64,000 bases of DNA, taken from assembly GCF_000237825.1 (NCBI RefSeq), contig NZ_CM001377.1, positions 992,001-1,056,000 on the forward strand, given 5' to 3'. This document shows, piece after piece, positions 1-64,000 of this stretch. Both the position numbers and the translations under genes were made by a program. This DNA is from Thermanaerovibrio velox DSM 12556 (lineage in GTDB: Bacteria > Synergistota > Synergistia > Synergistales > Synergistaceae). The notes under the pieces were generated by a model. The model was not told the origin of the DNA and searched no databases. It worked only from the letters and a program-made list of their open reading frames with translations. The first letter of the stretch is position 1. Each line of letters opens with the position of its first letter.

Positions 1-1966
1 ACCTCTCATCGAGTCTGGCTCTCAAGCCCTTGTATAATATCTCGTACAGCAAGGTGCTCTTCCCGGATCCAGAAACCCCGCTAAGGGCCCCCAACACCCC
101 CAATGGGAAGCTAACATCCACATCCTTCAAGTTGTTTTCACGACAACCTTTAATGGATAGGTGCCCTTTCGGGGTCCTCCGCCCACCAGGAAGTGTAACC
201 CTGCCGTCATCTTCTCCCCTTAGGTAAACAGCTGTAGCACTGTCACCCTTCTCAAAACTAGGCATTGGACCGCTAGCGACGAGCTTTCCTCCACGTTCCC
301 CTGCTCCAGGCCCAAGTTCAATCAGGTAATCTCCTGCCTTCATGGTTTCCCTATCATGCTCGACCAATACAACCGTATTCCCAAGGTCTTTGATGGCCTT
401 CAGCGTATCAAGAAGGCGTCCGGTGTCCCTGGGGTGTAAACCTATGGTGGGCTCATCTAACACGTAAAGGACACCTGTCAGCTTCGATCCTATCTGTGTA
501 GCCAGCCTTATCCTCTGAGTTTCCCCTCCGCTTAGGCTGTCCGCCCTTCGCGACAGGGACAGATATCCAGCCCCTACGTTACACATGAAGGACAGCCGCC
601 TTACCACCTCATCAAGAGCCACCTGAACAACCAACAACCTGGCTTCATCCAATTTAACATCCATTAGAAGCTGGAGAAGCCTCTCCACTGGCATATCGCT
701 AAGCTGATCTATGGTATGACCAGCAAACTTAACTGCTAAGGCTTCCGGCCTAAGCCTACGGCCCCCACAAGCCGAGCACGGGGATTCATCCCTATAACGT
801 GCCAATTCCTCCCGCACCGAATCGGAGTCAGTTCTATCCCAACGTCTTTCCAACCAAGGGATGAGCCCCTCGTATCTACCAACATATTCATCACCTGTCT
901 CCTTAAAAGGCAGGGATAACCTAATGTCCGATCCGCTGATTATCGCCTTTTTTACAGATTCATCCAACTCACCGTAAGGAACGCTTAAATCCCACCCCAT
1001 GACCGAAGCAAGCCTTTGTAGCTTGCCAAGCATGTAGTGCCCTGGCTTCCAAGGCAATATCCCCCCATCCATCACCGACATCCCCGGGATTATCGCTAGG
1101 TGCTCGGAGAAAAATTCACGACTTCCCAACCCTGAACACTTGGGACAAGCCCCTTTGGGGCTGTTAAAGGAGAACAAAGCAGGGTCAAGCTCTGGGATGC
1201 TCACCCCGCAGGATGGGCAAATGTACTGCTCCGTAAGGTCCATCCAGTCATCCCCGAACTCAAACCGCACAAAGCCACCAGACAACCTGACAGATGCCTC
1301 TATGGCCTCCACCAAACGACCCCTTCTATCCTCGTCCAGGGTAAAACGATCCACCAGGACGGAGATATCATGCCTCGTGTTCTTGTTAAGAGCTATCTCC
1401 TCATCAAGCCAAAGCAGCGAGCCATCCACCTTAACCCGCATGAAGCCCTGTTTTCGCAAAGAATCCAACAGGTTCTTAAATTCGCCCTTTTTACCACGCA
1501 CCATGGGGGCATAGACTTCAAGTTTAGAATGGTTAAACCTGGAGAAAACCAGATCCACCATCTCATCCACCGAGTGTTTCACCACCGGCTCGCCACACGA
1601 AGGACAGTATGGCTGTCCCGCCCTGCTGAAGAGCAGCCTTAGATAATCGTATATCTCAGTGACAGTGCCTACCGTAGATCTTGGATTGTGTCCCGTACCC
1701 TTTTGCTCTATTGATATGGCCGGTGATAGCCCGGTGATTTCGTCCACATCGGGTTTATCCTGCATGCCAAGAAACTGCCTTGCGTAAGCCGAAAGGGACT
1801 CAACGTAACGCCTCTGCCCCTCTGCATAAAGGGTATCAAACGCAAGAGATGACTTCCCTGACCCAGAGGGACCTGTTATAACCGTAATGGTATTTTTAGG
1901 AATGTCTACGTCTATCCCTTGAAGATTGTGTTGTCTTGCTCCCCTTATTCTTATTATGTCCTCCAA
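1..1966 (-). CDS. uvrA: UvrABC excinuclease subunit A (partial, N-terminal two thirds)
   Basis: UvrA is the damage-recognition ABC ATPase of nucleotide excision repair; it loads UvrB on DNA. About 655 residues are visible; the family has about 940, so the C-terminal part lies beyond the left edge. In order: Walker A GPSGSGKS at residues 32-39, a zinc module with two CxxC pairs (CPSCG, CPKC), a further CxxC pair (CSACGG), the ABC signature LSGGETQRIRL, Walker B YVLDEPT, and the second Walker A GVSGSGKST near the edge. The TTG start is chosen because AGAGGG lies 7 nt upstream. It overlaps the 3' end of uvrB by 71 nt in another frame, so the two are probably translationally coupled. Confidence 0.96.
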   Translation of the reverse strand, partial: MEDIIRIRGARQHNLQGIDVDIPKNTITVITGPSGSGKSSLAFDTLYAEGQRRYVESLSAYARQFLGMQDKPDVDEITGLSPAISIEQKGTGHNPRSTVGTVTEIYDYLRLLFSRAGQPYCPSCGEPVVKHSVDEMVDLVFSRFNHSKLEVYAPMVRGKKGEFKNLLDSLRKQGFMRVKVDGSLLWLDEEIALNKNTRHDISVLVDRFTLDEDRRGRLVEAIEASVRLSGGFVRFEFGDDWMDLTEQYICPSCGVSIPELDPALFSFNSPKGACPKCSGLGSREFFSEHLAIIPGMSVMDGGILPWKPGHYMLGKLQRLASVMGWDLSVPYGELDESVKKAIISGSDIRLSLPFKETGDEYVGRYEGLIPWLERRWDRTDSDSVREELARYRDESPCSACGGRRLRPEALAVKFAGHTIDQLSDMPVERLLQLLMDVKLDEARLLVVQVALDEVVRRLSFMCNVGAGYLSLSRRADSLSGGETQRIRLATQIGSKLTGVLYVLDEPTIGLHPRDTGRLLDTLKAIKDLGNTVVLVEHDRETMKAGDYLIELGPGAGERGGKLVASGPMPSFEKGDSATAVYLRGEDDGRVTLPGGRRTPKGHLSIKGCRENNLKDVDVSFPLGVLGALSGVSGSGKSTLLYEILYKGLRARLDER

Positions 1967-3938
1967 CGTTTTTCCCTCTTTCCAACCGCATGGCAGCTAT
2001 GCCATCCCTAAGCCTGGCGGCTTCCTCAAAATCAAGCCTTGCCACCGCTTCCCACATAAGCCTCTCCATCTCTTCCAGACCCATCGGATACTCAACCCGC
2101 TTCTCCTTGGGACCCGAATGCATCTGCAGGTCTTCAGGCAAAAGGGATCTTACTTCCTTCACTATCGAGCGGGGCTCAATCCCCATTTTCTTGTTGTAAT
2201 CCTCCTGTATCCTACGTCTCCTCAGCGTCTCCTCCATCGCACGCCTCATGCTGTCGGTGACGGAGTCCCCGTAAAGGATCACTCGACCTGCATTATTTCT
2301 CGCGGCCCTTCCTATCATCTGTATTAGGGATCGGAAGGACCTAAGATAACCCTCTTTATCTGCCTCCAATATGGCAACCAATGACACCTCAGGCAGGTCT
2401 ATGCCTTCCCTTAACAGGTTAACCCCCACAAGGGTAGAAAAGGCTCGAGCCCTAAGGTCACGAAGAAGTTCCGCTCTCTCAAAGGCATTGAGGTCGCCGT
2501 GTATGTATCTAACTTTTATCCCCATCCCCTCTACATACTGAGATAGGTCCTCTGCAGAGCGCTTTGTAAGGGTCGTAACGAGCGAACATCCTCCCCTGTC
2601 CTGTTCAGATCGAAGCTCACCGATAAGATCCTCAACCTGGTTGGATGCAGGACGGACCTCTACCACAGGATCTAGCACACCGGTGGGACGGATTATCTGC
2701 TCCACCACCCTCTGGCTGGTGGAGAGCTCATAATCCCCAGGAGTCGCTGATACGAAAATAACCGTCCTCATGTACTCCTCGAACTCATCAAACCTAAGCG
2801 GCCTGTTGTCCAAGCAGGATGGCAACCTAAAACCGTGTTCCACGAGGATCTCCTTCCGGGCCCTATCCCCATTGTACATACCCCTAACCTGAGGTATGGT
2901 TATATGTGACTCATCTATGAATAGAAGATAATCCTCAGGGAAAAAGTCCATAAGGGTACCTGGTGGTTCTCCCGGGGACCTGCCCTCCAGATGCCTGGAG
3001 TAGTTCTCTATGCCTGAACAGTAACCTACCTGGTTCAGCATCTCAAGGTCGTAACGAGTCCTAGACTCTAACCTCTGAGCTTCGAGAAGCTTCCCATTAG
3101 CTTTTAGCTCCATCAATCGGGCCCCAAGCTCCTCTTCAATGGCCTTCATGGCCCTTCCCATGGTCTCCTTATCGGTTACATAGTGTTGAGCTGGGAACAC
3201 CGCGCCGTCATCTTTGCTACTAAGGACTTTTGAAGTCAAAGGATCTATCTCCAGTATATCCTCTACTACATCATCCTCAAAAACCACTCGAAGGGCGCTG
3301 TCACTGTAGGACGGGTATATATCTATAACATCTCCTCGTACGCGAAACGTCCCAGGCTCAAAGGCCACATCGTTTCTTGCGTAGAATATGTCCACAAGCC
3401 GCCCCATGAATTCCCTTCTTGGATGCTCCTCTCCCTTCCGAAATCTAAATATCGCTTCTTCATAATTTTTCTTCTTCCCAAGACCATATATGCAGGAGAC
3501 ACTGGCTACCACTATCACATCCCTTCGCTCCACCAGGGCTTTTGTAGCAGCCAGTCTCAGCTTTTCTATGCGATCGTTTATGGACGCGTCCTTCTCAATG
3601 TAAACATCCTGAGCGGGAAGATATGCCTCGGGCTGATAGTAGTCATAATAACTCACAAAGTACTGCACCGAATTTTCCGGGAAGAACTCCTTGAACTCAG
3701 AGTAAAGCTGGGCCGCCAATGTCTTGTTGTGAGCCAACACCAGGGCGGGGCGCTGGAGAGCCTCTATAACCTTAGCCATGGTAAAAGTCTTCCCGCTGCC
3801 CGTGACCCCCAAAAGCGTCTGTCTTGAGAGCCCCTCCCTTACACCTCCTACCAAAAGCTCTATGGCCTTTGGCTGATCACCCGCGGGGGGCCACGGACTC
3901 TTAAGTGCAAAGGGTCTCAATCTATCCACCCCAATCAA
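1896..3938 (-). CDS. uvrB: UvrABC excinuclease subunit B
   Basis: UvrB is the DNA-probing helicase-like subunit of the UvrABC nuclease. The 680-residue product has the full architecture: PAGDQPKAI near the start, Walker A GVTGSGKT at about residues 44-51, the beta-hairpin region YYDYYQPEAYLP that holds the damaged strand, the DEAD-like box FIDESH, the C-terminal helicase motif QMIGRAARN, and a final UVR motif of the kind that contacts UvrC. The start is uncertain: the longest frame starts at TTG 3938, but TTG 3920 has a better ribosome site (GGGGTGG, 5 nt away). A hairpin separates it from ftsH upstream, and uvrA follows with an overlap. Confidence 0.97.
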   Translation of the reverse strand: MIGVDRLRPFALKSPWPPAGDQPKAIELLVGGVREGLSRQTLLGVTGSGKTFTMAKVIEALQRPALVLAHNKTLAAQLYSEFKEFFPENSVQYFVSYYDYYQPEAYLPAQDVYIEKDASINDRIEKLRLAATKALVERRDVIVVASVSCIYGLGKKKNYEEAIFRFRKGEEHPRREFMGRLVDIFYARNDVAFEPGTFRVRGDVIDIYPSYSDSALRVVFEDDVVEDILEIDPLTSKVLSSKDDGAVFPAQHYVTDKETMGRAMKAIEEELGARLMELKANGKLLEAQRLESRTRYDLEMLNQVGYCSGIENYSRHLEGRSPGEPPGTLMDFFPEDYLLFIDESHITIPQVRGMYNGDRARKEILVEHGFRLPSCLDNRPLRFDEFEEYMRTVIFVSATPGDYELSTSQRVVEQIIRPTGVLDPVVEVRPASNQVEDLIGELRSEQDRGGCSLVTTLTKRSAEDLSQYVEGMGIKVRYIHGDLNAFERAELLRDLRARAFSTLVGVNLLREGIDLPEVSLVAILEADKEGYLRSFRSLIQMIGRAARNNAGRVILYGDSVTDSMRRAMEETLRRRRIQEDYNKKMGIEPRSIVKEVRSLLPEDLQMHSGPKEKRVEYPMGLEEMERLMWEAVARLDFEEAARLRDGIAAMRLERGKNVGGHNKNKGSKTTQSSRDRRRHS

Positions 3939-3945
3939 TCAAACT

Positions 3946-3976
3946 TGGGACGCCCCTTTAAATAAAAGGCGTCCCA
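3946..3976. other. intergenic hairpin between ftsH and uvrB
   Basis: A perfect 9-bp inverted repeat (TGGGACGCC / GGCGTCCCA) encloses an A/T-rich loop. It lies just after the ftsH stop and just before the uvrB start on the minus strand. There is no good T-run after it, so it may be a weak terminator or an RNA-stability element. Confidence 0.45.
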
Positions 3977-4036
3977 TATCATTCATTCTACCTCAATATC
4001 TCATCCCGAGCCCCAAACTAACAACGCTCAACGCGG

Positions 4037-5950
4037 CTATGCCATCTCAGTCTGAGGCTGGGCAAACCCCTTTCCCTTGACATCTTGCATAGCCCCATCA
4101 TCACTCGCCACCTCTGGACGATCAGCTCCGGATGGGCCTAACGGAAAGGACGGCCCCCCATTGAGCAAGGCTTCCAACTCCTCAGCCTCTATTACCTCCC
4201 TCTCAAGGAGCAGCCTGGCTATGCTCTCCAGTTTAGACCGGTTCTCCTCAAGAAGACCCTTGGCCTTATCGTAACACTGATCAACTATTCGACGCACTTC
4301 CTGATCTATGGCGTAGGCCACTTCCTCACTGTAATTACGGTCTTCAACTATATCTCTTCCAAGGAAAACCTCGTGCTGTTTCCTACCCAGGGTTACAGGT
4401 CCGAGTTTGTCGCTCATCCCAAACTCGGTGACCATCTGACGGGCCAGCTGAGTCGCCCTCTCCAGGTCGTTCTGTGCTCCAGTTGTAACGTCATTGAAAA
4501 CTATTGACTCCGCTACCCTGCCCCCGAGAAGCACGGATATTCGCTGGAGAAGCTCTTCTTTAGATATAAGGAAGCGATCCTCCTCAGGTAGCTGGAGAGT
4601 ATATCCCAGAGCTTTATGCCCCCTAGGTATTATGGATATCTTATGTACCGGGTCACACCCCGGTAACAACTTAGCCACCAGGGCATGGCCAGACTCGTGA
4701 TAAGCGATTATCTCCCTTTCCTTCTTGCTTATAACCCTAGACTTCCTCTCCGGACCAGCTATGACCCTGTCTATGGCCTCTTCAAACTCAGCCATGGATA
4801 GCACATCTTTGCCCCTACGACCCGCCAAGAGAGCGGCCTCATTGACCAAGTTCGCAAGGTCCGCCCCAACAAATCCCGGGGTCCTTCGAGCTATTACATC
4901 TAGGTTCACGGAGTCATCCAACCGTTTATCCCTGACGTGAACCTTCAGAATGGCAAGCCTTCCGTTGACGTCAGGCCTATCCACCACCACATGCCTGTCA
5001 AAGCGGCCCGGCCTCAGCAACGCAGGATCCAAAATATCGGGCCTGTTAGTAGCGGCTATCAGGATTATCCCGCTTCCAGCGTCAAACCCGTCCATCTCAA
5101 CCAGCAACTGGTTTAGGGTTTGCTCACGCTCGTCGTGACCTCCACCCAAACCCGCACCCCTGTGTCGGCCAACCGCGTCTATCTCGTCTATAAAGATTAT
5201 GCAAGGCTGATAGCGCCTCGCTTGATCGAACAGATCTCTTACCCGAGCAGCGCCTACACCCACAAACATCTCCACGAAGTCAGAACCGCTTATGCTGAAA
5301 AAGGGAACATCCGCTTCACCGGCCACCGCCCTCGCCAAAAGCGTCTTTCCAGTGCCTGGCGCACCAAGAAGCAGAACCCCTCTTGGGACCTTGGCCCCCA
5401 ACCGGGCAAACCGTCCAGGGTCTTTAAGGAACTCCACAACCTCCTTAAGTTCCTCCTTAGCCTCCTCGCAGCCCGCCACATCACTAAAGGTGACCTTTGG
5501 CCGGTTATCTAGAAACAGCTTGGCCTTGCTCTTGGCAAAGCTCATGACCTTGCTGCCACCACCCTGCATGTTATAGAGGATGAATATCCATGCCCCTATC
5601 AAGAGAAGAGTGGGGAACAAGGAGGACATAAGGTTAGCCCACCACGGGGTACGCTGCGGTGGGACCACATCAACCTCGACCCCTTTGTCCACAAGGGTCT
5701 TCGCCAAGTCCCCGTTATCAAGCGAATAGGTCCTAAACTCCCGGCCGTCCTTAGCAACACCCCTTATCCCAATATCATCTATCGAGACCTTCTTAACCAA
5801 ACCAGCGTTCACAGCTTTTATGAAGTCACTGTAAGGAACCACGTCTGGCTGCTTCCCTCCTCCATTAGGGGAGAGGAAAACGTTAACAAGGCTAACCACA
5901 AGGACGATCAACACCAGGTATAATCCCAAATTCTTCGCTATCTTTCCCAA
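4037..5950 (-). CDS. ftsH: ATP-dependent zinc metalloprotease FtsH
   Basis: FtsH is the membrane-anchored AAA protease that degrades misfolded membrane proteins and some regulators. The 637-residue product has an N-terminal membrane helix (about residues 9-27), a short extracytoplasmic domain, a second helix (about 108-127), Walker A GAPGTGKT, Walker B IIFIDEID, the second region of homology [19 protein letters not shown], and the zinc motif HESGH with downstream ligands. The C-terminal tail is variable, as in other FtsH. TTG is used as start. It is the last gene of tilS-hpt-ftsH, the same gene order as in Bacillus, which supports all three calls. Confidence 0.97.
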
Positions 5951-6029
5951 GTTGTCCCAACGCCCCTCTTTCTAATCGATTCCCTCAAAACTTACCATTC
6001 CAGACCTTATAAACTAACACACATAGAGC

Positions 6030-6569
6030 TCATTCACTCAAGGTTCTCACGGAACATATCTCGGGTAGGTGTCTCCATTTACCCCCTGCATCTATGCCAT
6101 AACCGACCACAAACCTATCCGGTATGATGAACCCCCTGAAATCGATCGGCACCTCCACCCGGCGCCTTTCGGGCTTATCTAGCAAGGCACATACGGAGAG
6201 GCTCTCAGGAGCCCTCTGGCGAAGCACATGGAGGAGGTAGGACACGGTAAGCCCGCTATCAACGATATCCTCCACTATCAAAACGCTCTTTCCCCTCACA
6301 TCAGAATCCAGGTCTTTCAATATCCTAACAACTCCACTTGACTCGGTGGCGTTCCCATAAGAGGAAACGGACATGAAATCAAAGGATACGTCAAGGTCCC
6401 GATCTAGCTCCCTAGCAAGGTCGGAAAGAAACATAACTGCTCCCTTGAGTATCCCTACCATCACCAGTGACTTGCCACGGTAATGGTCTGATATCTGCCC
6501 TCCCAAAACCTTAACCCTGTCGTATATCTGTTCCTTGGTCACCAAGATGGAATCTATCTCATAGTTCAC
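6030..6569 (-). CDS. hpt: hypoxanthine phosphoribosyltransferase
   Basis: This cytosolic purine-salvage enzyme converts hypoxanthine (or guanine) and PRPP to IMP (or GMP). The 179-residue length is typical. It shows the type I phosphoribosyltransferase core: the PRPP-binding motif VLIVEDIVDSGLT near residue 95, the flexible-loop region SVSSYGNAT, and a C-terminal purine-binding segment with PDRFVVGYGID. It starts at GTG with AGGGGTGG 6 nt upstream. It begins 12 nt after the tilS stop and is followed by ftsH, the conserved tilS-hpt-ftsH trio. Confidence 0.96.
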   Translation of the reverse strand: MNYEIDSILVTKEQIYDRVKVLGGQISDHYRGKSLVMVGILKGAVMFLSDLARELDRDLDVSFDFMSVSSYGNATESSGVVRILKDLDSDVRGKSVLIVEDIVDSGLTVSYLLHVLRQRAPESLSVCALLDKPERRRVEVPIDFRGFIIPDRFVVGYGIDAGGKWRHLPEICSVRTLSE

Positions 6570-6581
6570 TTAATACCACCC

Positions 6582-7940
6582 CTAGCCTTTAGGCATAAGA
6601 CGAACCCTAGCTATGATAGCACACATTGAAACGCTTATCGCGTCCCCCTTCCCCGGATACCATTCCCCAGCTGAACTCAACACCCTTGGGTATAAAGGGC
6701 GAAGCGGGCGAGGTACAGGACAAGATGATTCATCAAGTGGCTTGATAAACACATCCGGATCAGACAGATCCAGCGGAACATATCCAAGCTGAAGGTTGCT
6801 GCCACCTCGGAACGAGGCATCAGGGGTACGTGTTGTTGGGATATCAAATCGGATCAACCAAGGCCCCCATCGGACATCCACGTTGGACCCCGGGTTATTC
6901 AAAAGCTCCGACAAATTTACCCTCTCAACCTCGTGATAAGCAAGGGGCTCTTTCAAGAAATAAATCCGCTCCCTATCGCCAACCACCCACCAGCCAACCT
7001 TCCACGGGCATGAAAATGGCCCCTTGTCGCGTATCTTTCGCACCAACTCCTGGATCCTAACCCTATCCAGGGAGGGCAGCTTCAAGCAAGCCCCCTCCCC
7101 CCTGAGGGCCTCCGCTAAGTCCTGGGGGGAAAGCGACGCCGCCCTCTTCCTGTCCCATGTGACCCTAGCCGGATAAAATGGGCGTCGTAACCATGGAAGT
7201 ATTGCCCCACGCCTACTTGTGATAATCAATCTATTCTTCAAACATTCTACAGAAAGATCGAAAATCCGATCAGAGAAAGCAGGATTTAGGTTGTCCTCTA
7301 TCCAAGGTATAAGGTCTAGCCTAACACGGTTTCTAACGTAATCCCTAGATTGATTGGTCTCATCCTCCACCCACTCAACACCCAGCAGCTGAAGATAACG
7401 CCTCAGCTCCGATCGCCTCATAGCGATTACCGGTCTCACCCAAGGCCCTCTTCTGTGGGGCATACCTGCCAATCCCCAAATACCAGCCCCCCTTGTTAGG
7501 TTCAACATGACTGTCTCAACCTGGTCATCCATGCTATGGGCAGTTGCCACATACCCACATCCTTCAGACCTGGCAAGACCCTCTAGAAATTCGTGCCTGA
7601 CCCGTCTGGCGGCCATCTCAATGGACTCTCCCTTAAGCCTTTCACATGGGACGTTGCGCCTTGCAACAAAACATCGAATTCCCCAAGCCCTCGCAAGGGA
7701 CTCTACAAACTGGGAATCCCTATGGGATACCTCTCTTATTCCGTGGTCTACATGTCCCCATATTTGAGTACCCCCCCAAAAACGCCTAAGGAGTGCCCCC
7801 ATGGCCACAGAGTCACCGCCCCCAGAAACGGCAACGATCATCTTAGATGCTCCCCACCATCCTTGCTCCTCCCCAGCGGCCCTTAGCCTAGCCCCAAGGG
7901 ACTTCTCAAGACATGCAAGCTCCTCACACCTCATGACCAT
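6582..7940 (-). CDS. tilS: tRNA(Ile)-lysidine synthetase
   Basis: TilS modifies C34 of tRNA-Ile(CAU) to lysidine with ATP and lysine, so that the tRNA reads AUA and is charged with isoleucine. The N-terminal N-type ATP pyrophosphatase domain carries the PP-loop SGGGDS near residue 45 and the HSMDDQVETVML and RPVIAMRRSELRRYL blocks. The C-terminal half is less conserved. The frame stays open upstream into tRNA-Met, so the long version is rejected; three ATG codons (7943, 7940, 7934) follow GGGGTGAT, and I take 7940. A likely substrate tRNA lies at 62.7 kb. AUA codons are common here, so the enzyme should be essential. Confidence 0.93.
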   Translation of the reverse strand: MVMRCEELACLEKSLGARLRAAGEEQGWWGASKMIVAVSGGGDSVAMGALLRRFWGGTQIWGHVDHGIREVSHRDSQFVESLARAWGIRCFVARRNVPCERLKGESIEMAARRVRHEFLEGLARSEGCGYVATAHSMDDQVETVMLNLTRGAGIWGLAGMPHRRGPWVRPVIAMRRSELRRYLQLLGVEWVEDETNQSRDYVRNRVRLDLIPWIEDNLNPAFSDRIFDLSVECLKNRLIITSRRGAILPWLRRPFYPARVTWDRKRAASLSPQDLAEALRGEGACLKLPSLDRVRIQELVRKIRDKGPFSCPWKVGWWVVGDRERIYFLKEPLAYHEVERVNLSELLNNPGSNVDVRWGPWLIRFDIPTTRTPDASFRGGSNLQLGYVPLDLSDPDVFIKPLDESSCPVPRPLRPLYPRVLSSAGEWYPGKGDAISVSMCAIIARVRLMPKG

Positions 7941-8013
7941 CATCACCCCAGAAGGAGGAAAATCCACAAGCCCGAAGGGCAAGGTGGACAAATAATTGTA
8001 GCTGCAAAATACG

Positions 8014-8047
8014 ACAAAAAAAATAACCCCCCTTGCACAAAGGGGGG
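8014..8047 (-). terminator. rho-independent terminator of the Leu-fMet-Met tRNA array
   Basis: Read on the minus strand, six C, a short A/T-containing loop and six G form a strong stem, followed by TTATTTTTTTT. It lies directly after tRNA-Met and before tilS, so tilS probably depends on readthrough or on its own promoter. Confidence 0.87.
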
Positions 8048-8055
8048 ATAATATC

Positions 8056-8132
8056 TGGTGGCGGTGACTGGAATCGAACCAGTGACACTGCGGGTATGAA
8101 CCGCATGCTCTAGCCAACTGAGCTACACCGCC
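8056..8132 (-). tRNA. tRNA-Met (CAT), elongator
   Basis: A full cloverleaf with CCA encoded. The acceptor stem is GGCGGTG/CACCGCC, the D arm TAGCTCAG, and the anticodon loop TTCATAC on a 5-bp stem TGCGG/CCGCA. The T arm has GGTTCGATTCC. The paired first base and the TTCATAC loop mark it as the elongator, unlike the neighbouring initiator. Confidence 0.95.
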
Positions 8133-8133
8133 C

Positions 8134-8210
<77 letters not shown>

Positions 8211-8220
8211 ATACCCCTCT

Positions 8221-8308
8221 TGGTGCCGAGAGCGGGACTCGAACCCGCACGGGCACAGGGCCCCAGGGATTTTAAGTCCCATGCGTCTACCAGTTCCGCC
8301 ATCCCGGC
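8221..8308 (-). tRNA. tRNA-Leu (TAA)
   Basis: A class II tRNA of 88 nt including CCA, with a long variable arm (GGGGCCCTGTGCCC). The anticodon loop CTTAAAA sits on GGGA/TCCC. It is the first gene of the three-tRNA array and follows its promoter closely. Confidence 0.95.
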
Positions 8309-8319
8309 CAGCGCTGATC

Positions 8320-8347
8320 ATTATATCACCGAAAGACATCTAGTCAA
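8320..8347 (-). promoter_or_regulatory. promoter of the Leu-fMet-Met tRNA array
   Basis: TTGACT, a 16-nt spacer and TATAAT, with TG one base before the -10 (extended -10). It lies 12 nt before the tRNA-Leu 5' end, where a strong stable-RNA promoter is expected. Confidence 0.87.
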
Positions 8348-8368
8348 CCCCAACGGGACAAACTTCAA

Positions 8369-8824
8369 CTATCTACCCGAGAATCCCCCTTCTTCTACGA
8401 CCTCTTTTATCAGCTCCCCTACCGCATCTCTTATCATATCCCTTATCTTGCGGGCTCCATTAAGCACTTCCTCATGGGAACCCTTCAAGGCCGCAGGATC
8501 CGGAAACGGCCAATGAAGTTTTCTGGAAACTCCGGGGTAATCTGGACAACGTCCCGCCACGGCGGCATCACATACCGTGACTACGATGTCAAACTCAAGC
8601 CCCTTATCCAATAGTTCCATAGCACTCTTAGAATAATGCATGGACATATCTATGCCCACTTCACTCATCACATCTTTTACTATCTGGAGCACCCCATCTC
8701 CGGGCTCAAGACCGGCACTCCAGACGTCAAACATATCCCCTCCCATATGCCTAAGAAAAGCCTCCCCCATTTGACTCCTTGCGGTGTTACGGCCACAAAG
8801 GAAAAGAACCCTCACCTTCTCCAT
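8369..8824 (-). CDS. arsenate reductase / low-molecular-weight phosphatase family protein
   Basis: A 151-residue cytosolic protein of the low-molecular-weight tyrosine phosphatase fold. The catalytic P-loop is C10-GRNTA-R16 (CX5R). Two more cysteines, C85 and C93, stand where thioredoxin-coupled arsenate reductases (ArsC of S. aureus and B. subtilis type) keep their redox pair (C82, C89), and WPFPDPA supplies the general-acid Asp region. Arsenate reduction is therefore more likely than protein-tyrosine dephosphorylation. ATG 8824 is preferred because GGGGGTGAG lies 8 nt upstream. No arsenite pump or ArsR is adjacent. It is divergent from the HisC-like gene. Confidence 0.8.
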   Translation of the reverse strand: MEKVRVLFLCGRNTARSQMGEAFLRHMGGDMFDVWSAGLEPGDGVLQIVKDVMSEVGIDMSMHYSKSAMELLDKGLEFDIVVTVCDAAVAGRCPDYPGVSRKLHWPFPDPAALKGSHEEVLNGARKIRDMIRDAVGELIKEVVEEGGFSGR

Positions 8825-8861
8825 CACATAGCTCACCCCCATCCTTAAAGTGATTATAAAC

Positions 8862-8874
8862 CAAGGCTTCCTTG
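8862..8874. promoter_or_regulatory. 5-3-5 inverted repeat between divergent genes
   Basis: CAAGG CTT CCTTG is a perfect short palindrome. It overlaps the candidate -35 of the rightward promoter and lies just upstream of a TATAAT (8853-8858, minus) serving the arsenate-reductase-like gene. It could be an operator for both, but such a short repeat can occur by chance. Confidence 0.3.
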
Positions 8875-8900
8875 ACTTTTGCAATCAAGCGTGGTAACCT
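8872..8900 (+). promoter_or_regulatory. candidate promoter of the HisC-like/YerC unit
   Basis: TTGACT, a 17-nt spacer and TAACCT, about 60 nt before the start codon. The -35 is good and the -10 only moderate. Confidence 0.45.
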
Positions 8901-8958
8901 TCCACTTCAGATATCGTGATGATATTTTATTATGATAAATAAAAGGAGGAGCTGCGAA

Positions 8959-10041
8959 ATGGTCTTTCAGGGATCGACCTACCTCGGACTTCTTAAGGGA
9001 TCTCAGGCAGTGAGCCGTCAACTCCCCCCCGCCATTCGGGAAGAGATACGTGTAATCCTTAGGGATGTTAATTACAACGTCCCGCGGAACGATGGATGTG
9101 CATCCTTGCGCCGTGAGCTGGGAGACTCCATCGGGCAATCTCCAGAACACATCCTTGTGTTCGGGTCATCCTCAGATCCATTTAGAGACCTAGCTTTATC
9201 CATGAGGGGTGCAAAGGTATTGATGCCCTGGGGCTGCGGGGGGGCAGCGGAGGTTTTTGCCTCTTTAGGGTTCGACGTAATTTCAGTGCCCCTAACGTAC
9301 GATGGGAAATTTTCATTCCCCATAGAGTCGTTCCTGGACGAATGGTCCTCCGCTAGGCCAGACGTGGTTTACCTGGACATCCCAAATGACCCCACCGGGC
9401 TTAGCTTGTCTAAAGATGATTTAATCATGCTATCTCTATTCTGCGGCAATTCACTGTGGCTAATAGACCAACGTTACGCCGAGTTCTCAATCCAAGATGA
9501 GCTGGACCTTAAGTACCTTTTTGACCGGTGGCAAGGGAAAAAGGGATTGGGGATCATCCGCTCTCTATCCTTCGCGTGGGGACTTGGGGCCATGGACATC
9601 TCGTACATGGTATGGGATCACCGGGGAGGGGAAGCCGTTAAATTTCCGTCCTCAAACAAAATAGAAAGCCCAAGGGGTGAGATACTAACCCACTTAGTAA
9701 GGCGCTGTTACGGTTGGATGGAATCTCGAACCTACTCCTGTCGCTACATAAGAGATGAATTCGCGAAGGGATGTTCAAAGATACCGGGGATAGAGGTTTA
9801 CCAAGGGGATGGCCCATTCTTATTGCTAGGTTTTAACGACCAGGTTTGGAGCCAAGTGGCCGACCTATTCACGCAAAGGGACTGGACTATTCCCATTGAA
9901 GTTCCGAACATAAACAGCCCATTTGTGCAGGTATTTGCGACATCGGAAGAAGCCTTAAGTAGTCTTTTAAAGGATATACTCCTCGTCACAGGAGATCACC
10001 ACGTCGAAACGGAAGAGGGAGTAAAAGCTGCCATAGCTTAA
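8959..10041 (+). CDS. HisC-like fold-type I aminotransferase homologue lacking the PLP lysine
   Basis: A 360-residue protein that reads along the histidinol-phosphate aminotransferase family. The glycine/serine loop is GSSSDPFRDL, then PNDPTG (142-147, cf. PNNPTG) and IDQRYAEF with Asp170 and Tyr173 (cf. DEAYxEF). The Schiff-base segment, normally RT(L/F)SKxxGLAxLRxGY, is RSLSFAWGLGAMDISY: the lysine is Phe205 and the phosphate- and substrate-binding Arg region is also changed. It is therefore probably not a transaminase. ATG 8959 has AGGAGG 9 nt upstream. The TrpR-like regulator follows 87 nt later and a terminator ends the unit. Function unknown; a ligand-binding role is a guess. Confidence 0.75.
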   Translation: MVFQGSTYLGLLKGSQAVSRQLPPAIREEIRVILRDVNYNVPRNDGCASLRRELGDSIGQSPEHILVFGSSSDPFRDLALSMRGAKVLMPWGCGGAAEVFASLGFDVISVPLTYDGKFSFPIESFLDEWSSARPDVVYLDIPNDPTGLSLSKDDLIMLSLFCGNSLWLIDQRYAEFSIQDELDLKYLFDRWQGKKGLGIIRSLSFAWGLGAMDISYMVWDHRGGEAVKFPSSNKIESPRGEILTHLVRRCYGWMESRTYSCRYIRDEFAKGCSKIPGIEVYQGDGPFLLLGFNDQVWSQVADLFTQRDWTIPIEVPNINSPFVQVFATSEEALSSLLKDILLVTGDHHVETEEGVKAAIA

Positions 10042-10128
10042 CTTTACGGTTTAAGCCTTGCAACAAAGCAGTTTAAAATATATGCTTGGTTGGAGCCCAT
10101 CCTAAACCCACGAGGGGGGACGACCAAG

Positions 10129-10434
10129 GTGACCGACCGGTGGAAGGACAAGCTGACGGATCAGTTGTGTAGGGCAATTTTAGCTCTGAAAGAAGAGGAT
10201 GAGGTGTATCGTTTCCTCGAAGATGTGGCCACAATAGGGGAAATAAGGGCCTTTGCCCAGAGGCTGGAGGTGGCAAGGCTGCTGAGCGAAAACATGACGT
10301 ACCCTCAAATCGCCCAGAGAACCGGAGCAAGCACCGCCACCATAAGTCGAGTCAAGAAGTTCCTTGATTACGGAGCGGACGGCTATAAAACCGTCTTAAG
10401 CAGGTTAAAGGACCAAGGCAAGCCCAGAAACTGA
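10129..10434 (+). CDS. YerC/YecD-family TrpR-related DNA-binding protein
   Basis: A 101-residue, all-helical protein of the TrpR superfamily (YerC/YecD type). The conserved helix-turn-helix is clear: TYPQIAQRTGASTATISRV followed by KFLDYGADGYKTVL. TrpR itself binds tryptophan; the ligand of YerC proteins is not known to me. The GTG start has GAGGGGGG 9 nt upstream; an in-frame TTG further left has no ribosome site. It lies in the same unit as the HisC-like gene and is closed by a strong terminator. It may regulate its own unit. Confidence 0.88.
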   Translation: MTDRWKDKLTDQLCRAILALKEEDEVYRFLEDVATIGEIRAFAQRLEVARLLSENMTYPQIAQRTGASTATISRVKKFLDYGADGYKTVLSRLKDQGKPRN

Positions 10435-10435
10435 A

Positions 10436-10466
10436 TGGGAGGGGCCTACCCCCTCCCATTTTTATT
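10436..10466 (+). terminator. rho-independent terminator after the YerC gene
   Basis: TGGGAGGGG and CCCCTCCCA form a 9-bp GC-rich stem with a short loop, followed by TTTTTATT. It begins 2 nt after the stop codon and faces nth coming from the other side. Confidence 0.92.
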
Positions 10467-10539
10467 CCGCTTTCATCTTGGGACCTCATACTTAACGTGC
10501 AAGGCGCCGCAGGTAAGCATAGCGATAGGGCTAAAGGAC

Positions 10540-11202
10540 CTAAGAGATAATACCAACCTTAGGACACAAGCTCGTCACCACACAACCCTTGCAATTTGGC
10601 CTCCTCGCCCTACACACGGCTCTGCCATGACATATCATGTTCACATGAGCCCCAAGATACCTCTCCGGTTTCAACAAACCCTCTAAAACCACTTGAATAT
10701 CCTTGGGCTCCATGCCAAGAGGTGCAAAACCTAGCCTGGAGCTTAATCTTGCAACATGAGTATCCACAGGGAAAGCCGGTATTCCAAGGTCGAAGAGCAT
10801 AACGCAAGCAGTCGTCTTTGCCCCAACCCCTGGTAGGGACAACAGGAACTCCCGAACCCTATCAGGGGGCCAATGCTTAATTGGCTCCATCGTATACCCA
10901 CCGAATCGGCCACGGACCACCTCTAAAATTTCCCTTATCCTGGCGGCCTTGCTATTTCCAAGCCCAGCGACTTTTATTGCCTCAGCCACCTCTTCCACAG
11001 GGGCAACCGCCACAGATCCCCACGTTGGAAACCTACTTATAAGCTCTTGATAGGCCTTATCCCTGTTCTTGTCATTGGTATTTTGAGATAGAACCGTCAG
11101 GATAAGGCCTCCAAGGGGCTCATCGCTCGGGGCTAAGGTGAGGGAGCTCTCGTTTCTATAGGCTTCCTCCAGCAAATCAAATACAGACAGAGCCCTTTTC
11201 AT
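10540..11202 (-). CDS. nth: endonuclease III (DNA glycosylase/AP lyase)
   Basis: A base-excision repair enzyme that removes oxidised pyrimidines and nicks abasic sites. The 220-residue product has the helix-hairpin-helix LPGVGAKTTACVM with the catalytic Lys, the catalytic Asp in FPVDTHVARLSSRLG, and the C-terminal 4Fe-4S ligands in the C-x6-C-x2-C-x5-C pattern. ATG 11202 is taken as the start because it gives the usual length; AAGGAG lies close before it. It begins 28 nt after the stop of the Lon-like gene, with which it is probably co-transcribed, and converges on the YerC terminator. Confidence 0.95.
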   Translation of the reverse strand: MKRALSVFDLLEEAYRNESSLTLAPSDEPLGGLILTVLSQNTNDKNRDKAYQELISRFPTWGSVAVAPVEEVAEAIKVAGLGNSKAARIREILEVVRGRFGGYTMEPIKHWPPDRVREFLLSLPGVGAKTTACVMLFDLGIPAFPVDTHVARLSSRLGFAPLGMEPKDIQVVLEGLLKPERYLGAHVNMICHGRAVCRARRPNCKGCVVTSLCPKVGIIS

Positions 11203-11230
11203 ATCTCCTTCCCGAAGAATATGGGGGCTA

Positions 11231-13726
11231 CTAATCCTCTTCACCATCGTCAGACCCAGCCGGATCATCCACATCCATAGGTTCTTCGTCGCTGTCTGAG
11301 TCTCCTTCACCCTCGGATACGTTATCGTTAGCACCCTTTTTCGATTCCTTAAGCTTCTCAAGCATCTTCTTTAGCCTTTCCTTGGCCAACCCGTGTACCG
11401 TACCCTCTGGGTAGGAGCCATCCTCAGCAGGCACCCCAGCTTGAATTCCAGTGAGGAGCTCAAGCCCCTGGTCTATATTTTCTACCGCCCATATATGAAA
11501 CTTCCCTTCCTTAACCGCGTCTAAAACATCATGATGAAGCATTAGGTTCTTAACGTTTTGCACCGGGATCATAACCCCCTGCGTTCCGGAGAGCCCCTTG
11601 GCCTTACAGTACCGGAAAAATCCTTCTATCTTCTCGTTAACGCCACCTATTGGCTGTACATTGCCAAACTGGTCTACCGAACCGGTAACAGCCACATCCT
11701 GACGAAGCGGGACACCAGCTATGGCGGATATCAGGCAGTAGAGCTCCGTGGAGGAGGCGCTGTCGCCCTCTATCCCCGAATAGGTCTGTTCAAAAGCTAT
11801 CCTGGCAGAAAGGGACAACGGCATATCCTGTGCGTACTTGCGTCCCAAGTAGCTCTGGAGGGTAAGCAGCCCCTTGTTATGAATGGGACCCGTCATCTTA
11901 ACCTCCCGCTCTATGTTCACGACCCCTTCCTGTCCCATGAACACGTTAGCAGTTATCCTGACAGGATGTCCAAAAGCGTGGTCAACCATGTCGACCACGG
12001 TGAGACCGTTTATCTGTCCCACCGCCCTACCCTCAGTATCTACCCTTATAAAACCCTCTTCGAAAGCCCTGCGCAACCGCTCCTCGATGAGGTTAGACCT
12101 AAATATCTTCTCCTCTATGGCCTTTCTAACGTGATCCCTGCCAACTTTCGCAGATCTCTCCATCTTTGCCCACGCGGTTGATTCCACGAGTATCTCTGCT
12201 ATACGGTTAAACTGGGTGGACATCCTATCCTGATTCTCAGAAAGGCGGCATGACCATTCGATTACCTCTGCAACCGCCTCAGAGTCGAAGGCAATTCCCC
12301 CTTCTTTTTTGACGAAGTTAGCCACAAAACAGGCCAACAGCTTCTCCGTCTCGGGGTTTCTAGGCATATCGGAGTCAAAATGTGCCTTTATCTTGAATAT
12401 CTTCTGGAACTCTGGGTCGTATATGTTAAGCAGGTAGTAGATCCAATAGGTACCAACTATCACTACCTTAAGGTCCACCGGGATAGGTGCAGGCCTCAAG
12501 GATGAAACTGGCACGAACCCCAATTGCTCCCCAAGGTTCTCTATAGATAGCTCCTGGGTCCTTAAGACCCTTTTGAGGGCGTCCCAAGACATGAAGTGCC
12601 GGAACAGCTCTTCCGCCTCAAGAACCAGGAATCCACCGTTAGCCTTGTGTATGGCACCGGGGACGATCTTCTTGAAATCCGTGTAAAGGTAACCCTGGCG
12701 GCTTTCGTATTCCACCTTACCAACCAGGTTGTAATAGGTTGGGTTGGTTTCCCTTATGACCGGGGCTCCTTGGGCTGGATCGTTGGACACGAACACGTTA
12801 ACTTGATATTTGGAGAAGTCAACCTCCGCGTTATCGTCTCTGCCTGCGGCGATGAAGGCACTGAAGTTAGCCACCACGTCCTCAGCAAGCTGGTCCAGCC
12901 ACTGAGAACAGCTGCCGTAAGAACCATAGGCCTCCTTAAGCTCATCAAAATGGGGTTTTATAGCCCCTCTGCATATCTCTGCCTCCAGGGATTTTATGCG
13001 GTCCTTGAGTCCCTTTTCTCTTTCTCTTATCTGCCTTAAGATCTCCAGCGTCCTCTGGGATATCTCCTCCGATACCCTCTGAAGCCTTTGCTGTTCTTCC
13101 TCTCCAAGGGCCTCGAACTCCTCTTGCTGCATCTCCCTTTGGGAAACCTCACCAGATTCGGAGACCTCTTTCACCAGGGGAAGGTTAACAAAACCCTGGG
13201 GGGTTCTCTTAATCACAAACCCCCTCTCCACAGCCCAATCCTTAAGCTCCTCCATGAGGGCGTTAACCTGTTCTTGAAACTCCCTCACCAACTGAGCCTT
13301 ACTATCCTCATACTGGCTGTTGTCAAAGGCTTTGCTAAGCGTGACCTTGAGATCCTCTAGAGTCTCCTCCATATCCCTTGCCAATTCCCTGCCCATCCCC
13401 GCAGGCAAGTTTATGGCCATCGGCTCCTGAGGTTCCTTGAAGTTATAGACATACACCCAATCACTAGGAGCCGGCATCTCCTTTGCCCTATTTGAGAGCT
13501 CCTCCAGGATATACGTGGTCCTACCGCTTCCGGGATTGCCAACCACGAAGAGGTTATAACCCTTGCTGTTGACCGCCAAGCCAAACGATATGGACCTAAC
13601 AGCCCTTTCCTGCCCTATCAGTCCCTTAAGGCATCCAAGCTCATCGGTGTCAGCAAACCCCAAGGATCGAACGTCAGTTATTCTACGAAGCTTATCTATG
13701 GGAACCGCAAAACGGTAATCTTCCAT
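11231..13726 (-). CDS. Lon-like ATP-dependent protease (YcbZ/LonH type)
   Basis: An 831-residue cytosolic protein with an N-terminal AAA module and a C-terminal Lon (S16) serine protease. Walker A is GNPGSGRT (Arg in place of the invariant Lys), followed by a long charged coiled-coil insertion (about 110-250). The protease part shows GDSAS with the catalytic Ser and GGVNEKIEGFF with the catalytic Lys. The last 30 residues are extremely acidic, mostly Asp, Glu and Ser. It lacks the classical Lon substrate-binding N domain, which sets it apart from LonA. The leader is about 95 nt with an extended -10 promoter. nth follows. Confidence 0.88.
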   Translation of the reverse strand: MEDYRFAVPIDKLRRITDVRSLGFADTDELGCLKGLIGQERAVRSISFGLAVNSKGYNLFVVGNPGSGRTTYILEELSNRAKEMPAPSDWVYVYNFKEPQEPMAINLPAGMGRELARDMEETLEDLKVTLSKAFDNSQYEDSKAQLVREFQEQVNALMEELKDWAVERGFVIKRTPQGFVNLPLVKEVSESGEVSQREMQQEEFEALGEEEQQRLQRVSEEISQRTLEILRQIREREKGLKDRIKSLEAEICRGAIKPHFDELKEAYGSYGSCSQWLDQLAEDVVANFSAFIAAGRDDNAEVDFSKYQVNVFVSNDPAQGAPVIRETNPTYYNLVGKVEYESRQGYLYTDFKKIVPGAIHKANGGFLVLEAEELFRHFMSWDALKRVLRTQELSIENLGEQLGFVPVSSLRPAPIPVDLKVVIVGTYWIYYLLNIYDPEFQKIFKIKAHFDSDMPRNPETEKLLACFVANFVKKEGGIAFDSEAVAEVIEWSCRLSENQDRMSTQFNRIAEILVESTAWAKMERSAKVGRDHVRKAIEEKIFRSNLIEERLRRAFEEGFIRVDTEGRAVGQINGLTVVDMVDHAFGHPVRITANVFMGQEGVVNIEREVKMTGPIHNKGLLTLQSYLGRKYAQDMPLSLSARIAFEQTYSGIEGDSASSTELYCLISAIAGVPLRQDVAVTGSVDQFGNVQPIGGVNEKIEGFFRYCKAKGLSGTQGVMIPVQNVKNLMLHHDVLDAVKEGKFHIWAVENIDQGLELLTGIQAGVPAEDGSYPEGTVHGLAKERLKKMLEKLKESKKGANDNVSEGEGDSDSDEEPMDVDDPAGSDDGEED

Positions 13727-13828
13727 GATTCAAACTCCCCCCGTCCTATGGAGATACACATAACCCCATGCAAAAAGCAGAAAGCCTTTTAATTTAAAAT
13801 TAATAACAAGAACTGCCCGTTTGTACGT

Positions 13829-13837
13829 ATTATAACA
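13829..13837 (-). promoter_or_regulatory. extended -10 promoter of the Lon-like gene
   Basis: On the minus strand the sequence reads TGTTATAAT, an extended -10 (TGnTATAAT). There is no good -35; TTATAA lies at the expected distance. It gives a leader of about 95 nt. Confidence 0.55.
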
Positions 13838-13862
13838 GCCCAAGTAACCCTTTATAACAGCC
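13830..13862. repeat. two direct repeats of TTATAACAGCC, 22 bp apart
   Basis: The 11-base unit occurs at 13830-13840 and 13852-13862. The spacing is two helical turns. One copy contains the -10 and the other covers the -35 position of the Lon-like promoter, so a regulator could bind both on one face. Confidence 0.6.
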
Positions 13863-13871
13863 AGGGTAGGG

Positions 13872-13900
13872 AAATAAAAAAGGGAGGGCCATGCCCTCCC
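13872..13900 (-). terminator. rho-independent terminator of the cold-shock gene
   Basis: On the minus strand GGGAGGGC and GCCCTCCC form the stem, followed by TTTTTTATTT. It lies just after the csp stop. Confidence 0.88.
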
Positions 13901-13921
13901 TCCTCAACAAAGCGCTAACCC

Positions 13922-14131
13922 CTAGAGCTTCTCCACGTTGGCCGCCTGGGGTCCCTTCTGACCATTAACCACCTCGAAGGAAACCCTCTGCCCCTCCTCA
14001 AGGGTCTTGAAACCCTCCTCCTGGATAGCACTGAAGTGGACGAACACATCCTTGCCATCCTCTGCGGTTATAAAGCCATATCCCTTGGTTGCGTTAAACC
14101 ACTTAACTACTCCGTTGGTCTTCAAAAGCAT
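13922..14131 (-). CDS. cold-shock protein (CspA family)
   Basis: A 69-residue single-stranded nucleic-acid-binding protein, one OB fold. Both RNA-binding motifs are present: KGYGFI (RNP1) and DVFVHFSAI (RNP2), with the aromatic surface [10 protein letters not shown]. It probably acts as an RNA chaperone. ATG 14131 is used here, but GGGGGG lies only 2 nt before it and 8 nt before the in-frame TTG two codons later, so the protein may begin with MKTNG. It is a single-gene unit with its own promoter (TTGACA-17-TAATGT) and terminator, divergent from clpB. Confidence 0.96.
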
Positions 14132-14178
14132 TGCCCCCCGCTATGAATATGTTGTCGATGGCGCCAATCGACGAACTT

Positions 14179-14207
14179 ACATTACCCAGTTCAAGGGACG
14201 GTGTCAA
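14179..14207 (-). promoter_or_regulatory. promoter of the cold-shock gene
   Basis: TTGACA, a 17-nt spacer and TAATGT on the minus strand, about 50 nt before the start codon. Confidence 0.82.
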
Positions 14208-14254
14208 GCTATTCAATGTGATATACCCAAAAAGCATAAACCACAATCCTCATA

Positions 14255-14283
14255 TTGACCTTTAGTGACCTAGCAGATATAAT
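14255..14283 (+). promoter_or_regulatory. promoter of clpB
   Basis: TTGACC, exactly 17 nt and TATAAT, 36 nt before the clpB start. It is a plain housekeeping-type promoter. I see no CIRCE inverted repeat near it. Confidence 0.88.
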
Positions 14284-14319
14284 CACCTCATCAGGTTTAG
14301 TAAAAACGGAGGGATCCAC

Positions 14320-16941
14320 ATGAACATGGACAGGTTTACAAGTAAGTCGCAGGAAGCATTGCTAGAGGCACAAAAGGAGGCCATAAGACTATCTCATCAG
14401 GGGATAGACCCCGAACACCTGCTGCTCGCCCTACTGATCCAGGAGGGTGGGCTAATAAGCCGGATCCTCGAGCGCGAGGGGTTCTCTGTTCAGGGGATGA
14501 TCCAAGAAACCGAGCGGGAACTTGCAAGAAGGCCCAAGGTCTCAGGCCCAGCAATAGAGAGCGGTAAGATATACCTCACCCACAGGCTATCTAAGTTGCT
14601 GGTGGACGCGGAAGAAGAAGCAAAGGCCATGAAGGACGACTACGTGTCCGTGGAGCACCTCTTCCTAAGGCTTTTGGAGGAACCAGATTCAACCCCTGTG
14701 AAGAGAATCCTAAAAACCTTTAACGTAACACGGGACAGGTTCCTGAAGGCCTTGGCAGAAGTGCGCGGAGGTCAGAGGATAACCAGCGCAACACCAGAAG
14801 AAACCTATGAGGCGCTCGAAAAATACGGCAGAGACCTGGTCAAGATGGCCAAAGAGGGCAAACTCGACCCAGTCATAGGAAGGGACGAGGAGATACGAAG
14901 GGTAATCAGGATACTCAGCAGGAAGACCAAGAACAACCCCGTGTTGATAGGTGAACCAGGGGTTGGTAAAACCGCCATCGTGGAGGGATTAGCTCAGCGT
15001 ATTCTCAAGGGGGACGTACCGGAAGGCCTGAAGGAGAAAACCGTGTTTGCACTAGACATGGGCTCATTGATCGCTGGAGCCAAGTTCCGCGGTGAGTTTG
15101 AAGAGCGGCTGAAGGCGGTTTTGTCTGAGATCAAAAGAAGCAACGGCCGGATAATACTGTTCATAGACGAGCTTCACACAGTGGTAGGAGCCGGCAAGGC
15201 CGAGGGTGCCATGGACGCGGGGAACATGCTCAAACCAATGCTTGCAAGGGGCGAGCTTCGCTGCATAGGGGCCACGACACTGGATGAATACCGCCAGTAC
15301 ATCGAGAAAGACCCCGCGCTGGAAAGACGATTCCAGCCTGTTTTGGTTGAGGCACCGGATGTGGAGGACACGATATCCATACTTCGCGGGCTTAAAGAGC
15401 GCTTCGAGGTTCACCACGGCGTTAGGATCCAGGATAACGCACTGGTTTCCGCGGCAGTCTTATCCAATCGCTATATAACGGACCGCTATCTACCGGATAA
15501 GGCCATCGACCTGGTTGATGAGGCATGTGCTCACATCAGGACCGAGATCGACAGCATGCCGGCAGAACTGGACGCAGCGGTTCGCAAGGTAATGCAGCTC
15601 GAAATAGAGGAGGCTGCCCTGAGCAAGGAAAGCGATCCTGCCAGCATGAAGCGCCTCGAGGCACTGAGAAAGGAGCTTTCGGAACAAAGGTCAGCGGCAG
15701 ACTCCCTGAGGGCCCAATACGAAAAGGAAAAGGCCGCCATAGGGGAGATAAGATCCATCCGGAAGAAGATCGAGGACGTTAAGAGGATGATAGAGGAAGC
15801 AGAACGCACCTATGACCTCAACACCGCAGCCCAGCTAAAGCACGGGGAGCTGCCCAAACTACTCAAGGAGCTATCGGACAAGGAGGCAGAGCTGCAAAAG
15901 CTGTTCGGCGGAACCCGATTGCTCAAAGAAGAGGTAACCCCCGAGGAGATAGCTGAGATAGTAAGCCGTTGGACTGGGATACCGGTATCAAAGATCCAAG
16001 AGGGAGAGCGAGAAAAGCTCCTGCGGCTTGAAGAGCTTCTCCATCAGAGGGTGGTAGGGCAAGACGAGGCAGTAAGGCTGGTATCCGAAGCGGTGTTGAG
16101 AGCCCGGGCGGGAATAAAGGACCCAAGAAGACCCATAGGATCCTTCCTCTTCCTGGGCCCCACTGGGGTTGGTAAGACGGAGCTGGCAAAAGCGCTTGCC
16201 GAGGCCCTGTTTGACTCCGAAGATAACATGGTAAGGATAGACATGTCGGAGTACATGGAGAAACACTCGGTTTCCAGGCTTATAGGAGCTCCTCCCGGCT
16301 ATGTGGGATACGAAGAAGGGGGACAGCTTACTGAACAGGTAAGACGCAAACCATACTCCGTGATCCTTTTCGACGAGGTGGAGAAGGCCCACCCAGACGT
16401 ATTCAACACGCTTCTTCAAATACTTGACGATGGGAGGGTAACTGATAGCCACGGAAAGACTGTGGATTTTAAAAACTGCGTAATAATACTAACCAGCAAT
16501 GTTGGATCCCAACACCTCTCAAGGGTAACGAGCGGGTCTGACTTTGAGGAGGCCGCGAAGAAGGCGCTGGACGAGGTAAGAGCTCTGTTCCGCCCAGAGT
16601 TCATAAACAGGCTGGACGAAATCATAGTATTCAAACCGCTAACGAAGGATGAGGTGAGAACCATAGTATCAATGCTCATCTCAAAGGTGGCGGAGAGGCT
16701 AAAGGACAGGAACATAAGCGTAGAAGCTTCCGAGAAGGCAATGGACCTGATAGCCCAGGAGGGATACGACCCAATATATGGTGCAAGACCGCTTAAAAGG
16801 GCCATTCAGCGCATGATAGAAACACCTCTGGCCAAGGCCATTCTAAAGGGAGAGTTAAAAGAGGGCGGATGGACAAGAATAGACGTTCAAGGGAAGGATT
16901 TATCCTTCTACTTTGAAAACCCTGAGGAAGAAAGCGCCTAA
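14320..16941 (+). CDS. clpB: ATP-dependent disaggregase ClpB
   Basis: The heat-shock Hsp100 chaperone that pulls proteins out of aggregates together with DnaK. The 873-residue product has all parts in order: an N-terminal double Clp-N repeat (1-145), the first AAA module with GEPGVGKT and LFIDELH, the middle coiled-coil domain (about 410-530, rich in Glu and Lys) that separates ClpB from ClpA and ClpC, and the second AAA module with GPTGVGKT and the ClpB-type pore loop region GYVGYEEGG. The ATG start has GGAGGG 6 nt upstream. It is a single-gene unit; the hairpin after it mainly ends the facing tRNA unit. Confidence 0.97.
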
Positions 16942-16974
16942 TCATCCCCACTGCTTCCACCGAAATCGAAATAG

Positions 16975-17013
16975 AAACATAAAACAACGGGAGGGGAACC
17001 AACCCCTCCCGTT
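16975..17013 (-). terminator. terminator of the Ser-Arg tRNA unit, possibly bidirectional
   Basis: An 11-bp perfect stem (AACGGGAGGGG / CCCCTCCCGTT). On the minus strand it is followed by GTTTTATGTTT, which fits termination of the tRNA unit. On the plus strand it follows the clpB stop, but there the T-run is poor. Confidence 0.78.
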
Positions 17014-17020
17014 CAAATCA

Positions 17021-17097
17021 TGGCGCGCCGGACAGGATTTGAACCCGTAACCTTCGGATCCGTAGTCCGATGCTCTATCCAGTTGAGCTACCGGCGC
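17021..17097 (-). tRNA. tRNA-Arg (ACG)
   Basis: A cloverleaf with CCA encoded: acceptor GCGCCGG/CCGGCGC, discriminator G, D arm TAGCTCA, anticodon loop CTACGGA on TCGGA/TCCGA. A34 should be read as inosine after deamination, so the tRNA would cover CGU, CGC and CGA. Confidence 0.95.
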
Positions 17098-17114
17098 ACT
17101 TAACCTGGACATGA

Positions 17115-17209
17115 TGGCGGTGGGACAGGGATTCGAACCCTGGAGGGCGGTTTTAGCCACCCTACTCGCTTAGCAGGCGAGTGCCTTCAGCCGACTCGGC
17201 CATCCCACC
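17115..17209 (-). tRNA. tRNA-Ser (GCT)
   Basis: A class II tRNA of 95 nt including CCA, with a long variable arm. The acceptor is GGTGGGA/TCCCACC with discriminator G, and the anticodon loop CTGCTAA gives GCU for AGC and AGU. It is the first gene of a two-tRNA unit. Confidence 0.95.
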
Positions 17210-17228
17210 TCTCCATCGCACGGGGATT

Positions 17229-17257
17229 ATTCTATTTGGGCATCCCCATCCTGTCAA
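17229..17257 (-). promoter_or_regulatory. promoter of the Ser-Arg tRNA unit
   Basis: TTGACA, 17 nt and TAGAAT on the minus strand, 20 nt before the tRNA-Ser 5' end. Confidence 0.88.
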
Positions 17258-17265
17258 GTGAAAGA

Positions 17266-18300
17266 CTAGTTCCCCTTATTAGAACCTTCCACCCCCGCCT
17301 CATCAGAGGGCACCTCGAATATGGACTTGTCCAATATCTCAACTGGGGCCTTCTTCAAAAGGTCCTGAACATACTGGCGCTGCACCTGACTCCGCTTTTG
17401 GTTCAAAAGAACCTGGTGAATATCCTTGCTAACCTCATCATAGGGCATTATCCGTTCAGGCTCATTTGAACGCTTGAGAACGATGATGTAATCATCGCTG
17501 GCCACCTTAACCAGCGGCGAAAAAGCCCCAGGCTTAAGGGATATAACGGACTTGAGATCATCCGCAAGATCTTTTTGGGCTACAAACACCGGCTTACCAT
17601 AAGGTGTTGAGTTGCTCACGTCCTTGGACAGGGCCTCTATGACCTTATCCCATTCCTCTCCCTTGATCAACCTTGCTCTCGCCTGCTCCGCAACAGCCTT
17701 ACCCCGGAAAGCAGCCACATTAAGGTTATATCCAACCGGACGCTTGAAAAACACGTTCTTCATGGCATCGTAGAACTTGCGGCTTTCCGAAGCATCCACT
17801 GAAACGTTGGCGGTAACCTTGTCCAGGAGCTTCTTCTGGACAAGCATTTCCTCTATCCTCTTCTTCATCTCCCTCTCAGTCATTCCAGACCGCTGGACGT
17901 ACTCATTGTAGGCCTCCTTCGTTGGGAAACGGGCCTGCATAGCCGCCAGGTAATCCTCCACTTCCTCCTTTGAAACCTCAACACCCTCCTCTTTAGCGGT
18001 CCTCGTAAGCTCCATGCCCACCACTATATCATCCAAGACCATTTTTCTAAGCAATGGGACATCCTTAGAGGTTATCCTGTCATTACCAAACTGGTCTGCC
18101 AAGTCCTTGAGACCCGTCTCAATCTGAGACCTCATTATCTTGTCTCCATTAACCTTGGCAACAGGATAGTCTCCACCGGACACTCCACCGGACCTCCCCC
18201 GGACGTACATCCCATAACCGGCAAAGCAGGACACAACAAAGACTATGACCACTCCTATCATTATGGCCTTAACGTTGTTCCTTAGGTATCGCATCATCAC
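17266..18300 (-). CDS. membrane-anchored SurA/PpiD-like peptidyl-prolyl isomerase or chaperone
   Basis: A 344-residue protein with an N-terminal membrane helix (about residues 11-30) and no obvious cleavage site, so it is probably anchored with the rest outside the cytoplasm. A SurA-N-like chaperone domain follows (VAKVNGDKIMRSQIETGL, then charged helices to about 190). The last third resembles a parvulin domain (KGEEWDKVIEALSKD, PLVKVASDDYIIVLK). Parvulin active-site residues are not clear by eye, so the isomerase activity is unproved. GTG 18300 and two ATG codons just inside are all possible starts. It has its own promoter behind polA. Confidence 0.8.
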   Translation of the reverse strand: MMMRYLRNNVKAIMIGVVIVFVVSCFAGYGMYVRGRSGGVSGGDYPVAKVNGDKIMRSQIETGLKDLADQFGNDRITSKDVPLLRKMVLDDIVVGMELTRTAKEEGVEVSKEEVEDYLAAMQARFPTKEAYNEYVQRSGMTEREMKKRIEEMLVQKKLLDKVTANVSVDASESRKFYDAMKNVFFKRPVGYNLNVAAFRGKAVAEQARARLIKGEEWDKVIEALSKDVSNSTPYGKPVFVAQKDLADDLKSVISLKPGAFSPLVKVASDDYIIVLKRSNEPERIMPYDEVSKDIHQVLLNQKRSQVQRQYVQDLLKKAPVEILDKSIFEVPSDEAGVEGSNKGN

Positions 18301-18374
18301 GACCTACATTCCTCCTCCACGACTAGTATTCCAGCCCTCTCTTAAGGAAGCCAGAAATTCACCAAACGGGGTTG

Positions 18375-18403
18375 ATGATAAGCGCTGGTCCTTGGTATGT
18401 CAA
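18375..18403 (-). promoter_or_regulatory. promoter of the SurA/PpiD-like gene
   Basis: TTGACA, 17 nt and TATCAT on the minus strand, in the 135-bp gap after polA and about 75 nt before the start codon. Confidence 0.77.
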
Positions 18404-18435
18404 AACCCAAGCACCTCAGATCAAGCATCCGTGTC

Positions 18436-20949
18436 TCATATATCCCCCATGGTTCGTCCTATTTTGACCTCCACTTTCAACGGTACATCCAGGGGAACAG
18501 CCCCCTCCATTACATCCTTAATAACCTTGGAAAAACGATCCGCATCTTTCTCCTTAACGCTGCAAACTATGGAGTCGTGAACTTGCAAAACTAACTTGCA
18601 GTCCTCTCCCTTGACCGCTTCCCATAAATCCACCATGGCCTTTCTAGCTATGTCCGCAGCGGAACCCTGTATAGGAGTGTTTATCGCTACCCTGTCTATA
18701 GCTCCTGCTCCCCGTCCCTCGACTGTAGCCACTTCATCCAAAGGTCTTACCCTTCCCATAAGGGTCCTGGCGTAGCCCCTTGATTTGGCCTCATGGACAA
18801 CCCTTGATATATATTCCTTTATGCCAGGCAAGGCCTCGAAATATCTTCTGATGATCTCTGCGGCCTGCGATCTCGGCACCCCCATCCTCTGAGCAAGTCC
18901 ATGAACCCCCATGCCGTAAAGCAGCCCAAAATTTACCACCTTTGCAAAACGCCTTTGCTCAGGGCTCACTGAACCTTGTTCTATCCCATATATCCAAGAA
19001 GCGGTCCTGGCATGAACATCGGCCCCCTGCAAAAAAACATCGATCAGTCGCTCTTCCTTTGACAGGTGAGCCAGCACCCTTAGCTCTATCTGCGAGTAGT
19101 CCGCCGCAAGGAACACACGCCCCTCCCCCGCGGGTCTTAAAGCCCTCCTGAACTCCAAAGCCCACTTCCCAAACTGAGGCAGGTTCTGAACGTTGGGATC
19201 CCTGCTTGATAACCGACCAGTCCCAGTACCAGCCTGTTCAAATGTCGACCTTATTCTCCCGGAACTACCCAGTTCGATGAAGGGATTGACAAACCCAGTG
19301 AGAAGCTTGCTTGTCTCCCGATGCTCCAGCAGCAACGAAGGAACTTCCCCCAGATGGCCAGGAAGCCTGGAGAGCTCCTCCAAGACACCAACATCGGTGG
19401 AAAAACCCGTTTTAGTCCTCTTGAGTGCCGGGAGCTGAAGTTTCTCAAACAAAAGCCATCCGACCTGCTTTGGGGACTGCAAGTTCACCCATGTACCGGC
19501 TGATTTAGCCACCTCATCTTCTATAACCTTCATCCGTTCCCTCAGGAGAACGGAAAGTTTTTTTAATCCCGCTAGATCAACCCCTATCCCTTCTTGCTCC
19601 ATATCAAGCAATACCATGGACAGGGGATGATCTACATTAAAAACCATGTCCCTGGCGGCAGGCCAACGGGGATCCGAGAAAATGACGTCCATAAGCTCAT
19701 ATGGATTTTCTTCGGAGTTCATCACCTCGGGAATGAACCGTTCTTCAAACTGTCCAGTACGGTCCGGGTGAAATGCGTAGTAGCAAAGCCTAAGATCCAA
19801 CACGGATGACCATTCGGGCACCGCTCCCAATGCGGCAACAAGCCCCTTGTAGTCCCAGGTAAGGACCTCTTTCCGTCTAAGAACCTCCAGCAACTCCGAT
19901 GGGGACAGCCTGCCGGTCCATGTGGCACCATCCTGCGATAGCATCCTAACGTCAAACCCTAATCCACCGGCACCCCATGCGCCAAATACCCCAAGTCTTC
20001 GAAAATCCTTCATGACCGAAAGGGACACCTCTCTAGTTGACCCCCTATCATCTCCAGATTTCCGAGAAGATACCTTGTTCCCCCCTGGCTCGCTCAACCC
20101 AAGCCTGGATGCCAGCTGCCTAAGCGCCAGGCGCTCAAATATCTCCTTTGCCCTTGCCTCGTCCGGTTCCATCGGGATAAGCCCCTCCAGGGGCACTGGC
20201 TCCGACGGACCTGGCACTATGAGCTTTTTGCTCAAAAACGCCATATCCCTACCTTCCTCTAACCTCACTCTCTTTGCCTTAGGCAGATCTTGGATCCTAT
20301 GATAGATGTTCTCTATGGAGCCAAGGGCTGCCACTAACTCTCTTGCCCCCTTATCCCCTATACCCTTAACACCTGGTATGTTGTCCACCGAATCCCCAGT
20401 AAGAGCGAGGTAGTCCACCATGAGATGGGGCTCAAATCCATACTCCTGGACAAAAACATCCCGGTCATACACCTTAAACTCCGAAACTCCTCGCACAGGC
20501 CTGCACACCACCACGTTAGGTCCTATGACCTGGAACAGGTCCTTATCCGCAGAGAGGATGATCACCTCGCCGTGGCTGGAAAGCTCTCTTGCGGTAGCCG
20601 CGATGACGTCATCGGCCTCTTCACCTTCCCTCTCATAAACCCGATGCCCCAAGGCACCCAGCACGTCCTTAATGATAGGCAACTGCACTTTGAACCCCTC
20701 GGGGGTCGGACGCCTTCCCTCTTTGTACTTATCAAAAACCTCCTTACGAGCTACCGGCCCTGGGGGGTCAAAGAAAACAGCCCAACGGGTTGGATTTTGA
20801 TCATCCAATATCTTGTAAAGCATGTTGAAGAAGCCAACGACGGCATTAACCGGAGTGCCGTCCGGGGCACTTAGGTTCGGAAGGGCATAAAATGCCCTAA
20901 AGGCCAACCCATGACCATCGACCAGGAGGAACTTCTCTTCACAGGACAA
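18436..20949 (-). CDS. polA: DNA polymerase I (proofreading domain degenerate)
   Basis: The repair and Okazaki-fragment polymerase, 837 residues from TTG 20949, which has GGAGG 9 nt upstream; the longer frame beyond has no start signal. The 5'-nuclease domain is intact (VDGHGLAFRAFYAL, ADDVIAATA, TGDSVDNIPGVKGIG). The middle domain lacks the DxE of exonuclease motif I (VFGAWGAGGLGFDVR instead), so 3'-5' proofreading is probably absent, as in Taq and Bacillus Pol I. The polymerase domain has motif A LAADYSQIELRVLAH, motif B RRFAKVVNFGLLYGMG and motif C QVHDS. It is divergent from gltX. Confidence 0.96.
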   Translation of the reverse strand: MSCEEKFLLVDGHGLAFRAFYALPNLSAPDGTPVNAVVGFFNMLYKILDDQNPTRWAVFFDPPGPVARKEVFDKYKEGRRPTPEGFKVQLPIIKDVLGALGHRVYEREGEEADDVIAATARELSSHGEVIILSADKDLFQVIGPNVVVCRPVRGVSEFKVYDRDVFVQEYGFEPHLMVDYLALTGDSVDNIPGVKGIGDKGARELVAALGSIENIYHRIQDLPKAKRVRLEEGRDMAFLSKKLIVPGPSEPVPLEGLIPMEPDEARAKEIFERLALRQLASRLGLSEPGGNKVSSRKSGDDRGSTREVSLSVMKDFRRLGVFGAWGAGGLGFDVRMLSQDGATWTGRLSPSELLEVLRRKEVLTWDYKGLVAALGAVPEWSSVLDLRLCYYAFHPDRTGQFEERFIPEVMNSEENPYELMDVIFSDPRWPAARDMVFNVDHPLSMVLLDMEQEGIGVDLAGLKKLSVLLRERMKVIEDEVAKSAGTWVNLQSPKQVGWLLFEKLQLPALKRTKTGFSTDVGVLEELSRLPGHLGEVPSLLLEHRETSKLLTGFVNPFIELGSSGRIRSTFEQAGTGTGRLSSRDPNVQNLPQFGKWALEFRRALRPAGEGRVFLAADYSQIELRVLAHLSKEERLIDVFLQGADVHARTASWIYGIEQGSVSPEQRRFAKVVNFGLLYGMGVHGLAQRMGVPRSQAAEIIRRYFEALPGIKEYISRVVHEAKSRGYARTLMGRVRPLDEVATVEGRGAGAIDRVAINTPIQGSAADIARKAMVDLWEAVKGEDCKLVLQVHDSIVCSVKEKDADRFSKVIKDVMEGAVPLDVPLKVEVKIGRTMGDI

Positions 20950-21091
20950 AATTCCATACCTCCACTTCTCTTGCAAGAAATATTTCCACCACCAGAAGGT
21001 AATCGCTCTTACATGTATAATTATGGCCCGGCGGATCCATTTTACATGACAGGGATACCGCACACATTTTTCAGCGGCAAGGAGGATTGGC

Positions 21092-22441
21092 ATGACCGGG
21101 CAAGAGGTCAGGGTAAGGTTTGCCCCCAGTCCCACCGGAGCCCTCCATATTGGAGGTGCTCATACGGCCCTTTTCAACTGGCTGTGGGCGAAGAGAACCG
21201 GGGGAAAGTTCATATTGAGGATAGAGGACACAGACAGGGAAAGGTCCACCAAGGAGTATGAGGAGACCATCCTGGACGGCCTCAGGTGGCTCGGACTTCA
21301 CTGGGATGAGGGGCCAGACATCGGTGGCCCGTTTGGCCCCTACAGGCAGTCCGAAAGGTCCCACCTTTACGAAAAATACGCCAAGGAATTGATGGATAAA
21401 GGACTCGCCTACGAAGAGGAAGGGGCAATCCTCTATCGGGTCCCGACAGGGGTAAGGGTGGAGTTCGAGGATGCGGTATACGGATTAATATCCGTTATGA
21501 GCGAAAACGCATCGGTCAACAAGGACGGATCCGTCAAGGACATAGTTATCATCAAGAGCGATGGTAGCCCCACGTACAACTATGCGGTCGTCGTGGATGA
21601 CCACTGCATGGGCATAAACTGGGTCATAAGAGGAGAGGACCACGTTATAAATACCCCTAAGCAGATCCTGCTTTACAGGGCACTTGGATGGGAACCGCCC
21701 AAGTTCGCGCATCTGCCAATGATACTTGGGAAGGACAAGAAGAAGCTTTCCAAGAGGCACGGGGCGACTAGCGTTTTCGAGTATCATAGCCTAGGCTATG
21801 TACCCGAAGGGGTCTTTAACTTCCTTGCCCTCCTTGGATGGTCCCCTGGGGATGACAAGGAGGTGTTTAACCGCCATGAGGCAGCAAAGCTCTTTGACAT
21901 ATCGAGGGTTACAAAAAGAGCTGCGGTATTCGACATAGACAAGCTGAACCACATAAACCAGGAACACCTGAAGCTCATGGATCCATTCGAACTGCTCAAC
22001 TTGGTAAAGCCAATTTGGGCCGAAATGGGATTGAACCCCTCGAAGCTCGATGACTCTTACCTATGCAAAGCAATAAATCTCCTCACTTCCAGGGCTAAGA
22101 CAACCAGAGAGCTCGCGGAGTACACTGATTACTTCATAGACTTCGAACGGGTGATAGATAGATACGACGGATCCGATATATCGGAGGAGCAGAAGAACCG
22201 GATATCGCCGTTCTTCGAGGAGATGCTCAATTGCAATCCTTGGACTGGTACGGCCATGGAGACATTGGCCAGGTCATGGGGAGAATCCAATGGCGTATCG
22301 CTAAAGGAGATAGCCATGCCCCTTCGGTTTGCCCTGTCAGGGCGCAAGGTAAGCCCCGGTGTCTTTGACATCGCTGAAATACTCGGTCCCGAGGAGTGTA
22401 GGAAAAGGCTGGCTCATTACGGGCTGGTAAAGCCATGTTAA
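21092..22441 (+). CDS. gltX: glutamyl-tRNA synthetase (compact form)
   Basis: A class I synthetase that charges tRNA-Glu. The 449-residue product has FAPSPTG, HIGG (19-22), RIEDTDRERS, RGEDHVINTPKQI and KLSKR (218-222), all diagnostic for GluRS. The connective region is unusual: AYEEEGAILYRVPTG goes directly to VRVEFEDAVYG, so about 50 residues with the CxC...C zinc or zinc-like element and the YDGxCR block of other bacterial GluRS are missing. I cannot tell whether it is discriminating or also charges tRNA-Gln. ATG has GGAGG 6 nt upstream. It is divergent from polA and closed by a strong terminator. Confidence 0.95.
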   Translation: MTGQEVRVRFAPSPTGALHIGGAHTALFNWLWAKRTGGKFILRIEDTDRERSTKEYEETILDGLRWLGLHWDEGPDIGGPFGPYRQSERSHLYEKYAKELMDKGLAYEEEGAILYRVPTGVRVEFEDAVYGLISVMSENASVNKDGSVKDIVIIKSDGSPTYNYAVVVDDHCMGINWVIRGEDHVINTPKQILLYRALGWEPPKFAHLPMILGKDKKKLSKRHGATSVFEYHSLGYVPEGVFNFLALLGWSPGDDKEVFNRHEAAKLFDISRVTKRAAVFDIDKLNHINQEHLKLMDPFELLNLVKPIWAEMGLNPSKLDDSYLCKAINLLTSRAKTTRELAEYTDYFIDFERVIDRYDGSDISEEQKNRISPFFEEMLNCNPWTGTAMETLARSWGESNGVSLKEIAMPLRFALSGRKVSPGVFDIAEILGPEECRKRLAHYGLVKPC

Positions 22442-22517
22442 AAAACACGCTTGAACGCTAGGTCTCCGACCCAACCCAAGCAAACTTATGTAGCTAGTAA
22501 GACCTAATGACACAACG

Positions 22518-22566
22518 AAGCGGCTAGCCCCACCCAACCTTTACGGGCTAGCCGCTTTGATTTTTA
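22518..22566 (+). terminator. rho-independent terminator of gltX
   Basis: A 13-bp perfect stem (AAGCGGCTAGCCC / GGGCTAGCCGCTT) with a 14-nt loop, followed by TGATTTTTAT. It lies 76 nt after the gltX stop. Confidence 0.87.
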
Positions 22567-22640
22567 TCGCTGCTGTTGCTAATAACCGAAGAACTTAATG
22601 CGCCTTAAACAAGTAAAAAGTAAAGATACAAGGGAATGCT

Positions 22641-23693
22641 TCAGTATTTCCTTAGGTACCTCCCCATAAGAGCTTCTCCATCCATTCCAACGTGACTCAA
22701 CAGAAGGGAATAGCACGCCAAGGCATGTACGAATTCTATAGGATAATCCATCTGGCTGAACACCCGGAACCCCCTTTGTGAAAGCCAGCCCAAACCCACA
22801 TTATCATAGAGCAACGGGTTCTTCATGTCTCCCTCCGCCTGGCTGCAAGCCACGATAACGGGCTTATCACTACGGTGGGCATAGGAACTATCTATGGCGG
22901 AATGAAGGGTTTGAGGGGCGTTACCAGCCCCATAACCTATTATGCCGATAAGCTTCTCATCTCCGTCTAAGGAATGTCCCGCCCCAGGCGCCGAGAAAAT
23001 CCATCTTATATTGCTGCAAACCAAATCCGCCAGGTTCTCTGGAATTCCCATGAGGGCGTTCAGGGCTTCCCCCGGAGTCCAGATCATAGCACCTCGAGGC
23101 GAATCAGCCCCACCTATAAGCCCCCACTCGGGATTGAAAAAGACCGGAAATCCCCCCATGGCGCTAAAGGCATCAGGGTGGCTCGCCCTGGCTTTATGTG
23201 CCCTGTTGCCCTGGATAAGCTTCCAGTTGAAGTAGATCCATACACCCTTCACGTTTGAACACATTACTTGAACTGCGCCCTTGAGGTTGACCGAACCATC
23301 CTCTGGCATGTAGTCCCTGGTGAACTGGCTACCGGTAAGTATTATTGGAATTGGGCACCCTGCGAAGCACAGGGACAACCAAGCAGCAGTATATGCCATG
23401 GTGTCCGTCCCATGAAGGATGAGAACCCCAGAACATCCGGAACTCAAAGCTTCCGCCACATCCCTGGTGATTCGAAGCCAGCCGGATGGGGAGAGGTCCG
23501 AACTGTCTATGCCACCTTCCCCCCATGGATACGAGAAATCGGGGATAACACCCTTATCACTGAACAGAGAAGAGAGGGTTTCTGAAAGAAAGCGCGAAGC
23601 CTCCTTGCTTGGGGCAGACCCTCCTTGTTTGCGATCGCTCCCTATGGTGCCACCCGTCAATATAATCCTAACCCTGGGCTTGATCGTATTCAA
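22641..23693 (-). CDS. L-asparaginase family protein (type I-like)
   Basis: It probably hydrolyses asparagine to aspartate and ammonia in the cytosol; there is no signal peptide. Both active-site signatures are present: ILTGGTIGS near the N-terminus with the nucleophilic Thr, and LILHGTDTMAYTA with the second Thr-Asp pair. TTG 23693 is favoured because GGGGG lies 8 nt upstream, giving 350 residues, close to the family norm; a GTG seven codons earlier has no ribosome site. A membrane protein gene ends just upstream, so the two may share a transcript. Confidence 0.9.
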   Translation of the reverse strand: MNTIKPRVRIILTGGTIGSDRKQGGSAPSKEASRFLSETLSSLFSDKGVIPDFSYPWGEGGIDSSDLSPSGWLRITRDVAEALSSGCSGVLILHGTDTMAYTAAWLSLCFAGCPIPIILTGSQFTRDYMPEDGSVNLKGAVQVMCSNVKGVWIYFNWKLIQGNRAHKARASHPDAFSAMGGFPVFFNPEWGLIGGADSPRGAMIWTPGEALNALMGIPENLADLVCSNIRWIFSAPGAGHSLDGDEKLIGIIGYGAGNAPQTLHSAIDSSYAHRSDKPVIVACSQAEGDMKNPLLYDNVGLGWLSQRGFRVFSQMDYPIEFVHALACYSLLLSHVGMDGEALMGRYLRKY

Positions 23694-23724
23694 AAATAGT
23701 ACCCCCAATTGCACGACTATAATA

Positions 23725-24489
23725 TTATGATATTACCATAATAAGTGATCCCGTGGAACATAATACTGTACCGATAAGACCCAGCACCTTGTATGAAAAT
23801 CCGCCCAAGACCACGGAAGGAGAAGCCGTAACAAGGAGGGACCGTGCTGCAGAAAACCAGTACTTCCCCAAGGGGGTTCCTATTAGGTATGTCCATTGAG
23901 ACCCGAAATCACCGGTGAATATGTTAGATACGGTAAGACCTATAGCCCAGAAGCACAACCCTTCAAGAGGGGTAATTTTACCTTTACACGCCAGACAACC
24001 CCCAAGAATTGAAAGGGACCCTGCAAAGCACAACACATAACCAAACTTAGCTGTGGTACCTAGAAGCGACCAGACGGGTATAGCAGAGAATACCTCAACT
24101 CCCAGAGGATCCCCCAACACAGGTAGAAGGTTGGCCTTGATTACCATCCCTAAAATACCAACCGAAAGCCCCAATGGCACTAAACACGAGCCTTGGATAG
24201 GTTCCAGCATCACCCAGCATAGAAGAGCAACGGACACCACCAGCCACGCAGATGGGAACGGAAGGCGCAAGGTCGGACAAATAGGCCCAAAAGGCTGAGA
24301 TAATATGACTATGGCCGAAACGACCAATAGAAATACCTTTCCAACCAGCGACTCGCTATCGGCTTCCCCTTCAACTAACCGAAGAAGGCTTAGCCCTTGA
24401 GATAACCCTAGGGATACCAAACTGGACATTACAGATAAATTGACAGCCCAAAAGAGTTCTGCCCAAAGTAACAGTCTACCGCCCCCCAA
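23725..24489 (-). CDS. integral membrane protein of unknown function
   Basis: A 254-residue, very hydrophobic protein that I do not recognise. About seven or eight membrane segments can be marked: around residues 8-30, 50-70, 80-98, 102-120, 133-158, 165-190, 205-225 and 230-252. Charged residues are few and there is no soluble domain. GDFGSQWTYLIGTPLGKYW near residue 195 is the only polar block that looks functional. The start is TTG with GGGGGTGG 4 nt upstream. It lies 32 nt before the asparaginase gene on the same strand. A transport role for that pathway is only a guess. Confidence 0.65.
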   Translation of the reverse strand: MGGGRLLLWAELFWAVNLSVMSSLVSLGLSQGLSLLRLVEGEADSESLVGKVFLLVVSAIVILSQPFGPICPTLRLPFPSAWLVVSVALLCWVMLEPIQGSCLVPLGLSVGILGMVIKANLLPVLGDPLGVEVFSAIPVWSLLGTTAKFGYVLCFAGSLSILGGCLACKGKITPLEGLCFWAIGLTVSNIFTGDFGSQWTYLIGTPLGKYWFSAARSLLVTASPSVVLGGFSYKVLGLIGTVLCSTGSLIMVIS

Positions 24490-24617
24490 GATACCACCCC
24501 CTCTAAAACCCTGCTAATTAAAACACATGGCCAGGACAGCGTAATTGTAATCCTCCCAAGCCATCGATGGACAGTAGAAATACAAAATTATTATTTAATA
24601 TTAATTCATCCCCCATG

Positions 24618-24626
24618 TGCTAGAAT
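24618..24626 (+). promoter_or_regulatory. candidate extended -10 promoter
   Basis: TGCTAGAAT, an extended -10, lies 43 nt before the next start codon, downstream of a very A/T-rich stretch (24575-24605). No clear -35 is seen. Confidence 0.45.
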
Positions 24627-24668
24627 TCTTTAAGCGTTGATCGCTCCACAATTAAGGGGGACGATTTC

Positions 24669-25271
24669 ATGAGGTTTTTCTTGGACAATGTGGAATGGCA
24701 TGAATTTGTGGAGGGGGACCAAAGGTCAAGGGTCATACAGGATATCAAGAATTACGCCGCCCAAAACGGTAGAGTCGTAATGTCTTGGCAGCTGGATGGG
24801 GAGGAGATATCAGAGGAGGCGCTCATGATGTCATCCGCCGGTTCTAAAATCAATGCCTCCACCAAGGACATACGCACGTTAGTAAGCGAGTCCCTTGATC
24901 AAACAGAGGAATATTTCCCAATACTGGTGAACGGGCTTCTCACCGTAGCGGAAAAGCTGGAGGCTCATGAGCCGGAAGAGGCTTTACGCCTTTTCCAACA
25001 AGCAACCGAAGGGATGGGATGGGTGCTTCAGGTACTGCACCACTGTGGGAACCTGTTAGGGATCACCCCCATAGAGAGATCAGATGAGTTTGACTTACCA
25101 TCAGGTTGTGCCAAGCTTCAAGAAGCCTTGGAGTCCGTCGCAGACTCCCTCCAAAACGGTAGGCTCCTAGAGATGGCCCACAGGATCAGGGAGGTCATGA
25201 TACCTAGGCTACAGGAGTTCACTCCCTACTTGGGTAGGCTCAAGGAAGAGTCCCATAAGACCTCCAACTAA
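24669..25271 (+). CDS. hypothetical cytosolic helical protein
   Basis: A 200-residue acidic protein that I do not recognise. The first 50 residues look like a small alpha/beta unit (MRFFLDNVEWHEF, RVVMSWQLDGEEISEE). The rest is predicted helical with many Glu and Leu (SESLDQTEEYFPILVNGLL, HEPEEALRLFQQATEGMGW). There are no signal peptide, membrane segment or metal motif. ATG has AAGGGGG 8 nt upstream. It starts a two-gene plus-strand unit with a membrane flippase-like protein 30 nt downstream, so a partner role there is possible. Confidence 0.7.
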   Translation: MRFFLDNVEWHEFVEGDQRSRVIQDIKNYAAQNGRVVMSWQLDGEEISEEALMMSSAGSKINASTKDIRTLVSESLDQTEEYFPILVNGLLTVAEKLEAHEPEEALRLFQQATEGMGWVLQVLHHCGNLLGITPIERSDEFDLPSGCAKLQEALESVADSLQNGRLLEMAHRIREVMIPRLQEFTPYLGRLKEESHKTSN

Positions 25272-25301
25272 CGCCCCTTATCATCAGAGGAGTCATTGAA
25301 A

Positions 25302-26360
25302 ATGACCGTAAGAAAGGGGCTATCTCTGTTCCTGATAGTGGCGGCGTGCGTTAGCATAGGGACCATACTGGCCACCACTGATGGGGAGACGATAGAGCTA
25401 ATATTAAAGACTGACAAGACAAGGCTGGCCATCGCCTTTTCCCTGGTTCCGCTGATCTGGATCTTTGATTCCCTAAGGTTCTCATCTTTGATAAGGGCAA
25501 GCGGCAACCGAATACCACTAAGGCTATCACTCATGCTTGTGTGGATAAATTATTTCGGTTGCGCCATAACTCCCATGCAGAGTGGCGGCGGACCTTTCCA
25601 GATATATATCCTTTACAAAAATGGCGTCCCGGTTGGGAAGGGTGTAGCGGTTACACTGGTAAGAACGATGCTGACCCTATTGGTATTGGGACTAGCCATA
25701 CCAGCAACCATGGTTATGTCGCCGGACATACTCTTTGGACGAAGCATATTAAGGGATCTAGCTATATACGTAGCCTCTGCTTTGGGACTAATATGGCTGG
25801 TCGTGACCATAAGCCTGGTAAGGCCTGTGTTTGTGAAGAGAGCGTCTGCAATATTTACGCTGTTGCTAAAGCGGATTGGGCTTGTAAAACCACAAAGGGT
25901 TCTCAAGATCGTTCGACATGTTAACGCAGAGGTAGATATATACAACGAAAACATGAGAGCCTTTTGGGCACAGGGCAAGAGATACGTACTTCTGGGCGCT
26001 TTATTCACCTTCTGCCAGCAGTTAGTTCAGCTATCGGTCTTACCGTGCCTCATATGGGCCATGGGGCTTCCAGTGGAATACGTCAAGTCCATCCTCATTC
26101 AAGCCCTTCTTCTTTTCGCCCTGTACTTCATCCCTACCCCTGGGGGCAGCGGCGCCGCTGAGGGAGGGGGTGCTGCTGCGTTCAGGCTGTTGGTACCTGG
26201 TAATCTTGCAGGGCTTCTGGCAGTGCTCTGGAGGGTCATAACCGAGTACACCGGGGTCCTGCTAGGTACCATAATGGTTATCAAGCTCCTTGGTCTTAAC
26301 ATGGCAGACGACCTGATATCCAGGACGGAAGAGGAGATAGATCGGGCAGGAAGCGATTAA
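25302..26360 (+). CDS. UPF0104/YbhN-family membrane protein (lysylphosphatidylglycerol synthase transmembrane-like)
   Basis: A 352-residue integral membrane protein with about eight segments. It matches the flippase-like domain of MprF and the YbhN/AglD family: SLRFSSLIRASG, ITPMQSGGGPFQIYILYKNG early on, and the late signature FIPTPGGSGAAEGG, which is diagnostic. Members move lipids or act in lipid modification; the substrate cannot be told here and no catalytic MprF domain is attached. ATG 25302 has GGAG 9 nt upstream; TTG 25296 is possible. It forms a unit with the helical protein before it and converges on the pyrimidine operon. Confidence 0.85.
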   Translation: MTVRKGLSLFLIVAACVSIGTILATTDGETIELILKTDKTRLAIAFSLVPLIWIFDSLRFSSLIRASGNRIPLRLSLMLVWINYFGCAITPMQSGGGPFQIYILYKNGVPVGKGVAVTLVRTMLTLLVLGLAIPATMVMSPDILFGRSILRDLAIYVASALGLIWLVVTISLVRPVFVKRASAIFTLLLKRIGLVKPQRVLKIVRHVNAEVDIYNENMRAFWAQGKRYVLLGALFTFCQQLVQLSVLPCLIWAMGLPVEYVKSILIQALLLFALYFIPTPGGSGAAEGGGAAAFRLLVPGNLAGLLAVLWRVITEYTGVLLGTIMVIKLLGLNMADDLISRTEEEIDRAGSD

Positions 26361-26367
26361 GAGGTCT

Positions 26368-27183
26368 CTATGTCTGCTTTCTAAGTAGGTTCCAGATCTC
26401 TAGGTATAGGTCGTAGTAGTAAAGAAATATATCTCCTCCCCCGCGAGGTGGAGATAGTTTTATCGTTCGAACCCCACTAGCCTGCACCGCTGATGATATT
26501 GGGGCAGGGGTCCATGGATCCATGACAACCAACCAGCCCTTTTGTTTAGCGCTACCCAATGCAACCGAAAGAAGGTCCCCCCTAGCCCCTCTCGACCAAT
26601 CCCTCCAAAGATCTAGAGGAGGCCTTGCGGATCGGGAAACCGCAGCACCAATCCACGGTCCCATGGAGCCAGTAAGATCGAGCACCTCTACCCCCTTGAG
26701 CAATTGACGCCCTACCTCCATGGTGCTCTCAAGGCGAGATTGGAACTCCGCCAAACGTCTCTGATAATAGGGATAATTATCCGGATCTTCCTTCGCTAAA
26801 AAGGACAGCACCTTCTGGCCTACGAAAGGCAAAACCGCAGGATCAAAGTAGGCGGTCTCAGACCTGGCACCACCAAGGGGCAAGGGCCTCTCAAAGAGAA
26901 AGCGTGTCCCCTTGTATTTCCCTATGCCGGCTTCGTTCGCCTCGTTCCTGTCTAACGCCACAGCCACCCCCCGTGGAGACGACGACCTAACCATCCTACC
27001 TTGATCATCCCATGTCCTTACGCTGTGAACCTTACCATGAACCCCCGCGATAAAACCGATCATCTGTGCAAGCCAGGGCGATGAAGCCCATATCTCTAGA
27101 GCATAGCCACAAGAAGGCATGAGAACAATCAAAAACAAAACACACAAAATACGAAAAACACAATACCTAATCCCGTTTAACAC
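26368..27183 (-). CDS. exported TroA/ZnuA-like solute-binding protein, probably degenerate
   Basis: A 271-residue protein with a signal peptide (hydrophobic 11-22, then PSCGYA, possibly a poor lipobox). The fold resembles the cluster A-I metal-binding proteins: an early SSPWLAQMIGFIAG block, the long backbone helix DPDNYPYYQRRLAEFQSRLES after DPAVLPFVG, and a second lobe with VVMDPWTPAPISSAVQASGV. The histidines that bind Zn or Mn in ZnuA and TroA are not at their usual places. No permease or ATPase gene is near. It starts at GTG inside the last codons of folD (17-nt overlap), so it is the last gene of the pyrimidine operon. Confidence 0.62.
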   Translation of the reverse strand: MLNGIRYCVFRILCVLFLIVLMPSCGYALEIWASSPWLAQMIGFIAGVHGKVHSVRTWDDQGRMVRSSSPRGVAVALDRNEANEAGIGKYKGTRFLFERPLPLGGARSETAYFDPAVLPFVGQKVLSFLAKEDPDNYPYYQRRLAEFQSRLESTMEVGRQLLKGVEVLDLTGSMGPWIGAAVSRSARPPLDLWRDWSRGARGDLLSVALGSAKQKGWLVVMDPWTPAPISSAVQASGVRTIKLSPPRGGGDIFLYYYDLYLEIWNLLRKQT

Positions 27184-28042
27184 GATCCAGCACCACCAAC
27201 GATCTCTTCTTTTGCTTGCTAGCCAACAGGACCAAATTAGCCAACAGCAGAGCCACAGTCAAAGGGCCAACACCGCCAGGTACTGGGCTTACAGCCCCAG
27301 CTACTCGAACACAAGATGTATCAACGTCTCCTACAAGTCCTTTTTCCGTAGGGGTGGTACCGACATCGACAACCCAAGATCCAGGGGCTATCATGTCCTC
27401 CTTTATAAGGCCAGGGACTCCAGCGGCAGACACCACCACATCAGAGCTTCTTAAAAGATCCCTAAATACATCCCTTGGAGTGTATTTATGTGATTGAAGC
27501 ACCGTGGCATCCCGCTGAAGCAGCATGGCACCTATCGGACGCCCAACGTTTATGCTATGCCCCACCACCGAACAGACCTTGCCCTTTAATTCCCCCAGGC
27601 CATACCACTCCAGCAACCCAATCGAAGCCCATGCAGCACAGGGTAAGGGGTGACCTCCTACCCCTAGAAAAAGCTTACCCAAGTTCTCTGGGTGAACCCC
27701 CTCAACATCCTTAGCGGGATCCATGGACTGGAAAATCCTGGATATGTCCCACCCGGAAGGTAGAGGTGTTTGTACTATTATGCCGTGTACCCCAGGATCC
27801 TCGCTAAGGCCCCTTATGGCCTCTAGCATAGCCCCCTCCCCATCCACTGGGTCCACGTCTATCATAATTCCGCTAGCCCCTACCCTGCTGCAGGCTGTCA
27901 TCTGTCGACGTCGGTAAGCCTCGGAGGCCCCTTCCCGTTGGGCCGACACGGAAGCAAGGGTACAACCACCAAGTTGGGATATAGCATCCTTAACCCAGTT
28001 CATCACCCACTCTGCAGGTTCCTTGCCGCTCATGACCAGCAC
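27167..28042 (-). CDS. folD: FolD-family methylenetetrahydrofolate dehydrogenase, cyclohydrolase Lys replaced
   Basis: FolD normally interconverts 5,10-methylene-, methenyl- and 10-formyl-tetrahydrofolate. From GTG 28042 (GGGGG 8 nt upstream) it is 291 residues. Seen: SEAYRRRQMTAC, VQTPLPSGWD with the conserved Gln, DPAKDVEGVHPENLGKL with the conserved Asp, the Rossmann loop VVGHSINVGRPIG, and the end PVPGGVGPLTVALL. The lysine of the S-x-x-Y-x-x-x-K motif is Gln47 here; in human FolD the matching Lys56 is needed for the cyclohydrolase step but not for dehydrogenation. It may be a dehydrogenase only. It follows pyrE in the operon. Confidence 0.9.
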   Translation of the reverse strand: MLVMSGKEPAEWVMNWVKDAISQLGGCTLASVSAQREGASEAYRRRQMTACSRVGASGIMIDVDPVDGEGAMLEAIRGLSEDPGVHGIIVQTPLPSGWDISRIFQSMDPAKDVEGVHPENLGKLFLGVGGHPLPCAAWASIGLLEWYGLGELKGKVCSVVGHSINVGRPIGAMLLQRDATVLQSHKYTPRDVFRDLLRSSDVVVSAAGVPGLIKEDMIAPGSWVVDVGTTPTEKGLVGDVDTSCVRVAGAVSPVPGGVGPLTVALLLANLVLLASKQKKRSLVVLDRVKRD

Positions 28043-28100
28043 CCAAACCGCCCCCTTAACCATACTAAGAGCACAAAATTCATTACATGGTTAAGTTATA

Positions 28101-28691
28101 TCATATGAAGCGGCTTCCGGGCTTTAGAAGTTTCTCCCCATTAGCACACATAGGGCATGATTCAGGGGCATACACTGGGAATTGGGTCTCCCAAAGGGAC
28201 ATGGTAGGCACCGGGAAAAGATCTTCTTTACCAGATCGGTTAACCAAGGACAAAGCCCCTACCCATTCGGCCCCTATGGAACACATTACATCCACCACTT
28301 CCATTGTGGACTTGCCAGTTGTAAACACGTCCTCAACCACAATAAACCGTACCTTCCCAGGAGCTGGGAAACGCCGCAGCCTCATAACGCCTCCCTCACG
28401 CTCGGTGAATACGAAGGGCAGTCCACCTTGGCGGGCAGTCTCATGGCCTATTACTATTCCCCCCATGGCAGGGGAGACAACCAGATCAGGTGCGAGGTCC
28501 TCAGCCGCTCTAGCCAATTTCTCCCCTGCCCAGGAGGCATAAGACGTGTTAGACAGGAAGAGAGCACACTGAAGATAATCAGAGCTGTGAAGTCCGGATG
28601 ATAGGAGAAAATGCCCCCTCAGATGAGCACCGCTATCCGATAACATGGCAAGGAAATGCCCCAATTCGTCTTTCGTCAACAATCCGGCCAT
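28101..28691 (-). CDS. pyrE: orotate phosphoribosyltransferase
   Basis: It makes OMP from orotate and PRPP, the fifth step of pyrimidine synthesis. The 196-residue product has the PRPP motif FIVVEDVFTTGKST, the substrate loop region LVVSPAMGGIVIG, and FVFTEREGG. The C-terminal CPMCANGEKLLKPGSR is typical of one bacterial PyrE group. ATG 28691 has GGAGG 9 nt upstream; this ribosome site lies inside the last codons of pyrF, so the two are coupled. folD starts 58 nt after its stop. Confidence 0.96.
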   Translation of the reverse strand: MAGLLTKDELGHFLAMLSDSGAHLRGHFLLSSGLHSSDYLQCALFLSNTSYASWAGEKLARAAEDLAPDLVVSPAMGGIVIGHETARQGGLPFVFTEREGGVMRLRRFPAPGKVRFIVVEDVFTTGKSTMEVVDVMCSIGAEWVGALSLVNRSGKEDLFPVPTMSLWETQFPVYAPESCPMCANGEKLLKPGSRFI

Positions 28692-28692
28692 A

Positions 28693-29388
28693 TCAATAAA
28701 CCTCCATAGTCTCAACTATATGCTCCACCCTAGATCTCTTGTCCTGGGCTTCCAGTATGGGGCGTCCAATCACCAAAAAATCCGCCCCCTCTTTGATCGC
28801 CTGAGAAGGTCCCATTACCCTGGCCTGATCATGACGGTTTTCACCAGGCATCCTTATCCCTGGGACCACGGTAAACAGATTGGGGGCCTTTTGCTTTACA
28901 AGCTTCAGATCTCTGGGGCTGCACACCACCCCCTGCACACCCGATTGCTGAGCCAACCCTGCCCTGTGCGATAGGGCCTCATCCATAGAGCAACCAGGGC
29001 AAACCCTATCCCACTGATCCTCCCCAAGGCTTGTTAAAACCGTAACCGCAAGGATGTTGACCCCTCCACGAGTTTCTGAAGCCCTTTTCATCATCTCCTC
29101 CCCTCCCGCGGCGTGAACGGTCAAAGCCCAAAGACCGGTAGACGCAAAGACATCTACCGCAGAAGCCACAGTGTTAGGTATGTCGTGAAGCTTTAGGTCC
29201 AGGAATACTTGGTAACCGCGCTGAATGACCTCCTGTACGAAAGCAAGCCCCCCAAGGGCAAAAAGCCTCGGACCTATCTTCACACGGTGAACCGAATCCC
29301 CTACTACGTTGAGAACCCCTATGGCCTCTTCCAAAGAGTTCACATCTAAAGCCAATATCAGCCTATCCCTAGCTTTCAGTGCAGCCAT
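28693..29388 (-). CDS. pyrF: orotidine 5'-phosphate decarboxylase
   Basis: It converts OMP to UMP, the last step of the pathway. The 231-residue TIM-barrel protein has LILALDVNSLEEA at the N-terminus, VKIGPRLFALGG, and the catalytic DLKLHDIPNT with the Asp-Lys-x-x-Asp network. VVPGIRMPGENRHDQARV is the phosphate-binding region near the C-terminus. ATG has GGGGAGG 7 nt upstream. It lies between pyrD (37 nt gap) and pyrE (1 nt gap). Confidence 0.97.
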   Translation of the reverse strand: MAALKARDRLILALDVNSLEEAIGVLNVVGDSVHRVKIGPRLFALGGLAFVQEVIQRGYQVFLDLKLHDIPNTVASAVDVFASTGLWALTVHAAGGEEMMKRASETRGGVNILAVTVLTSLGEDQWDRVCPGCSMDEALSHRAGLAQQSGVQGVVCSPRDLKLVKQKAPNLFTVVPGIRMPGENRHDQARVMGPSQAIKEGADFLVIGRPILEAQDKRSRVEHIVETMEVY

Positions 29389-29425
29389 TTAAAAACCTCC
29401 CCGAAAAATCTTTAATTTTAATAAC

Positions 29426-30400
29426 TTAAAATCCCCTGCCTCCACGGTTTAACCCATGCCCTCCTCTGTGGGCCACCCCTACAAGCTCATTCAAAGAGCC
29501 GATTGACCTATCTTCAAGGAACCGGCCTATGCCTTCCAAAATCTTCTTGGGAATTCCCATGTCCCTGAAGAGGCAAGTCCCAATTTCGACCGCAGAGGCA
29601 CCAGCCATAATTGCCTCCAAGGCGTCTTCCGCAGAACATACACCGCCAGAAGCGATAAGGGGGACCGGAACCTTCCCGTAAAGCTTAAAGAGCAACCTAA
29701 TCGTAAGGGGCAACACCGCAGGCCCAGAAAGACCTGCAAAGACCCTATCAAAAGCAGGAAGTCCCGTCTTTATGTCCACCGCAGCTCCTAGCCACGTATT
29801 GGCCACCACCAACCCGTCAGCTCCAGCCTCCACAGCAGACAGGGCCACCGTTTCGATATCCCTCGCTTGGGGCGTAAGCTTGGCCCATATAATCCCATCC
29901 CAGGCATCCCTGGCAGCACTTACAGCCTCAAAAGTCCGCCCTGGATCCTCCCCCCAAATTGATCCCTCCCCATCTGCGTTAGGGCATGACAGGTTCAGCT
30001 CCAAAACTGAGATCAAGGAGCTTATCCCCCTTTTATAAATTAAATCTAACATCCTCTTTATCTCTTCCGTGGAGGAGAAGGCCATGTTTAAGGCAACCTT
30101 CTTGCCAGTTTCAGTAAGATTTGGCAGACAATCCATGAAAACATCTAGGCCTGGGTTTTCAAGCCCTATGCTGTTAAGTAGGCCCGACGGCGTTTCCCAA
30201 AGCCTATTCCCCCTGTTGCCCTTCCTAGGGTAAAGCGTGATCCCCTTGCTGCAGATCAGCTCACACCCCTCAATGGAACTCCAGACATCCGCATCCATGG
30301 GGATTATGCCCGATGCCACTACAAGGGGAGATCCAAGCATTAAGGGCCCAACACTTACGCTAGGCACGTTGCACTTTGGTGAATTAAAGGATTTCGTCAT
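29426..30400 (-). CDS. pyrD: dihydroorotate dehydrogenase, catalytic subunit (type 1B)
   Basis: It oxidises dihydroorotate to orotate with FMN; in type 1B the electrons pass to PyrK and then to NAD. The 324-residue barrel shows ASGIIPMDADVW, SKGITLYPRKGNRG, ELNLSCPNADG with the catalytic Cys, and the FMN-phosphate region LIASGGVCSAEDALEAIMAGASAVEIG. ATG 30400 has GGAGG 9 nt upstream and lies inside the end of pyrK. Type 1B enzymes suit anaerobes because they need no quinone. Confidence 0.96.
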   Translation of the reverse strand: MTKSFNSPKCNVPSVSVGPLMLGSPLVVASGIIPMDADVWSSIEGCELICSKGITLYPRKGNRGNRLWETPSGLLNSIGLENPGLDVFMDCLPNLTETGKKVALNMAFSSTEEIKRMLDLIYKRGISSLISVLELNLSCPNADGEGSIWGEDPGRTFEAVSAARDAWDGIIWAKLTPQARDIETVALSAVEAGADGLVVANTWLGAAVDIKTGLPAFDRVFAGLSGPAVLPLTIRLLFKLYGKVPVPLIASGGVCSAEDALEAIMAGASAVEIGTCLFRDMGIPKKILEGIGRFLEDRSIGSLNELVGVAHRGGHGLNRGGRGF

Positions 30401-31175
30401 CAACGATATCCTCCCCAGGGAAGAAGGGCCCTTCCTTACAAACCCTGGCCCTCTTATTACCCTTTAAGTCTATGGAACAACCAAGACATCCACCCAAACC
30501 ACATGCCATGCGTCGCTCAATGCCCAGCAAGACCTTAAAACCCCGCTGTTTAGATGCTCCAAGCACACCCCTCAGCATCCCTGCGGGACCACAGGCAACC
30601 ACAGTGGCATCGCACAAGTCCAGGGAATTCATGGCATCAATTCCGTTACCCCTAAATTCCGTGCTACCATCCTCCGAGGCTAAAAGAACCTCACATCCCT
30701 TAGGTATAGAAACAAAGTCAAGACAACTTCTAGCTAATTCCATCCACTCCTCGCCACCCCTGAAAGCCCATATCATGCTATCCGTCGAGTGAACAGCTGG
30801 GAGTGCAAGCAACGAGGCTATGCCAAATCCACCACCCAAAAGAATCAAGGGACCTTTTTCTTTTTTGGGTATATTAATAGGGCTTCCAAGGGGTGCATTA
30901 ATGCGTATAGATCCCCCAACGGGCATGTCAAGCAAAATCCCTGTGCCACGTCCTACGCGTTGGCATAGGAAGAGGAGGTTCCCATCAACCTCCGATGCTA
31001 TGCCCAGCGGCCTGCCCAACAAGGGATCCATGGAATCCGAAGGAAAGAGCATGGCGAACTGCCCGGGCTTCCATGACACCGGCTCATGGGGCCTTACCAG
31101 AAGCAGACCTCCCAAACTCCCGAAGACCTGCTTGGAAACCAAGGAACAAGGGATGCTAGCATGCGAACAGCTCAT
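30384..31175 (-). CDS. pyrK: dihydroorotate dehydrogenase electron-transfer subunit
   Basis: PyrK is the FAD and 2Fe-2S partner of type 1B PyrD and reduces NAD. The 263-residue product has the ferredoxin-reductase-like FAD domain with GRPLGIA (RPxSxx-like), GRGTGIL and LLGGGFGIASLLAL, and the C-terminal 2Fe-2S ligands spaced C-x4-C-x2-C-x11-C starting at CGLGGCLGC. The ATG shares one base with the pyrC stop (TAATG), so translation is coupled. It overlaps pyrD by 17 nt. Confidence 0.95.
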   Translation of the reverse strand: MSCSHASIPCSLVSKQVFGSLGGLLLVRPHEPVSWKPGQFAMLFPSDSMDPLLGRPLGIASEVDGNLLFLCQRVGRGTGILLDMPVGGSIRINAPLGSPINIPKKEKGPLILLGGGFGIASLLALPAVHSTDSMIWAFRGGEEWMELARSCLDFVSIPKGCEVLLASEDGSTEFRGNGIDAMNSLDLCDATVVACGPAGMLRGVLGASKQRGFKVLLGIERRMACGLGGCLGCSIDLKGNKRARVCKEGPFFPGEDIVDDEIL

Positions 31176-32460
31176 TAATCCTGAGACCTCCAGGCGATCT
31201 TTCCACCCACCAAGGTCATTACAGGCCACCCCTTTAGGACTACCCCATCCCATGGACCAAACTTACACTTGCTCAACCAGGAGGAACAGGAGACCTTGCT
31301 CACCTTATCAAGGTCTAAAATGGTGAGGTCAGCCCTTGTCCCAACCTCAAAGGCATGGAAGCCCTGATTGATTATCTTTCTCGGTGCAATGCTCATGGCA
31401 GCAAGGACCCTCTCCGTTGGGACTCCTCGACGGACAGCCCCATCCAAAACAGCTGCCGCCGCGCACTCCAGGGAAGCTATCCCAAACGCGGCTTCCTGAA
31501 AGGGCAGATCCTTTTCATCAAGATGCCAAGGGGCGTGATCGGTAGCTACGGCATCCACTGTACCATCCATGAGGCCCTCCCAAAGGGCTTCCCTATCCTC
31601 CGGAGATCTGAGCGGTGGGTTGACCTTGAAGACCGCATCGTACCCCGAGGCTATCACGTCATCTTCAGAGAAAGTCAAGTGGTGGGGAGTTACGTCACAG
31701 GTCACATCAACCCCCTCTCCCTTGGCCCTTCTTATCATCTCCACAGACCTAGCGGTGCTAATGTGAGTGAGATGTATTGACCCCCCAGTATTTCTGGCAA
31801 GCTCTATAGCCCTCACGACCCCAAGCTCCTCTGATACGGATGGGATGCCCTTAAGGCCACTAAGACAGCTCACTCTACCTTCGTGCACATGTCCACCCAA
31901 GGAAAGGGATGTATCTTCTGGGTGTTCCATCAGCCTTATGCCAGTTCCCTTAAGATATATTAAAGCCAGTCTGAGCAAGGAGGAGCTTTTAACAGGGGCT
32001 CCATCGTCAGTAAACATCACCGCCCCAGCCTCGGCCATTTTGAGTAATTCCGCCATCTCCTCTCCCTTTCGGCCTTTGCTAACACAACCGGAGGGCAGAA
32101 CGCTAGCACCTTCCAGGAGATTGCCTTTCATTGCCATATGCTCAACCAAGAAAGCATCGTCAATCGGCGGATTCGTATTCGGCATGGCCACGACAGAGGT
32201 AAATCCTCCAGCACAAGCCGCCATCGAACCGGACCTTAAATCCTCCCTCCACTCGAAACCCGGTTCCCTGAGATGACAGTGAATGTCCACAAAACCGGTA
32301 CTCACCAGTTTGCCTTCCAGGTCCTCCACTTCTCCTCTGAAGTCAACAGGCAAATCCTTAGATATCGACGCCACCCTATCGCCCTCTACAACCACATGAA
32401 AAAGCCCTTCCTGTATGGCGTTACCGTCAAAAACCTTGGCGTTTTTAAGCAAAAGGCTCA

Positions 32461-32461
<1 letters not shown>
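31175..32461 (-). CDS. pyrC: dihydroorotase
   Basis: It closes carbamoyl-aspartate to dihydroorotate. The 428-residue amidohydrolase has the metal motif VDIHCHLREPG near residue 57, MPNTNPP, and the late DHAPWHLDEK with the catalytic Asp region. This is the class I (PyrC of Bacillus) type. ATG 32461 shares a base with the pyrB TGA (TGATG) and has GGAGGTG 7 nt upstream. Downstream pyrK starts the same way. Confidence 0.97.
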
Positions 32462-33928
<1,467 letters not shown>

Positions 33929-33950
33929 TTAACATCCCCCCCAAAGGCAT

Positions 33951-33989
33951 AAAAAAACGAGGGATCGCTGGATAGACCAGCGTCCCCCG
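33951..33989 (-). terminator. attenuator terminator in the pyr leader
   Basis: On the minus strand the arms around CGCTGG/CCAGCG with flanking G- and C-runs form a long stem, followed by seven T. It lies 23 nt before the pyrR start, where a PyrR-controlled terminator belongs. Confidence 0.87.
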
Positions 33990-34040
33990 TGTCATTAAAG
34001 CTCAACATTAGAGAAGATACAAACATGGCACACCCCCCAG

Positions 34041-34070
34041 CCTTGGGGTCTCTCTGGACCCTCTTAAAGG
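34041..34070 (-). promoter_or_regulatory. PyrR-binding hairpin (anti-antiterminator) in the pyr leader
   Basis: On the minus strand GGGTC and GACCC enclose the hexaloop CAGAGA, with an outer CCTT/AAGG stem and a purine-rich bulge on the 5' side. The loop fits the CNGNGA consensus of PyrR sites (UCCAGAGAG in Bacillus). It starts about 8 nt after the predicted transcription start and lies before the terminator. Confidence 0.78.
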
Positions 34071-34083
34071 CTCTTCACAGGGG

Positions 34084-34112
34084 AGTTTACACCATTCAAT
34101 GGCTTTATGCAA
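34084..34112 (-). promoter_or_regulatory. promoter of the pyr operon
   Basis: TTGCAT, 17 nt and TAAACT on the minus strand. It gives a leader of about 150 nt that holds the PyrR site and the attenuator. It lies in the 202-bp gap between rnc and pyrR. Confidence 0.77.
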
Positions 34113-34130
34113 CCGGTTGCAAGCGATCAT

Positions 34131-34814
34131 TTATTTCTCCGACAACTTGGAGAGAGCCTCCGAAGCAGCCAACGCTTCTGCTTCCTTGCGAGTTTTACCT
34201 CTACCCCTACCAAGTAATCTACCCCCACACCACACAGACACCCAAAAAGTAGCATCATGGGGTGGCCCAGAGGTCCTCTCCAGTTTATACTTAGGTGCTC
34301 CAAGTCCTTGATGCTGAAGCCTCTCCTGAAGGGCAGACTTGGGATCACACGCATCGACATCAACATCCAGGGATATGAACTTTAAAACCACTTCCATTGC
34401 CCTCTCTATGCCCCCATCCAGGTATACCGCTCCCAGCAAGGCTTCAAAGGCATCTGCCAATATGCTGTCCGTGGCCCCATTTTTTAACGCCTTTCCAAGT
34501 CGAAGATGATCGGCAAGCCCTGCTGTCCTAGCCGCATTAGCCAGGGCCTCACAACAAACCACCCTCGCCCTCATCTTTGTAAGACGCCCCTCCCGCTCCG
34601 AGGGGTACCGGATGAACAGCTCCTCCGCCACACAAAGCCCTATAACCGAGTCACCTAGAAACTCCAGCCTCTCATTGCAATAGCTTAGCCCAGACTCGTT
34701 GGCAAAGGAAGAGTGCGTTAGTGCTTCAATTAAAAGTTGGGTATCGGAGAACCGATACCCAACCGCTTTCTGCAGGGCCTCAATCGATCTCTCAAGGTCC
34801 TGGGAATCCGCCAT
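34131..34814 (-). CDS. rnc: ribonuclease III
   Basis: It cuts double-stranded RNA and matures rRNA precursors. The 227-residue product has the RNase III signature NERLEFLGDSVIG near residue 43, the second catalytic block DAFEALLGAVYLDGG, and a C-terminal double-stranded-RNA-binding domain (DPKSALQERLQHQG to the end, with KTRKEAEALAASEAL). ATG has GAGGG upstream. It starts 5 nt after the fabF stop and is the last gene of the fatty-acid operon. Confidence 0.96.
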   Translation of the reverse strand: MADSQDLERSIEALQKAVGYRFSDTQLLIEALTHSSFANESGLSYCNERLEFLGDSVIGLCVAEELFIRYPSEREGRLTKMRARVVCCEALANAARTAGLADHLRLGKALKNGATDSILADAFEALLGAVYLDGGIERAMEVVLKFISLDVDVDACDPKSALQERLQHQGLGAPKYKLERTSGPPHDATFWVSVWCGGRLLGRGRGKTRKEAEALAASEALSKLSEK

Positions 34815-34819
34815 GAGTT

Positions 34820-36058
34820 CTATCCCTCGTACTTCTTGAGAGCTAAAACAGCATTATGGCCGCCAAAACCGAAGTTATTCACCAGCACACAGCGAACGTC
34901 CTTCCTAATCGCTTTAGTACCCACCACGTTGACGTTGCACTCGGGATCCGGGTTCTCATAGTTCAAGGTCGGATGCACTATACCTTCAACTATGGATTGC
35001 AAGGCCGCTATGGTCTCAAGAGCACCGGCAGCGCCCAGGCCGTGACCTATCATAGACTTGGTAGAGTTTACCAAAACATCGTTCGCCCGGTCACCAAATA
35101 GGGATCTTATGGCAGCACTCTCCATCTTATCGTTCAATGGGGTAGAGGTGCCGTGGGCGTTTATAAGATCCACTTCATCGGGGCTGAGACCAGCCTTACG
35201 AAGCGCCATCTCCATAGCCCGCCTGGGACCTTCACCCTCAGGATCCGGGGCAGTGATGTGGTAGGCATCACAGGTATTACCGTACCCCACGACCTCGGCG
35301 ATTATGTTAGCCCCCCTCTTAAGGGCATGCTCCAGCTCCTCAAATATGAGGATACCAGCCCCCTCCCCCATAACAAACCCATCCCTCTCAATGTCAAAGG
35401 GCCTGGAAGCCCGTTGAGGCTCGTCATTTCGGGTAGACAGGGCCTTAAGGGCCGCAAAACCAGCCACCGCAATTGGGGTTATAGCCGCCTCTGCACCTCC
35501 GGTTATCATCACATCCGCATCGCCCCGCAAGATGGTCTCATAGGCCTCTCCCATGCTGTGCGTAGCAGAAGCACAGGCGGTAACCACCGCCATGTTAGGG
35601 CCCTTAGCTCCGTAGGTTATGGCCACATAAGCGGCTGGCATGTTGCTCAGCATCATAGGAACGAAGAAGGGACTCACTCGAGATGGGCCCTTATCCCGGA
35701 GTATCCCATAGTTTTCATTGGTGGTGTTTATACCCCCCTCGCCACTTCCTACATAGACTCCGAAGCGGTAGGGATCTATCTTATGCACGTCCAGCTGTGC
35801 ATCCTTAACCGCCATGGCGGCGGCAGCGGTGACGAAGTGGATGACCCGGTCCGCTCTGCGGGCCTCCTTCTTGTCCATCCAATCTTCAGGGTTAAAATCT
35901 TTCACCTCAGCGGCTATTTTAACCGCATAATCGGTAGCATCGAAGAGAGAGATGGTGCCAACACCGCTGCGGCCCTCCTCCAGGGCACGCCAATAGGTCT
36001 CTCGGCCAAGTCCTATGGGGCTTACGACTCCGAGGCCCGTGACGACGACTCTTCTCAA
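34820..36058 (-). CDS. fabF: 3-oxoacyl-ACP synthase II
   Basis: It elongates acyl-ACP with malonyl-ACP in fatty-acid synthesis. The 412-residue thiolase-fold enzyme has VVTGLGVVSPIG, the active-site Cys in VTACASATHS, and the two catalytic His segments INAHGTSTPLND and KSMIGHGLGAAGA. Near the end VNNFGFGGHNA is the usual closing motif. TTG start with GGGAG 9 nt upstream. acpP lies 129 nt upstream and rnc directly follows. Confidence 0.97.
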   Translation of the reverse strand: MRRVVVTGLGVVSPIGLGRETYWRALEEGRSGVGTISLFDATDYAVKIAAEVKDFNPEDWMDKKEARRADRVIHFVTAAAAMAVKDAQLDVHKIDPYRFGVYVGSGEGGINTTNENYGILRDKGPSRVSPFFVPMMLSNMPAAYVAITYGAKGPNMAVVTACASATHSMGEAYETILRGDADVMITGGAEAAITPIAVAGFAALKALSTRNDEPQRASRPFDIERDGFVMGEGAGILIFEELEHALKRGANIIAEVVGYGNTCDAYHITAPDPEGEGPRRAMEMALRKAGLSPDEVDLINAHGTSTPLNDKMESAAIRSLFGDRANDVLVNSTKSMIGHGLGAAGALETIAALQSIVEGIVHPTLNYENPDPECNVNVVGTKAIRKDVRCVLVNNFGFGGHNAVLALKKYEG

Positions 36059-36187
36059 ACCAGGTCACTCCCTTGTATTGAGGGTTTTCTCACTTTCCGC
36101 AGCCTTAAAAAAACAGTTGCCAACGACAATCGTGGCCTTAATCCTAAACATATGGGGGATGGGAAGCTCCATCCCCCTGGAACGCTG

Positions 36188-36439
36188 CTACTCCTCGATA
36201 CCAAGCTTGCTCTTCACGTAGTTGATAGCATCACCAACGGTAGCAAGCTTCTCCGCATCCTCGTCGGGGATCTCGATATCGAACTCCTCCTCAATACCCA
36301 TGATAAGCTCCACTATATCGAGGGAGTCCGCTCCCAGGTCCTCCACAAAGGAAGCCTCGGGCTTGATCTGATCCTCCTCCACGTTAAGGCGATCCATCAC
36401 TATCTCCTTTAAGCGGGACATGAGCTCCTCCATCTGCAT
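36188..36439 (-). CDS. acpP: acyl carrier protein
   Basis: The small acidic carrier of growing acyl chains. The 83-residue product has the phosphopantetheine site [13 protein letters not shown]. Many acidic residues are typical. ATG 36439 is preferred over GTG 36448 because GGAGGTG lies 6 nt upstream. It lies 20 nt after fabG and 129 nt before fabF, a standard order. Confidence 0.97.
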
Positions 36440-36459
36440 TTCATTCACCTCCTTCCAAG

Positions 36460-37203
36460 CTACATGGTCATTCCGCCATCAACAGCTATCACCTGTCCGG
36501 TGATGTAAGAGGCACCCTCGGAAGCTAAAAAAGCCACAAGCTCTGCCACATCCTCCGGTGTCCCCGTCCGGCCAAGGGGTATCTGACCCTTTAAAGCCTC
36601 CTTGACCGAATCACCAAGAACCCTGGTCATATCAGTGTCTATATACCCGGGAGCCACCACGTTAGCGGTGATCCCACGGCTAGCCACCTCCCTGGCCAAG
36701 CTCTTGGTAAACCCTATTAACCCCGCCTTAGCAGCGGAGTAGTTGGCCTGTCCTGCGTTCCCAATAAGCCCGACTACGGAGCTTATGTTTATTATCCTAC
36801 CCCATCTGGCCTTGGTCATCCCCCGAAGAACCTGCCTAACACAGAGAAAAGCGGATGTCAGGTTGGTCCTTACGACCTCATCCCAGTCAGAATCCTTCAT
36901 CCTCATGAGAAGGCCATCCCTGGTGATCCCCGCATTGTTGACAAGGACCTCCACTGGTCCCATAGCAGCTTCCACCCGCTCAAACATGGACGCCACAGAA
37001 GATGGGTCACTTACATCGGCCTTAAATATCTCCGCCTCCCCACCCATATCGCGGATCCTATCGCGCACCTCCGCCGCTTTATCCTCAGAAGAGTTGTAAT
37101 TAACCGCAACCCTAAAACCGTCCATCCCAAGTCGGAGTGCCACCGCCCTGCCTATGCCCCTACTGGCACCGGTCACAAGAGCCACCTTTCGGTGCGAAGA
37201 CAT
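36460..37203 (-). CDS. fabG: 3-oxoacyl-ACP reductase
   Basis: A short-chain dehydrogenase that reduces 3-oxoacyl-ACP with NADPH. The 247-residue length is typical. It has the Rossmann motif [16 protein letters not shown], the catalytic Ser in [15 protein letters not shown] with Tyr and Lys, and the end [15 protein letters not shown], which marks FabG among SDRs. ATG 37203 has GGGGGTG 9 nt upstream; the overlapping GTG 37215 is less likely. fabD precedes it directly. Confidence 0.96.
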
Positions 37204-37204
37204 T

Positions 37205-38155
37205 CTAGTGGTCACCCCCTATAAAATCAAGTAAACCTTCTAAATCTTGGACCTTTGACAGGCTAATACCCTTAACGCCCTTTACACAACGTTTAACAAG
37301 ACCAGTGAGCACGTTACCAGGTCCTATTTCCACGAAACGCTGAACTCCTGCGTCCACCATAGTCTTCACACTGTCTAACCAAAGGACGGGAGAATATGTC
37401 TGCTCAAGAAGCCGACCTTTTATATCCTCTATATCCCTCCTTGGTTGGGCATCCACGTTCGAAACCAACGGAAAGGACGGGGCAGACCAACTCACCGAGC
37501 CAAAGGCCTCCCGCAAGGCATCAGCCACAGGTCTCATGAGCGAACAGTGGAAAGGAGCGCTAACCTTCAGCGGGATAACCTTAGATGCTCCGGCTTCCTT
37601 TGCCATCTGAGCTGCCACATCCACCGCAGAAGCCTCTCCAGATATCACTATTTGTCCCGGGGCGTTGTAGTTGGCCATCTCGCACACCCCATGGGAACAC
37701 GCTCTGGAGCAGATATCCCTCACCACGTCTACATCAAGGCCGAGAACCGCCACCATGGCCCCCTTGCCCAACGGGACCGCCTCCTGCATCTTGCTCCCCC
37801 TGAGGTGTACAAGCCTCACCGCATCCGCCACCGATATCGCTCCTGCGGCCGCTAACGCCGTGTACTCACCAAGGCTATGCCCCGCCACAAAGGCGGGAGA
37901 CAGAGAAATGCCCTTATCGCTTCTCAGGGCCGCCCAAATAGCCAGCGAAACGGTCAATATGGCAGGTTGAGTCAACGCGGTCTTCTTCAACTCATCCTCC
38001 GGACCGGAAAATATTATCTCTGAAAGGGCAAAACCCAAGGCAGAATCCGCTTCCTCAAAGACCTTCCTGGCAGAAGGGTAAGACTCGTAGAAATCCCGCC
38101 CCATACCCACTTCTTGTGCCCCCTGGCCTGGGAAGACCAGCGCGTAATCGCTCAT
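37205..38155 (-). CDS. fabD: malonyl-CoA-ACP transacylase
   Basis: It loads malonyl groups on ACP. The 316-residue product starts with [15 protein letters not shown], has the active-site [14 protein letters not shown] with the nucleophilic Ser, [10 protein letters not shown] with the catalytic His, and [11 protein letters not shown] near the end. It lies in the order fabK-fabD-fabG with gaps of 1 nt on each side. Confidence 0.97.
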
Positions 38156-38156
38156 C

Positions 38157-39140
38157 CTACATTCCCTCCTCTAGACAGAGAGACCTAAAAAAGCTTCCCA
38201 CAACACCCATATTCTCCGCCACATCCGCCGCTTGGGCAAATATCCTCCTTATGACCTCGGCGGCACTGGGGATATCATCGATCATGCCAGCACACTGACC
38301 AGCCATAACCGATCCCCATTCCACATCCCCATCAACCACCGCAGCCCTGAGCCTTCCGGAACCAAAAGCCTCTATCTCCTCAACAGAAGCCCCGTTCCTC
38401 TCCATCTCCTCAAACTTGGTGGAGAATTTGTTCTTTATACACCTTACGGGGTGACCAGTTGAACGGCCGGTAACAACCGTGCTCCTATCACCCGCCTTAA
38501 GTATCATCTCCTTATACCTCTGGTGAGCCGAACATTCCCTCACACAAACAAACCTGGTACCCATTTGAACCCCTTCTGCCCCTAAAGCGAAAGCCGCAGC
38601 AACCCCTCGGCCATCGGCAATTCCTCCGGCAGCTATCACGGGGATGGAAACTGCATCCACTACCTGCGGCACCAGGGCGAAGGTGGATATCTCCCCTATA
38701 TGCCCACCAGACTCCAACCCCTCCGCTATAACAGCGTCAGCCCCCTGCTGCTCAACCCGCCGTGCATGAGCAACCGAAGCCACAACTGGTATTATCTTAG
38801 CCCCCAAGGGCTTAAGCCTCTCTATAACCTTACCGGGCTTCCCAGCCCCAGTGGTTATGACCGGCACCCTATGAACCGCGGCTATCTCGATTACGTCGTC
38901 CGCAGTGGGGGATAGCAGCATTATGTTGAGACCGAATGGACGATCTGTCAGTTCCCTGACCCGATGAAGCTCCCGATCCAACAGTTCAGGGGGCATGTTA
39001 GCCGCAGCTATGATCCCAAGACCACCTGCGTTACTAACCGCCGCAGCCAGCTGAGCATCCGCGACCCAAGCCATACCACCCTGAAAGACCGGGTACCTTA
39101 TCCCAGTAAGCTCTAAGATCCTATTAGACAAGGACATCAA
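38157..39140 (-). CDS. fabK: enoyl-ACP reductase II (FMN-dependent)
   Basis: FabK carries out the last reduction of each elongation cycle with FMN. The 327-residue protein is related to nitronate monooxygenases: YPVFQGGMAWVAD at the start, GLGIIAAANM, FGLNIMLLSP, VIAEGLESGGHIG, and the FMN-phosphate segment VIAAGGIADGRGVAAAFALGA. Its place between fabH and fabD supports FabK rather than nitronate monooxygenase. No FabI is seen in the window, so triclosan resistance would be expected from family knowledge. The start (TTG 39140 or ATG 39137) is uncertain. Confidence 0.94.
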   Translation of the reverse strand: MMSLSNRILELTGIRYPVFQGGMAWVADAQLAAAVSNAGGLGIIAAANMPPELLDRELHRVRELTDRPFGLNIMLLSPTADDVIEIAAVHRVPVITTGAGKPGKVIERLKPLGAKIIPVVASVAHARRVEQQGADAVIAEGLESGGHIGEISTFALVPQVVDAVSIPVIAAGGIADGRGVAAAFALGAEGVQMGTRFVCVRECSAHQRYKEMILKAGDRSTVVTGRSTGHPVRCIKNKFSTKFEEMERNGASVEEIEAFGSGRLRAAVVDGDVEWGSVMAGQCAGMIDDIPSAAEVIRRIFAQAADVAENMGVVGSFFRSLCLEEGM

Positions 39141-39156
39141 CTCTCACGGGCACCTC

Positions 39157-40161
39157 CTAAAACTCCATCAACATGGCCCCATAGGTCATGCCAGCTCCGA
39201 AGGAGGAGATCACTACTTTATCCCCCTTACGAATACGCCCAGAAACAATCGCCTCGTGAAGAGCCATCATTATCGAGGCACAGGAGGTGTTGCCATATTT
39301 ATCCAAGTTCACCACCGCCCGCTCCTCTGGGACCCCAAGACGCCTCAACACTCCCTCCATTATCCTCCAATTCGCCTGATGGAAAACCCAGCTGGAGACA
39401 TCCCCCGGAGCGAAACCCATTTCACCAAGAAAACCATCAAGGAACGGCGGTATCTCGCGATTTACGAACTTAAATACATCGTTACCCTTCATCTTGACCC
39501 AGTGAAGACCCTGGTCTACCGTTTCGTGAGATGCAGGATGCTCGACAAGACCTCCCATCAGGGTTATGAGATCATGCTTCGCACCATCAGCCTTCAACGA
39601 AAAACCAAGAACCCTACCAGATAACCCCTCATCCCTTGCAGGACCCAAAACAACCGCCCCAGCGCCATCGCCAAAGAGGACACAGGTATTCCGATCGTTC
39701 CAGTCAACCAGCCTAGATAGGACTTCCGCTCCAACCACTAATATGTATTTAAACACACCAGATGCTACAAAGGACGCTCCCATGGCCAAGGCGTAAAGGG
39801 ATCCGGTACAGCCGGACTGCACATCTGCAGCCCCAGCCTTAACAGCCCCAAGGCGCCCCTGCAACTTAGCCGCCACGGATGGGAAAAGGGTATCCGGCGA
39901 GTTGGTTCCAACCAATATAAGATCCAGATCTTCAGGAGATATCCCCGCCCTCTCAAGGGCCATCCTAGAAGCCTCTTCAGATATGTCGGAGGTTAGAACC
40001 CCTTCCTCCGCTACAAACCTGGTCCTTATGCCGGTTCTCTCAACTATCCATTGATCAGAGGTATCTACCATCTTTTCCAAATCTTGGTTGGTGACCACCT
40101 TACCAGGCACCGCCATTCCGCTGCCAAGCACAGCCACCCCCAAGCCGCCCAATTTAGGCAT
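39157..40161 (-). CDS. fabH: 3-oxoacyl-ACP synthase III
   Basis: It starts fatty-acid synthesis by joining acetyl-CoA (or a branched starter) to malonyl-ACP. The 334-residue product has SDQWIVERTGIRTR, the active-site Cys in DVQSGCTGSLYAL, the catalytic His in WVFHQANWRIM, and GNTSCASIMMAL with the Asn. The residues around the Cys differ from the common ACAGF, but the Cys-His-Asn triad is complete. ATG comes immediately after the plsX stop. Confidence 0.96.
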   Translation of the reverse strand: MPKLGGLGVAVLGSGMAVPGKVVTNQDLEKMVDTSDQWIVERTGIRTRFVAEEGVLTSDISEEASRMALERAGISPEDLDLILVGTNSPDTLFPSVAAKLQGRLGAVKAGAADVQSGCTGSLYALAMGASFVASGVFKYILVVGAEVLSRLVDWNDRNTCVLFGDGAGAVVLGPARDEGLSGRVLGFSLKADGAKHDLITLMGGLVEHPASHETVDQGLHWVKMKGNDVFKFVNREIPPFLDGFLGEMGFAPGDVSSWVFHQANWRIMEGVLRRLGVPEERAVVNLDKYGNTSCASIMMALHEAIVSGRIRKGDKVVISSFGAGMTYGAMLMEF

Positions 40162-41166
40162 CTAGATCCCCCCCTTGGCAAGTTCATCCTCTATGGTCTG
40201 TACTCCTCGCCTAGCCACAAAGTCCCTGGCCACCATAAGGGCGTTGCATATGGCCTTGGCCCTGGACCTTCCATGAGCCTTTATGACTGTCCCTCTAACC
40301 CCAAGGAGAGGCGTACCACCATGCCTCTCGTAGTCAAACCTATAATGAAGCTTCTTTAGCATGGGCAGCATGAAAAGGAGACCTACCTTAGGGAGGAAAC
40401 TCTTGGATATCTCCTCCTTCATGAGGTTCATGACCCCCTCCCCAAGCCCCTCACCAAATTTAAGCAGCACGTTGCCCGTATAACCATCACAAACCACCAC
40501 ATCGGTGGTCCCCAAGGGCACATCCTTACCCTCCACATAACCAACGAAGTTCAAAGAGCTCGCCTTCAGCATTTCTCTAGCCTGAAGGACCACGTCATCA
40601 CCCTTTATATCCTCCTCTCCGTTGGAGAGAAGGGCAACCGTGGGATCTGATACCCCCACAAGAGATTTCATATATATTGAACCCATGAGGGCAAACTGGG
40701 TTAAGTTAATCGGCTTGCAACGAACCGTTGCCCCAACATCCAACAGGAGGCTCACCCGGGAGGACAAAGTGGCTATTGGAACCCCTAGGCCAGGTCTATC
40801 GATGCCAGGGATCCTGCCCAATACCAATATTCCTCCAGCCACAATAGCACCCGTGTTGCCCGCAGATATGACCGCCTCCGCGTCTTTGACGCGCACCATC
40901 TCCATGGCCAGTCTCATGCTGGAGTTTCGCTTCTTCCTTATCGAGACTGACGGGGATTCATCCATTGAAATAAACTCATCGGTATGAACCAAATGTATTC
41001 TTTTCCTAACTTCAGCAGGGGCTTCATCTAAAAAGGAGGACATCTTAGATGCATCTCCCACCAGCGCCACTTGAAGGGACGAATCCATCTGACACGCCAT
41101 AATAGCCCCCCTACAGGGTTCCAAAGGGGCTTTATCTCCTCCCATGGCATCCACAGCCAAAATCAT
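40162..41166 (-). CDS. plsX: phosphate acyltransferase PlsX
   Basis: It turns acyl-ACP into acyl-phosphate for phospholipid synthesis. The 334-residue product begins ILAVDAMGGDKAP, has ISAGNTGAIVAGG, KPINLTQFALMGS and VVCDGYTGNVLLKFGEG, all family blocks. ATG 41166 has GGAGG 7 nt upstream; TTG 41172 is less likely. It lies between fapR and fabH, the Bacillus order fapR-plsX-fabD with extra genes, and is a usual target of FapR. Confidence 0.96.
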   Translation of the reverse strand: MILAVDAMGGDKAPLEPCRGAIMACQMDSSLQVALVGDASKMSSFLDEAPAEVRKRIHLVHTDEFISMDESPSVSIRKKRNSSMRLAMEMVRVKDAEAVISAGNTGAIVAGGILVLGRIPGIDRPGLGVPIATLSSRVSLLLDVGATVRCKPINLTQFALMGSIYMKSLVGVSDPTVALLSNGEEDIKGDDVVLQAREMLKASSLNFVGYVEGKDVPLGTTDVVVCDGYTGNVLLKFGEGLGEGVMNLMKEEISKSFLPKVGLLFMLPMLKKLHYRFDYERHGGTPLLGVRGTVIKAHGRSRAKAICNALMVARDFVARRGVQTIEDELAKGGI

Positions 41167-41186
41167 CCGCAATCCTCCCCCAGGAC

Positions 41187-41765
41187 TTAAAGACCGCTCT
41201 CTTGATCCAAGTTAACCACTATAAATCGCCCGATGAATATCTCCCGGTCTTTGACCCTTGTCCTAACGCTTACCACATATTTGTTGCCTTTATGAATACC
41301 CACCTTAGATCTAGCCAAGAGCTTATCCCCTACCAGCGCAGGATACCTGTATCTTATCCTCGCACTACCGGCTATCACCATCTCCGCTCCTATGGTGGCC
41401 ATGGCTAAAGTGCTGGCTTGAGCATATATGAAGTGATCCCATATCCTATCGGTACCTCTGAAGGCCATGTCCGAAGTGGCTTCCAACATAGAAAGGGCTC
41501 CCACATCGGGCTCGAGCTCAAGCAGATCCCCTACCACTTCATCCCTCGTAAGAGACCTAAGCCTGCTGCCCGCTGCCTCTGCCATCACCCTCATCCTCTC
41601 TCGAAGCTCCGGAATGCCCAATATAACCCGGTCAAGCCTTACGGTGCTTACGCTAACCTTCAGCCTCTCCGCGAGCTCCTCGTCCGTCAAAAGAGGGTTA
41701 GACTTTATGAGGTCCATAAGGACCTTGTGTCTTGCCTTGCGATGGTCGGACCTCGTTGAAATCAC
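41187..41765 (-). CDS. fapR: FapR, malonyl-CoA-sensing repressor of fatty-acid synthesis
   Basis: FapR represses fatty-acid and phospholipid genes and is released by malonyl-CoA. The 192-residue product has an N-terminal helix-turn-helix (LTDEELAERLKVSVSTVRLDR) and a C-terminal hot-dog domain (about 75-190, e.g. YAQASTLAMATIGAEMVIAG, RYRYPALVGDKLLARSKV). It is the first gene of the plsX-fab operon. A 17-bp FapR-type operator lies 6 nt upstream of the GTG, so autoregulation is expected. Confidence 0.93.
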   Translation of the reverse strand: MISTRSDHRKARHKVLMDLIKSNPLLTDEELAERLKVSVSTVRLDRVILGIPELRERMRVMAEAAGSRLRSLTRDEVVGDLLELEPDVGALSMLEATSDMAFRGTDRIWDHFIYAQASTLAMATIGAEMVIAGSARIRYRYPALVGDKLLARSKVGIHKGNKYVVSVRTRVKDREIFIGRFIVVNLDQESGL

Positions 41766-41771
41766 TTCCTC

Positions 41772-41788
41772 TTAGCATCTGGTACTAA
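41772..41788. promoter_or_regulatory. FapR operator
   Basis: On the minus strand TTAGTACCAGATGCTAA, a near-palindrome matching the Bacillus FapR box (TTAGTACCTGATACTAA-like) at most positions. It lies about +16 to +32 from the predicted start of transcription and just before the fapR start codon. Confidence 0.82.
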
Positions 41789-41809
41789 TAACTGCTCAGA
41801 ATGCCTGAG

Positions 41810-41838
41810 AGTATAAAAAAACTCGCCTCCGCCGTCAA
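41810..41838 (-). promoter_or_regulatory. promoter of the fapR-plsX-fab operon
   Basis: TTGACG, exactly 17 nt and TATACT on the minus strand. The -35 lies in the loop of the rpmF terminator and the T-run of that terminator runs into the -10. The FapR operator follows within 25 nt. Confidence 0.77.
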
Positions 41839-41852
41839 TAGGCAAAGGCGAG
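41814..41852 (-). terminator. rho-independent terminator of ackA-yceD-rpmF
   Basis: On the minus strand CTCGCC-TT-TGCC pairs with GGCG-GA-GGCGAG, followed by seven T. It begins 31 nt after the rpmF stop and overlaps the next promoter. Confidence 0.82.
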
Positions 41853-41883
41853 CGAGAACCGAAGGCTAAAACCGAACCCCCTG

Positions 41884-42078
41884 CTACTCCTTCTCCTCGG
41901 AACCCTTAACCACCTGCCTGCCCCTGTAGTATCCACAGGCAGGACAGGCCCTGTAGGTCTGAATTGTCTCCCCACAGTGGGAACAGGTAGTAAGGCTGGG
42001 AACATCCAGAGCCCCAAGCCAATGGGCCTTCCTGTTGTGAGTCCTAGAGTGGGAAACGCGCCTCTTGGGCGTGGCCAT
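41884..42078 (-). CDS. rpmF: 50S ribosomal protein L32
   Basis: A 64-residue ribosomal protein. It begins MATPKRRVSHSRTHNRKAHW and carries the zinc-ribbon pattern C-x2-C...C-x2-C (CSHCGE, CPACGYY). ATG follows a short gap after yceD, the usual partner. A terminator follows. Confidence 0.97.
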   Translation of the reverse strand: MATPKRRVSHSRTHNRKAHWLGALDVPSLTTCSHCGETIQTYRACPACGYYRGRQVVKGSEEKE

Positions 42079-42096
42079 CGAAAAACACCCCCTTCA

Positions 42097-42663
42097 TCAT
42101 TTTTCTTCCCCCAACCCTTGGAGCTTTAGCCGCAAGACCTCCATTCGAGGATCCGTGACAACGCCACCACATCCACATGGGCCATCGTTGAGATCGGCTC
42201 CACAAGACGGGCAAAGCCCCAAACAATCATCCTTACAGACCAACCTGAAAGGGATCGAGGAGGCAAGAACCTCCCAAAGGATGGGGACCAAATCAATTCT
42301 GTCGGACCAAGAATCTAGATTACACCAAAATTCCTCTTCTTGGAAGCCCTCCGCTTTAGCCTCCGAGATCCCATCTCCTCCTACAGAGATGAAAAAAGAG
42401 TCCTCCCCCTCGACGGTTGTTATGGCATCCCCAAGACAACGGGCACATTGGCCAGCGATCTCGCACTTAAAAGAGACCCTTAGCACAACTCCCCCTGAGG
42501 TTCGGGTGGCCAGGACAACGAAGTTCAACCCTCTTGGGAACGAATACCCCAACCGGTCATCGGTGATTGCAAGAAAGATCCTCTCTTCCAGGTCTGATCC
42601 GTCTTGAGGTATGGCGTTTAAGGGAATCTCTTCCTGCCAATCAAGAGGAAAGGGTTTTTCCAT
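42097..42663 (-). CDS. YceD/DUF177 family protein
   Basis: A 188-residue cytosolic protein of the YceD family, which is almost always next to rpmF and has been linked to 23S rRNA processing. The family cysteines are present: CARCLG in the middle, then CKDDCLGLCPSCGADLN and CGCGG near the end, probably a metal site. ATG follows the ackA stop by 6 nt, and rpmF lies 18 nt downstream, so ackA-yceD-rpmF is one unit. Confidence 0.9.
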   Translation of the reverse strand: MEKPFPLDWQEEIPLNAIPQDGSDLEERIFLAITDDRLGYSFPRGLNFVVLATRTSGGVVLRVSFKCEIAGQCARCLGDAITTVEGEDSFFISVGGDGISEAKAEGFQEEEFWCNLDSWSDRIDLVPILWEVLASSIPFRLVCKDDCLGLCPSCGADLNDGPCGCGGVVTDPRMEVLRLKLQGLGEEK

Positions 42664-42669
42664 GCCAAC

Positions 42670-43866
42670 TTATCCTCTAAGCACCAATTCCTTGGTATCC
42701 CTGGCTATAACCAATTCCTCGTTGGTTGGTATCACAAAGACCTTAACCCTGGAATCCGGCGCGCTTAGCTCGGCCTCCTTGCCCCTCACCTTATTCTTAG
42801 ATGGGTCAAACTTAACCCCCAAGAACTCAAGATGCTTACAAACCTCTTCCCTAACCAGGTCGCTGTTCTCTCCAATTCCAGCGGTAAATACTATGGCATC
42901 CAACCCGCCCATAGCCGCAGCATAGGCTCCTATGTACTTCCTTATGCCGTAACACAACATATCAAAAGCCAGCTTGGCCCGCTCGTTACCCTTCTCCATG
43001 GCCTCCTCTACATCCCTCATGTCGCTGGAGATGCCGCTTATCCCGCAGACACCGCTCTTCTTGTGAACCACATCGCTCACAGTCTTAGCATCTCCATACT
43101 TCTCCATGAGATATATCATCACCGATGGGTCAAGATTCCCGGACCTAGTACCCATAAGAATTCCCTCAGTGGTACCATAACCGAGACTGGTATCAACGCT
43201 CTTACCTCCATCCACAGCGGTTATGGAACTCCCATTACCAAGGTGACAGGTGACTATTTTAAGTTGTTCTACGGGCCTGTTCATCACCTGAGCCACCCGG
43301 TGAGCCACGTAGAAATGGCTGGTGCCGTGGAAACCATAACGACGCACCCTATCCACCTGGTAATGCTCATAGGGAATACCGTACATGTAAGCATGAGGAG
43401 GCATGGTCTGATGAAAAGCGGTATCAAACACCGCCACGTTGGGCAACCCAGGCAGGGCGTTCATGACCGCCTTTATCCCCATGAGGTTGGCGGGGTTGTG
43501 GAGAGGCGCTAATGGGATAACCTCTTCAATACCCTTAAGGACCTCCTGATCCACAAGCACGGAGCTGGTAAAACGCTCGCCTCCGTGAACTACCCGGTGG
43601 CCTGCGGCGGAAAGCTCAGAAAGATCCTTGAGCACCCCGTGATGCAAATCCAACAGGGCATCAATAACCAGCTTCACCGCCACGTCGTGGTTAGGAATGT
43701 CGGTCTCCTTTACCACCGGATCCATCCCTACCTTCACATGCTTGATCCTGGATCCATGGATACCGATTCTCTCAACCAGCCCCTTAGCCAAAAGGGTCTC
43801 ATCGGACATGTCGATGAGCTGGTACTTCAAAGATGAGCTTCCGCAGTTCAACACCAAGACCTTCAC
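42670..43866 (-). CDS. ackA: acetate kinase
   Basis: It makes ATP and acetate from acetyl phosphate, a main energy step in fermenting anaerobes. The 398-residue product, from GTG 43866 with GGAGGGAGG 10 nt upstream, has VLVLNCGSSSLKYQL, VAVFDTAFHQTMP, RRYGFHGTSHFYV, CHLGNGSSITAVDGGKSVDTS and GIGENSDLVREEVC. The frame stays open further upstream but without start signals. No phosphotransacetylase gene is adjacent. It is divergent from tmcAL. Confidence 0.97.
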   Translation of the reverse strand: MKVLVLNCGSSSLKYQLIDMSDETLLAKGLVERIGIHGSRIKHVKVGMDPVVKETDIPNHDVAVKLVIDALLDLHHGVLKDLSELSAAGHRVVHGGERFTSSVLVDQEVLKGIEEVIPLAPLHNPANLMGIKAVMNALPGLPNVAVFDTAFHQTMPPHAYMYGIPYEHYQVDRVRRYGFHGTSHFYVAHRVAQVMNRPVEQLKIVTCHLGNGSSITAVDGGKSVDTSLGYGTTEGILMGTRSGNLDPSVMIYLMEKYGDAKTVSDVVHKKSGVCGISGISSDMRDVEEAMEKGNERAKLAFDMLCYGIRKYIGAYAAAMGGLDAIVFTAGIGENSDLVREEVCKHLEFLGVKFDPSKNKVRGKEAELSAPDSRVKVFVIPTNEELVIARDTKELVLRG

Positions 43867-43947
43867 AAAAATCCAGCCTCCCTCCACTTGACTACCCAAC
43901 CCGGCGGAAACTATCCTTACCCAGCCAACGCCGGGAGGTGACCTCAT

Positions 43948-45195
43948 TTGTATGATACTCCCATAATCGGGATAGTTGCAGAATATAACCCATTGCATAA
44001 AGGACACAAACACCACTTAGAAAGCACCAAGGAGCTATTCCCCAACTGCCCCATCGTGGTGGTACTGTCCGCCAACTTCGTCCAAAGGGGCGAACCCGCA
44101 TTCCTCGACAAATGGAGCCGGGCGGAAGCGGCCCTCAAAGCCGGAGCAGACCTCGTCTTAGACCTGCCGACCCCCTTCTCATGTCATCAAGCCCAGGTCT
44201 TCGCTTCCGCAGCGGTGGACATCCTATGGGGCACCGGACTGGTGACCCACATGTCCTTTGGGATGGAAGACCCTAGTGATCTCCTTGAAAAAGCCGGATC
44301 CATATTAATACAGGAACCCCCTGCCTTCAAGCACAGCCTTAAGAAATGGCTGAACCAAGGGTTCTCTTTCGTAGAAGCCAGGACCAGGGCATTGGATGAG
44401 GTCGAACCGGGCCTCGGAGGCTTCCTAAAGGGATCAAATAATCTGCTGGCTCTGGCATACAAGATTAGGATAATGTCTCGGGGGCTCCCTATAAAGACCG
44501 TTGCCATAAGGAGAATAGGCGCCGGGTATAACGAAAAGGACTTCTATGACATCCCCAGCGCCACCGCTGTAAGAAGCCTATGGGCATCCGACAAAAAAGA
44601 ACGGGCCTTGGAAGGCCTCCCGGATTTCTCCCGCGAAATACTTGAACGGGAGGAAAAGCTGGGAAGGGTTGTCCTCCGGGGAAACCCCACCTGGTGGGAC
44701 CTGCTTCGTTGGAAAATACTGAGCTCCTCCAGAGAAGAAATCTCCTTATCCGCCGAGATGTCCGAAGGGCTTGAGAACAGCTTGAAGAAATGGGCTGCTA
44801 AAGCCCTCAGCTATGACGAATTCCTAGACATGATGGTAAGCCGCCGCTATCCAAGGAGCAGGATACAACGACTGTGCTGCCATCTTCTACTAGGCTATAA
44901 CCACTGGTTTAACCGAGCGGCCCAAAGGTTGGGACCATCCTGGATAGGAGTCCTGGGCATGAGCCCTGTTGGAAACTCTCTATTACGGCGCATGAGGGAA
45001 TCCGCCAGGCTTCCGGTGATCTCCCGCTTCACATCCCCAAGGGACCAATACTCCAGGGAACTGCTTAAAATAGAGGAGAGGGCCTGTAGGCTCTGGGAAA
45101 TGCTAGTCAAAGGTGATGTCGACTACTTCCGAAGCCGAAGGGTTATTAGGACCTTCGAAAGTCCACCGGCGGGATCCTCTCCCTCATCCTTCTGA
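43948..45195 (+). CDS. tmcAL: tRNA(Met) cytidine acetate ligase TmcAL (YlbM family)
   Basis: TmcAL makes N4-acetylcytidine at the wobble C34 of elongator tRNA-Met, using acetate and ATP. The 415-residue product has the nucleotidyltransferase signature GIVAEYNPLHKGHKHHL, VVLSANFVQRGEPAFLDKWSRAE and GSNNLLALAYKI. TTG start with GGAGGTG 7 nt upstream. It is divergent from ackA across an 82-bp gap, and its last 50 nt overlap coaD on the other strand. The likely substrate tRNA is at 8.1 kb. Confidence 0.92.
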   Translation: MYDTPIIGIVAEYNPLHKGHKHHLESTKELFPNCPIVVVLSANFVQRGEPAFLDKWSRAEAALKAGADLVLDLPTPFSCHQAQVFASAAVDILWGTGLVTHMSFGMEDPSDLLEKAGSILIQEPPAFKHSLKKWLNQGFSFVEARTRALDEVEPGLGGFLKGSNNLLALAYKIRIMSRGLPIKTVAIRRIGAGYNEKDFYDIPSATAVRSLWASDKKERALEGLPDFSREILEREEKLGRVVLRGNPTWWDLLRWKILSSSREEISLSAEMSEGLENSLKKWAAKALSYDEFLDMMVSRRYPRSRIQRLCCHLLLGYNHWFNRAAQRLGPSWIGVLGMSPVGNSLLRRMRESARLPVISRFTSPRDQYSRELLKIEERACRLWEMLVKGDVDYFRSRRVIRTFESPPAGSSPSSF

Positions 45196-45643
45196 ACACC
45201 CCAGGGGGCACCATATCCTGTATGGAGCCCCCAAAGCTGTACACCTCCTTCACCCCACGACTGGACAGGTATGAGTACTGAGCGTCGGTTACAATGAACA
45301 TGGTCTCTATCTCCGGAGCCAATTGGCGATTCATCTGGGCCAGCTGAAACTCGTACTCAAAATCAGAAAGGGCCCTCAGTCCCCTTATGATTATCCGGCT
45401 TCGTTTGCGTCTCATGAAATCCACCAAGAGCCCCTCAAAGGCATCCACCTTAACCGAGGGGAGATGGCTAAGGGCCTCCCTGGCCATCATCTGCCTCTCC
45501 TCCACGCTGAACGTAGCCCTCTTTTGTGGATTGTGAAGAACCGCTACCACAAGCTCATCAAAAAGAGCTGCAGCCCTCTCCGCTATATAGACATGACCGT
45601 TGGTTATAGGGTCGAAGGACCCAGGGTAAACCGCCCTTATCAA
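45146..45643 (-). CDS. coaD: pantetheine-phosphate adenylyltransferase
   Basis: It adenylates 4'-phosphopantetheine in coenzyme A synthesis. The 165-residue product starts AVYPGSFDPITNGH, with the T/HxGH nucleotidyl motif, then RGLRALSDFEYEFQLAQMN and YSYLSSRGVKEV near the end. TTG start overlapping the rsmD stop by 4 nt. The 3' end overlaps the end of tmcAL. It is the third gene of trmB-rsmD-coaD. Confidence 0.96.
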   Translation of the reverse strand: MIRAVYPGSFDPITNGHVYIAERAAALFDELVVAVLHNPQKRATFSVEERQMMAREALSHLPSVKVDAFEGLLVDFMRRKRSRIIIRGLRALSDFEYEFQLAQMNRQLAPEIETMFIVTDAQYSYLSSRGVKEVYSFGGSIQDMVPPGVFRRMRERIPPVDFRRS

Positions 45644-46167
45644 ACCCCATCACCCCCATCCCAATCCCAAAAGAACGAGAGCACCGTCTCCCCATATATC
45701 CGGTCATCCCTTGAGAGGTTACCTGGCAAAGGCTCCCTCACGCTGTGTTCCAAGACCAAGGTGCCACCGGTTTTTATTATGGATCTGTTGACGACAAAAA
45801 GGTCCATCAGCTCCTCCATCCAGCCCATGCAGTAGGGTGGATCCGCAAATACCACATGGTAACTATCCCCGTCCTTTGCCGCCCTCTGGACAAAGCGTCG
45901 CACATCACTTTTAACCACCCGAATTGCCTCTTCCCCAGTGCATATCTCCCTACAATAACGGCCATCCATCTCAACAGCAGTAACCTCAGCACCAAGCTCC
46001 CATGCCCTCCTGGCCACCCTGCCTGACCCGGAAAACAAATCCAAAAACCTAAGGCGGTCCAAGGGGCCCAATATGTTGAAAAGCGCCTGTATGACCTTCC
46101 CAGACGTGGGCCTTGCAGGCCCGGGAAGACCACGTTTCGGCCCATGGAGCCCATTTCTAGAGCTCAA
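45640..46167 (-). CDS. rsmD: 16S rRNA (guanine966-N2)-methyltransferase
   Basis: It methylates G966 of 16S rRNA. The 175-residue product has RPTSGKVIQALFNIL, the SAM motif LDLFSGSGRVARRAWELGA and the catalytic FADPPYCMG (DPPY). The N-terminal RIISG segment usual in the family is short or missing. TTG start; overlaps the end of trmB by 11 nt and coaD by 4 nt. The rsmD-coaD pair is very common in bacteria. Confidence 0.93.
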   Translation of the reverse strand: MSSRNGLHGPKRGLPGPARPTSGKVIQALFNILGPLDRLRFLDLFSGSGRVARRAWELGAEVTAVEMDGRYCREICTGEEAIRVVKSDVRRFVQRAAKDGDSYHVVFADPPYCMGWMEELMDLFVVNRSIIKTGGTLVLEHSVREPLPGNLSRDDRIYGETVLSFFWDWDGGDGV

Positions 46168-47125
46168 CTCTCAATACCCCAGCAGCCTCTTTTATGGCCA
46201 TTCGGACAGCGGGAGTTCTGTAGGGATGACCCACAGGATCTAGCTTTACTCCGTAACCATTACCCTTTGGGTAAAAACGAATGTAAAAATGCTGCTCAAA
46301 TCCATCGTCCACGGTTATGGCGGAAACCAAAATAACCCCGTCCCCACCGCGGAATATGTCCCTAAAAACAAACATGTGACCCTCTTTGCCACCCTTCCTG
46401 TCCCTTAAGGTCCCAACCAGATCATAGATCTCAACCTCTCTGGATACCTGCTGCCAAGCAACCTCCATATCAAAATCCTCCTCAACGTATGGACAAGCGT
46501 CCTCCACAGGGATATGCTCCTGAGCACCACCTTCATACCTGACCTCAACCAGGTAAGTATCCCTGCCCTGGGCCTTCCACTTCCTTTCATATTTCGTAAG
46601 AAACCCTCTAACTGGGTTAACCTCATACTGGACAACCGAAAAACCCTCCATAGCTTCAAAAAATTCCATAGTTGCCATGGCATACCATTCAACATCCGTA
46701 GCCAAGGAGAAGACCCCTTTGGGCTTCAGGTACTCGGACAACAGCCCGGCAAACCTAGGGCTCGTAACACGCCGCTCCGTGTGCCTCTTTTTAGGCCAAG
46801 GGCAAGGGAAATTCAGTATAACGCCATCCAGACTAGACCTCTTAAAGCAAAACCCTATCAGATATCTTGCATCACCCCTAAGTATCCTTACGTTATCAAG
46901 CCCCAATCTAAGGACCCTTCGAGCCGCCTTCGTAGCACACCACTGGCAAACCTCCATGCCCACAACCGCTGCCCTGCTCTCCTTAGAGGCCAGGTATGCA
47001 AGAAATCCCCCATCACCAAAGCCTATCTCCAAGAAAACCCTCCCATCCCATCCAGGGAACGAGAGGTCAAGCGGAAGCTTCTCAAGAGGACCGTTAAGTA
47101 TCACCTTTCCCAAAGCCCAGCTCAT
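46157..47125 (-). CDS. trmB: tRNA (guanine46-N7)-methyltransferase TrmB with C-terminal extension
   Basis: It makes m7G46 in tRNA variable loops. The SAM motif FLEIGFGDGGFLAYLA is present. The signature NFPxPWPKKRH is NFPCPWPKKRH: Cys108 stands where E. coli TrmB has the catalytic Asp144. Other catalytic residues are kept (LATDVEWYA, TKYERK). The protein has 322 residues against about 215-240 in most TrmB; the extra C-terminal ~100 residues form a beta-rich domain (FVFRDIFRGGDGVILVSAI, HFYIRFYPKGNGYG), similar in place to the extension in Aquifex TrmB. ATG with GGAGG 10 nt upstream. Confidence 0.88.
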   Translation of the reverse strand: MSWALGKVILNGPLEKLPLDLSFPGWDGRVFLEIGFGDGGFLAYLASKESRAAVVGMEVCQWCATKAARRVLRLGLDNVRILRGDARYLIGFCFKRSSLDGVILNFPCPWPKKRHTERRVTSPRFAGLLSEYLKPKGVFSLATDVEWYAMATMEFFEAMEGFSVVQYEVNPVRGFLTKYERKWKAQGRDTYLVEVRYEGGAQEHIPVEDACPYVEEDFDMEVAWQQVSREVEIYDLVGTLRDRKGGKEGHMFVFRDIFRGGDGVILVSAITVDDGFEQHFYIRFYPKGNGYGVKLDPVGHPYRTPAVRMAIKEAAGVLRVEL

Positions 47126-47293
47126 TCAACATATGCCTCCAAACTTTAAGCTTTTATCCACCATCAAGCCATCCTAAAATCTCGGAAACGGAACCACTCG
47201 TAAATGGCAATAGCTATATATTATCCCCTTACACATAGCAACCTTTCAAGGGGATGGGGCTTCATAACAATCAAGTCCCTGCCAAACAAGCCC

Positions 47294-47322
47294 TTGACCA
47301 AATCAGCGAAAGGTAATAAAAT
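47294..47322 (+). promoter_or_regulatory. promoter of tRNA-Pro
   Basis: TTGACC, 17 nt and TAAAAT, 11 nt before the tRNA 5' end. Confidence 0.88.
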
Positions 47323-47333
47323 ACCCTTGCTTT

Positions 47334-47411
47334 CGGGATGTAGCGCAGCCTGGCTAGCGCACCTGCATGGGGTGCAGGTGGTCGGAGGTTCGAATCCTCT
47401 CATCCCGACCA
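47334..47411 (+). tRNA. tRNA-Pro (GGG)
   Basis: A cloverleaf with CCA encoded: acceptor CGGGATG/CATCCCG, D arm TAGCGCAGCCTGG, anticodon loop ATGGGGT on CCTGC/GCAGG, giving GGG. C1-G72 is typical for tRNA-Pro. Confidence 0.95.
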
Positions 47412-47417
47412 GGATAT

Positions 47418-47455
47418 AAAGGCGGGGGGTTTATCCCCGCCTTTGTTTTATTTTT
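47418..47455 (+). terminator. rho-independent terminator of tRNA-Pro
   Basis: AAAGGCGGGG and CCCCGCCTTT form the stem with a short loop, followed by GTTTTATTTTT. It begins 7 nt after the tRNA. Confidence 0.9.
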
Positions 47456-47502
47456 GCAAGCCAACGTGTTCTAGAGGATCGAGGACTGGGGGATATGGGT
47501 AA

Positions 47503-48327
47503 TTGAAAGATAGCAGGGCTTCAAACTACAGATTCAAACACAATACTGATATAGGGCAAAATTTTCTAGTAAACCAAGGGATAGTAGAAAACATAGTCAA
47601 AGCCGCCGAAATCCTGGATGGTGAGGTTGTGTTGGAGGTCGGGCCAGGGAAGGGCATCTTATCAAGGCAGATCCTCAAATGGCCATGCTCAAGGCTGATA
47701 TCCATCGAAGTGGATCATAGATTATCACAATTTCTTGATCCCTTAACCCAAGAGGACGACAGGGTTACCATCATATGGGAAGACGCCCTAAGGATGAACT
47801 TTTTAAAGGATCTGCCATGCCCTCCGAGCTTAGTCATAGCCAACCTTCCATATCATATAACCACCCCCATCGTATGGAAGTTCCTGGAGGAGCTGGCACC
47901 TCAAGGCCTTACTCGTATGGTTTTGATGGTTCAGCGGGAAGCCGCAGTAAGGATGATCCAGCAAGAAGGCAGCAAGGATCGCTGCCCCCTGGGCATTACT
48001 CTGGAAGCGATGGGGATGGTTCGCAAGGTGCTGAACGTACCCCCTGGCGCCTTTCGCCCAATACCCAAAGTCCAATCTTCTGTGATAAGAATAGACATCA
48101 CAGCAAACCGCCAACTACCCAGGGATCCAAACTGGAGAAGGATGCTGAAGATATCCTTTGCCCAAAGGAGGAAGACCCTTATTAACAACTGGGGCATCGC
48201 TGGGATACACCGTGATGAGGGTCTCAGACGGCTCATATCGGTGGGGCTGAGAGAAACCACCAGGGCAGAGGAAGTTCCTCTGAACACCTGGCTTAAGCTG
48301 TCCTCCTCATTCCAATGGTCGGAATAG
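47503..48327 (+). CDS. rsmA: 16S rRNA (adenine1518/1519-N6)-dimethyltransferase
   Basis: It dimethylates two adenines in the 3' end of 16S rRNA (KsgA). The 274-residue product has GQNFLVNQGIVENIV, the SAM motif VVLEVGPGKGILS, the catalytic VIANLPYHITTPI, VQREAAVRM, and FRPIPKVQSSVIRI. TTG start; the ribosome site is weak (GGGG 11 nt upstream). It follows the tRNA-Pro terminator, so it needs its own promoter, which I do not see clearly. It converges on hup. Confidence 0.96.
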   Translation: MKDSRASNYRFKHNTDIGQNFLVNQGIVENIVKAAEILDGEVVLEVGPGKGILSRQILKWPCSRLISIEVDHRLSQFLDPLTQEDDRVTIIWEDALRMNFLKDLPCPPSLVIANLPYHITTPIVWKFLEELAPQGLTRMVLMVQREAAVRMIQQEGSKDRCPLGITLEAMGMVRKVLNVPPGAFRPIPKVQSSVIRIDITANRQLPRDPNWRRMLKISFAQRRKTLINNWGIAGIHRDEGLRRLISVGLRETTRAEEVPLNTWLKLSSSFQWSE

Positions 48328-48399
48328 AAAGCTGCAACCAAAGCTAAGACCCCTTACCCACTAACAACAGAAACCACGGTATGTCGATTCCGAGAAAAG

Positions 48400-48451
48400 A
48401 AGAAACCGAAGAAGACACCTTACCTTCCAGGATCCGCCCGGAAGGTAAGGT
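48400..48451 (-). terminator. terminator of hup
   Basis: A perfect 12-bp stem (ACCTTACCTTCC / GGAAGGTAAGGT) with an 11-nt loop, between the converging ends of rsmA and hup. On the minus strand it is followed by a T- and C-rich run. It could serve both genes. Confidence 0.68.
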
Positions 48452-48501
48452 CCTCTCCGGCTCTTCTTTAGCCATACAGATTAGTAAGCCAACGGTCTTA
48501 C

Positions 48502-48783
48502 TTACTTGTTAACCGCATCCTTAAGCGCCTTGCCAGCCCTGAAGACCGGGGCCTTCTTAGCGGGGATCTTTATGGTCTTGGTTGGATCCTGGGGGTTACG
48601 TCCCTCCCTAGCTGCCCTGGTCTGAACCTCAAAGGTACCAAACCCCACCAGCTGAACCTTGTCGCCCTTGGCCAGGGCCTCCTGAATCACATTGAAGAGG
48701 GCATCCACAGTCTCCGCCGCCTTCTTCTTGGTAAGATCCTCCACACTCTTGACCAGCTCATTAACTAGATCCGCCTTGGTCAA
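48502..48783 (-). CDS. hup: HU-family DNA-binding protein
   Basis: A small nucleoid protein that bends DNA. The 93-residue product begins TKADLVNELVKSVEDLTKKKA and has the arm signature GFGTFEVQTRAAREGRNPQD with the Pro that intercalates in DNA. TTG 48783 is favoured over GTG 48786 because GGAGGTG lies 7 nt upstream and the family starts M(N/T)KxDL. It has its own promoter after der. Confidence 0.96.
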   Translation of the reverse strand: MTKADLVNELVKSVEDLTKKKAAETVDALFNVIQEALAKGDKVQLVGFGTFEVQTRAAREGRNPQDPTKTIKIPAKKAPVFRAGKALKDAVNK

Positions 48784-48849
48784 CACAATTCACCTCCAAG
48801 ATAAAATCCCCCCGTCCGAGACCAGAGGAAACAGAAAAAGCTTCGACCA

Positions 48850-48879
48850 ATTATGATGCCCCAACGCTCATCCGGTCAA
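48850..48879 (-). promoter_or_regulatory. promoter of hup
   Basis: TTGACC, 18 nt and CATAAT on the minus strand, just after the der stop and about 67 nt before the hup start. Confidence 0.57.
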
Positions 48880-48884
48880 GGCTA

Positions 48885-50207
48885 TCACTGAGATTGGTCC
48901 TCCTTGTTCCTGAACCAGATCCTTATAGGCGTACCTTCAAAATCCCCCATGGATCTTATAAGTTTCTCAAGGCGCCTCGTAAATGATCTATCCGCCAGTT
49001 CTCTATGATTAACAAAGAAGATGAACGTAGGGGGCGCCATGTCCGCCTGGGTCACATAATATATCTTCAGGTACCTACCCTTCCCATCTCCTGGCATCCT
49101 CTCAAACTGAAGGGTGTCACGAAGGAGCCTGTTCAGATCCGCGGTCTTAAGCCTTCTCAACCGGTTATTGTATGCCCTAGCTATCAGCTCAGGTACCTTC
49201 TGAATTCCCCTACCGGTCTTGGCGGATAGGAAAACCATCGGCGCGTAAGATAATGTAGGCAGTTCATCCCTTATCCTATCCCTTATACGGTCCCCAAGAT
49301 CCTCAGAAGGGGTAAGGAGATCCCACTTGTTGACCCCAATAACCAATCCCTTCCCCCGCTCCTCCACGTGAAGCATCAGCCTTTTGTCTTGTTCGGTAAG
49401 CATCTCTGAAGCATCCATCAGGAGCAAGGCCACGTGAGACCTGTCTATGGCCTTTAAGGTTCTGACCACCGAATAATACTCCAACGAGTCATCGACCCGG
49501 CTCTTTCTCCTAAGCCCAGCGGTATCCATTATCCTAAACTTGAGCTGATTCCACTGGAAATCTACGTCCACAGTATCCCTAGTGGTACCAGGGATCGGAC
49601 TTACCACCGCCCGTTCCTCCCCTATAAGGCGGTTAAAGAGGGATGACTTACCGACGTTTGGACGACCCACTATGGAAAACCTTATGGCCCCTTCGTCATC
49701 CTCAACAGGTTCATCATCAGGTAGAGACGAAGCCACCGCATCCAAAAGATCACCCATGTTTATACCATGCTCAACGCTTATGCCCATCACCAGGGGAAAC
49801 CCCAGGGAGTAAGCGTCAAGAACGTTGTCTTCCCTCTTGGGATTGTCTATCTTGTTCATGGCCACAACCACCGGCTTAGAAGACCTCCTCAACATTTCAG
49901 CTATGGCCTCATCACCGGCAGTTACACCCTCTTTACCATCCAAGAGGAATATGACCACATCGCACTCTTTCAGGGCGATCTCCACCTGACGCCTTATGGC
50001 ATCCTGGAAAGGATGCGGGGAAGCGGGTTCTATGCCCCCCGTATCAACAAGGTAAAACCTCTTTCCGTCCCACTCCGTCTCCGCATACAACCTATCCCTG
50101 GTAACACCCGGAATGTCCTCCACTATGGCCAACTTTTTCCCCACAAGACGATTAAAAAGGGACGACTTACCAACGTTTGGCCGCCCCACTATAGCCACCA
50201 CGGACAA
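48885..50207 (-). CDS. der: ribosome-assembly GTPase Der
   Basis: Der (EngA) has two GTPase domains and helps to assemble the 50S subunit. The 440-residue product has GRPNVGKSSLFNRLVG with DTGG and NKID in domain 1, GRPNVGKSSLFNRLIG with DTAGLR and NKWD in domain 2, and a KH-like C-terminal domain (about 355-440). TTG 50207 is taken because GGAGGTG lies 6 nt upstream and the reading begins SVVAIVGRPN. The frame upstream lacks signals. priA ends 105 nt before it. Confidence 0.97.
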   Translation of the reverse strand: MSVVAIVGRPNVGKSSLFNRLVGKKLAIVEDIPGVTRDRLYAETEWDGKRFYLVDTGGIEPASPHPFQDAIRRQVEIALKECDVVIFLLDGKEGVTAGDEAIAEMLRRSSKPVVVAMNKIDNPKREDNVLDAYSLGFPLVMGISVEHGINMGDLLDAVASSLPDDEPVEDDEGAIRFSIVGRPNVGKSSLFNRLIGEERAVVSPIPGTTRDTVDVDFQWNQLKFRIMDTAGLRRKSRVDDSLEYYSVVRTLKAIDRSHVALLLMDASEMLTEQDKRLMLHVEERGKGLVIGVNKWDLLTPSEDLGDRIRDRIRDELPTLSYAPMVFLSAKTGRGIQKVPELIARAYNNRLRRLKTADLNRLLRDTLQFERMPGDGKGRYLKIYYVTQADMAPPTFIFFVNHRELADRSFTRRLEKLIRSMGDFEGTPIRIWFRNKEDQSQ

Positions 50208-50312
50208 AGAGATCACCTCCTCACATAAAAAGTAAACTGCAAACCATCGGATCGAAAACCCCAAGACAAAGGACAAATGAACCCAACAACCAAGCGTAAC
50301 GATGACTAATCA

Positions 50313-52094
50313 CTAATCACTGAACACCCAAACCACCGGCAGCTTGGATGTGAGCCGCAGAGGGGGTGGGAGACAAGACATAACAGCCCCTACGTCCGCA
50401 TCCCTGGACAGTTTAACCGTAAAACCTTCAGCATCCTCGGCAAACCCCATTATGCCCCCCGACGATTCAAGCCCCGCAAGGGCAACCCTGAAGGCCTCCA
50501 ACGACGACGGTTCCACCCTTATCTTTAGAACCTTAGTAAAGGGTGGCATCCCTAGGGCTAAACGCTCTTTAATCTCTAATTCCCAAAAACGCCTCCAGCC
50601 GGATCTTAAAAATCGTCTCCAGCCACGAGCCGGGCGCAGGGTCTGGACCAGCAAAGTCCTCCCCTCTGGGGATTTACCTCGCCAAAGGGACTCCCACATG
50701 AGGGAAAGCGCTCGGAAATCCCTATCGTATCCGGCCTTTGAAAATCCCTCGGTATCGGCTTCTAACCAGGCAGCCAGGCTAACATCCCAGAGATCGCAAA
50801 GGGATAACACCGACCTGGTGCCAACAGCAAGAAACGGTGGTTTCGCCCCCTTGATCAGATCTTTAACTTGGGACTCCAGCATGTCACCGTCAAAGTATAG
50901 TACGCGGTGGTCACGGAACCTTTGCCTCGCCTCTTCCACAACCGCCTGGAGCCCCACCCTTCCCATCTCAAAAAACGGGCCACCACAAATCGGACAGCGT
51001 TCCGGCGATTCCCTGGAATCACCGCAAGAAGGGCATCTAATAACCCCCGACTCCGCATCAAGCCTCATCGCAGCCTCGCAAGAGACGCACTTTATATCCT
51101 CACCGCAATCCAGGCATACAAGATATCCCGCATAGCCCTTTCTATCAAGGATCCAAAGTGCCACATTGCCAGCCCTCAAAGCTCTTCGCGTATTGTTTAT
51201 CAACGAATAGGATAAGAGACCACCTACGCCGCTGGACCCATTAGGTTTAACCAACATCACCCTTTTGGCCGCTGTTAGATCCCCCTCAGGCCTTCGGGCA
51301 CACCGAAGGAAAACCTTGGAGGAGGGCAGCCTGGACCCCAAAAGCAGCTGCACACCAGATACTCTGCACCTTTCAACCACCATGGCCCGGATTGAAAACG
51401 TGGGGTAGGAGATAGGGATCCAAGCATCGGAGCTCTCATCGTCCATAAAGACCCGCCACCCCGGAGGAAAGGGCAAAAAGGCAGCCCCATGAGATCCCAC
51501 CACAACCTCTACGTCACCACTAAGCATCCTTAGATAGGCTTTACGTTGAGATGAGGGGGATGAGGGCCACTCCAAAACTTTAAACCCTTCTCTTCTAAGG
51601 AGCTCCCCCTGAACAGCTGCTAATTGCCTCTGAGGGAAGAGGGCTACGAGTCTGGGGCCATACATTCGGGCCGCCTCAAGCACCCGGTCATGATCAGAAG
51701 GTAAGAGGACGTGTTCCATAAGGGGTTTCCGATCCTCCCGGATATCCACCCTGGGAAGAAGGATAGGGGCAGACGGTTTGTCCTGGTAAACCCAACGGGG
51801 CGCCACAAGCTCCAAAACCTTCCCCATGGGGATTCCAAGCCACTTGGAGGACCATCCAACCAGATACCACAGGTCCTGGGGTAACGGACTCCCTAAGACC
51901 TTCGATATGGACTTGAGCTCCCCAAGCACCCCGATCGAAGTCTCCAACGAAGATACCGTCACAACCCCGAAGGCATCCCTTCCTCCCCTTCCAAGGGGCA
52001 CCTTAACAGGGACACCCTCTTCCAAAGGTTCATCCCATAAATACGTGAGAGGCCCCCGCCAAGGACCTGCTATCAGGACCCCCAGCGTAAACAC
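50313..52094 (-). CDS. priA: PriA-like primosomal protein N' lacking helicase motifs
   Basis: PriA restarts stalled replication forks. The 593-residue product (family about 730) keeps the N-terminal DNA-binding start (VLIAGPWRGPLTYLWDE) and eight cysteines of the two zinc sites (C327, C330, C336, C339, C354, C357, C367, C370). The ATPase motifs are lost: VLLPSDHDRV (129-138) stands where Walker A GxTGSGKT should be, MDDESSD replaces DEEH, LLGSRLPSS replaces GSATPS, and the late GRAGR is absent. It is probably an ATPase-dead PriA, as reported in some Actinobacteria. It lies between coaBC and der; the coaBC-priA neighbourhood supports orthology. Confidence 0.85.
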   Translation of the reverse strand: MFTLGVLIAGPWRGPLTYLWDEPLEEGVPVKVPLGRGGRDAFGVVTVSSLETSIGVLGELKSISKVLGSPLPQDLWYLVGWSSKWLGIPMGKVLELVAPRWVYQDKPSAPILLPRVDIREDRKPLMEHVLLPSDHDRVLEAARMYGPRLVALFPQRQLAAVQGELLRREGFKVLEWPSSPSSQRKAYLRMLSGDVEVVVGSHGAAFLPFPPGWRVFMDDESSDAWIPISYPTFSIRAMVVERCRVSGVQLLLGSRLPSSKVFLRCARRPEGDLTAAKRVMLVKPNGSSGVGGLLSYSLINNTRRALRAGNVALWILDRKGYAGYLVCLDCGEDIKCVSCEAAMRLDAESGVIRCPSCGDSRESPERCPICGGPFFEMGRVGLQAVVEEARQRFRDHRVLYFDGDMLESQVKDLIKGAKPPFLAVGTRSVLSLCDLWDVSLAAWLEADTEGFSKAGYDRDFRALSLMWESLWRGKSPEGRTLLVQTLRPARGWRRFLRSGWRRFWELEIKERLALGMPPFTKVLKIRVEPSSLEAFRVALAGLESSGGIMGFAEDAEGFTVKLSRDADVGAVMSCLPPPLRLTSKLPVVWVFSD

Positions 52095-52098
52095 TAAC

Positions 52099-53316
52099 TT
52101 ACTTGGCCCCCTCCATCATCACAGCCACCCGATCAAGGATCATATGGGACACGTCCTCCTTGCTCCCGGAGAACTCAAACCGCCCACCGCTCCTATCCAG
52201 CATGACAACCCTGTTAGTATCAACTCCGAAACCGCAACCTTCTTCGGTAACGTCATTAGCCACTATGGCGTCAAGCCCCTTAGCGTTCATCTTTTTTACG
52301 GCGTTCTCATCTAGATTGTTCGTCTCCGCAGCAAAACCGATCAGTATCTGAGATTCCCCCTTCTCCTCCCCCAATCTGGCAGCAATATCTGGGTTGCTAA
52401 ACAATTCCAGCGTAAGCCTTTCCCTTCCCTCTCTCTTTATCTTCGATGAACTGGGGGTCGCAACCCTATAATCACCCACCGCAGCGGCTTTTATGATCAC
52501 ATCCACATCTCGGTTCTCCATGCATCTTAAGAGCATGTCCTCCGCTGAGATCACCGGTATAAACCTAACCCCCGGGACATCCACGGACACCCCAGGACCA
52601 CATACCAATGTGACATCTCCACCCCGGTACCATGCAGCCCTGGCTAATTCAACCCCCATCTTCCCAGAGCTCGGATTGCTTATAAACCTTACAGGGTCTA
52701 TAAACTCCCAGGTAGGACCCGCGGTTATTAGGAAAGACCTGCCGCTGAACGATCTGTCCGGGCAAAGAGACCTCCAGGTGTGTTCCACCAAGACCTCCGT
52801 GGCAGGAAGACGCCCCTTCCCTTCATAGCCACAGGCAAGTGCCCCCTCCTCCGGCGGAATCACCTGATACCCCCACTGGAGACAAGTCGAAACGTTTTGC
52901 TGGGTAGCCTTGTGCTCCCACATGTGCACGTTCATGGCTGGAAAGATCAAAACCGGACATCGGGCCGCCAAAAGGGTAGCCCCCAACAGCGTGTCCGAAG
53001 ATCCTGCGGCAGCGATGCTCAACACGTTGGCGGTACATGGGGCTATTACAAACACCTCCGCCCAGTCCGCCAAATTTATGTGGGGAATCTGGTATCCCCT
53101 TGAAGGATTAAGAAAGTCCTCCTCCAACCAACAGCGCCGGCCCGTCAACGTGGAGATGACCAAGGGACTTACAAAGGCCTCCGCTCCCTTGGTCAAAATA
53201 ACCTCCACCTCGCACTCCGACCTGCGAAGGTGTCTTATGTAGTCCAATATCTTGTAAGCAGATATGCCACCGGATACCCCTACAAGGATCCGGCGCCCCC
53301 TCTTCCAAGCAGGCAA
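52099..53316 (-). CDS. coaBC: bifunctional phosphopantothenoylcysteine decarboxylase / phosphopantothenate-cysteine ligase
   Basis: It carries out two steps of coenzyme A synthesis. The 405-residue product has the CoaC flavin part with VGVSGGISAYKILD, PHINLADWAEVFVIAPCTAN with the active His and Asn, and the FPAMNVHMW clamp, followed by the CoaB part with ITAGPTWEFIDPVRFISNPS, IKAAAVGDYR and LIGFAAETNN. Near the end DAIVANDV is typical. TTG start; it begins 1 nt after the rpoZ stop. Confidence 0.96.
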   Translation of the reverse strand: MPAWKRGRRILVGVSGGISAYKILDYIRHLRRSECEVEVILTKGAEAFVSPLVISTLTGRRCWLEEDFLNPSRGYQIPHINLADWAEVFVIAPCTANVLSIAAAGSSDTLLGATLLAARCPVLIFPAMNVHMWEHKATQQNVSTCLQWGYQVIPPEEGALACGYEGKGRLPATEVLVEHTWRSLCPDRSFSGRSFLITAGPTWEFIDPVRFISNPSSGKMGVELARAAWYRGGDVTLVCGPGVSVDVPGVRFIPVISAEDMLLRCMENRDVDVIIKAAAVGDYRVATPSSSKIKREGRERLTLELFSNPDIAARLGEEKGESQILIGFAAETNNLDENAVKKMNAKGLDAIVANDVTEEGCGFGVDTNRVVMLDRSGGRFEFSGSKEDVSHMILDRVAVMMEGAK

Positions 53317-53317
53317 C

Positions 53318-53548
53318 TTACACGGTCTCCTTCACGGTGGCATCCGGGTGAGAATCCCCACCGTACGATAGGATTATCTCCCCGCGGCTTATCTCGTCTA
53401 TGGCCCTCGAAATATACTTCTCGTCGTCCCCAAGACGCCCCTTTCTCTCGCTTAGCTGCCTCGCTCTCGCGGCCACAACCAAGGCCAAGACGTACTTATT
53501 GGGTATGTTCCTCTCCCTGCATATCTTATCAATATCGCAGAATATCAC
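53318..53548 (-). CDS. rpoZ: RNA polymerase omega subunit
   Basis: A 76-residue subunit that helps to assemble RNA polymerase. The conserved stretch NKYVLALVVAARARQL corresponds to the family KY.LV...A.RARQ. It ends with an acidic and variable tail. GTG start with GGAGGTG 7 nt upstream. It lies between gmk and coaBC, the usual order gmk-rpoZ-coaBC. Confidence 0.92.
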   Translation of the reverse strand: MIFCDIDKICRERNIPNKYVLALVVAARARQLSERKGRLGDDEKYISRAIDEISRGEIILSYGGDSHPDATVKETV

Positions 53549-53551
53549 TGC

Positions 53552-54145
53552 TCAACACCTCCCACTGAATTTCCTATGGCGCTCTATTATTTTTATAAGG
53601 TCCTCTGCGGCATAATCCACCTGATCGTTAACCACCCTATACTGATACTCCCCAGCGTGGGAAAGCTCATCTATCGCATTTTTAAGACGCAGGGACATCT
53701 CCCGCTCCTCTTCGGTTCCACGCCCCTGGAGACGGTGCTCCAACTCCTCCACCGATGGGGGCGCCACAAAGATGGTTACCGCTTCGGGTATCCTTTGCCT
53801 AACCTGCTTTGCCCCCTGGACATCTATCTCAAGAACCACATCCCTGCCCTGTGCAAGCATCCGTTCAATGTCGTCCGCACTAGTACCATAGTACTTGCCG
53901 TGCACGCAGGCCCACTCCAGGAAGACTCCCTCATCTATCATACGCTTAAACTCTTCCTCCGACACAAACCTGTACTCAACCCCATCTGTCTCCCCTGGCC
54001 TTGGAGACCTGGTGGTGTAGGATACCGAATAGAAGAGATCCGGAAGCCTGTCAAAAAGCATCTTACGAAGGGTCCCCTTACCGGCTCCACTGGGACCGGA
54101 TATCACAAAGAGGGTTCCCCTTCGGAGCTCGTTATTCTCCATCAT
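53552..54145 (-). CDS. gmk: guanylate kinase
   Basis: It phosphorylates GMP to GDP. The 197-residue product has Walker [14 protein letters not shown], the GMP-binding [20 protein letters not shown], and the lid region. ATG 54145 or 54142 are both possible; GGAGGGGG lies upstream. Its start overlaps the end of remA by 14 nt, as is common for this pair. Confidence 0.97.
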
Positions 54146-54389
54146 CGACGGCCCCCTCCGTTGAAAATCGGTTTGAAAGCGTCTCCGGCTGAAGGGCGGA
54201 GAGTATAACGTGGCCACTGTCCATGACAAGTATGGCCCTGGTCTTTCTGCCCTGGGTAGCATCCACAAGGCGACCCTCCCGCTGAGCCTCATCCTTAAGC
54301 CTCTTTATTGGCGCAGAGGCGGGACTGATTATAGCAACTATCCTGTCCACGGAAACCATGTTACCGAAACCTACGTGCAACATCCTCAT
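54132..54389 (-). CDS. remA: RemA/DUF370 family regulatory protein
   Basis: RemA activates biofilm matrix operons in Bacillus subtilis by binding DNA as a ring-shaped oligomer. The 85-residue product has the family blocks [45 protein letters not shown] and [10 protein letters not shown]. The start is ATG 54389 or 54383. It lies between yicC and gmk, the same order as in Bacillus. The target genes in this organism are unknown. Confidence 0.93.
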
Positions 54390-54394
54390 GGCCC

Positions 54395-55270
54395 TCACTC
54401 CAGATTTTGAATCTGCTCCCGCACCATCTCCAGGGCGGTCTTAGCATCAACGACCATGGACCTCAGAACAGCATCGTTGACTTTGGAACCTATGGTGTTG
54501 GTTTCCCGGTTGAGCTCCTGAATTATAAAGTCCAAGCGTTTACCCCAAGGCCCCTCCTTAGAGGTCACCTGGCGAAACTGAAGGAGATGAGAGCGTATCC
54601 TGGATAACTCCTCCTCCACATCCCACCTATCTGCCATTAAAACCAGCTCCTGGGCCCAACGAGACTCATCCAAATCAAGGCCCATATCCTTCAGCATGGC
54701 AGATACCCTCTCCTTTGCATGTTCAAAAGCCCGATCTCTGGCCTCCCCCCATGCGGAGCTTAGGTCATCTATGATGCCCTCGTAGACAGAGATCTTGCCC
54801 ATGACCTCCCCCCACAGAAACTCCCCTTCAGCTCTGCGGCTGGCATTCCAATCCTCAACAGCCCTATTTATCAGGTCAGAAAAAATCTCCTCCAGTGCAT
54901 CCTCATCCATAACGGCAGATCTGCCGTCAAGAACCCCGCTTACTCCCAATAGATACCCAAGATCCACAGGAGGTGCACCCATATCGGAGGCCATAGATGC
55001 AACATCCCTATAGAGAGCCATCAGGAAGTCCCGATTTATCATGTTGCTACCACATCGTCCGCTCCACGCAACATCCAACCTGCAGCTAACCTTACCACGG
55101 GAGAAAGCACTTCTTATCTTTCTATGAAACCAAGGCTCCCACCAAGAGAATTCCCTTGGCAGCTTAACCGTTATCTCCTGATATCGATGATTGACGCTGG
55201 TTATCCCCATGGTCATGGTTCCCCAATCACCATCCGCTTTGGCACTGCCATAACCAGTCATACTGAACAA
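54395..55270 (-). CDS. yicC: YicC/YloC family endoribonuclease
   Basis: The family has been described as an RNase involved in small-RNA turnover. The 291-residue product begins FSMTGYGSA, has [18 protein letters not shown], and ends with the conserved acidic block [23 protein letters not shown] 55270 has GGGGGG 6 nt upstream and gives the usual length; ATG 55276 is too near that site. It lies 99 nt after hflX and before remA. Confidence 0.92.
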
Positions 55271-55369
55271 ATACATCCCCCCTATAAACGCCAGGAAACT
55301 GCATAAAACGGTAAATCTAAGGCTAAATCCCAAATTACCAATGCCAAAGCAGGGGCCATTGGATCAAAC

Positions 55370-56443
55370 TCAAATGACGCTGGAAAGCCACGCCAGAAAA
55401 TCTCCTATGCCCTGGCCTGTAAGGGCACTGACCGGGAAAACGGGGAACCCCCTCGCCTTAACGGCACTCAGGACCTCGAACCCCTCATCACCGGAATCCC
55501 ATATATCCATCTTGTTCAGCAGAACTACCCTTCTGACATCCCCGGCTCCTATCTGATCTAGGACCTCATCTATTACACCAATATGATCTAGCGCCTCCCG
55601 GGACGCCCCGTCTATCACCATAGCAACCATATCCGCAAAGGCCACTTCCTCTAGAGTGGCTCGAAAAGCCGCCACAAGTTCTACAGGGAGTTTCCTTATA
55701 AAACCGACCGTATCAGAGAACATAACCACCCTGTGGTCATCAAGACGAACTCCCCTGGTAAGGGTATCAAGGGTGGCAAACAGCTTGTCCGCCCCCTTCA
55801 CGTCAACATCCCCTGACAGCTTGGATAAAAGGGTGGTCTTCCCGCTATTCGTATAACCCACGAGTGCAACGGTCTTTATGCCAAGCCGCTTGCGGCGCTC
55901 CCTCTGGGCAGAACGCCTTCGACGAAGCTCTTCTAACTTCGCCTCCGCAGATCTAACACGACGAGCTATCTTCCGTCTGTGCCGCTCAAACTCGGTCTCC
56001 CCAGGCCCCCTGGTCCCTATTCCACCACCCGCTCTGGACATCTGGAAGCCCAACCCCTTAAGGTAAGGTATCTCGTGCTTCATTGCCGCTAGCTGAACTT
56101 GAAGCTTAGCCTCCGCGGTATAGGCCCGGGATTCAAATATCTTCATTATCAGATAAGGCCTATCCCAAACCTCCAATTTCAGCAAATTCGCAAGCGTCCT
56201 CCTCTGCGTCGGGGATAGCTGACCATCCACCACCACCAAACGGAAACCACATTCTGCCGCCACATGGGCCACCCTAAGACAAAATCCGGAGCCTATGTAG
56301 CTGGAAGGATCCGGGCGCCGACGCCTCTGAACCATCCTACGGAACTTCGTGTAGCCCAGGTTCATCAACAGGGCCTCCATCTCTTCCATGGAGGCCTCGT
56401 CGTCTGGGTCTATGGACACCACTATGGCTCCGTCTTCCCTCAT
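55370..56443 (-). CDS. hflX: ribosome-associated GTPase HflX
   Basis: HflX binds the 50S subunit and splits stalled ribosomes. The 357-residue product has the glycine-rich linker SRAGGGIGTRGPGETEFE, a coiled-coil arm of Arg and Glu (about 165-195), the G1 motif VGYTNSGKTTLL, the G3 SDTVGFIRKLP and the G4 NKMD. It ends soon after the G domain, so the small C-terminal domain of some HflX is absent. ATG start overlapping plsC by 4 nt (ATGA). Confidence 0.95.
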   Translation of the reverse strand: MREDGAIVVSIDPDDEASMEEMEALLMNLGYTKFRRMVQRRRRPDPSSYIGSGFCLRVAHVAAECGFRLVVVDGQLSPTQRRTLANLLKLEVWDRPYLIMKIFESRAYTAEAKLQVQLAAMKHEIPYLKGLGFQMSRAGGGIGTRGPGETEFERHRRKIARRVRSAEAKLEELRRRRSAQRERRKRLGIKTVALVGYTNSGKTTLLSKLSGDVDVKGADKLFATLDTLTRGVRLDDHRVVMFSDTVGFIRKLPVELVAAFRATLEEVAFADMVAMVIDGASREALDHIGVIDEVLDQIGAGDVRRVVLLNKMDIWDSGDEGFEVLSAVKARGFPVFPVSALTGQGIGDFLAWLSSVI

Positions 56444-57087
56444 AAATCCCGCCCTAACCCCCTAAGGGATTCCTCCAAAGTCGAAAGCAACTTCCCCCTA
56501 GCCTCCTTGCCGTTGCCGTTGGCATCCACAAAAGGTTCGGGGGTTATGATTTCACCAAAGTTTAAAGTTATGCTCCCCCGTCTCGGCATCTTCGCCCCCT
56601 TGGGGAAGGCCTCGAAAGTTCCCCTAACGAAAACAGGCAGGATAGGCACATTGGCCTTCAAACTCAAGAAAGCAACACCCTCTTCAAGGGGCTTAAGCCT
56701 TCCATCCAATGAACGGGTGCCCTCCGGGAAGATCAAGAGGCTGCGCCCGTCCCTTAGTATCTTAAGCATCAGCCTCATCACACCGCCCGCTCCCTGGGCA
56801 TCCTCTCTTCTCACAGGGCAAGCACCAAGATGAGTCAACATCCACCCCATAAAGGGGTTTTGAAAGAGCTCTTCCTTAGCCAGATAACAAAGCTCTCCCG
56901 GAAAAAAGGATCCCACCAACGGAGGATCCAGGTGGCTGCAATGGTTAGAAGCCACTATCAACGGTGTGGGGAGGGAACGTCCGTCCAATCCCCTCACGCG
57001 GATCTTAAAATACAACGATAGGGCCCCACGAAAGAGGCCCTTAACCAAGTAGTAAAGGAAACGACTCTGTTTAAGCTCCCTTACCAA
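56440..57087 (-). CDS. plsC: 1-acyl-sn-glycerol-3-phosphate acyltransferase
   Basis: It adds the second acyl chain in phosphatidic acid synthesis, at the inner face of the membrane. The 215-residue product has the catalytic NHCSHLDPP (H-x4-D), LLIFPEGTRSLDG for glycerol-phosphate binding, and ILPVFVRGT. A hydrophobic N-terminal segment (about 10-25) probably anchors it. TTG start inside the end of cmk (17-nt overlap). The order cmk-plsC is common. Confidence 0.93.
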   Translation of the reverse strand: MVRELKQSRFLYYLVKGLFRGALSLYFKIRVRGLDGRSLPTPLIVASNHCSHLDPPLVGSFFPGELCYLAKEELFQNPFMGWMLTHLGACPVRREDAQGAGGVMRLMLKILRDGRSLLIFPEGTRSLDGRLKPLEEGVAFLSLKANVPILPVFVRGTFEAFPKGAKMPRRGSITLNFGEIITPEPFVDANGNGKEARGKLLSTLEESLRGLGRDL

Positions 57088-57742
57088 GCCTCATCCCCAC
57101 CTCTTTTTCAAGGGTTTCTACCACCTGATCCAGGGACAAACCGGTCGTATCCAAGACAAAAGCACCAGGATCCACCTGCAGCGGGGAACACTCCCTTTGA
57201 GTATCCAACCTGTCCCGCTCTTGCACCTCTCTTAGGACCTCATCGTAATCTGATTGAACCCCTGCCGAGATCCGCTGTAAGTGCCTTCTCCTAGCCCTCT
57301 CCTCCGGGGAGGCGGTAAGAAATATCTTAACATCCGCATCAGGGAACACCACCGACCCCATATCTCTTCCCTCCGCCACCACCCCATGCCTAGCTTGATC
57401 TCGCTGAAAGCCGAGCAGAGCCCTCCTGACCGAAGGAATGGCGGCATAACCAGATACCAGCGAGTCAACCTTCGGAGTCCTTATCTCCTCAGTCACATCT
57501 AATCCGCAGAGGAAGACCCTCTCGTCCCTCATCTCTATGACTATCTCTTCCAGGGCCCTGCGAAGCTCGTCGCTGTCCTCGGCGGGAATACCGTGCTGAT
57601 ACATATATAAAGCTACTGATCTATAAATGGCACCGGTATCAAGATGAGGAACCCCGAGAACCCTAGCCAACGCCTTAGCTACCGTGCTCTTCCCGGAACC
57701 GGCAGGACCGTCCAACACCACCACGGGACCTCTGGGGCTCAT
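57071..57742 (-). CDS. cmk: cytidylate kinase
   Basis: It phosphorylates CMP and dCMP. The 223-residue product has Walker A VLDGPAGSGKSTVAK, LDTGAIYRSVAL, VAEGRDMGSVVFPDADVKIFL and the lid with arginines (SPEERARRRHLQ). ATG start overlapping the HDOD gene by 4 nt. The run continues to plsC. Confidence 0.96.
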   Translation of the reverse strand: MSPRGPVVVLDGPAGSGKSTVAKALARVLGVPHLDTGAIYRSVALYMYQHGIPAEDSDELRRALEEIVIEMRDERVFLCGLDVTEEIRTPKVDSLVSGYAAIPSVRRALLGFQRDQARHGVVAEGRDMGSVVFPDADVKIFLTASPEERARRRHLQRISAGVQSDYDEVLREVQERDRLDTQRECSPLQVDPGAFVLDTTGLSLDQVVETLEKEVGMRLGKGA

Positions 57743-58632
57743 TCCATAGCCTCCATGGAGAGCTCCTCATCCACTTGAGCCATCAAGTCAACCAGCTCGG
57801 ACATCAAAGCTTCAACATCAGATGACAGCCCAAGCCGCTCCAAGCTATCAGGCCACACGCTATACTGAAGACCGTCCGCTCCTATACCGGCCCCCAACAT
57901 AAGACACAACGCATTCGCCACGTGGATCACATCAAGGAACTTACGATGATCCAAGTACTCATCAGGCAACTCCCAGGGGGAGTGGTGATACCTGGCAGCC
58001 AACATGTAACGCTCAGGCAGGTTCCACTGCTCCATGATAAGCCCCCCAACTTGGGCGTGGTCAAAGCCCAAGACCTGGCGCTCCGCATCCATGAAGGGCA
58101 TCTTGTCTTCCTCCACCAGCTTAACTATTATGCTGTAGCCAAAACGGACGTAATCGTTGAGCACTATCTTGCCTATGTCATGGACCATGCCCGCCACGTA
58201 AGCTTCCTCATCATCCACATCCTTAAAACGCTTGGCTATATGTCGGGCGGAGAAAGCTACGCTCAGAGAGTGCTTCCACAGCTCCCCTCTGTCAAGGGCA
58301 TAACCAGTGAAAGCCCCGTCCATAAACTTGTACACCGATGCGGCCAGGACTATGCTCTTAACTGTTTTGAAGCCCAGCAACGCGATGGCCTCCGAAACGC
58401 TGGTTATCCTTCGGGGCAAACCATAGTAGGCGGAGTTAGCCAACCTCAGTATCCTGAGCACCAGCCCCTCGTCCTTGGCAAGCTTATCCGCCACATCCTG
58501 GGCGTTGCTCTTGGGATCATCCAGTTTCTTCAGGGTATCTATGACAAACTGGGGCAGAGAAGGTATGTCGCTGACACGCTTAAGCACGCGCCTTTGTATC
58601 AGGTCACGGGTACGATCATCAAGCCCTTGCAT
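57739..58632 (-). CDS. HDOD domain protein
   Basis: A 297-residue cytosolic protein made mostly of one HDOD domain (about residues 15-215): SDIPSLPQFVIDTLKKLDDP, RILRLANSAYYGLP, VSEAIALLGFKTVKSIVLA and VAGMVHDIGKIVLND. HDOD proteins are non-catalytic relatives of HD phosphohydrolases and act in signalling; here HDIGK keeps the HD pair, so some activity cannot be excluded. No GGDEF or receiver domain is attached. ATG with GGAGGGG 5 nt upstream. Its place in a housekeeping run does not tell its role. Confidence 0.88.
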   Translation of the reverse strand: MQGLDDRTRDLIQRRVLKRVSDIPSLPQFVIDTLKKLDDPKSNAQDVADKLAKDEGLVLRILRLANSAYYGLPRRITSVSEAIALLGFKTVKSIVLAASVYKFMDGAFTGYALDRGELWKHSLSVAFSARHIAKRFKDVDDEEAYVAGMVHDIGKIVLNDYVRFGYSIIVKLVEEDKMPFMDAERQVLGFDHAQVGGLIMEQWNLPERYMLAARYHHSPWELPDEYLDHRKFLDVIHVANALCLMLGAGIGADGLQYSVWPDSLERLGLSSDVEALMSELVDLMAQVDEELSMEAME

Positions 58633-58683
58633 GTAACCCCTCCTAATAACATCAGGGTAAAGACTGCCTTCATAAACCCTACG

Positions 58684-59388
58684 CTATACCATACCACCCA
58701 CAGTGATATGATGCCACATGTCATCCTTTGAGAAAAGAGCAAATCCACCATACGGCAGATGTCTAAGCTCCATCCTCCCTATCTTGCGACGGAGAAGACA
58801 CCTAACCCGAAGGCCAAGAGAGGCAACCATCCTTCGTATTTCCCTCTTCTTTCCCTCTTGAAGTTCCACCCGGATCTTATCTCTTCCAATCCTGTCCACA
58901 GAAACGGGCTTAAGAAACTCACCTTCGGACCAAATGCCACATCTCATCCGATCCAATAGGTCCGAGCGAACCTCTCCGTCCAGGTCAACCTCGTATGTTT
59001 TGATTATACCCCTGCTTGGATGCAACAGAGAATCGCAAAAGTCACCATCGTTAGTGAGGATCAAAAGCCCCTGGCTATCCTTGTCAAGTCGACCCACTGG
59101 GAAAGGAGCAAGCTGCCGGATGCGAAATGGAAGTATGTCCAAGACCGTCCTACATCGAGGATCCCTTACCGCACATACCACTCCTCTTGGCTTGTTCATG
59201 ACGATATATACTGACTCCAGCGGTCTTACCACCTTGGAGTCCACCATAACAAGATCCCCTTCTTGGACCTTGAAGGAAAGGGCTTCCACGATCTCGCCGT
59301 TTACAGACACTCGGTGGTTCAAAATCAGGTGCTCAACGTTTCTTCTGGATCCGATGCCACACCTGGCAAGGTACTGATTAATCCTCAA
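58684..59388 (-). CDS. 23S rRNA pseudouridine synthase, RluB family
   Basis: It forms pseudouridine in large-subunit rRNA (RluB) or a related target. The 234-residue product has an N-terminal S4 RNA-binding domain (LRINQYLARCGIGSRR), MNKPRGVVCA, the catalytic GRLDKDSQGLLILTNDGD, and LQEGKKREIRRM. TTG 59388 is used because AGGAGG lies about 8 nt upstream; ATG 59394 is too close to that site. It overlaps scpB by 11 nt; scpA-scpB-rluB is a common order. Confidence 0.92.
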   Translation of the reverse strand: MRINQYLARCGIGSRRNVEHLILNHRVSVNGEIVEALSFKVQEGDLVMVDSKVVRPLESVYIVMNKPRGVVCAVRDPRCRTVLDILPFRIRQLAPFPVGRLDKDSQGLLILTNDGDFCDSLLHPSRGIIKTYEVDLDGEVRSDLLDRMRCGIWSEGEFLKPVSVDRIGRDKIRVELQEGKKREIRRMVASLGLRVRCLLRRKIGRMELRHLPYGGFALFSKDDMWHHITVGGMV

Positions 59389-59989
59389 CCACATCCCCTC
59401 CTGCTTCAGAAGAGCAACCTTCCTCATATCCGCCGATCTCTTCCATCAGGTCCTCTAAAGATGGAAGATCAGAGAGGGATGACAATCCAAAGAGGTCCAT
59501 GAAACGGGATGTGGTCCTGTAAAGCAACGGGTTACCCGGGCTCTTTTTACGCCCCCCTACGCGTATCAATCCATGCTTCAAAAGGGTATCCAAAACCCGG
59601 TCACATCTTACCCCTCTTATTTCCTCTATCTCCGCCCTGGTTATTGGTTGATGATACGCCACCGCTGCAAGGGTCTCCACCGCTGCCCGGCTCAACCTCA
59701 ACCTTTGGCTCTGGGAGACATCCCTGAAAGCAGCCACGACCTCTGCTAGATCTTCAGCGGTTACCATCAACCACCCTTCCGCCACGGATATTAGATCCAG
59801 GCCGGAAGCCCCTTCATATCTTGCCTTAAGCCTCCCAAGAGACGCCCTTATATCCTTGGATGATACCCCCAGGAAAGAAGCTAGCTCCCTCTCCCCAACT
59901 GGACCAGAGGACACGAACAGCAAAGCTTCTACCTTCCTGTCCAAGTCTACCGACAGGTCCTGATCATGGAGTGGAGAAGACGATATCAT
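59378..59989 (-). CDS. scpB: segregation and condensation protein B
   Basis: ScpB joins Smc and ScpA in the condensin complex. The 203-residue product has two winged-helix domains: KVEALLFVSSGPVGERELA in the first, and AVETLAAVAYHQPITRAEIEEIRGV in the second. The acidic tail is variable. ATG 59989 with AGGAG 7 nt upstream, inside the end of scpA. Confidence 0.95.
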   Translation of the reverse strand: MISSSPLHDQDLSVDLDRKVEALLFVSSGPVGERELASFLGVSSKDIRASLGRLKARYEGASGLDLISVAEGWLMVTAEDLAEVVAAFRDVSQSQRLRLSRAAVETLAAVAYHQPITRAEIEEIRGVRCDRVLDTLLKHGLIRVGGRKKSPGNPLLYRTTSRFMDLFGLSSLSDLPSLEDLMEEIGGYEEGCSSEAGGDVVED

Positions 59990-60719
59990 CAAAAGGCTCC
60001 TCCTGAATGATCTTTATCCTGCCTAACCTGCATAGTTCGAGCAGGGCCAATATGGAGGCTATCAGCATGCCCCTTGGAGCTCCACAACCAATAAGCTGCC
60101 GCAAAGACACAGGCCCTCCCGCAACCCTTCTCTCTATAGCCCCCATGATTTCCTCAACGCTATATTCATTAACCTTAGCGTCCTCAATCTCTTCGTCATA
60201 ATCATCCCAGCGGTCTTGATCGTGGTCCCTCCTATCTAACAGAGACCACCACACCCTACCAAGGGCGAAAAGATCACCCGCCTCAAAAAGCAGCGGCCCC
60301 TCCTCCGCCTGCCTCACGAAAAACCTCTCGCGCCACCTCTGCCGTTCCTCCAACCAGATTGCAGCCTTTCTTATAGGCCTGTATCTTGCCAGGGATCTCC
60401 GGAGGGCCCCCTCTGGGTCCATATCTCCATCCACGCCCTGAATGTCATCCTCAAAAGGCTCTACCGAGGGGAAAAGCCTCCTCACTTTGGTTAAAACCAT
60501 ACGGCTTGCGAAAGAGAAGAACTCTCCTATCTCTCTAAGGCTAACCTCCTGAGACATCAAGAACTCAACATATCTACCCAGAAGGTCCACCAGGGATATC
60601 CGCGCCACATCCAGCTTCCCTCGTTCTACAAGCTGACATAGGAGGTCCAAGGGACCGGAAAACCCTTCAAGGGTCACGCTTAGGTTGCCGTCATCAGACA
60701 GATTAACGTAGCATCCCAA
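59964..60719 (-). CDS. scpA: segregation and condensation protein A
   Basis: ScpA is the kleisin that bridges the Smc heads. The 251-residue product has FSGPLDLLCQLVERGKLDVARISL near the start and ends with the winged-helix segment ILALLELCRLGRIKIIQEEPFDDI. The middle is charged and variable. The start is uncertain: TTG 60719, inside the last codons of trpS, fits best. It is followed by scpB with an overlap. Confidence 0.93.
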   Translation of the reverse strand: MGCYVNLSDDGNLSVTLEGFSGPLDLLCQLVERGKLDVARISLVDLLGRYVEFLMSQEVSLREIGEFFSFASRMVLTKVRRLFPSVEPFEDDIQGVDGDMDPEGALRRSLARYRPIRKAAIWLEERQRWRERFFVRQAEEGPLLFEAGDLFALGRVWWSLLDRRDHDQDRWDDYDEEIEDAKVNEYSVEEIMGAIERRVAGGPVSLRQLIGCGAPRGMLIASILALLELCRLGRIKIIQEEPFDDIVFSTP

Positions 60720-61692
60720 TTGCCTTGTACACTTCCTCCATGGTCTCCTGGGCCACCAACCTGGCCTTTCTGGCCCCCTCATGGATTATGCCATCAAGAA
60801 GGCTTCGATCTCCCTCTAACGACTTCCTCCGCTCGTGAATCGGCGTCATGACCACCTCTATGTGACCGAAGAGCTTGCGCTTGCAGTCTACACACCCTAT
60901 CCCAGCGGTTCTGCAACCGTGAGCCAGCTCCTCCATCTCCTCTGGATCATTATTAAAAAACTTATGCAGATCCCACACCGGGCACTTATCGGGGTCCCCA
61001 GGATCGGTCCTCTTGTACCGGGCTGGGTCAGTCATCATGGTCCTAAGTTTATCCCAGAGGACGTTCAGGTCATCTGCTATATTCAGGGAATTGCCGTAGG
61101 ACTTGCTCATCTTACGCCCGTCCGTTCCTGGGATCTTAGGCGTGGTGGTATGAAGCGCCTGAGGCTCTGGGAAGACCTCCCCAAAATAGTAGTTAAAACG
61201 CCTGGCTATCTCACGGCTTAACTCCAAATGGGCCGACTGATCCTCCCCAACCGGTACCTTAACCGCTTTGTAGAGAAGTATATCCGCCGCCATGAGCACC
61301 GGGTAACCCAAGAAGGCATAGGTGGAGAGGTCTTTGTTTTGAAGGTTAAGTATCTGATCCTTGTACGTGGGATTCCTCTCCAACCACCCGAGCGGGGTCA
61401 CCATGGACAGCGCTAGACTTAACTCCGCATGCTCCTTAACGTGAGATTGCACGAATATGGAACACTTAGAAGGGTCAAGACCCACCGCAAGCCAATCCAA
61501 CAATATCTCCCTGCAGTTTTCCATCAGCATGCTGCTGTCTGCGTAATCAGACATGAGGGCATGCCAATCCACCACGCAGTAGTAACACTCATGGGAATCC
61601 TGCAGGTTAACCCAATTGGTCAACGCACCCGCCATGTGCCCCAAATGCAGCTTACCGGTAGGCCTCATACCGCTAAAAACCCTGTCCGCCAT
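60703..61692 (-). CDS. trpS: tryptophanyl-tRNA synthetase
   Basis: A class I synthetase for tRNA-Trp. The 329-residue product begins ADRVFSGMRPTGKLHLGHMAG with the HIGH-type motif (HLGH) and has GTDGRKMSKSYGN with KMSKS. ATG 61692 has GGAGGGGTG about 10 nt upstream; the frame upstream lacks signals. No T-box structure is seen in the 131-bp gap before it. It is the first gene of the long run down to der. Confidence 0.96.
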   Translation of the reverse strand: MADRVFSGMRPTGKLHLGHMAGALTNWVNLQDSHECYYCVVDWHALMSDYADSSMLMENCREILLDWLAVGLDPSKCSIFVQSHVKEHAELSLALSMVTPLGWLERNPTYKDQILNLQNKDLSTYAFLGYPVLMAADILLYKAVKVPVGEDQSAHLELSREIARRFNYYFGEVFPEPQALHTTTPKIPGTDGRKMSKSYGNSLNIADDLNVLWDKLRTMMTDPARYKRTDPGDPDKCPVWDLHKFFNNDPEEMEELAHGCRTAGIGCVDCKRKLFGHIEVVMTPIHERRKSLEGDRSLLDGIIHEGARKARLVAQETMEEVYKAIGMLR

Positions 61693-61823
61693 ACTCAGGT
61701 CACCCCTCCATAAAGCCTCTACCCTAACAACAGGAGGCATTCTCTTTTACTCTAAGCAACTTAATTTTACACGACAACGTGGCCCTATCCGACATTTTAA
61801 CAGCAAACAAATCAAACATACAC

Positions 61824-62585
61824 CTATAAGAAAACCCCAGGGATCTCAGCTCTCGGGGCTACTAAAGTCTCAACTCCAAGTCCCCGCAGGAATGTGCTCA
61901 AGGCATCCATGGTGGCCCACTCCATCTCTCCATGATCCACTACACCTAAAACCAGCCCTGAGGAATTGGCATCCCTAATCGAATGGTACTTAACATCTGC
62001 GGTTATGAGCAGCTCCGCACCGGCTTCTAAGGCCAGGGGCCATATATCACCCCCGGAACCGGCACAGATGGCAACCCGGCCTACAGCATCACGAGATCCC
62101 TCAACCCTTGCCCAGCTAAGCCCCCAAGATGCCTTGGCTCTCCACATGATCTTAAAAGGGTCATCGGGGTCTATGTCCCCCATCACCCCCAAGCCCCACT
62201 CACCCCTAGCCTCCAGGGGGACCATACCACAAAGGCCCAAGGACTTCCCTAGGACAACACTGGCACCAAAGGGGGCAACATCCCAATTGGTATGACACAC
62301 ATATATGGAGACCCCAAGCCGGATCGCATCGATGATTGGATATCCAACCGCATCGTCCACTATTCGGCTCATGGGTTTGAAAATGGGGGGATGGTGAACC
62401 ACCAAAAGGGAGCACTGGTTTTCCGCCGCCCATCGGATCGAGCCGAGATCCGCTTCCAGGGCAACAGCCACCCTATCCACTTGGGATGACCTGCTGCCCA
62501 CCACAAGACCACAGTTGTCCCAATCGTAGGCCCAACTTAACGGCAACAACCTCTCCAACGACGCCGCAAACTCAAATACCTTCAT
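61824..62585 (-). CDS. Nif3/YbgI-family dinuclear-metal protein
   Basis: A 253-residue cytosolic protein of the Nif3 family; the biochemical role is unsettled (some are annotated GTP cyclohydrolase type 2). It has AYDWDNCGLVVGS, VALEAD, LLVVHHPPIF with metal-binding His, HTNWDVA, AICAGSGGDI, and the C-terminal VDHGEMEW with His and Glu ligands. ATG 62585 has GGGGGG 5 nt upstream. It is separated from trpS by 131 bp with no terminator that I can see. Confidence 0.88.
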   Translation of the reverse strand: MKVFEFAASLERLLPLSWAYDWDNCGLVVGSRSSQVDRVAVALEADLGSIRWAAENQCSLLVVHHPPIFKPMSRIVDDAVGYPIIDAIRLGVSIYVCHTNWDVAPFGASVVLGKSLGLCGMVPLEARGEWGLGVMGDIDPDDPFKIMWRAKASWGLSWARVEGSRDAVGRVAICAGSGGDIWPLALEAGAELLITADVKYHSIRDANSSGLVLGVVDHGEMEWATMDALSTFLRGLGVETLVAPRAEIPGVFL

Positions 62586-62635
62586 AACATCCCCCCGCAG
62601 CAAACCGCACAAGAAGCAGAAATAGCCCCATCATA

Positions 62636-62663
62636 CAAAAAAAGCCGCCCAAAAGGCGGCTTT
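62636..62663 (-). terminator. rho-independent terminator after ferredoxin and tRNA-Ile2
   Basis: On the minus strand AAAGCCGCC, a short loop and GGCGGCTTT, followed by seven T in total. It begins 8 nt after the tRNA CCA. Confidence 0.88.
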
Positions 62664-62670
62664 AGAATGC

Positions 62671-62747
62671 TGGTGGGCCCACCTGGACTCGAACCAGGAA
62701 CCTTCCGGTTATGAGCCGGTGGCTCTAACCCGTTGAGCTATGGGCCC
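62671..62747 (-). tRNA. tRNA with CAT anticodon, probably tRNA-Ile2 (lysidine type)
   Basis: A cloverleaf with CCA encoded: acceptor GGGCCCA/TGGGCCC, D arm TAGCTCAACGGGTTAGAGCC, anticodon loop CTCATAA, T arm GGTTCGAGTCC. Neither an initiator (the first pair matches) nor like the elongator at 8.1 kb. The loop CTCATAA is the same as in known tRNA-Ile(CAU), the TilS substrate; tilS is in the window. The anticodon identity is certain, the amino acid is inference. Confidence 0.8.
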
Positions 62748-62766
62748 TCAAAGAGGATCGATCCCC

Positions 62767-62946
62767 CTAGTCAACCTTGATGCAGCTGACCGGACAACTG
62801 TCCACCGCCTCCTGGACGCAGGGAGAACCGTCGGGCTTAATAACCTTGGCCTTGCCTACCGCGTCATCAAGGGCGAACACATCCGGGCAGATCTGAGCAC
62901 ACACGCCACAGCCTATGCACTCATCCTCCTCGATCCGGACGATCAT
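62767..62946 (-). CDS. ferredoxin, single 4Fe-4S cluster
   Basis: A 59-residue electron carrier. Cysteines are at 10, 13, 16, 20, 43, 51 and 55. The pattern C10-x2-C13-x2-C16 with C51 before Pro for the cluster, and C20 with C43 for a disulfide, matches Thermotoga maritima ferredoxin position by position. It therefore carries one cluster, not two. ATG 62946 has GGAGGTG 8 nt upstream. A strong promoter precedes it, and tRNA-Ile2 lies 19 nt downstream before a shared terminator. Confidence 0.94.
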   Translation of the reverse strand: MIVRIEEDECIGCGVCAQICPDVFALDDAVGKAKVIKPDGSPCVQEAVDSCPVSCIKVD

Positions 62947-62973
62947 GAGGGGGTCACCTCCTCCCGAGGAAGC

Positions 62974-63002
62974 ATTCTACCCTATGATCCCGGATACGTC
63001 AA
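62974..63002 (-). promoter_or_regulatory. promoter of ferredoxin and tRNA-Ile2
   Basis: TTGACG, exactly 17 nt and TAGAAT on the minus strand, 27 nt before the ferredoxin start. No other promoter is seen before the tRNA. Confidence 0.88.
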
Positions 63003-63052
63003 ATGGGATCGTGGAATTTTTTCTCCCCTCGCCGCTGGGATCATCAGCAAAG

Positions 63053-63847
63053 TCACCGATTCACGCGTATCTTCAATGAATCACCGGACCCGGAAACTGT
63101 GAGCAATGCGTTGTAACTTGGCACCGCTTTCTTGGCGGGTTCCTCAGAGGCTATGAAAACCCCCACCCCCACAACCTCAGAACCAAACTCCCTGGCCATT
63201 TGAAGCATCCCCCAAACGGTGCTGCCCCCTCGCATGAAATCATCAACGACAAGAACCCTCTTGCTCTTGCCAAGCTGCCTTGTCCCCATGTACATGGTCC
63301 TAACATCTCCTGCTCCGGTGGGGAAGTGAACCGCCACAGCAGGCCCGTCGCTAGGCCTGTTCCTGAACCTGCAAATGGATAGGGGAACCCCCAGGGCATG
63401 GGCGGCAAACATGGCAATAGGTATGCCCTTTACCTCCGATGTCATGATCGTGTCCGGCTTAAGGCTTGAGAAATTAGATGCCATGATAAGACCCAACACA
63501 GAGGCAATCCTGGGGTCAAAGATAAGATCCGTGTAGTAAACGAAACCTCCGGGTAGAACCCGCTCAGGCTGAGAAAGGGTCTCTGCAATTTGCCCAAGCC
63601 ACTTTCGCCTCAGCTCATCCCCAACCCTTGGCACGAAGTAAGCCCCTCCGCTGCGACCCCTGTCAACATCCACAACACCAAGCATCTCCTCCGAAAACGC
63701 CCTGTGGATTATCTCCATGTCATCGCTTATCACCGTCTTAGACACCTCGAAATCCTGGGCTAAATCGGTAAGGGAAAGATGCCTCGACGGCCCTAACATG
63801 AAACGGGAAGCTATTCTCACTAACCTCTCTGTCCTCTGACCCTTCAT
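63053..63847 (-). CDS. purR: purine operon repressor PurR (Bacillus type)
   Basis: This PurR is unrelated to E. coli PurR: it has a winged-helix DNA-binding domain and a phosphoribosyltransferase-like domain that senses PRPP. The 264-residue product has HLSLTDLAQDFEVSKTVISDDMEII (winged helix) and the PRPP motif VLVVDDFMRGGST, with EVKGIPIAMFAAHALG between. ATG overlaps the ispE TGA (ATGA) and has GGAGG 7 nt upstream. ispE-purR is also the Bacillus order. Confidence 0.94.
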   Translation of the reverse strand: MKGQRTERLVRIASRFMLGPSRHLSLTDLAQDFEVSKTVISDDMEIIHRAFSEEMLGVVDVDRGRSGGAYFVPRVGDELRRKWLGQIAETLSQPERVLPGGFVYYTDLIFDPRIASVLGLIMASNFSSLKPDTIMTSEVKGIPIAMFAAHALGVPLSICRFRNRPSDGPAVAVHFPTGAGDVRTMYMGTRQLGKSKRVLVVDDFMRGGSTVWGMLQMAREFGSEVVGVGVFIASEEPAKKAVPSYNALLTVSGSGDSLKIRVNR

Positions 63848-64000
63848 TGGATAACCTCCGCCCGCATAAGACTTTTAACAAAACCAAAGCTCCCAAGCAT
63901 CCTGGCAGCCCTGTTCAGGCAATCATGATCTTTGAATAAGCCGAAAAATCCACTTCCGCTTCCGCAGAGACCCCACCCAAGAGCCCCTGAAGCCTCAAAC
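63844..64000 (-). CDS. ispE: 4-diphosphocytidyl-2-C-methyl-D-erythritol kinase (partial, C-terminal end)
   Basis: Only the last 51 codons are in the window; the rest lies beyond the right edge. The visible part has the third GHMP-kinase motif with WGLCGSGSGFFGLF, which fits the (M/L)SGSGPTxFGLF of IspE, and a short C-terminal helix. IspE works in the MEP pathway for isoprenoids. The identity rests on this motif and on the position before purR, as in Bacillus. Confidence 0.75.
   Translation of the reverse strand, partial: FEASGALGWGLCGSGSGFFGLFKDHDCLNRAARMLGSFGFVKSLMRAEVIQ

Follow-up and report, generated by a model that had tools for sequence, protein, structure and literature searches.

Loss of the helicase motifs from the single PriA of Thermanaerovibrio velox and its relatives across the Synergistota: a probable pseudohelicase

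How stalled replication is restarted when PriA has no recognisable motor is the question raised by a gene in a 64,000 nt stretch (the window) of the Thermanaerovibrio velox DSM 12556 genome (RefSeq contig NZ_CM001377.1; positions 992,001 to 1,056,000), which is a single contig of 1,880,838 bases. An earlier note, made from the sequence of the window, had described the gene as complete, as lying in its usual neighbourhood, and as encoding a PriA that keeps its zinc sites and has lost its helicase motifs. The open reading frame was found to be complete (593 aa, GTG start; Table 1), and encodes a full-length PriA orthologue. The neighbourhood was also as described, with priA lying between coaBC and der, the latter 36 nt downstream, and gmk found beyond coaBC. 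Across the Synergistota, coaBC adjoins priA in 69 of the 74 loci fetched, and gmk-rpoZ-coaBC-priA is also the gene order in Bacillus.

Table 1. Coordinates in the window of T. velox priA, the parts of its product and the neighbouring genes
Feature	Position	Strand	Basis
priA (putative PriA pseudohelicase, 593 aa, GTG start)	50313..52094	-	profile, phmmer, alignment, model
3'-DNA-binding domain, residues 1-104	51783..52094	-	PF17764 above cut-off, residues 6-99
Replaced P-loop: strand HVLL, loop PSDH, helix DRV; Arg137 in the catalytic Lys column	51675..51706 (approximate)	-	Arg in 66/66 Synergistota
Motif II, DEEH to DDES, residues 219-222	51427..51438	-	alignment
Motif III, GSATP to GSRLP, ~residues 254-258	51318..51332	-	alignment
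Zinc block, C327 C330 C336 C339 C354 C357 C367 C370	50984..51116	-	invariant in 66/66
Motif VI, QVAGRAGR to Synergistota motif WESxWRG, ~residues 468-479	50657..50692	-	alignment
PriA C-terminal part, reduced in length relative to E. coli, ~residues 501-593	50316..50594	-	model, with the alignment reaching residue 730 of E. coli PriA
coaBC (dfp), next gene upstream, with 4 nt between it and priA	52099..53316	-	TIGR00521, 392 bits
der (engA), downstream neighbour	48885..50276	-	TIGR03594, 528 bits
gmk, in the gmk-coaBC-priA run	53552..54292	-	TIGR03263, 246 bits

The predicted protein was aligned using phmmer with the E. coli and Klebsiella PriA structures (E ~1e-29), which showed replacement of GRAGR and of the motifs in lobe 1, but agreement at every cysteine of the Cys-rich block. 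Compared with E. coli PriA, the P-loop GVTGSGKT is replaced by LPSDHDRV, with Arg at the position of the catalytic Lys, and QVAGRAGR by WESLWRGK. With the changes to DEEH and GSATP, all four of the SF2 motifs I, II, III and VI are degenerate, and alignment to E. coli PriA revealed no intact motifs in shifted places. The earlier statement that the helicase motifs are all replaced stands for Walker A, GSATP and GRAGR, but goes a little too far for motif II, as the Asp and the second Glu of DEEH survive. The zinc sites are kept as had been claimed, with all eight cysteines present in T. velox and in 66 of 66 relatives. The 3'-DNA-binding domain (3'BD) was detected with PF17764 at 29.8 bits (cut-off 22.7). 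However, the score obtained with the PriA helicase equivalog TIGR00595 was 129 bits, below the cut-off of 230, compared with 730 bits for E. coli PriA.

An AlphaFold2 model of T. velox PriA, built on an alignment of 41 Synergistota sequences (pLDDT 87.7, pTM 0.85), predicts with confidence that the PriA fold is kept throughout, C-terminal domain included. The top match to the model in the PDB was E. coli PriA bound to a fork and PriB (8fak_H; Foldseek E 4e-34), and residues 2-593 of the model could be aligned to residues 2-730 of this structure using VIA-align (Z 25.6, 3.8 A over 570 residues) at ~20% sequence identity, with the next non-PriA family, Mfd, at Z 15. Compared with E. coli PriA (structures 8fak, 6dgd and 4nl4), the T. 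velox protein shares the 3'BD, two RecA-like lobes, the double zinc module of eight Cys within lobe 2 and the C-terminal domain, but T. velox PriA is ~140 aa shorter, and is without the Walker A motif, the DEEH histidine, GSATP and GRAGR. It also lacks the start of lobe 1 and the winged-helix domain, which spans ~residues 105-178 in E. coli, and, as the winged helix is missing, its DNA contacts would differ from those of E. coli PriA. In the model, a strand (residues 126-129) is joined to a helix (residues 134-145) by a loop of four residues, with Arg137 near the start of the helix.

A second full-length PriA was sought in the 1.88 Mb genome and none was found, the other matches to TIGR00595 being Mfd, RecG and UvrB. 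A match in the window (coordinates 1896-3938) had been considered as RecG, but was found to be UvrB; RecG is present elsewhere in the T. velox genome (L203). Among 188 Synergistota genomes, the top score with NF004067 was 282 bits, for a protein with degenerate motifs, compared with 974 bits for E. coli. No Synergistales genome searched reached 1e-60 or the curated cut-off with TIGR00595. Two deep families (f11 and f12) did pass 1e-60, with scores of 228-351 bits, and their motifs are also degenerate. The PriA of one deep-branching member (L032 in genome G035, family f12; 351 bits) keeps NRRGYAG but is without the P-loop, GSATP and GRAGR, and may preserve an early stage of motor loss.

The age of the loss was examined in a multi-phylum alignment of 66 Synergistota PriAs, drawn from all 12 families sampled, and 52 canonical PriAs. 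The helicase motifs are absent and the eight cysteines present in all 66 of the Synergistota proteins inspected. Where E. coli has K230, the lysine of Walker A, Arg is found in 66/66 of these proteins, whereas the canonical PriAs have Lys in 52/52. At column G583, which corresponds to the first Gly of GRAGR, 55 of the 66 have Trp and all 52 canonical sequences have Gly. The lost sites hold conserved replacements, among them GGRMPSS, LDRKGYAG and WESxWRG. When T. velox PriA was compared with that of the nearest congener (78% identical), dN/dS was 0.138 overall and 0.11-0.17 per domain, with a value of 0.11 in the dead lobe 1. The loss of the motor in Synergistota PriA is thus old and under selection, confirming the earlier claim that the gene is not a recent pseudogene. 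A single clade for Synergistota PriA was not rejected (p 0.74), this tree having the higher likelihood. A coupled loss of the 3'-end-binding Asp17 was also considered but was rejected, as Thr is also the usual residue at this position in canonical PriAs from other phyla.

A PriA of this kind is known from Deinococcus radiodurans, where ATPase and unwinding activity are absent although binding to ssDNA, to forks and to DnaB was measured (Lopper et al. 2015; PMC4504706). The same paper reported good conservation of the PriA helicase motifs outside the Deinococcus-Thermus phylum, and described E. coli PriA K230R as ATPase-dead and ATPase-deficient E. coli PriA as still able to assemble primosomes (PMC4504706). 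In both D. radiodurans and, judging from sequence, the Synergistota, Walker A and Walker B have failed and the Lys is replaced by Arg. However, when set against the published description of the Deinococcus protein, the Synergistota PriAs go further in having lost the Gly-rich loop, GRAGR and the winged helix, and have conserved replacement motifs of their own. In Thermus composti PriA, from the Deinococcota, sequence remains in the region of the winged helix, and the replacements differ from those in Synergistota. For interaction with DnaB, the Deinococcus protein is the only known case. A literature search for PriA with Synergistetes returned genome reports and unrelated papers, and in the literature searched a description of a PriA pseudohelicase was found for Deinococcus only. 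The kind of protein is known, but no earlier account appears to have been given of the Synergistota-wide case, of its replacement motifs or of how widely the motor has been lost.

The precedent named in the earlier note was the Actinobacteria. Actinobacterial PriA, for which UniProt carries a caution that no helicase domain is detectable, has no recognisable helicase motifs and occurs in DciA-type bacteria; T. velox PriA resembles it in these two respects. However, the best score of T. velox PriA with the PRK14873 models (NCBIfam), which we take to be those for actinobacterial PriA, was 69 bits, whereas PRK05580.1-4 gave 132 bits, and T. velox PriA is therefore not nearer to the PRK14873 subfamily. 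The assayed Deinococcus PriA (PMC4504706) is the better precedent.

It is likely that the sole PriA of T. velox is a pseudohelicase that marks forks for DciA/DnaB loading. A search of 31 genomes detected DciA in 28, among them that of T. velox, where the gene is near the dnaA end of the chromosome. In the proposed mechanism, PriA would recognise an abandoned fork or D-loop through the 3' end of the nascent leading strand and the three-way junction, as the retained 3'BD and fold suggest. No productive ATP binding and no unwinding of the lagging arm would be expected. As the P-loop is gone, its Lys is replaced by Arg, and motif VI is now a phylum-specific Trp/Arg motif, the two RecA-like lobes and the zinc module would act as a fixed scaffold. 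By analogy with Deinococcus, this scaffold would recruit DnaB, probably with DciA, onto lagging-template ssDNA, which would have to be exposed beforehand or through the action of another enzyme, for example RecG. Stalled replication in Synergistota is thus probably restarted by PriA as a passive landing platform, and the earlier proposal, that T. velox PriA serves only as a loading platform, is the best-supported reading of the protein, for which fork binding, recruitment of DnaB and loss of ATPase activity are predicted.

An alternative is that PriA in Synergistota has left restart for another DNA-binding role, with restart occurring via RecG or by direct DnaA/DciA loading. No DnaC/DnaI-type loader was identified in the T. 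velox genome, where the IstB/DnaC-type matches comprised DnaA and one weak match, in a frame of 796 aa, and no DnaD/DnaB_2 domain was found in the 31 genomes searched. Such a change of role would also agree with the divergence of several surfaces of the protein and its low identity to E. coli PriA. However, the 3'BD, the zinc module and the overall architecture are all retained, the same neighbouring gene is kept across the phylum, and fork and DnaB binding persist in the Deinococcus analogue that has been assayed (PMC4504706), making this alternative unlikely.

Even less likely is a cryptic ATPase, in which a non-canonical P-loop would bind nucleotide as a conformational switch with no unwinding. 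As D219 and E221 of motif II and, in part, motif V (GTR/GTQ) survive in T. velox PriA, weak nucleotide binding is possible on the sequence, and in Synergistota the acidic residues of motif II and motif V GT[RQ] persist, with the second Glu of DEEH kept in 66/66. However, only four residues stand in place of the Gly-rich loop in the model, the Lys is Arg in every Synergistota PriA inspected, the arginine motif GRAGR is gone, and K230R alone abolishes the ATPase activity of E. coli PriA (PMC4504706). A decaying pseudogene, or an artefact of assembly or frameshift, has nothing in its favour other than the missing motifs and is refuted by the dN/dS values, by the retention throughout the phylum, T. 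velox and its congeners included, of frames without internal stops, and by the new, conserved residues at the lost sites.

Synergistota is a second whole phylum in which loss of the PriA motor is fixed. It can now be tested whether the essential function of PriA is fork recognition and recruitment of DnaB and not unwinding, and the Synergistota PriAs would offer compact, natural motor-free scaffolds for structures with DciA and DnaB. A broader and more tentative proposal, for which the odds are judged to be against, is that PriA is more basically a scaffold for marking forks, from which the motor is often discarded, that whole deep lineages including Synergistota restart with a motorless PriA, and that the former ATP cleft (Arg, WESxWRG) has become a conserved binding surface for DciA/DnaB or SSB.

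The wider occurrence of damaged PriA motors was surveyed in 204 other bacterial genomes from 181 families, with motifs inspected in the low-scoring matches and in 52 canonical sequences, and matches above ~1e-150 counted as canonical without motif inspection. Degenerate PriA motifs were found in ~20 of the 181 sampled families, of which three (f50, f176 and f77) are only partly degenerate and one (f94) is a weak match. Thermus is among them (f31), the protein in genome G206 being identical to the PriA of Thermus composti, the query through which the Deinococcota were reached and a member of the same phylum as Deinococcus, in which a PriA pseudohelicase is proven (PMC4504706). Loss of the winged helix was considered as a mark of pseudohelicases but was rejected because some canonical PriAs are also without it. 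Two bacterial genomes (G203 and G246) gave no PriA-family match at 1e-12; the second is 0.8 Mb in one contig and 100% complete.

A quick tree of 102 rows required 6 changes of motor state, at least 3 of which are forced by starred branches. However, a single clade uniting all pseudohelicases was not rejected when the AU test was applied to a subset of 52 rows (p 0.61), and long branches meet. Extremely divergent single PriAs, with the cysteine block kept and TIGR00595 scores of 88-90 bits, are L134 (G223) and L136 (G368), both of family f48. In two further PriAs, L101 (G225) and L162 (G370), Walker A is near-normal (PPR[TS]GKTE), motif II is damaged (DGEED/SEED) and motif VI is absent, and these are possible half-way stages of motor loss.
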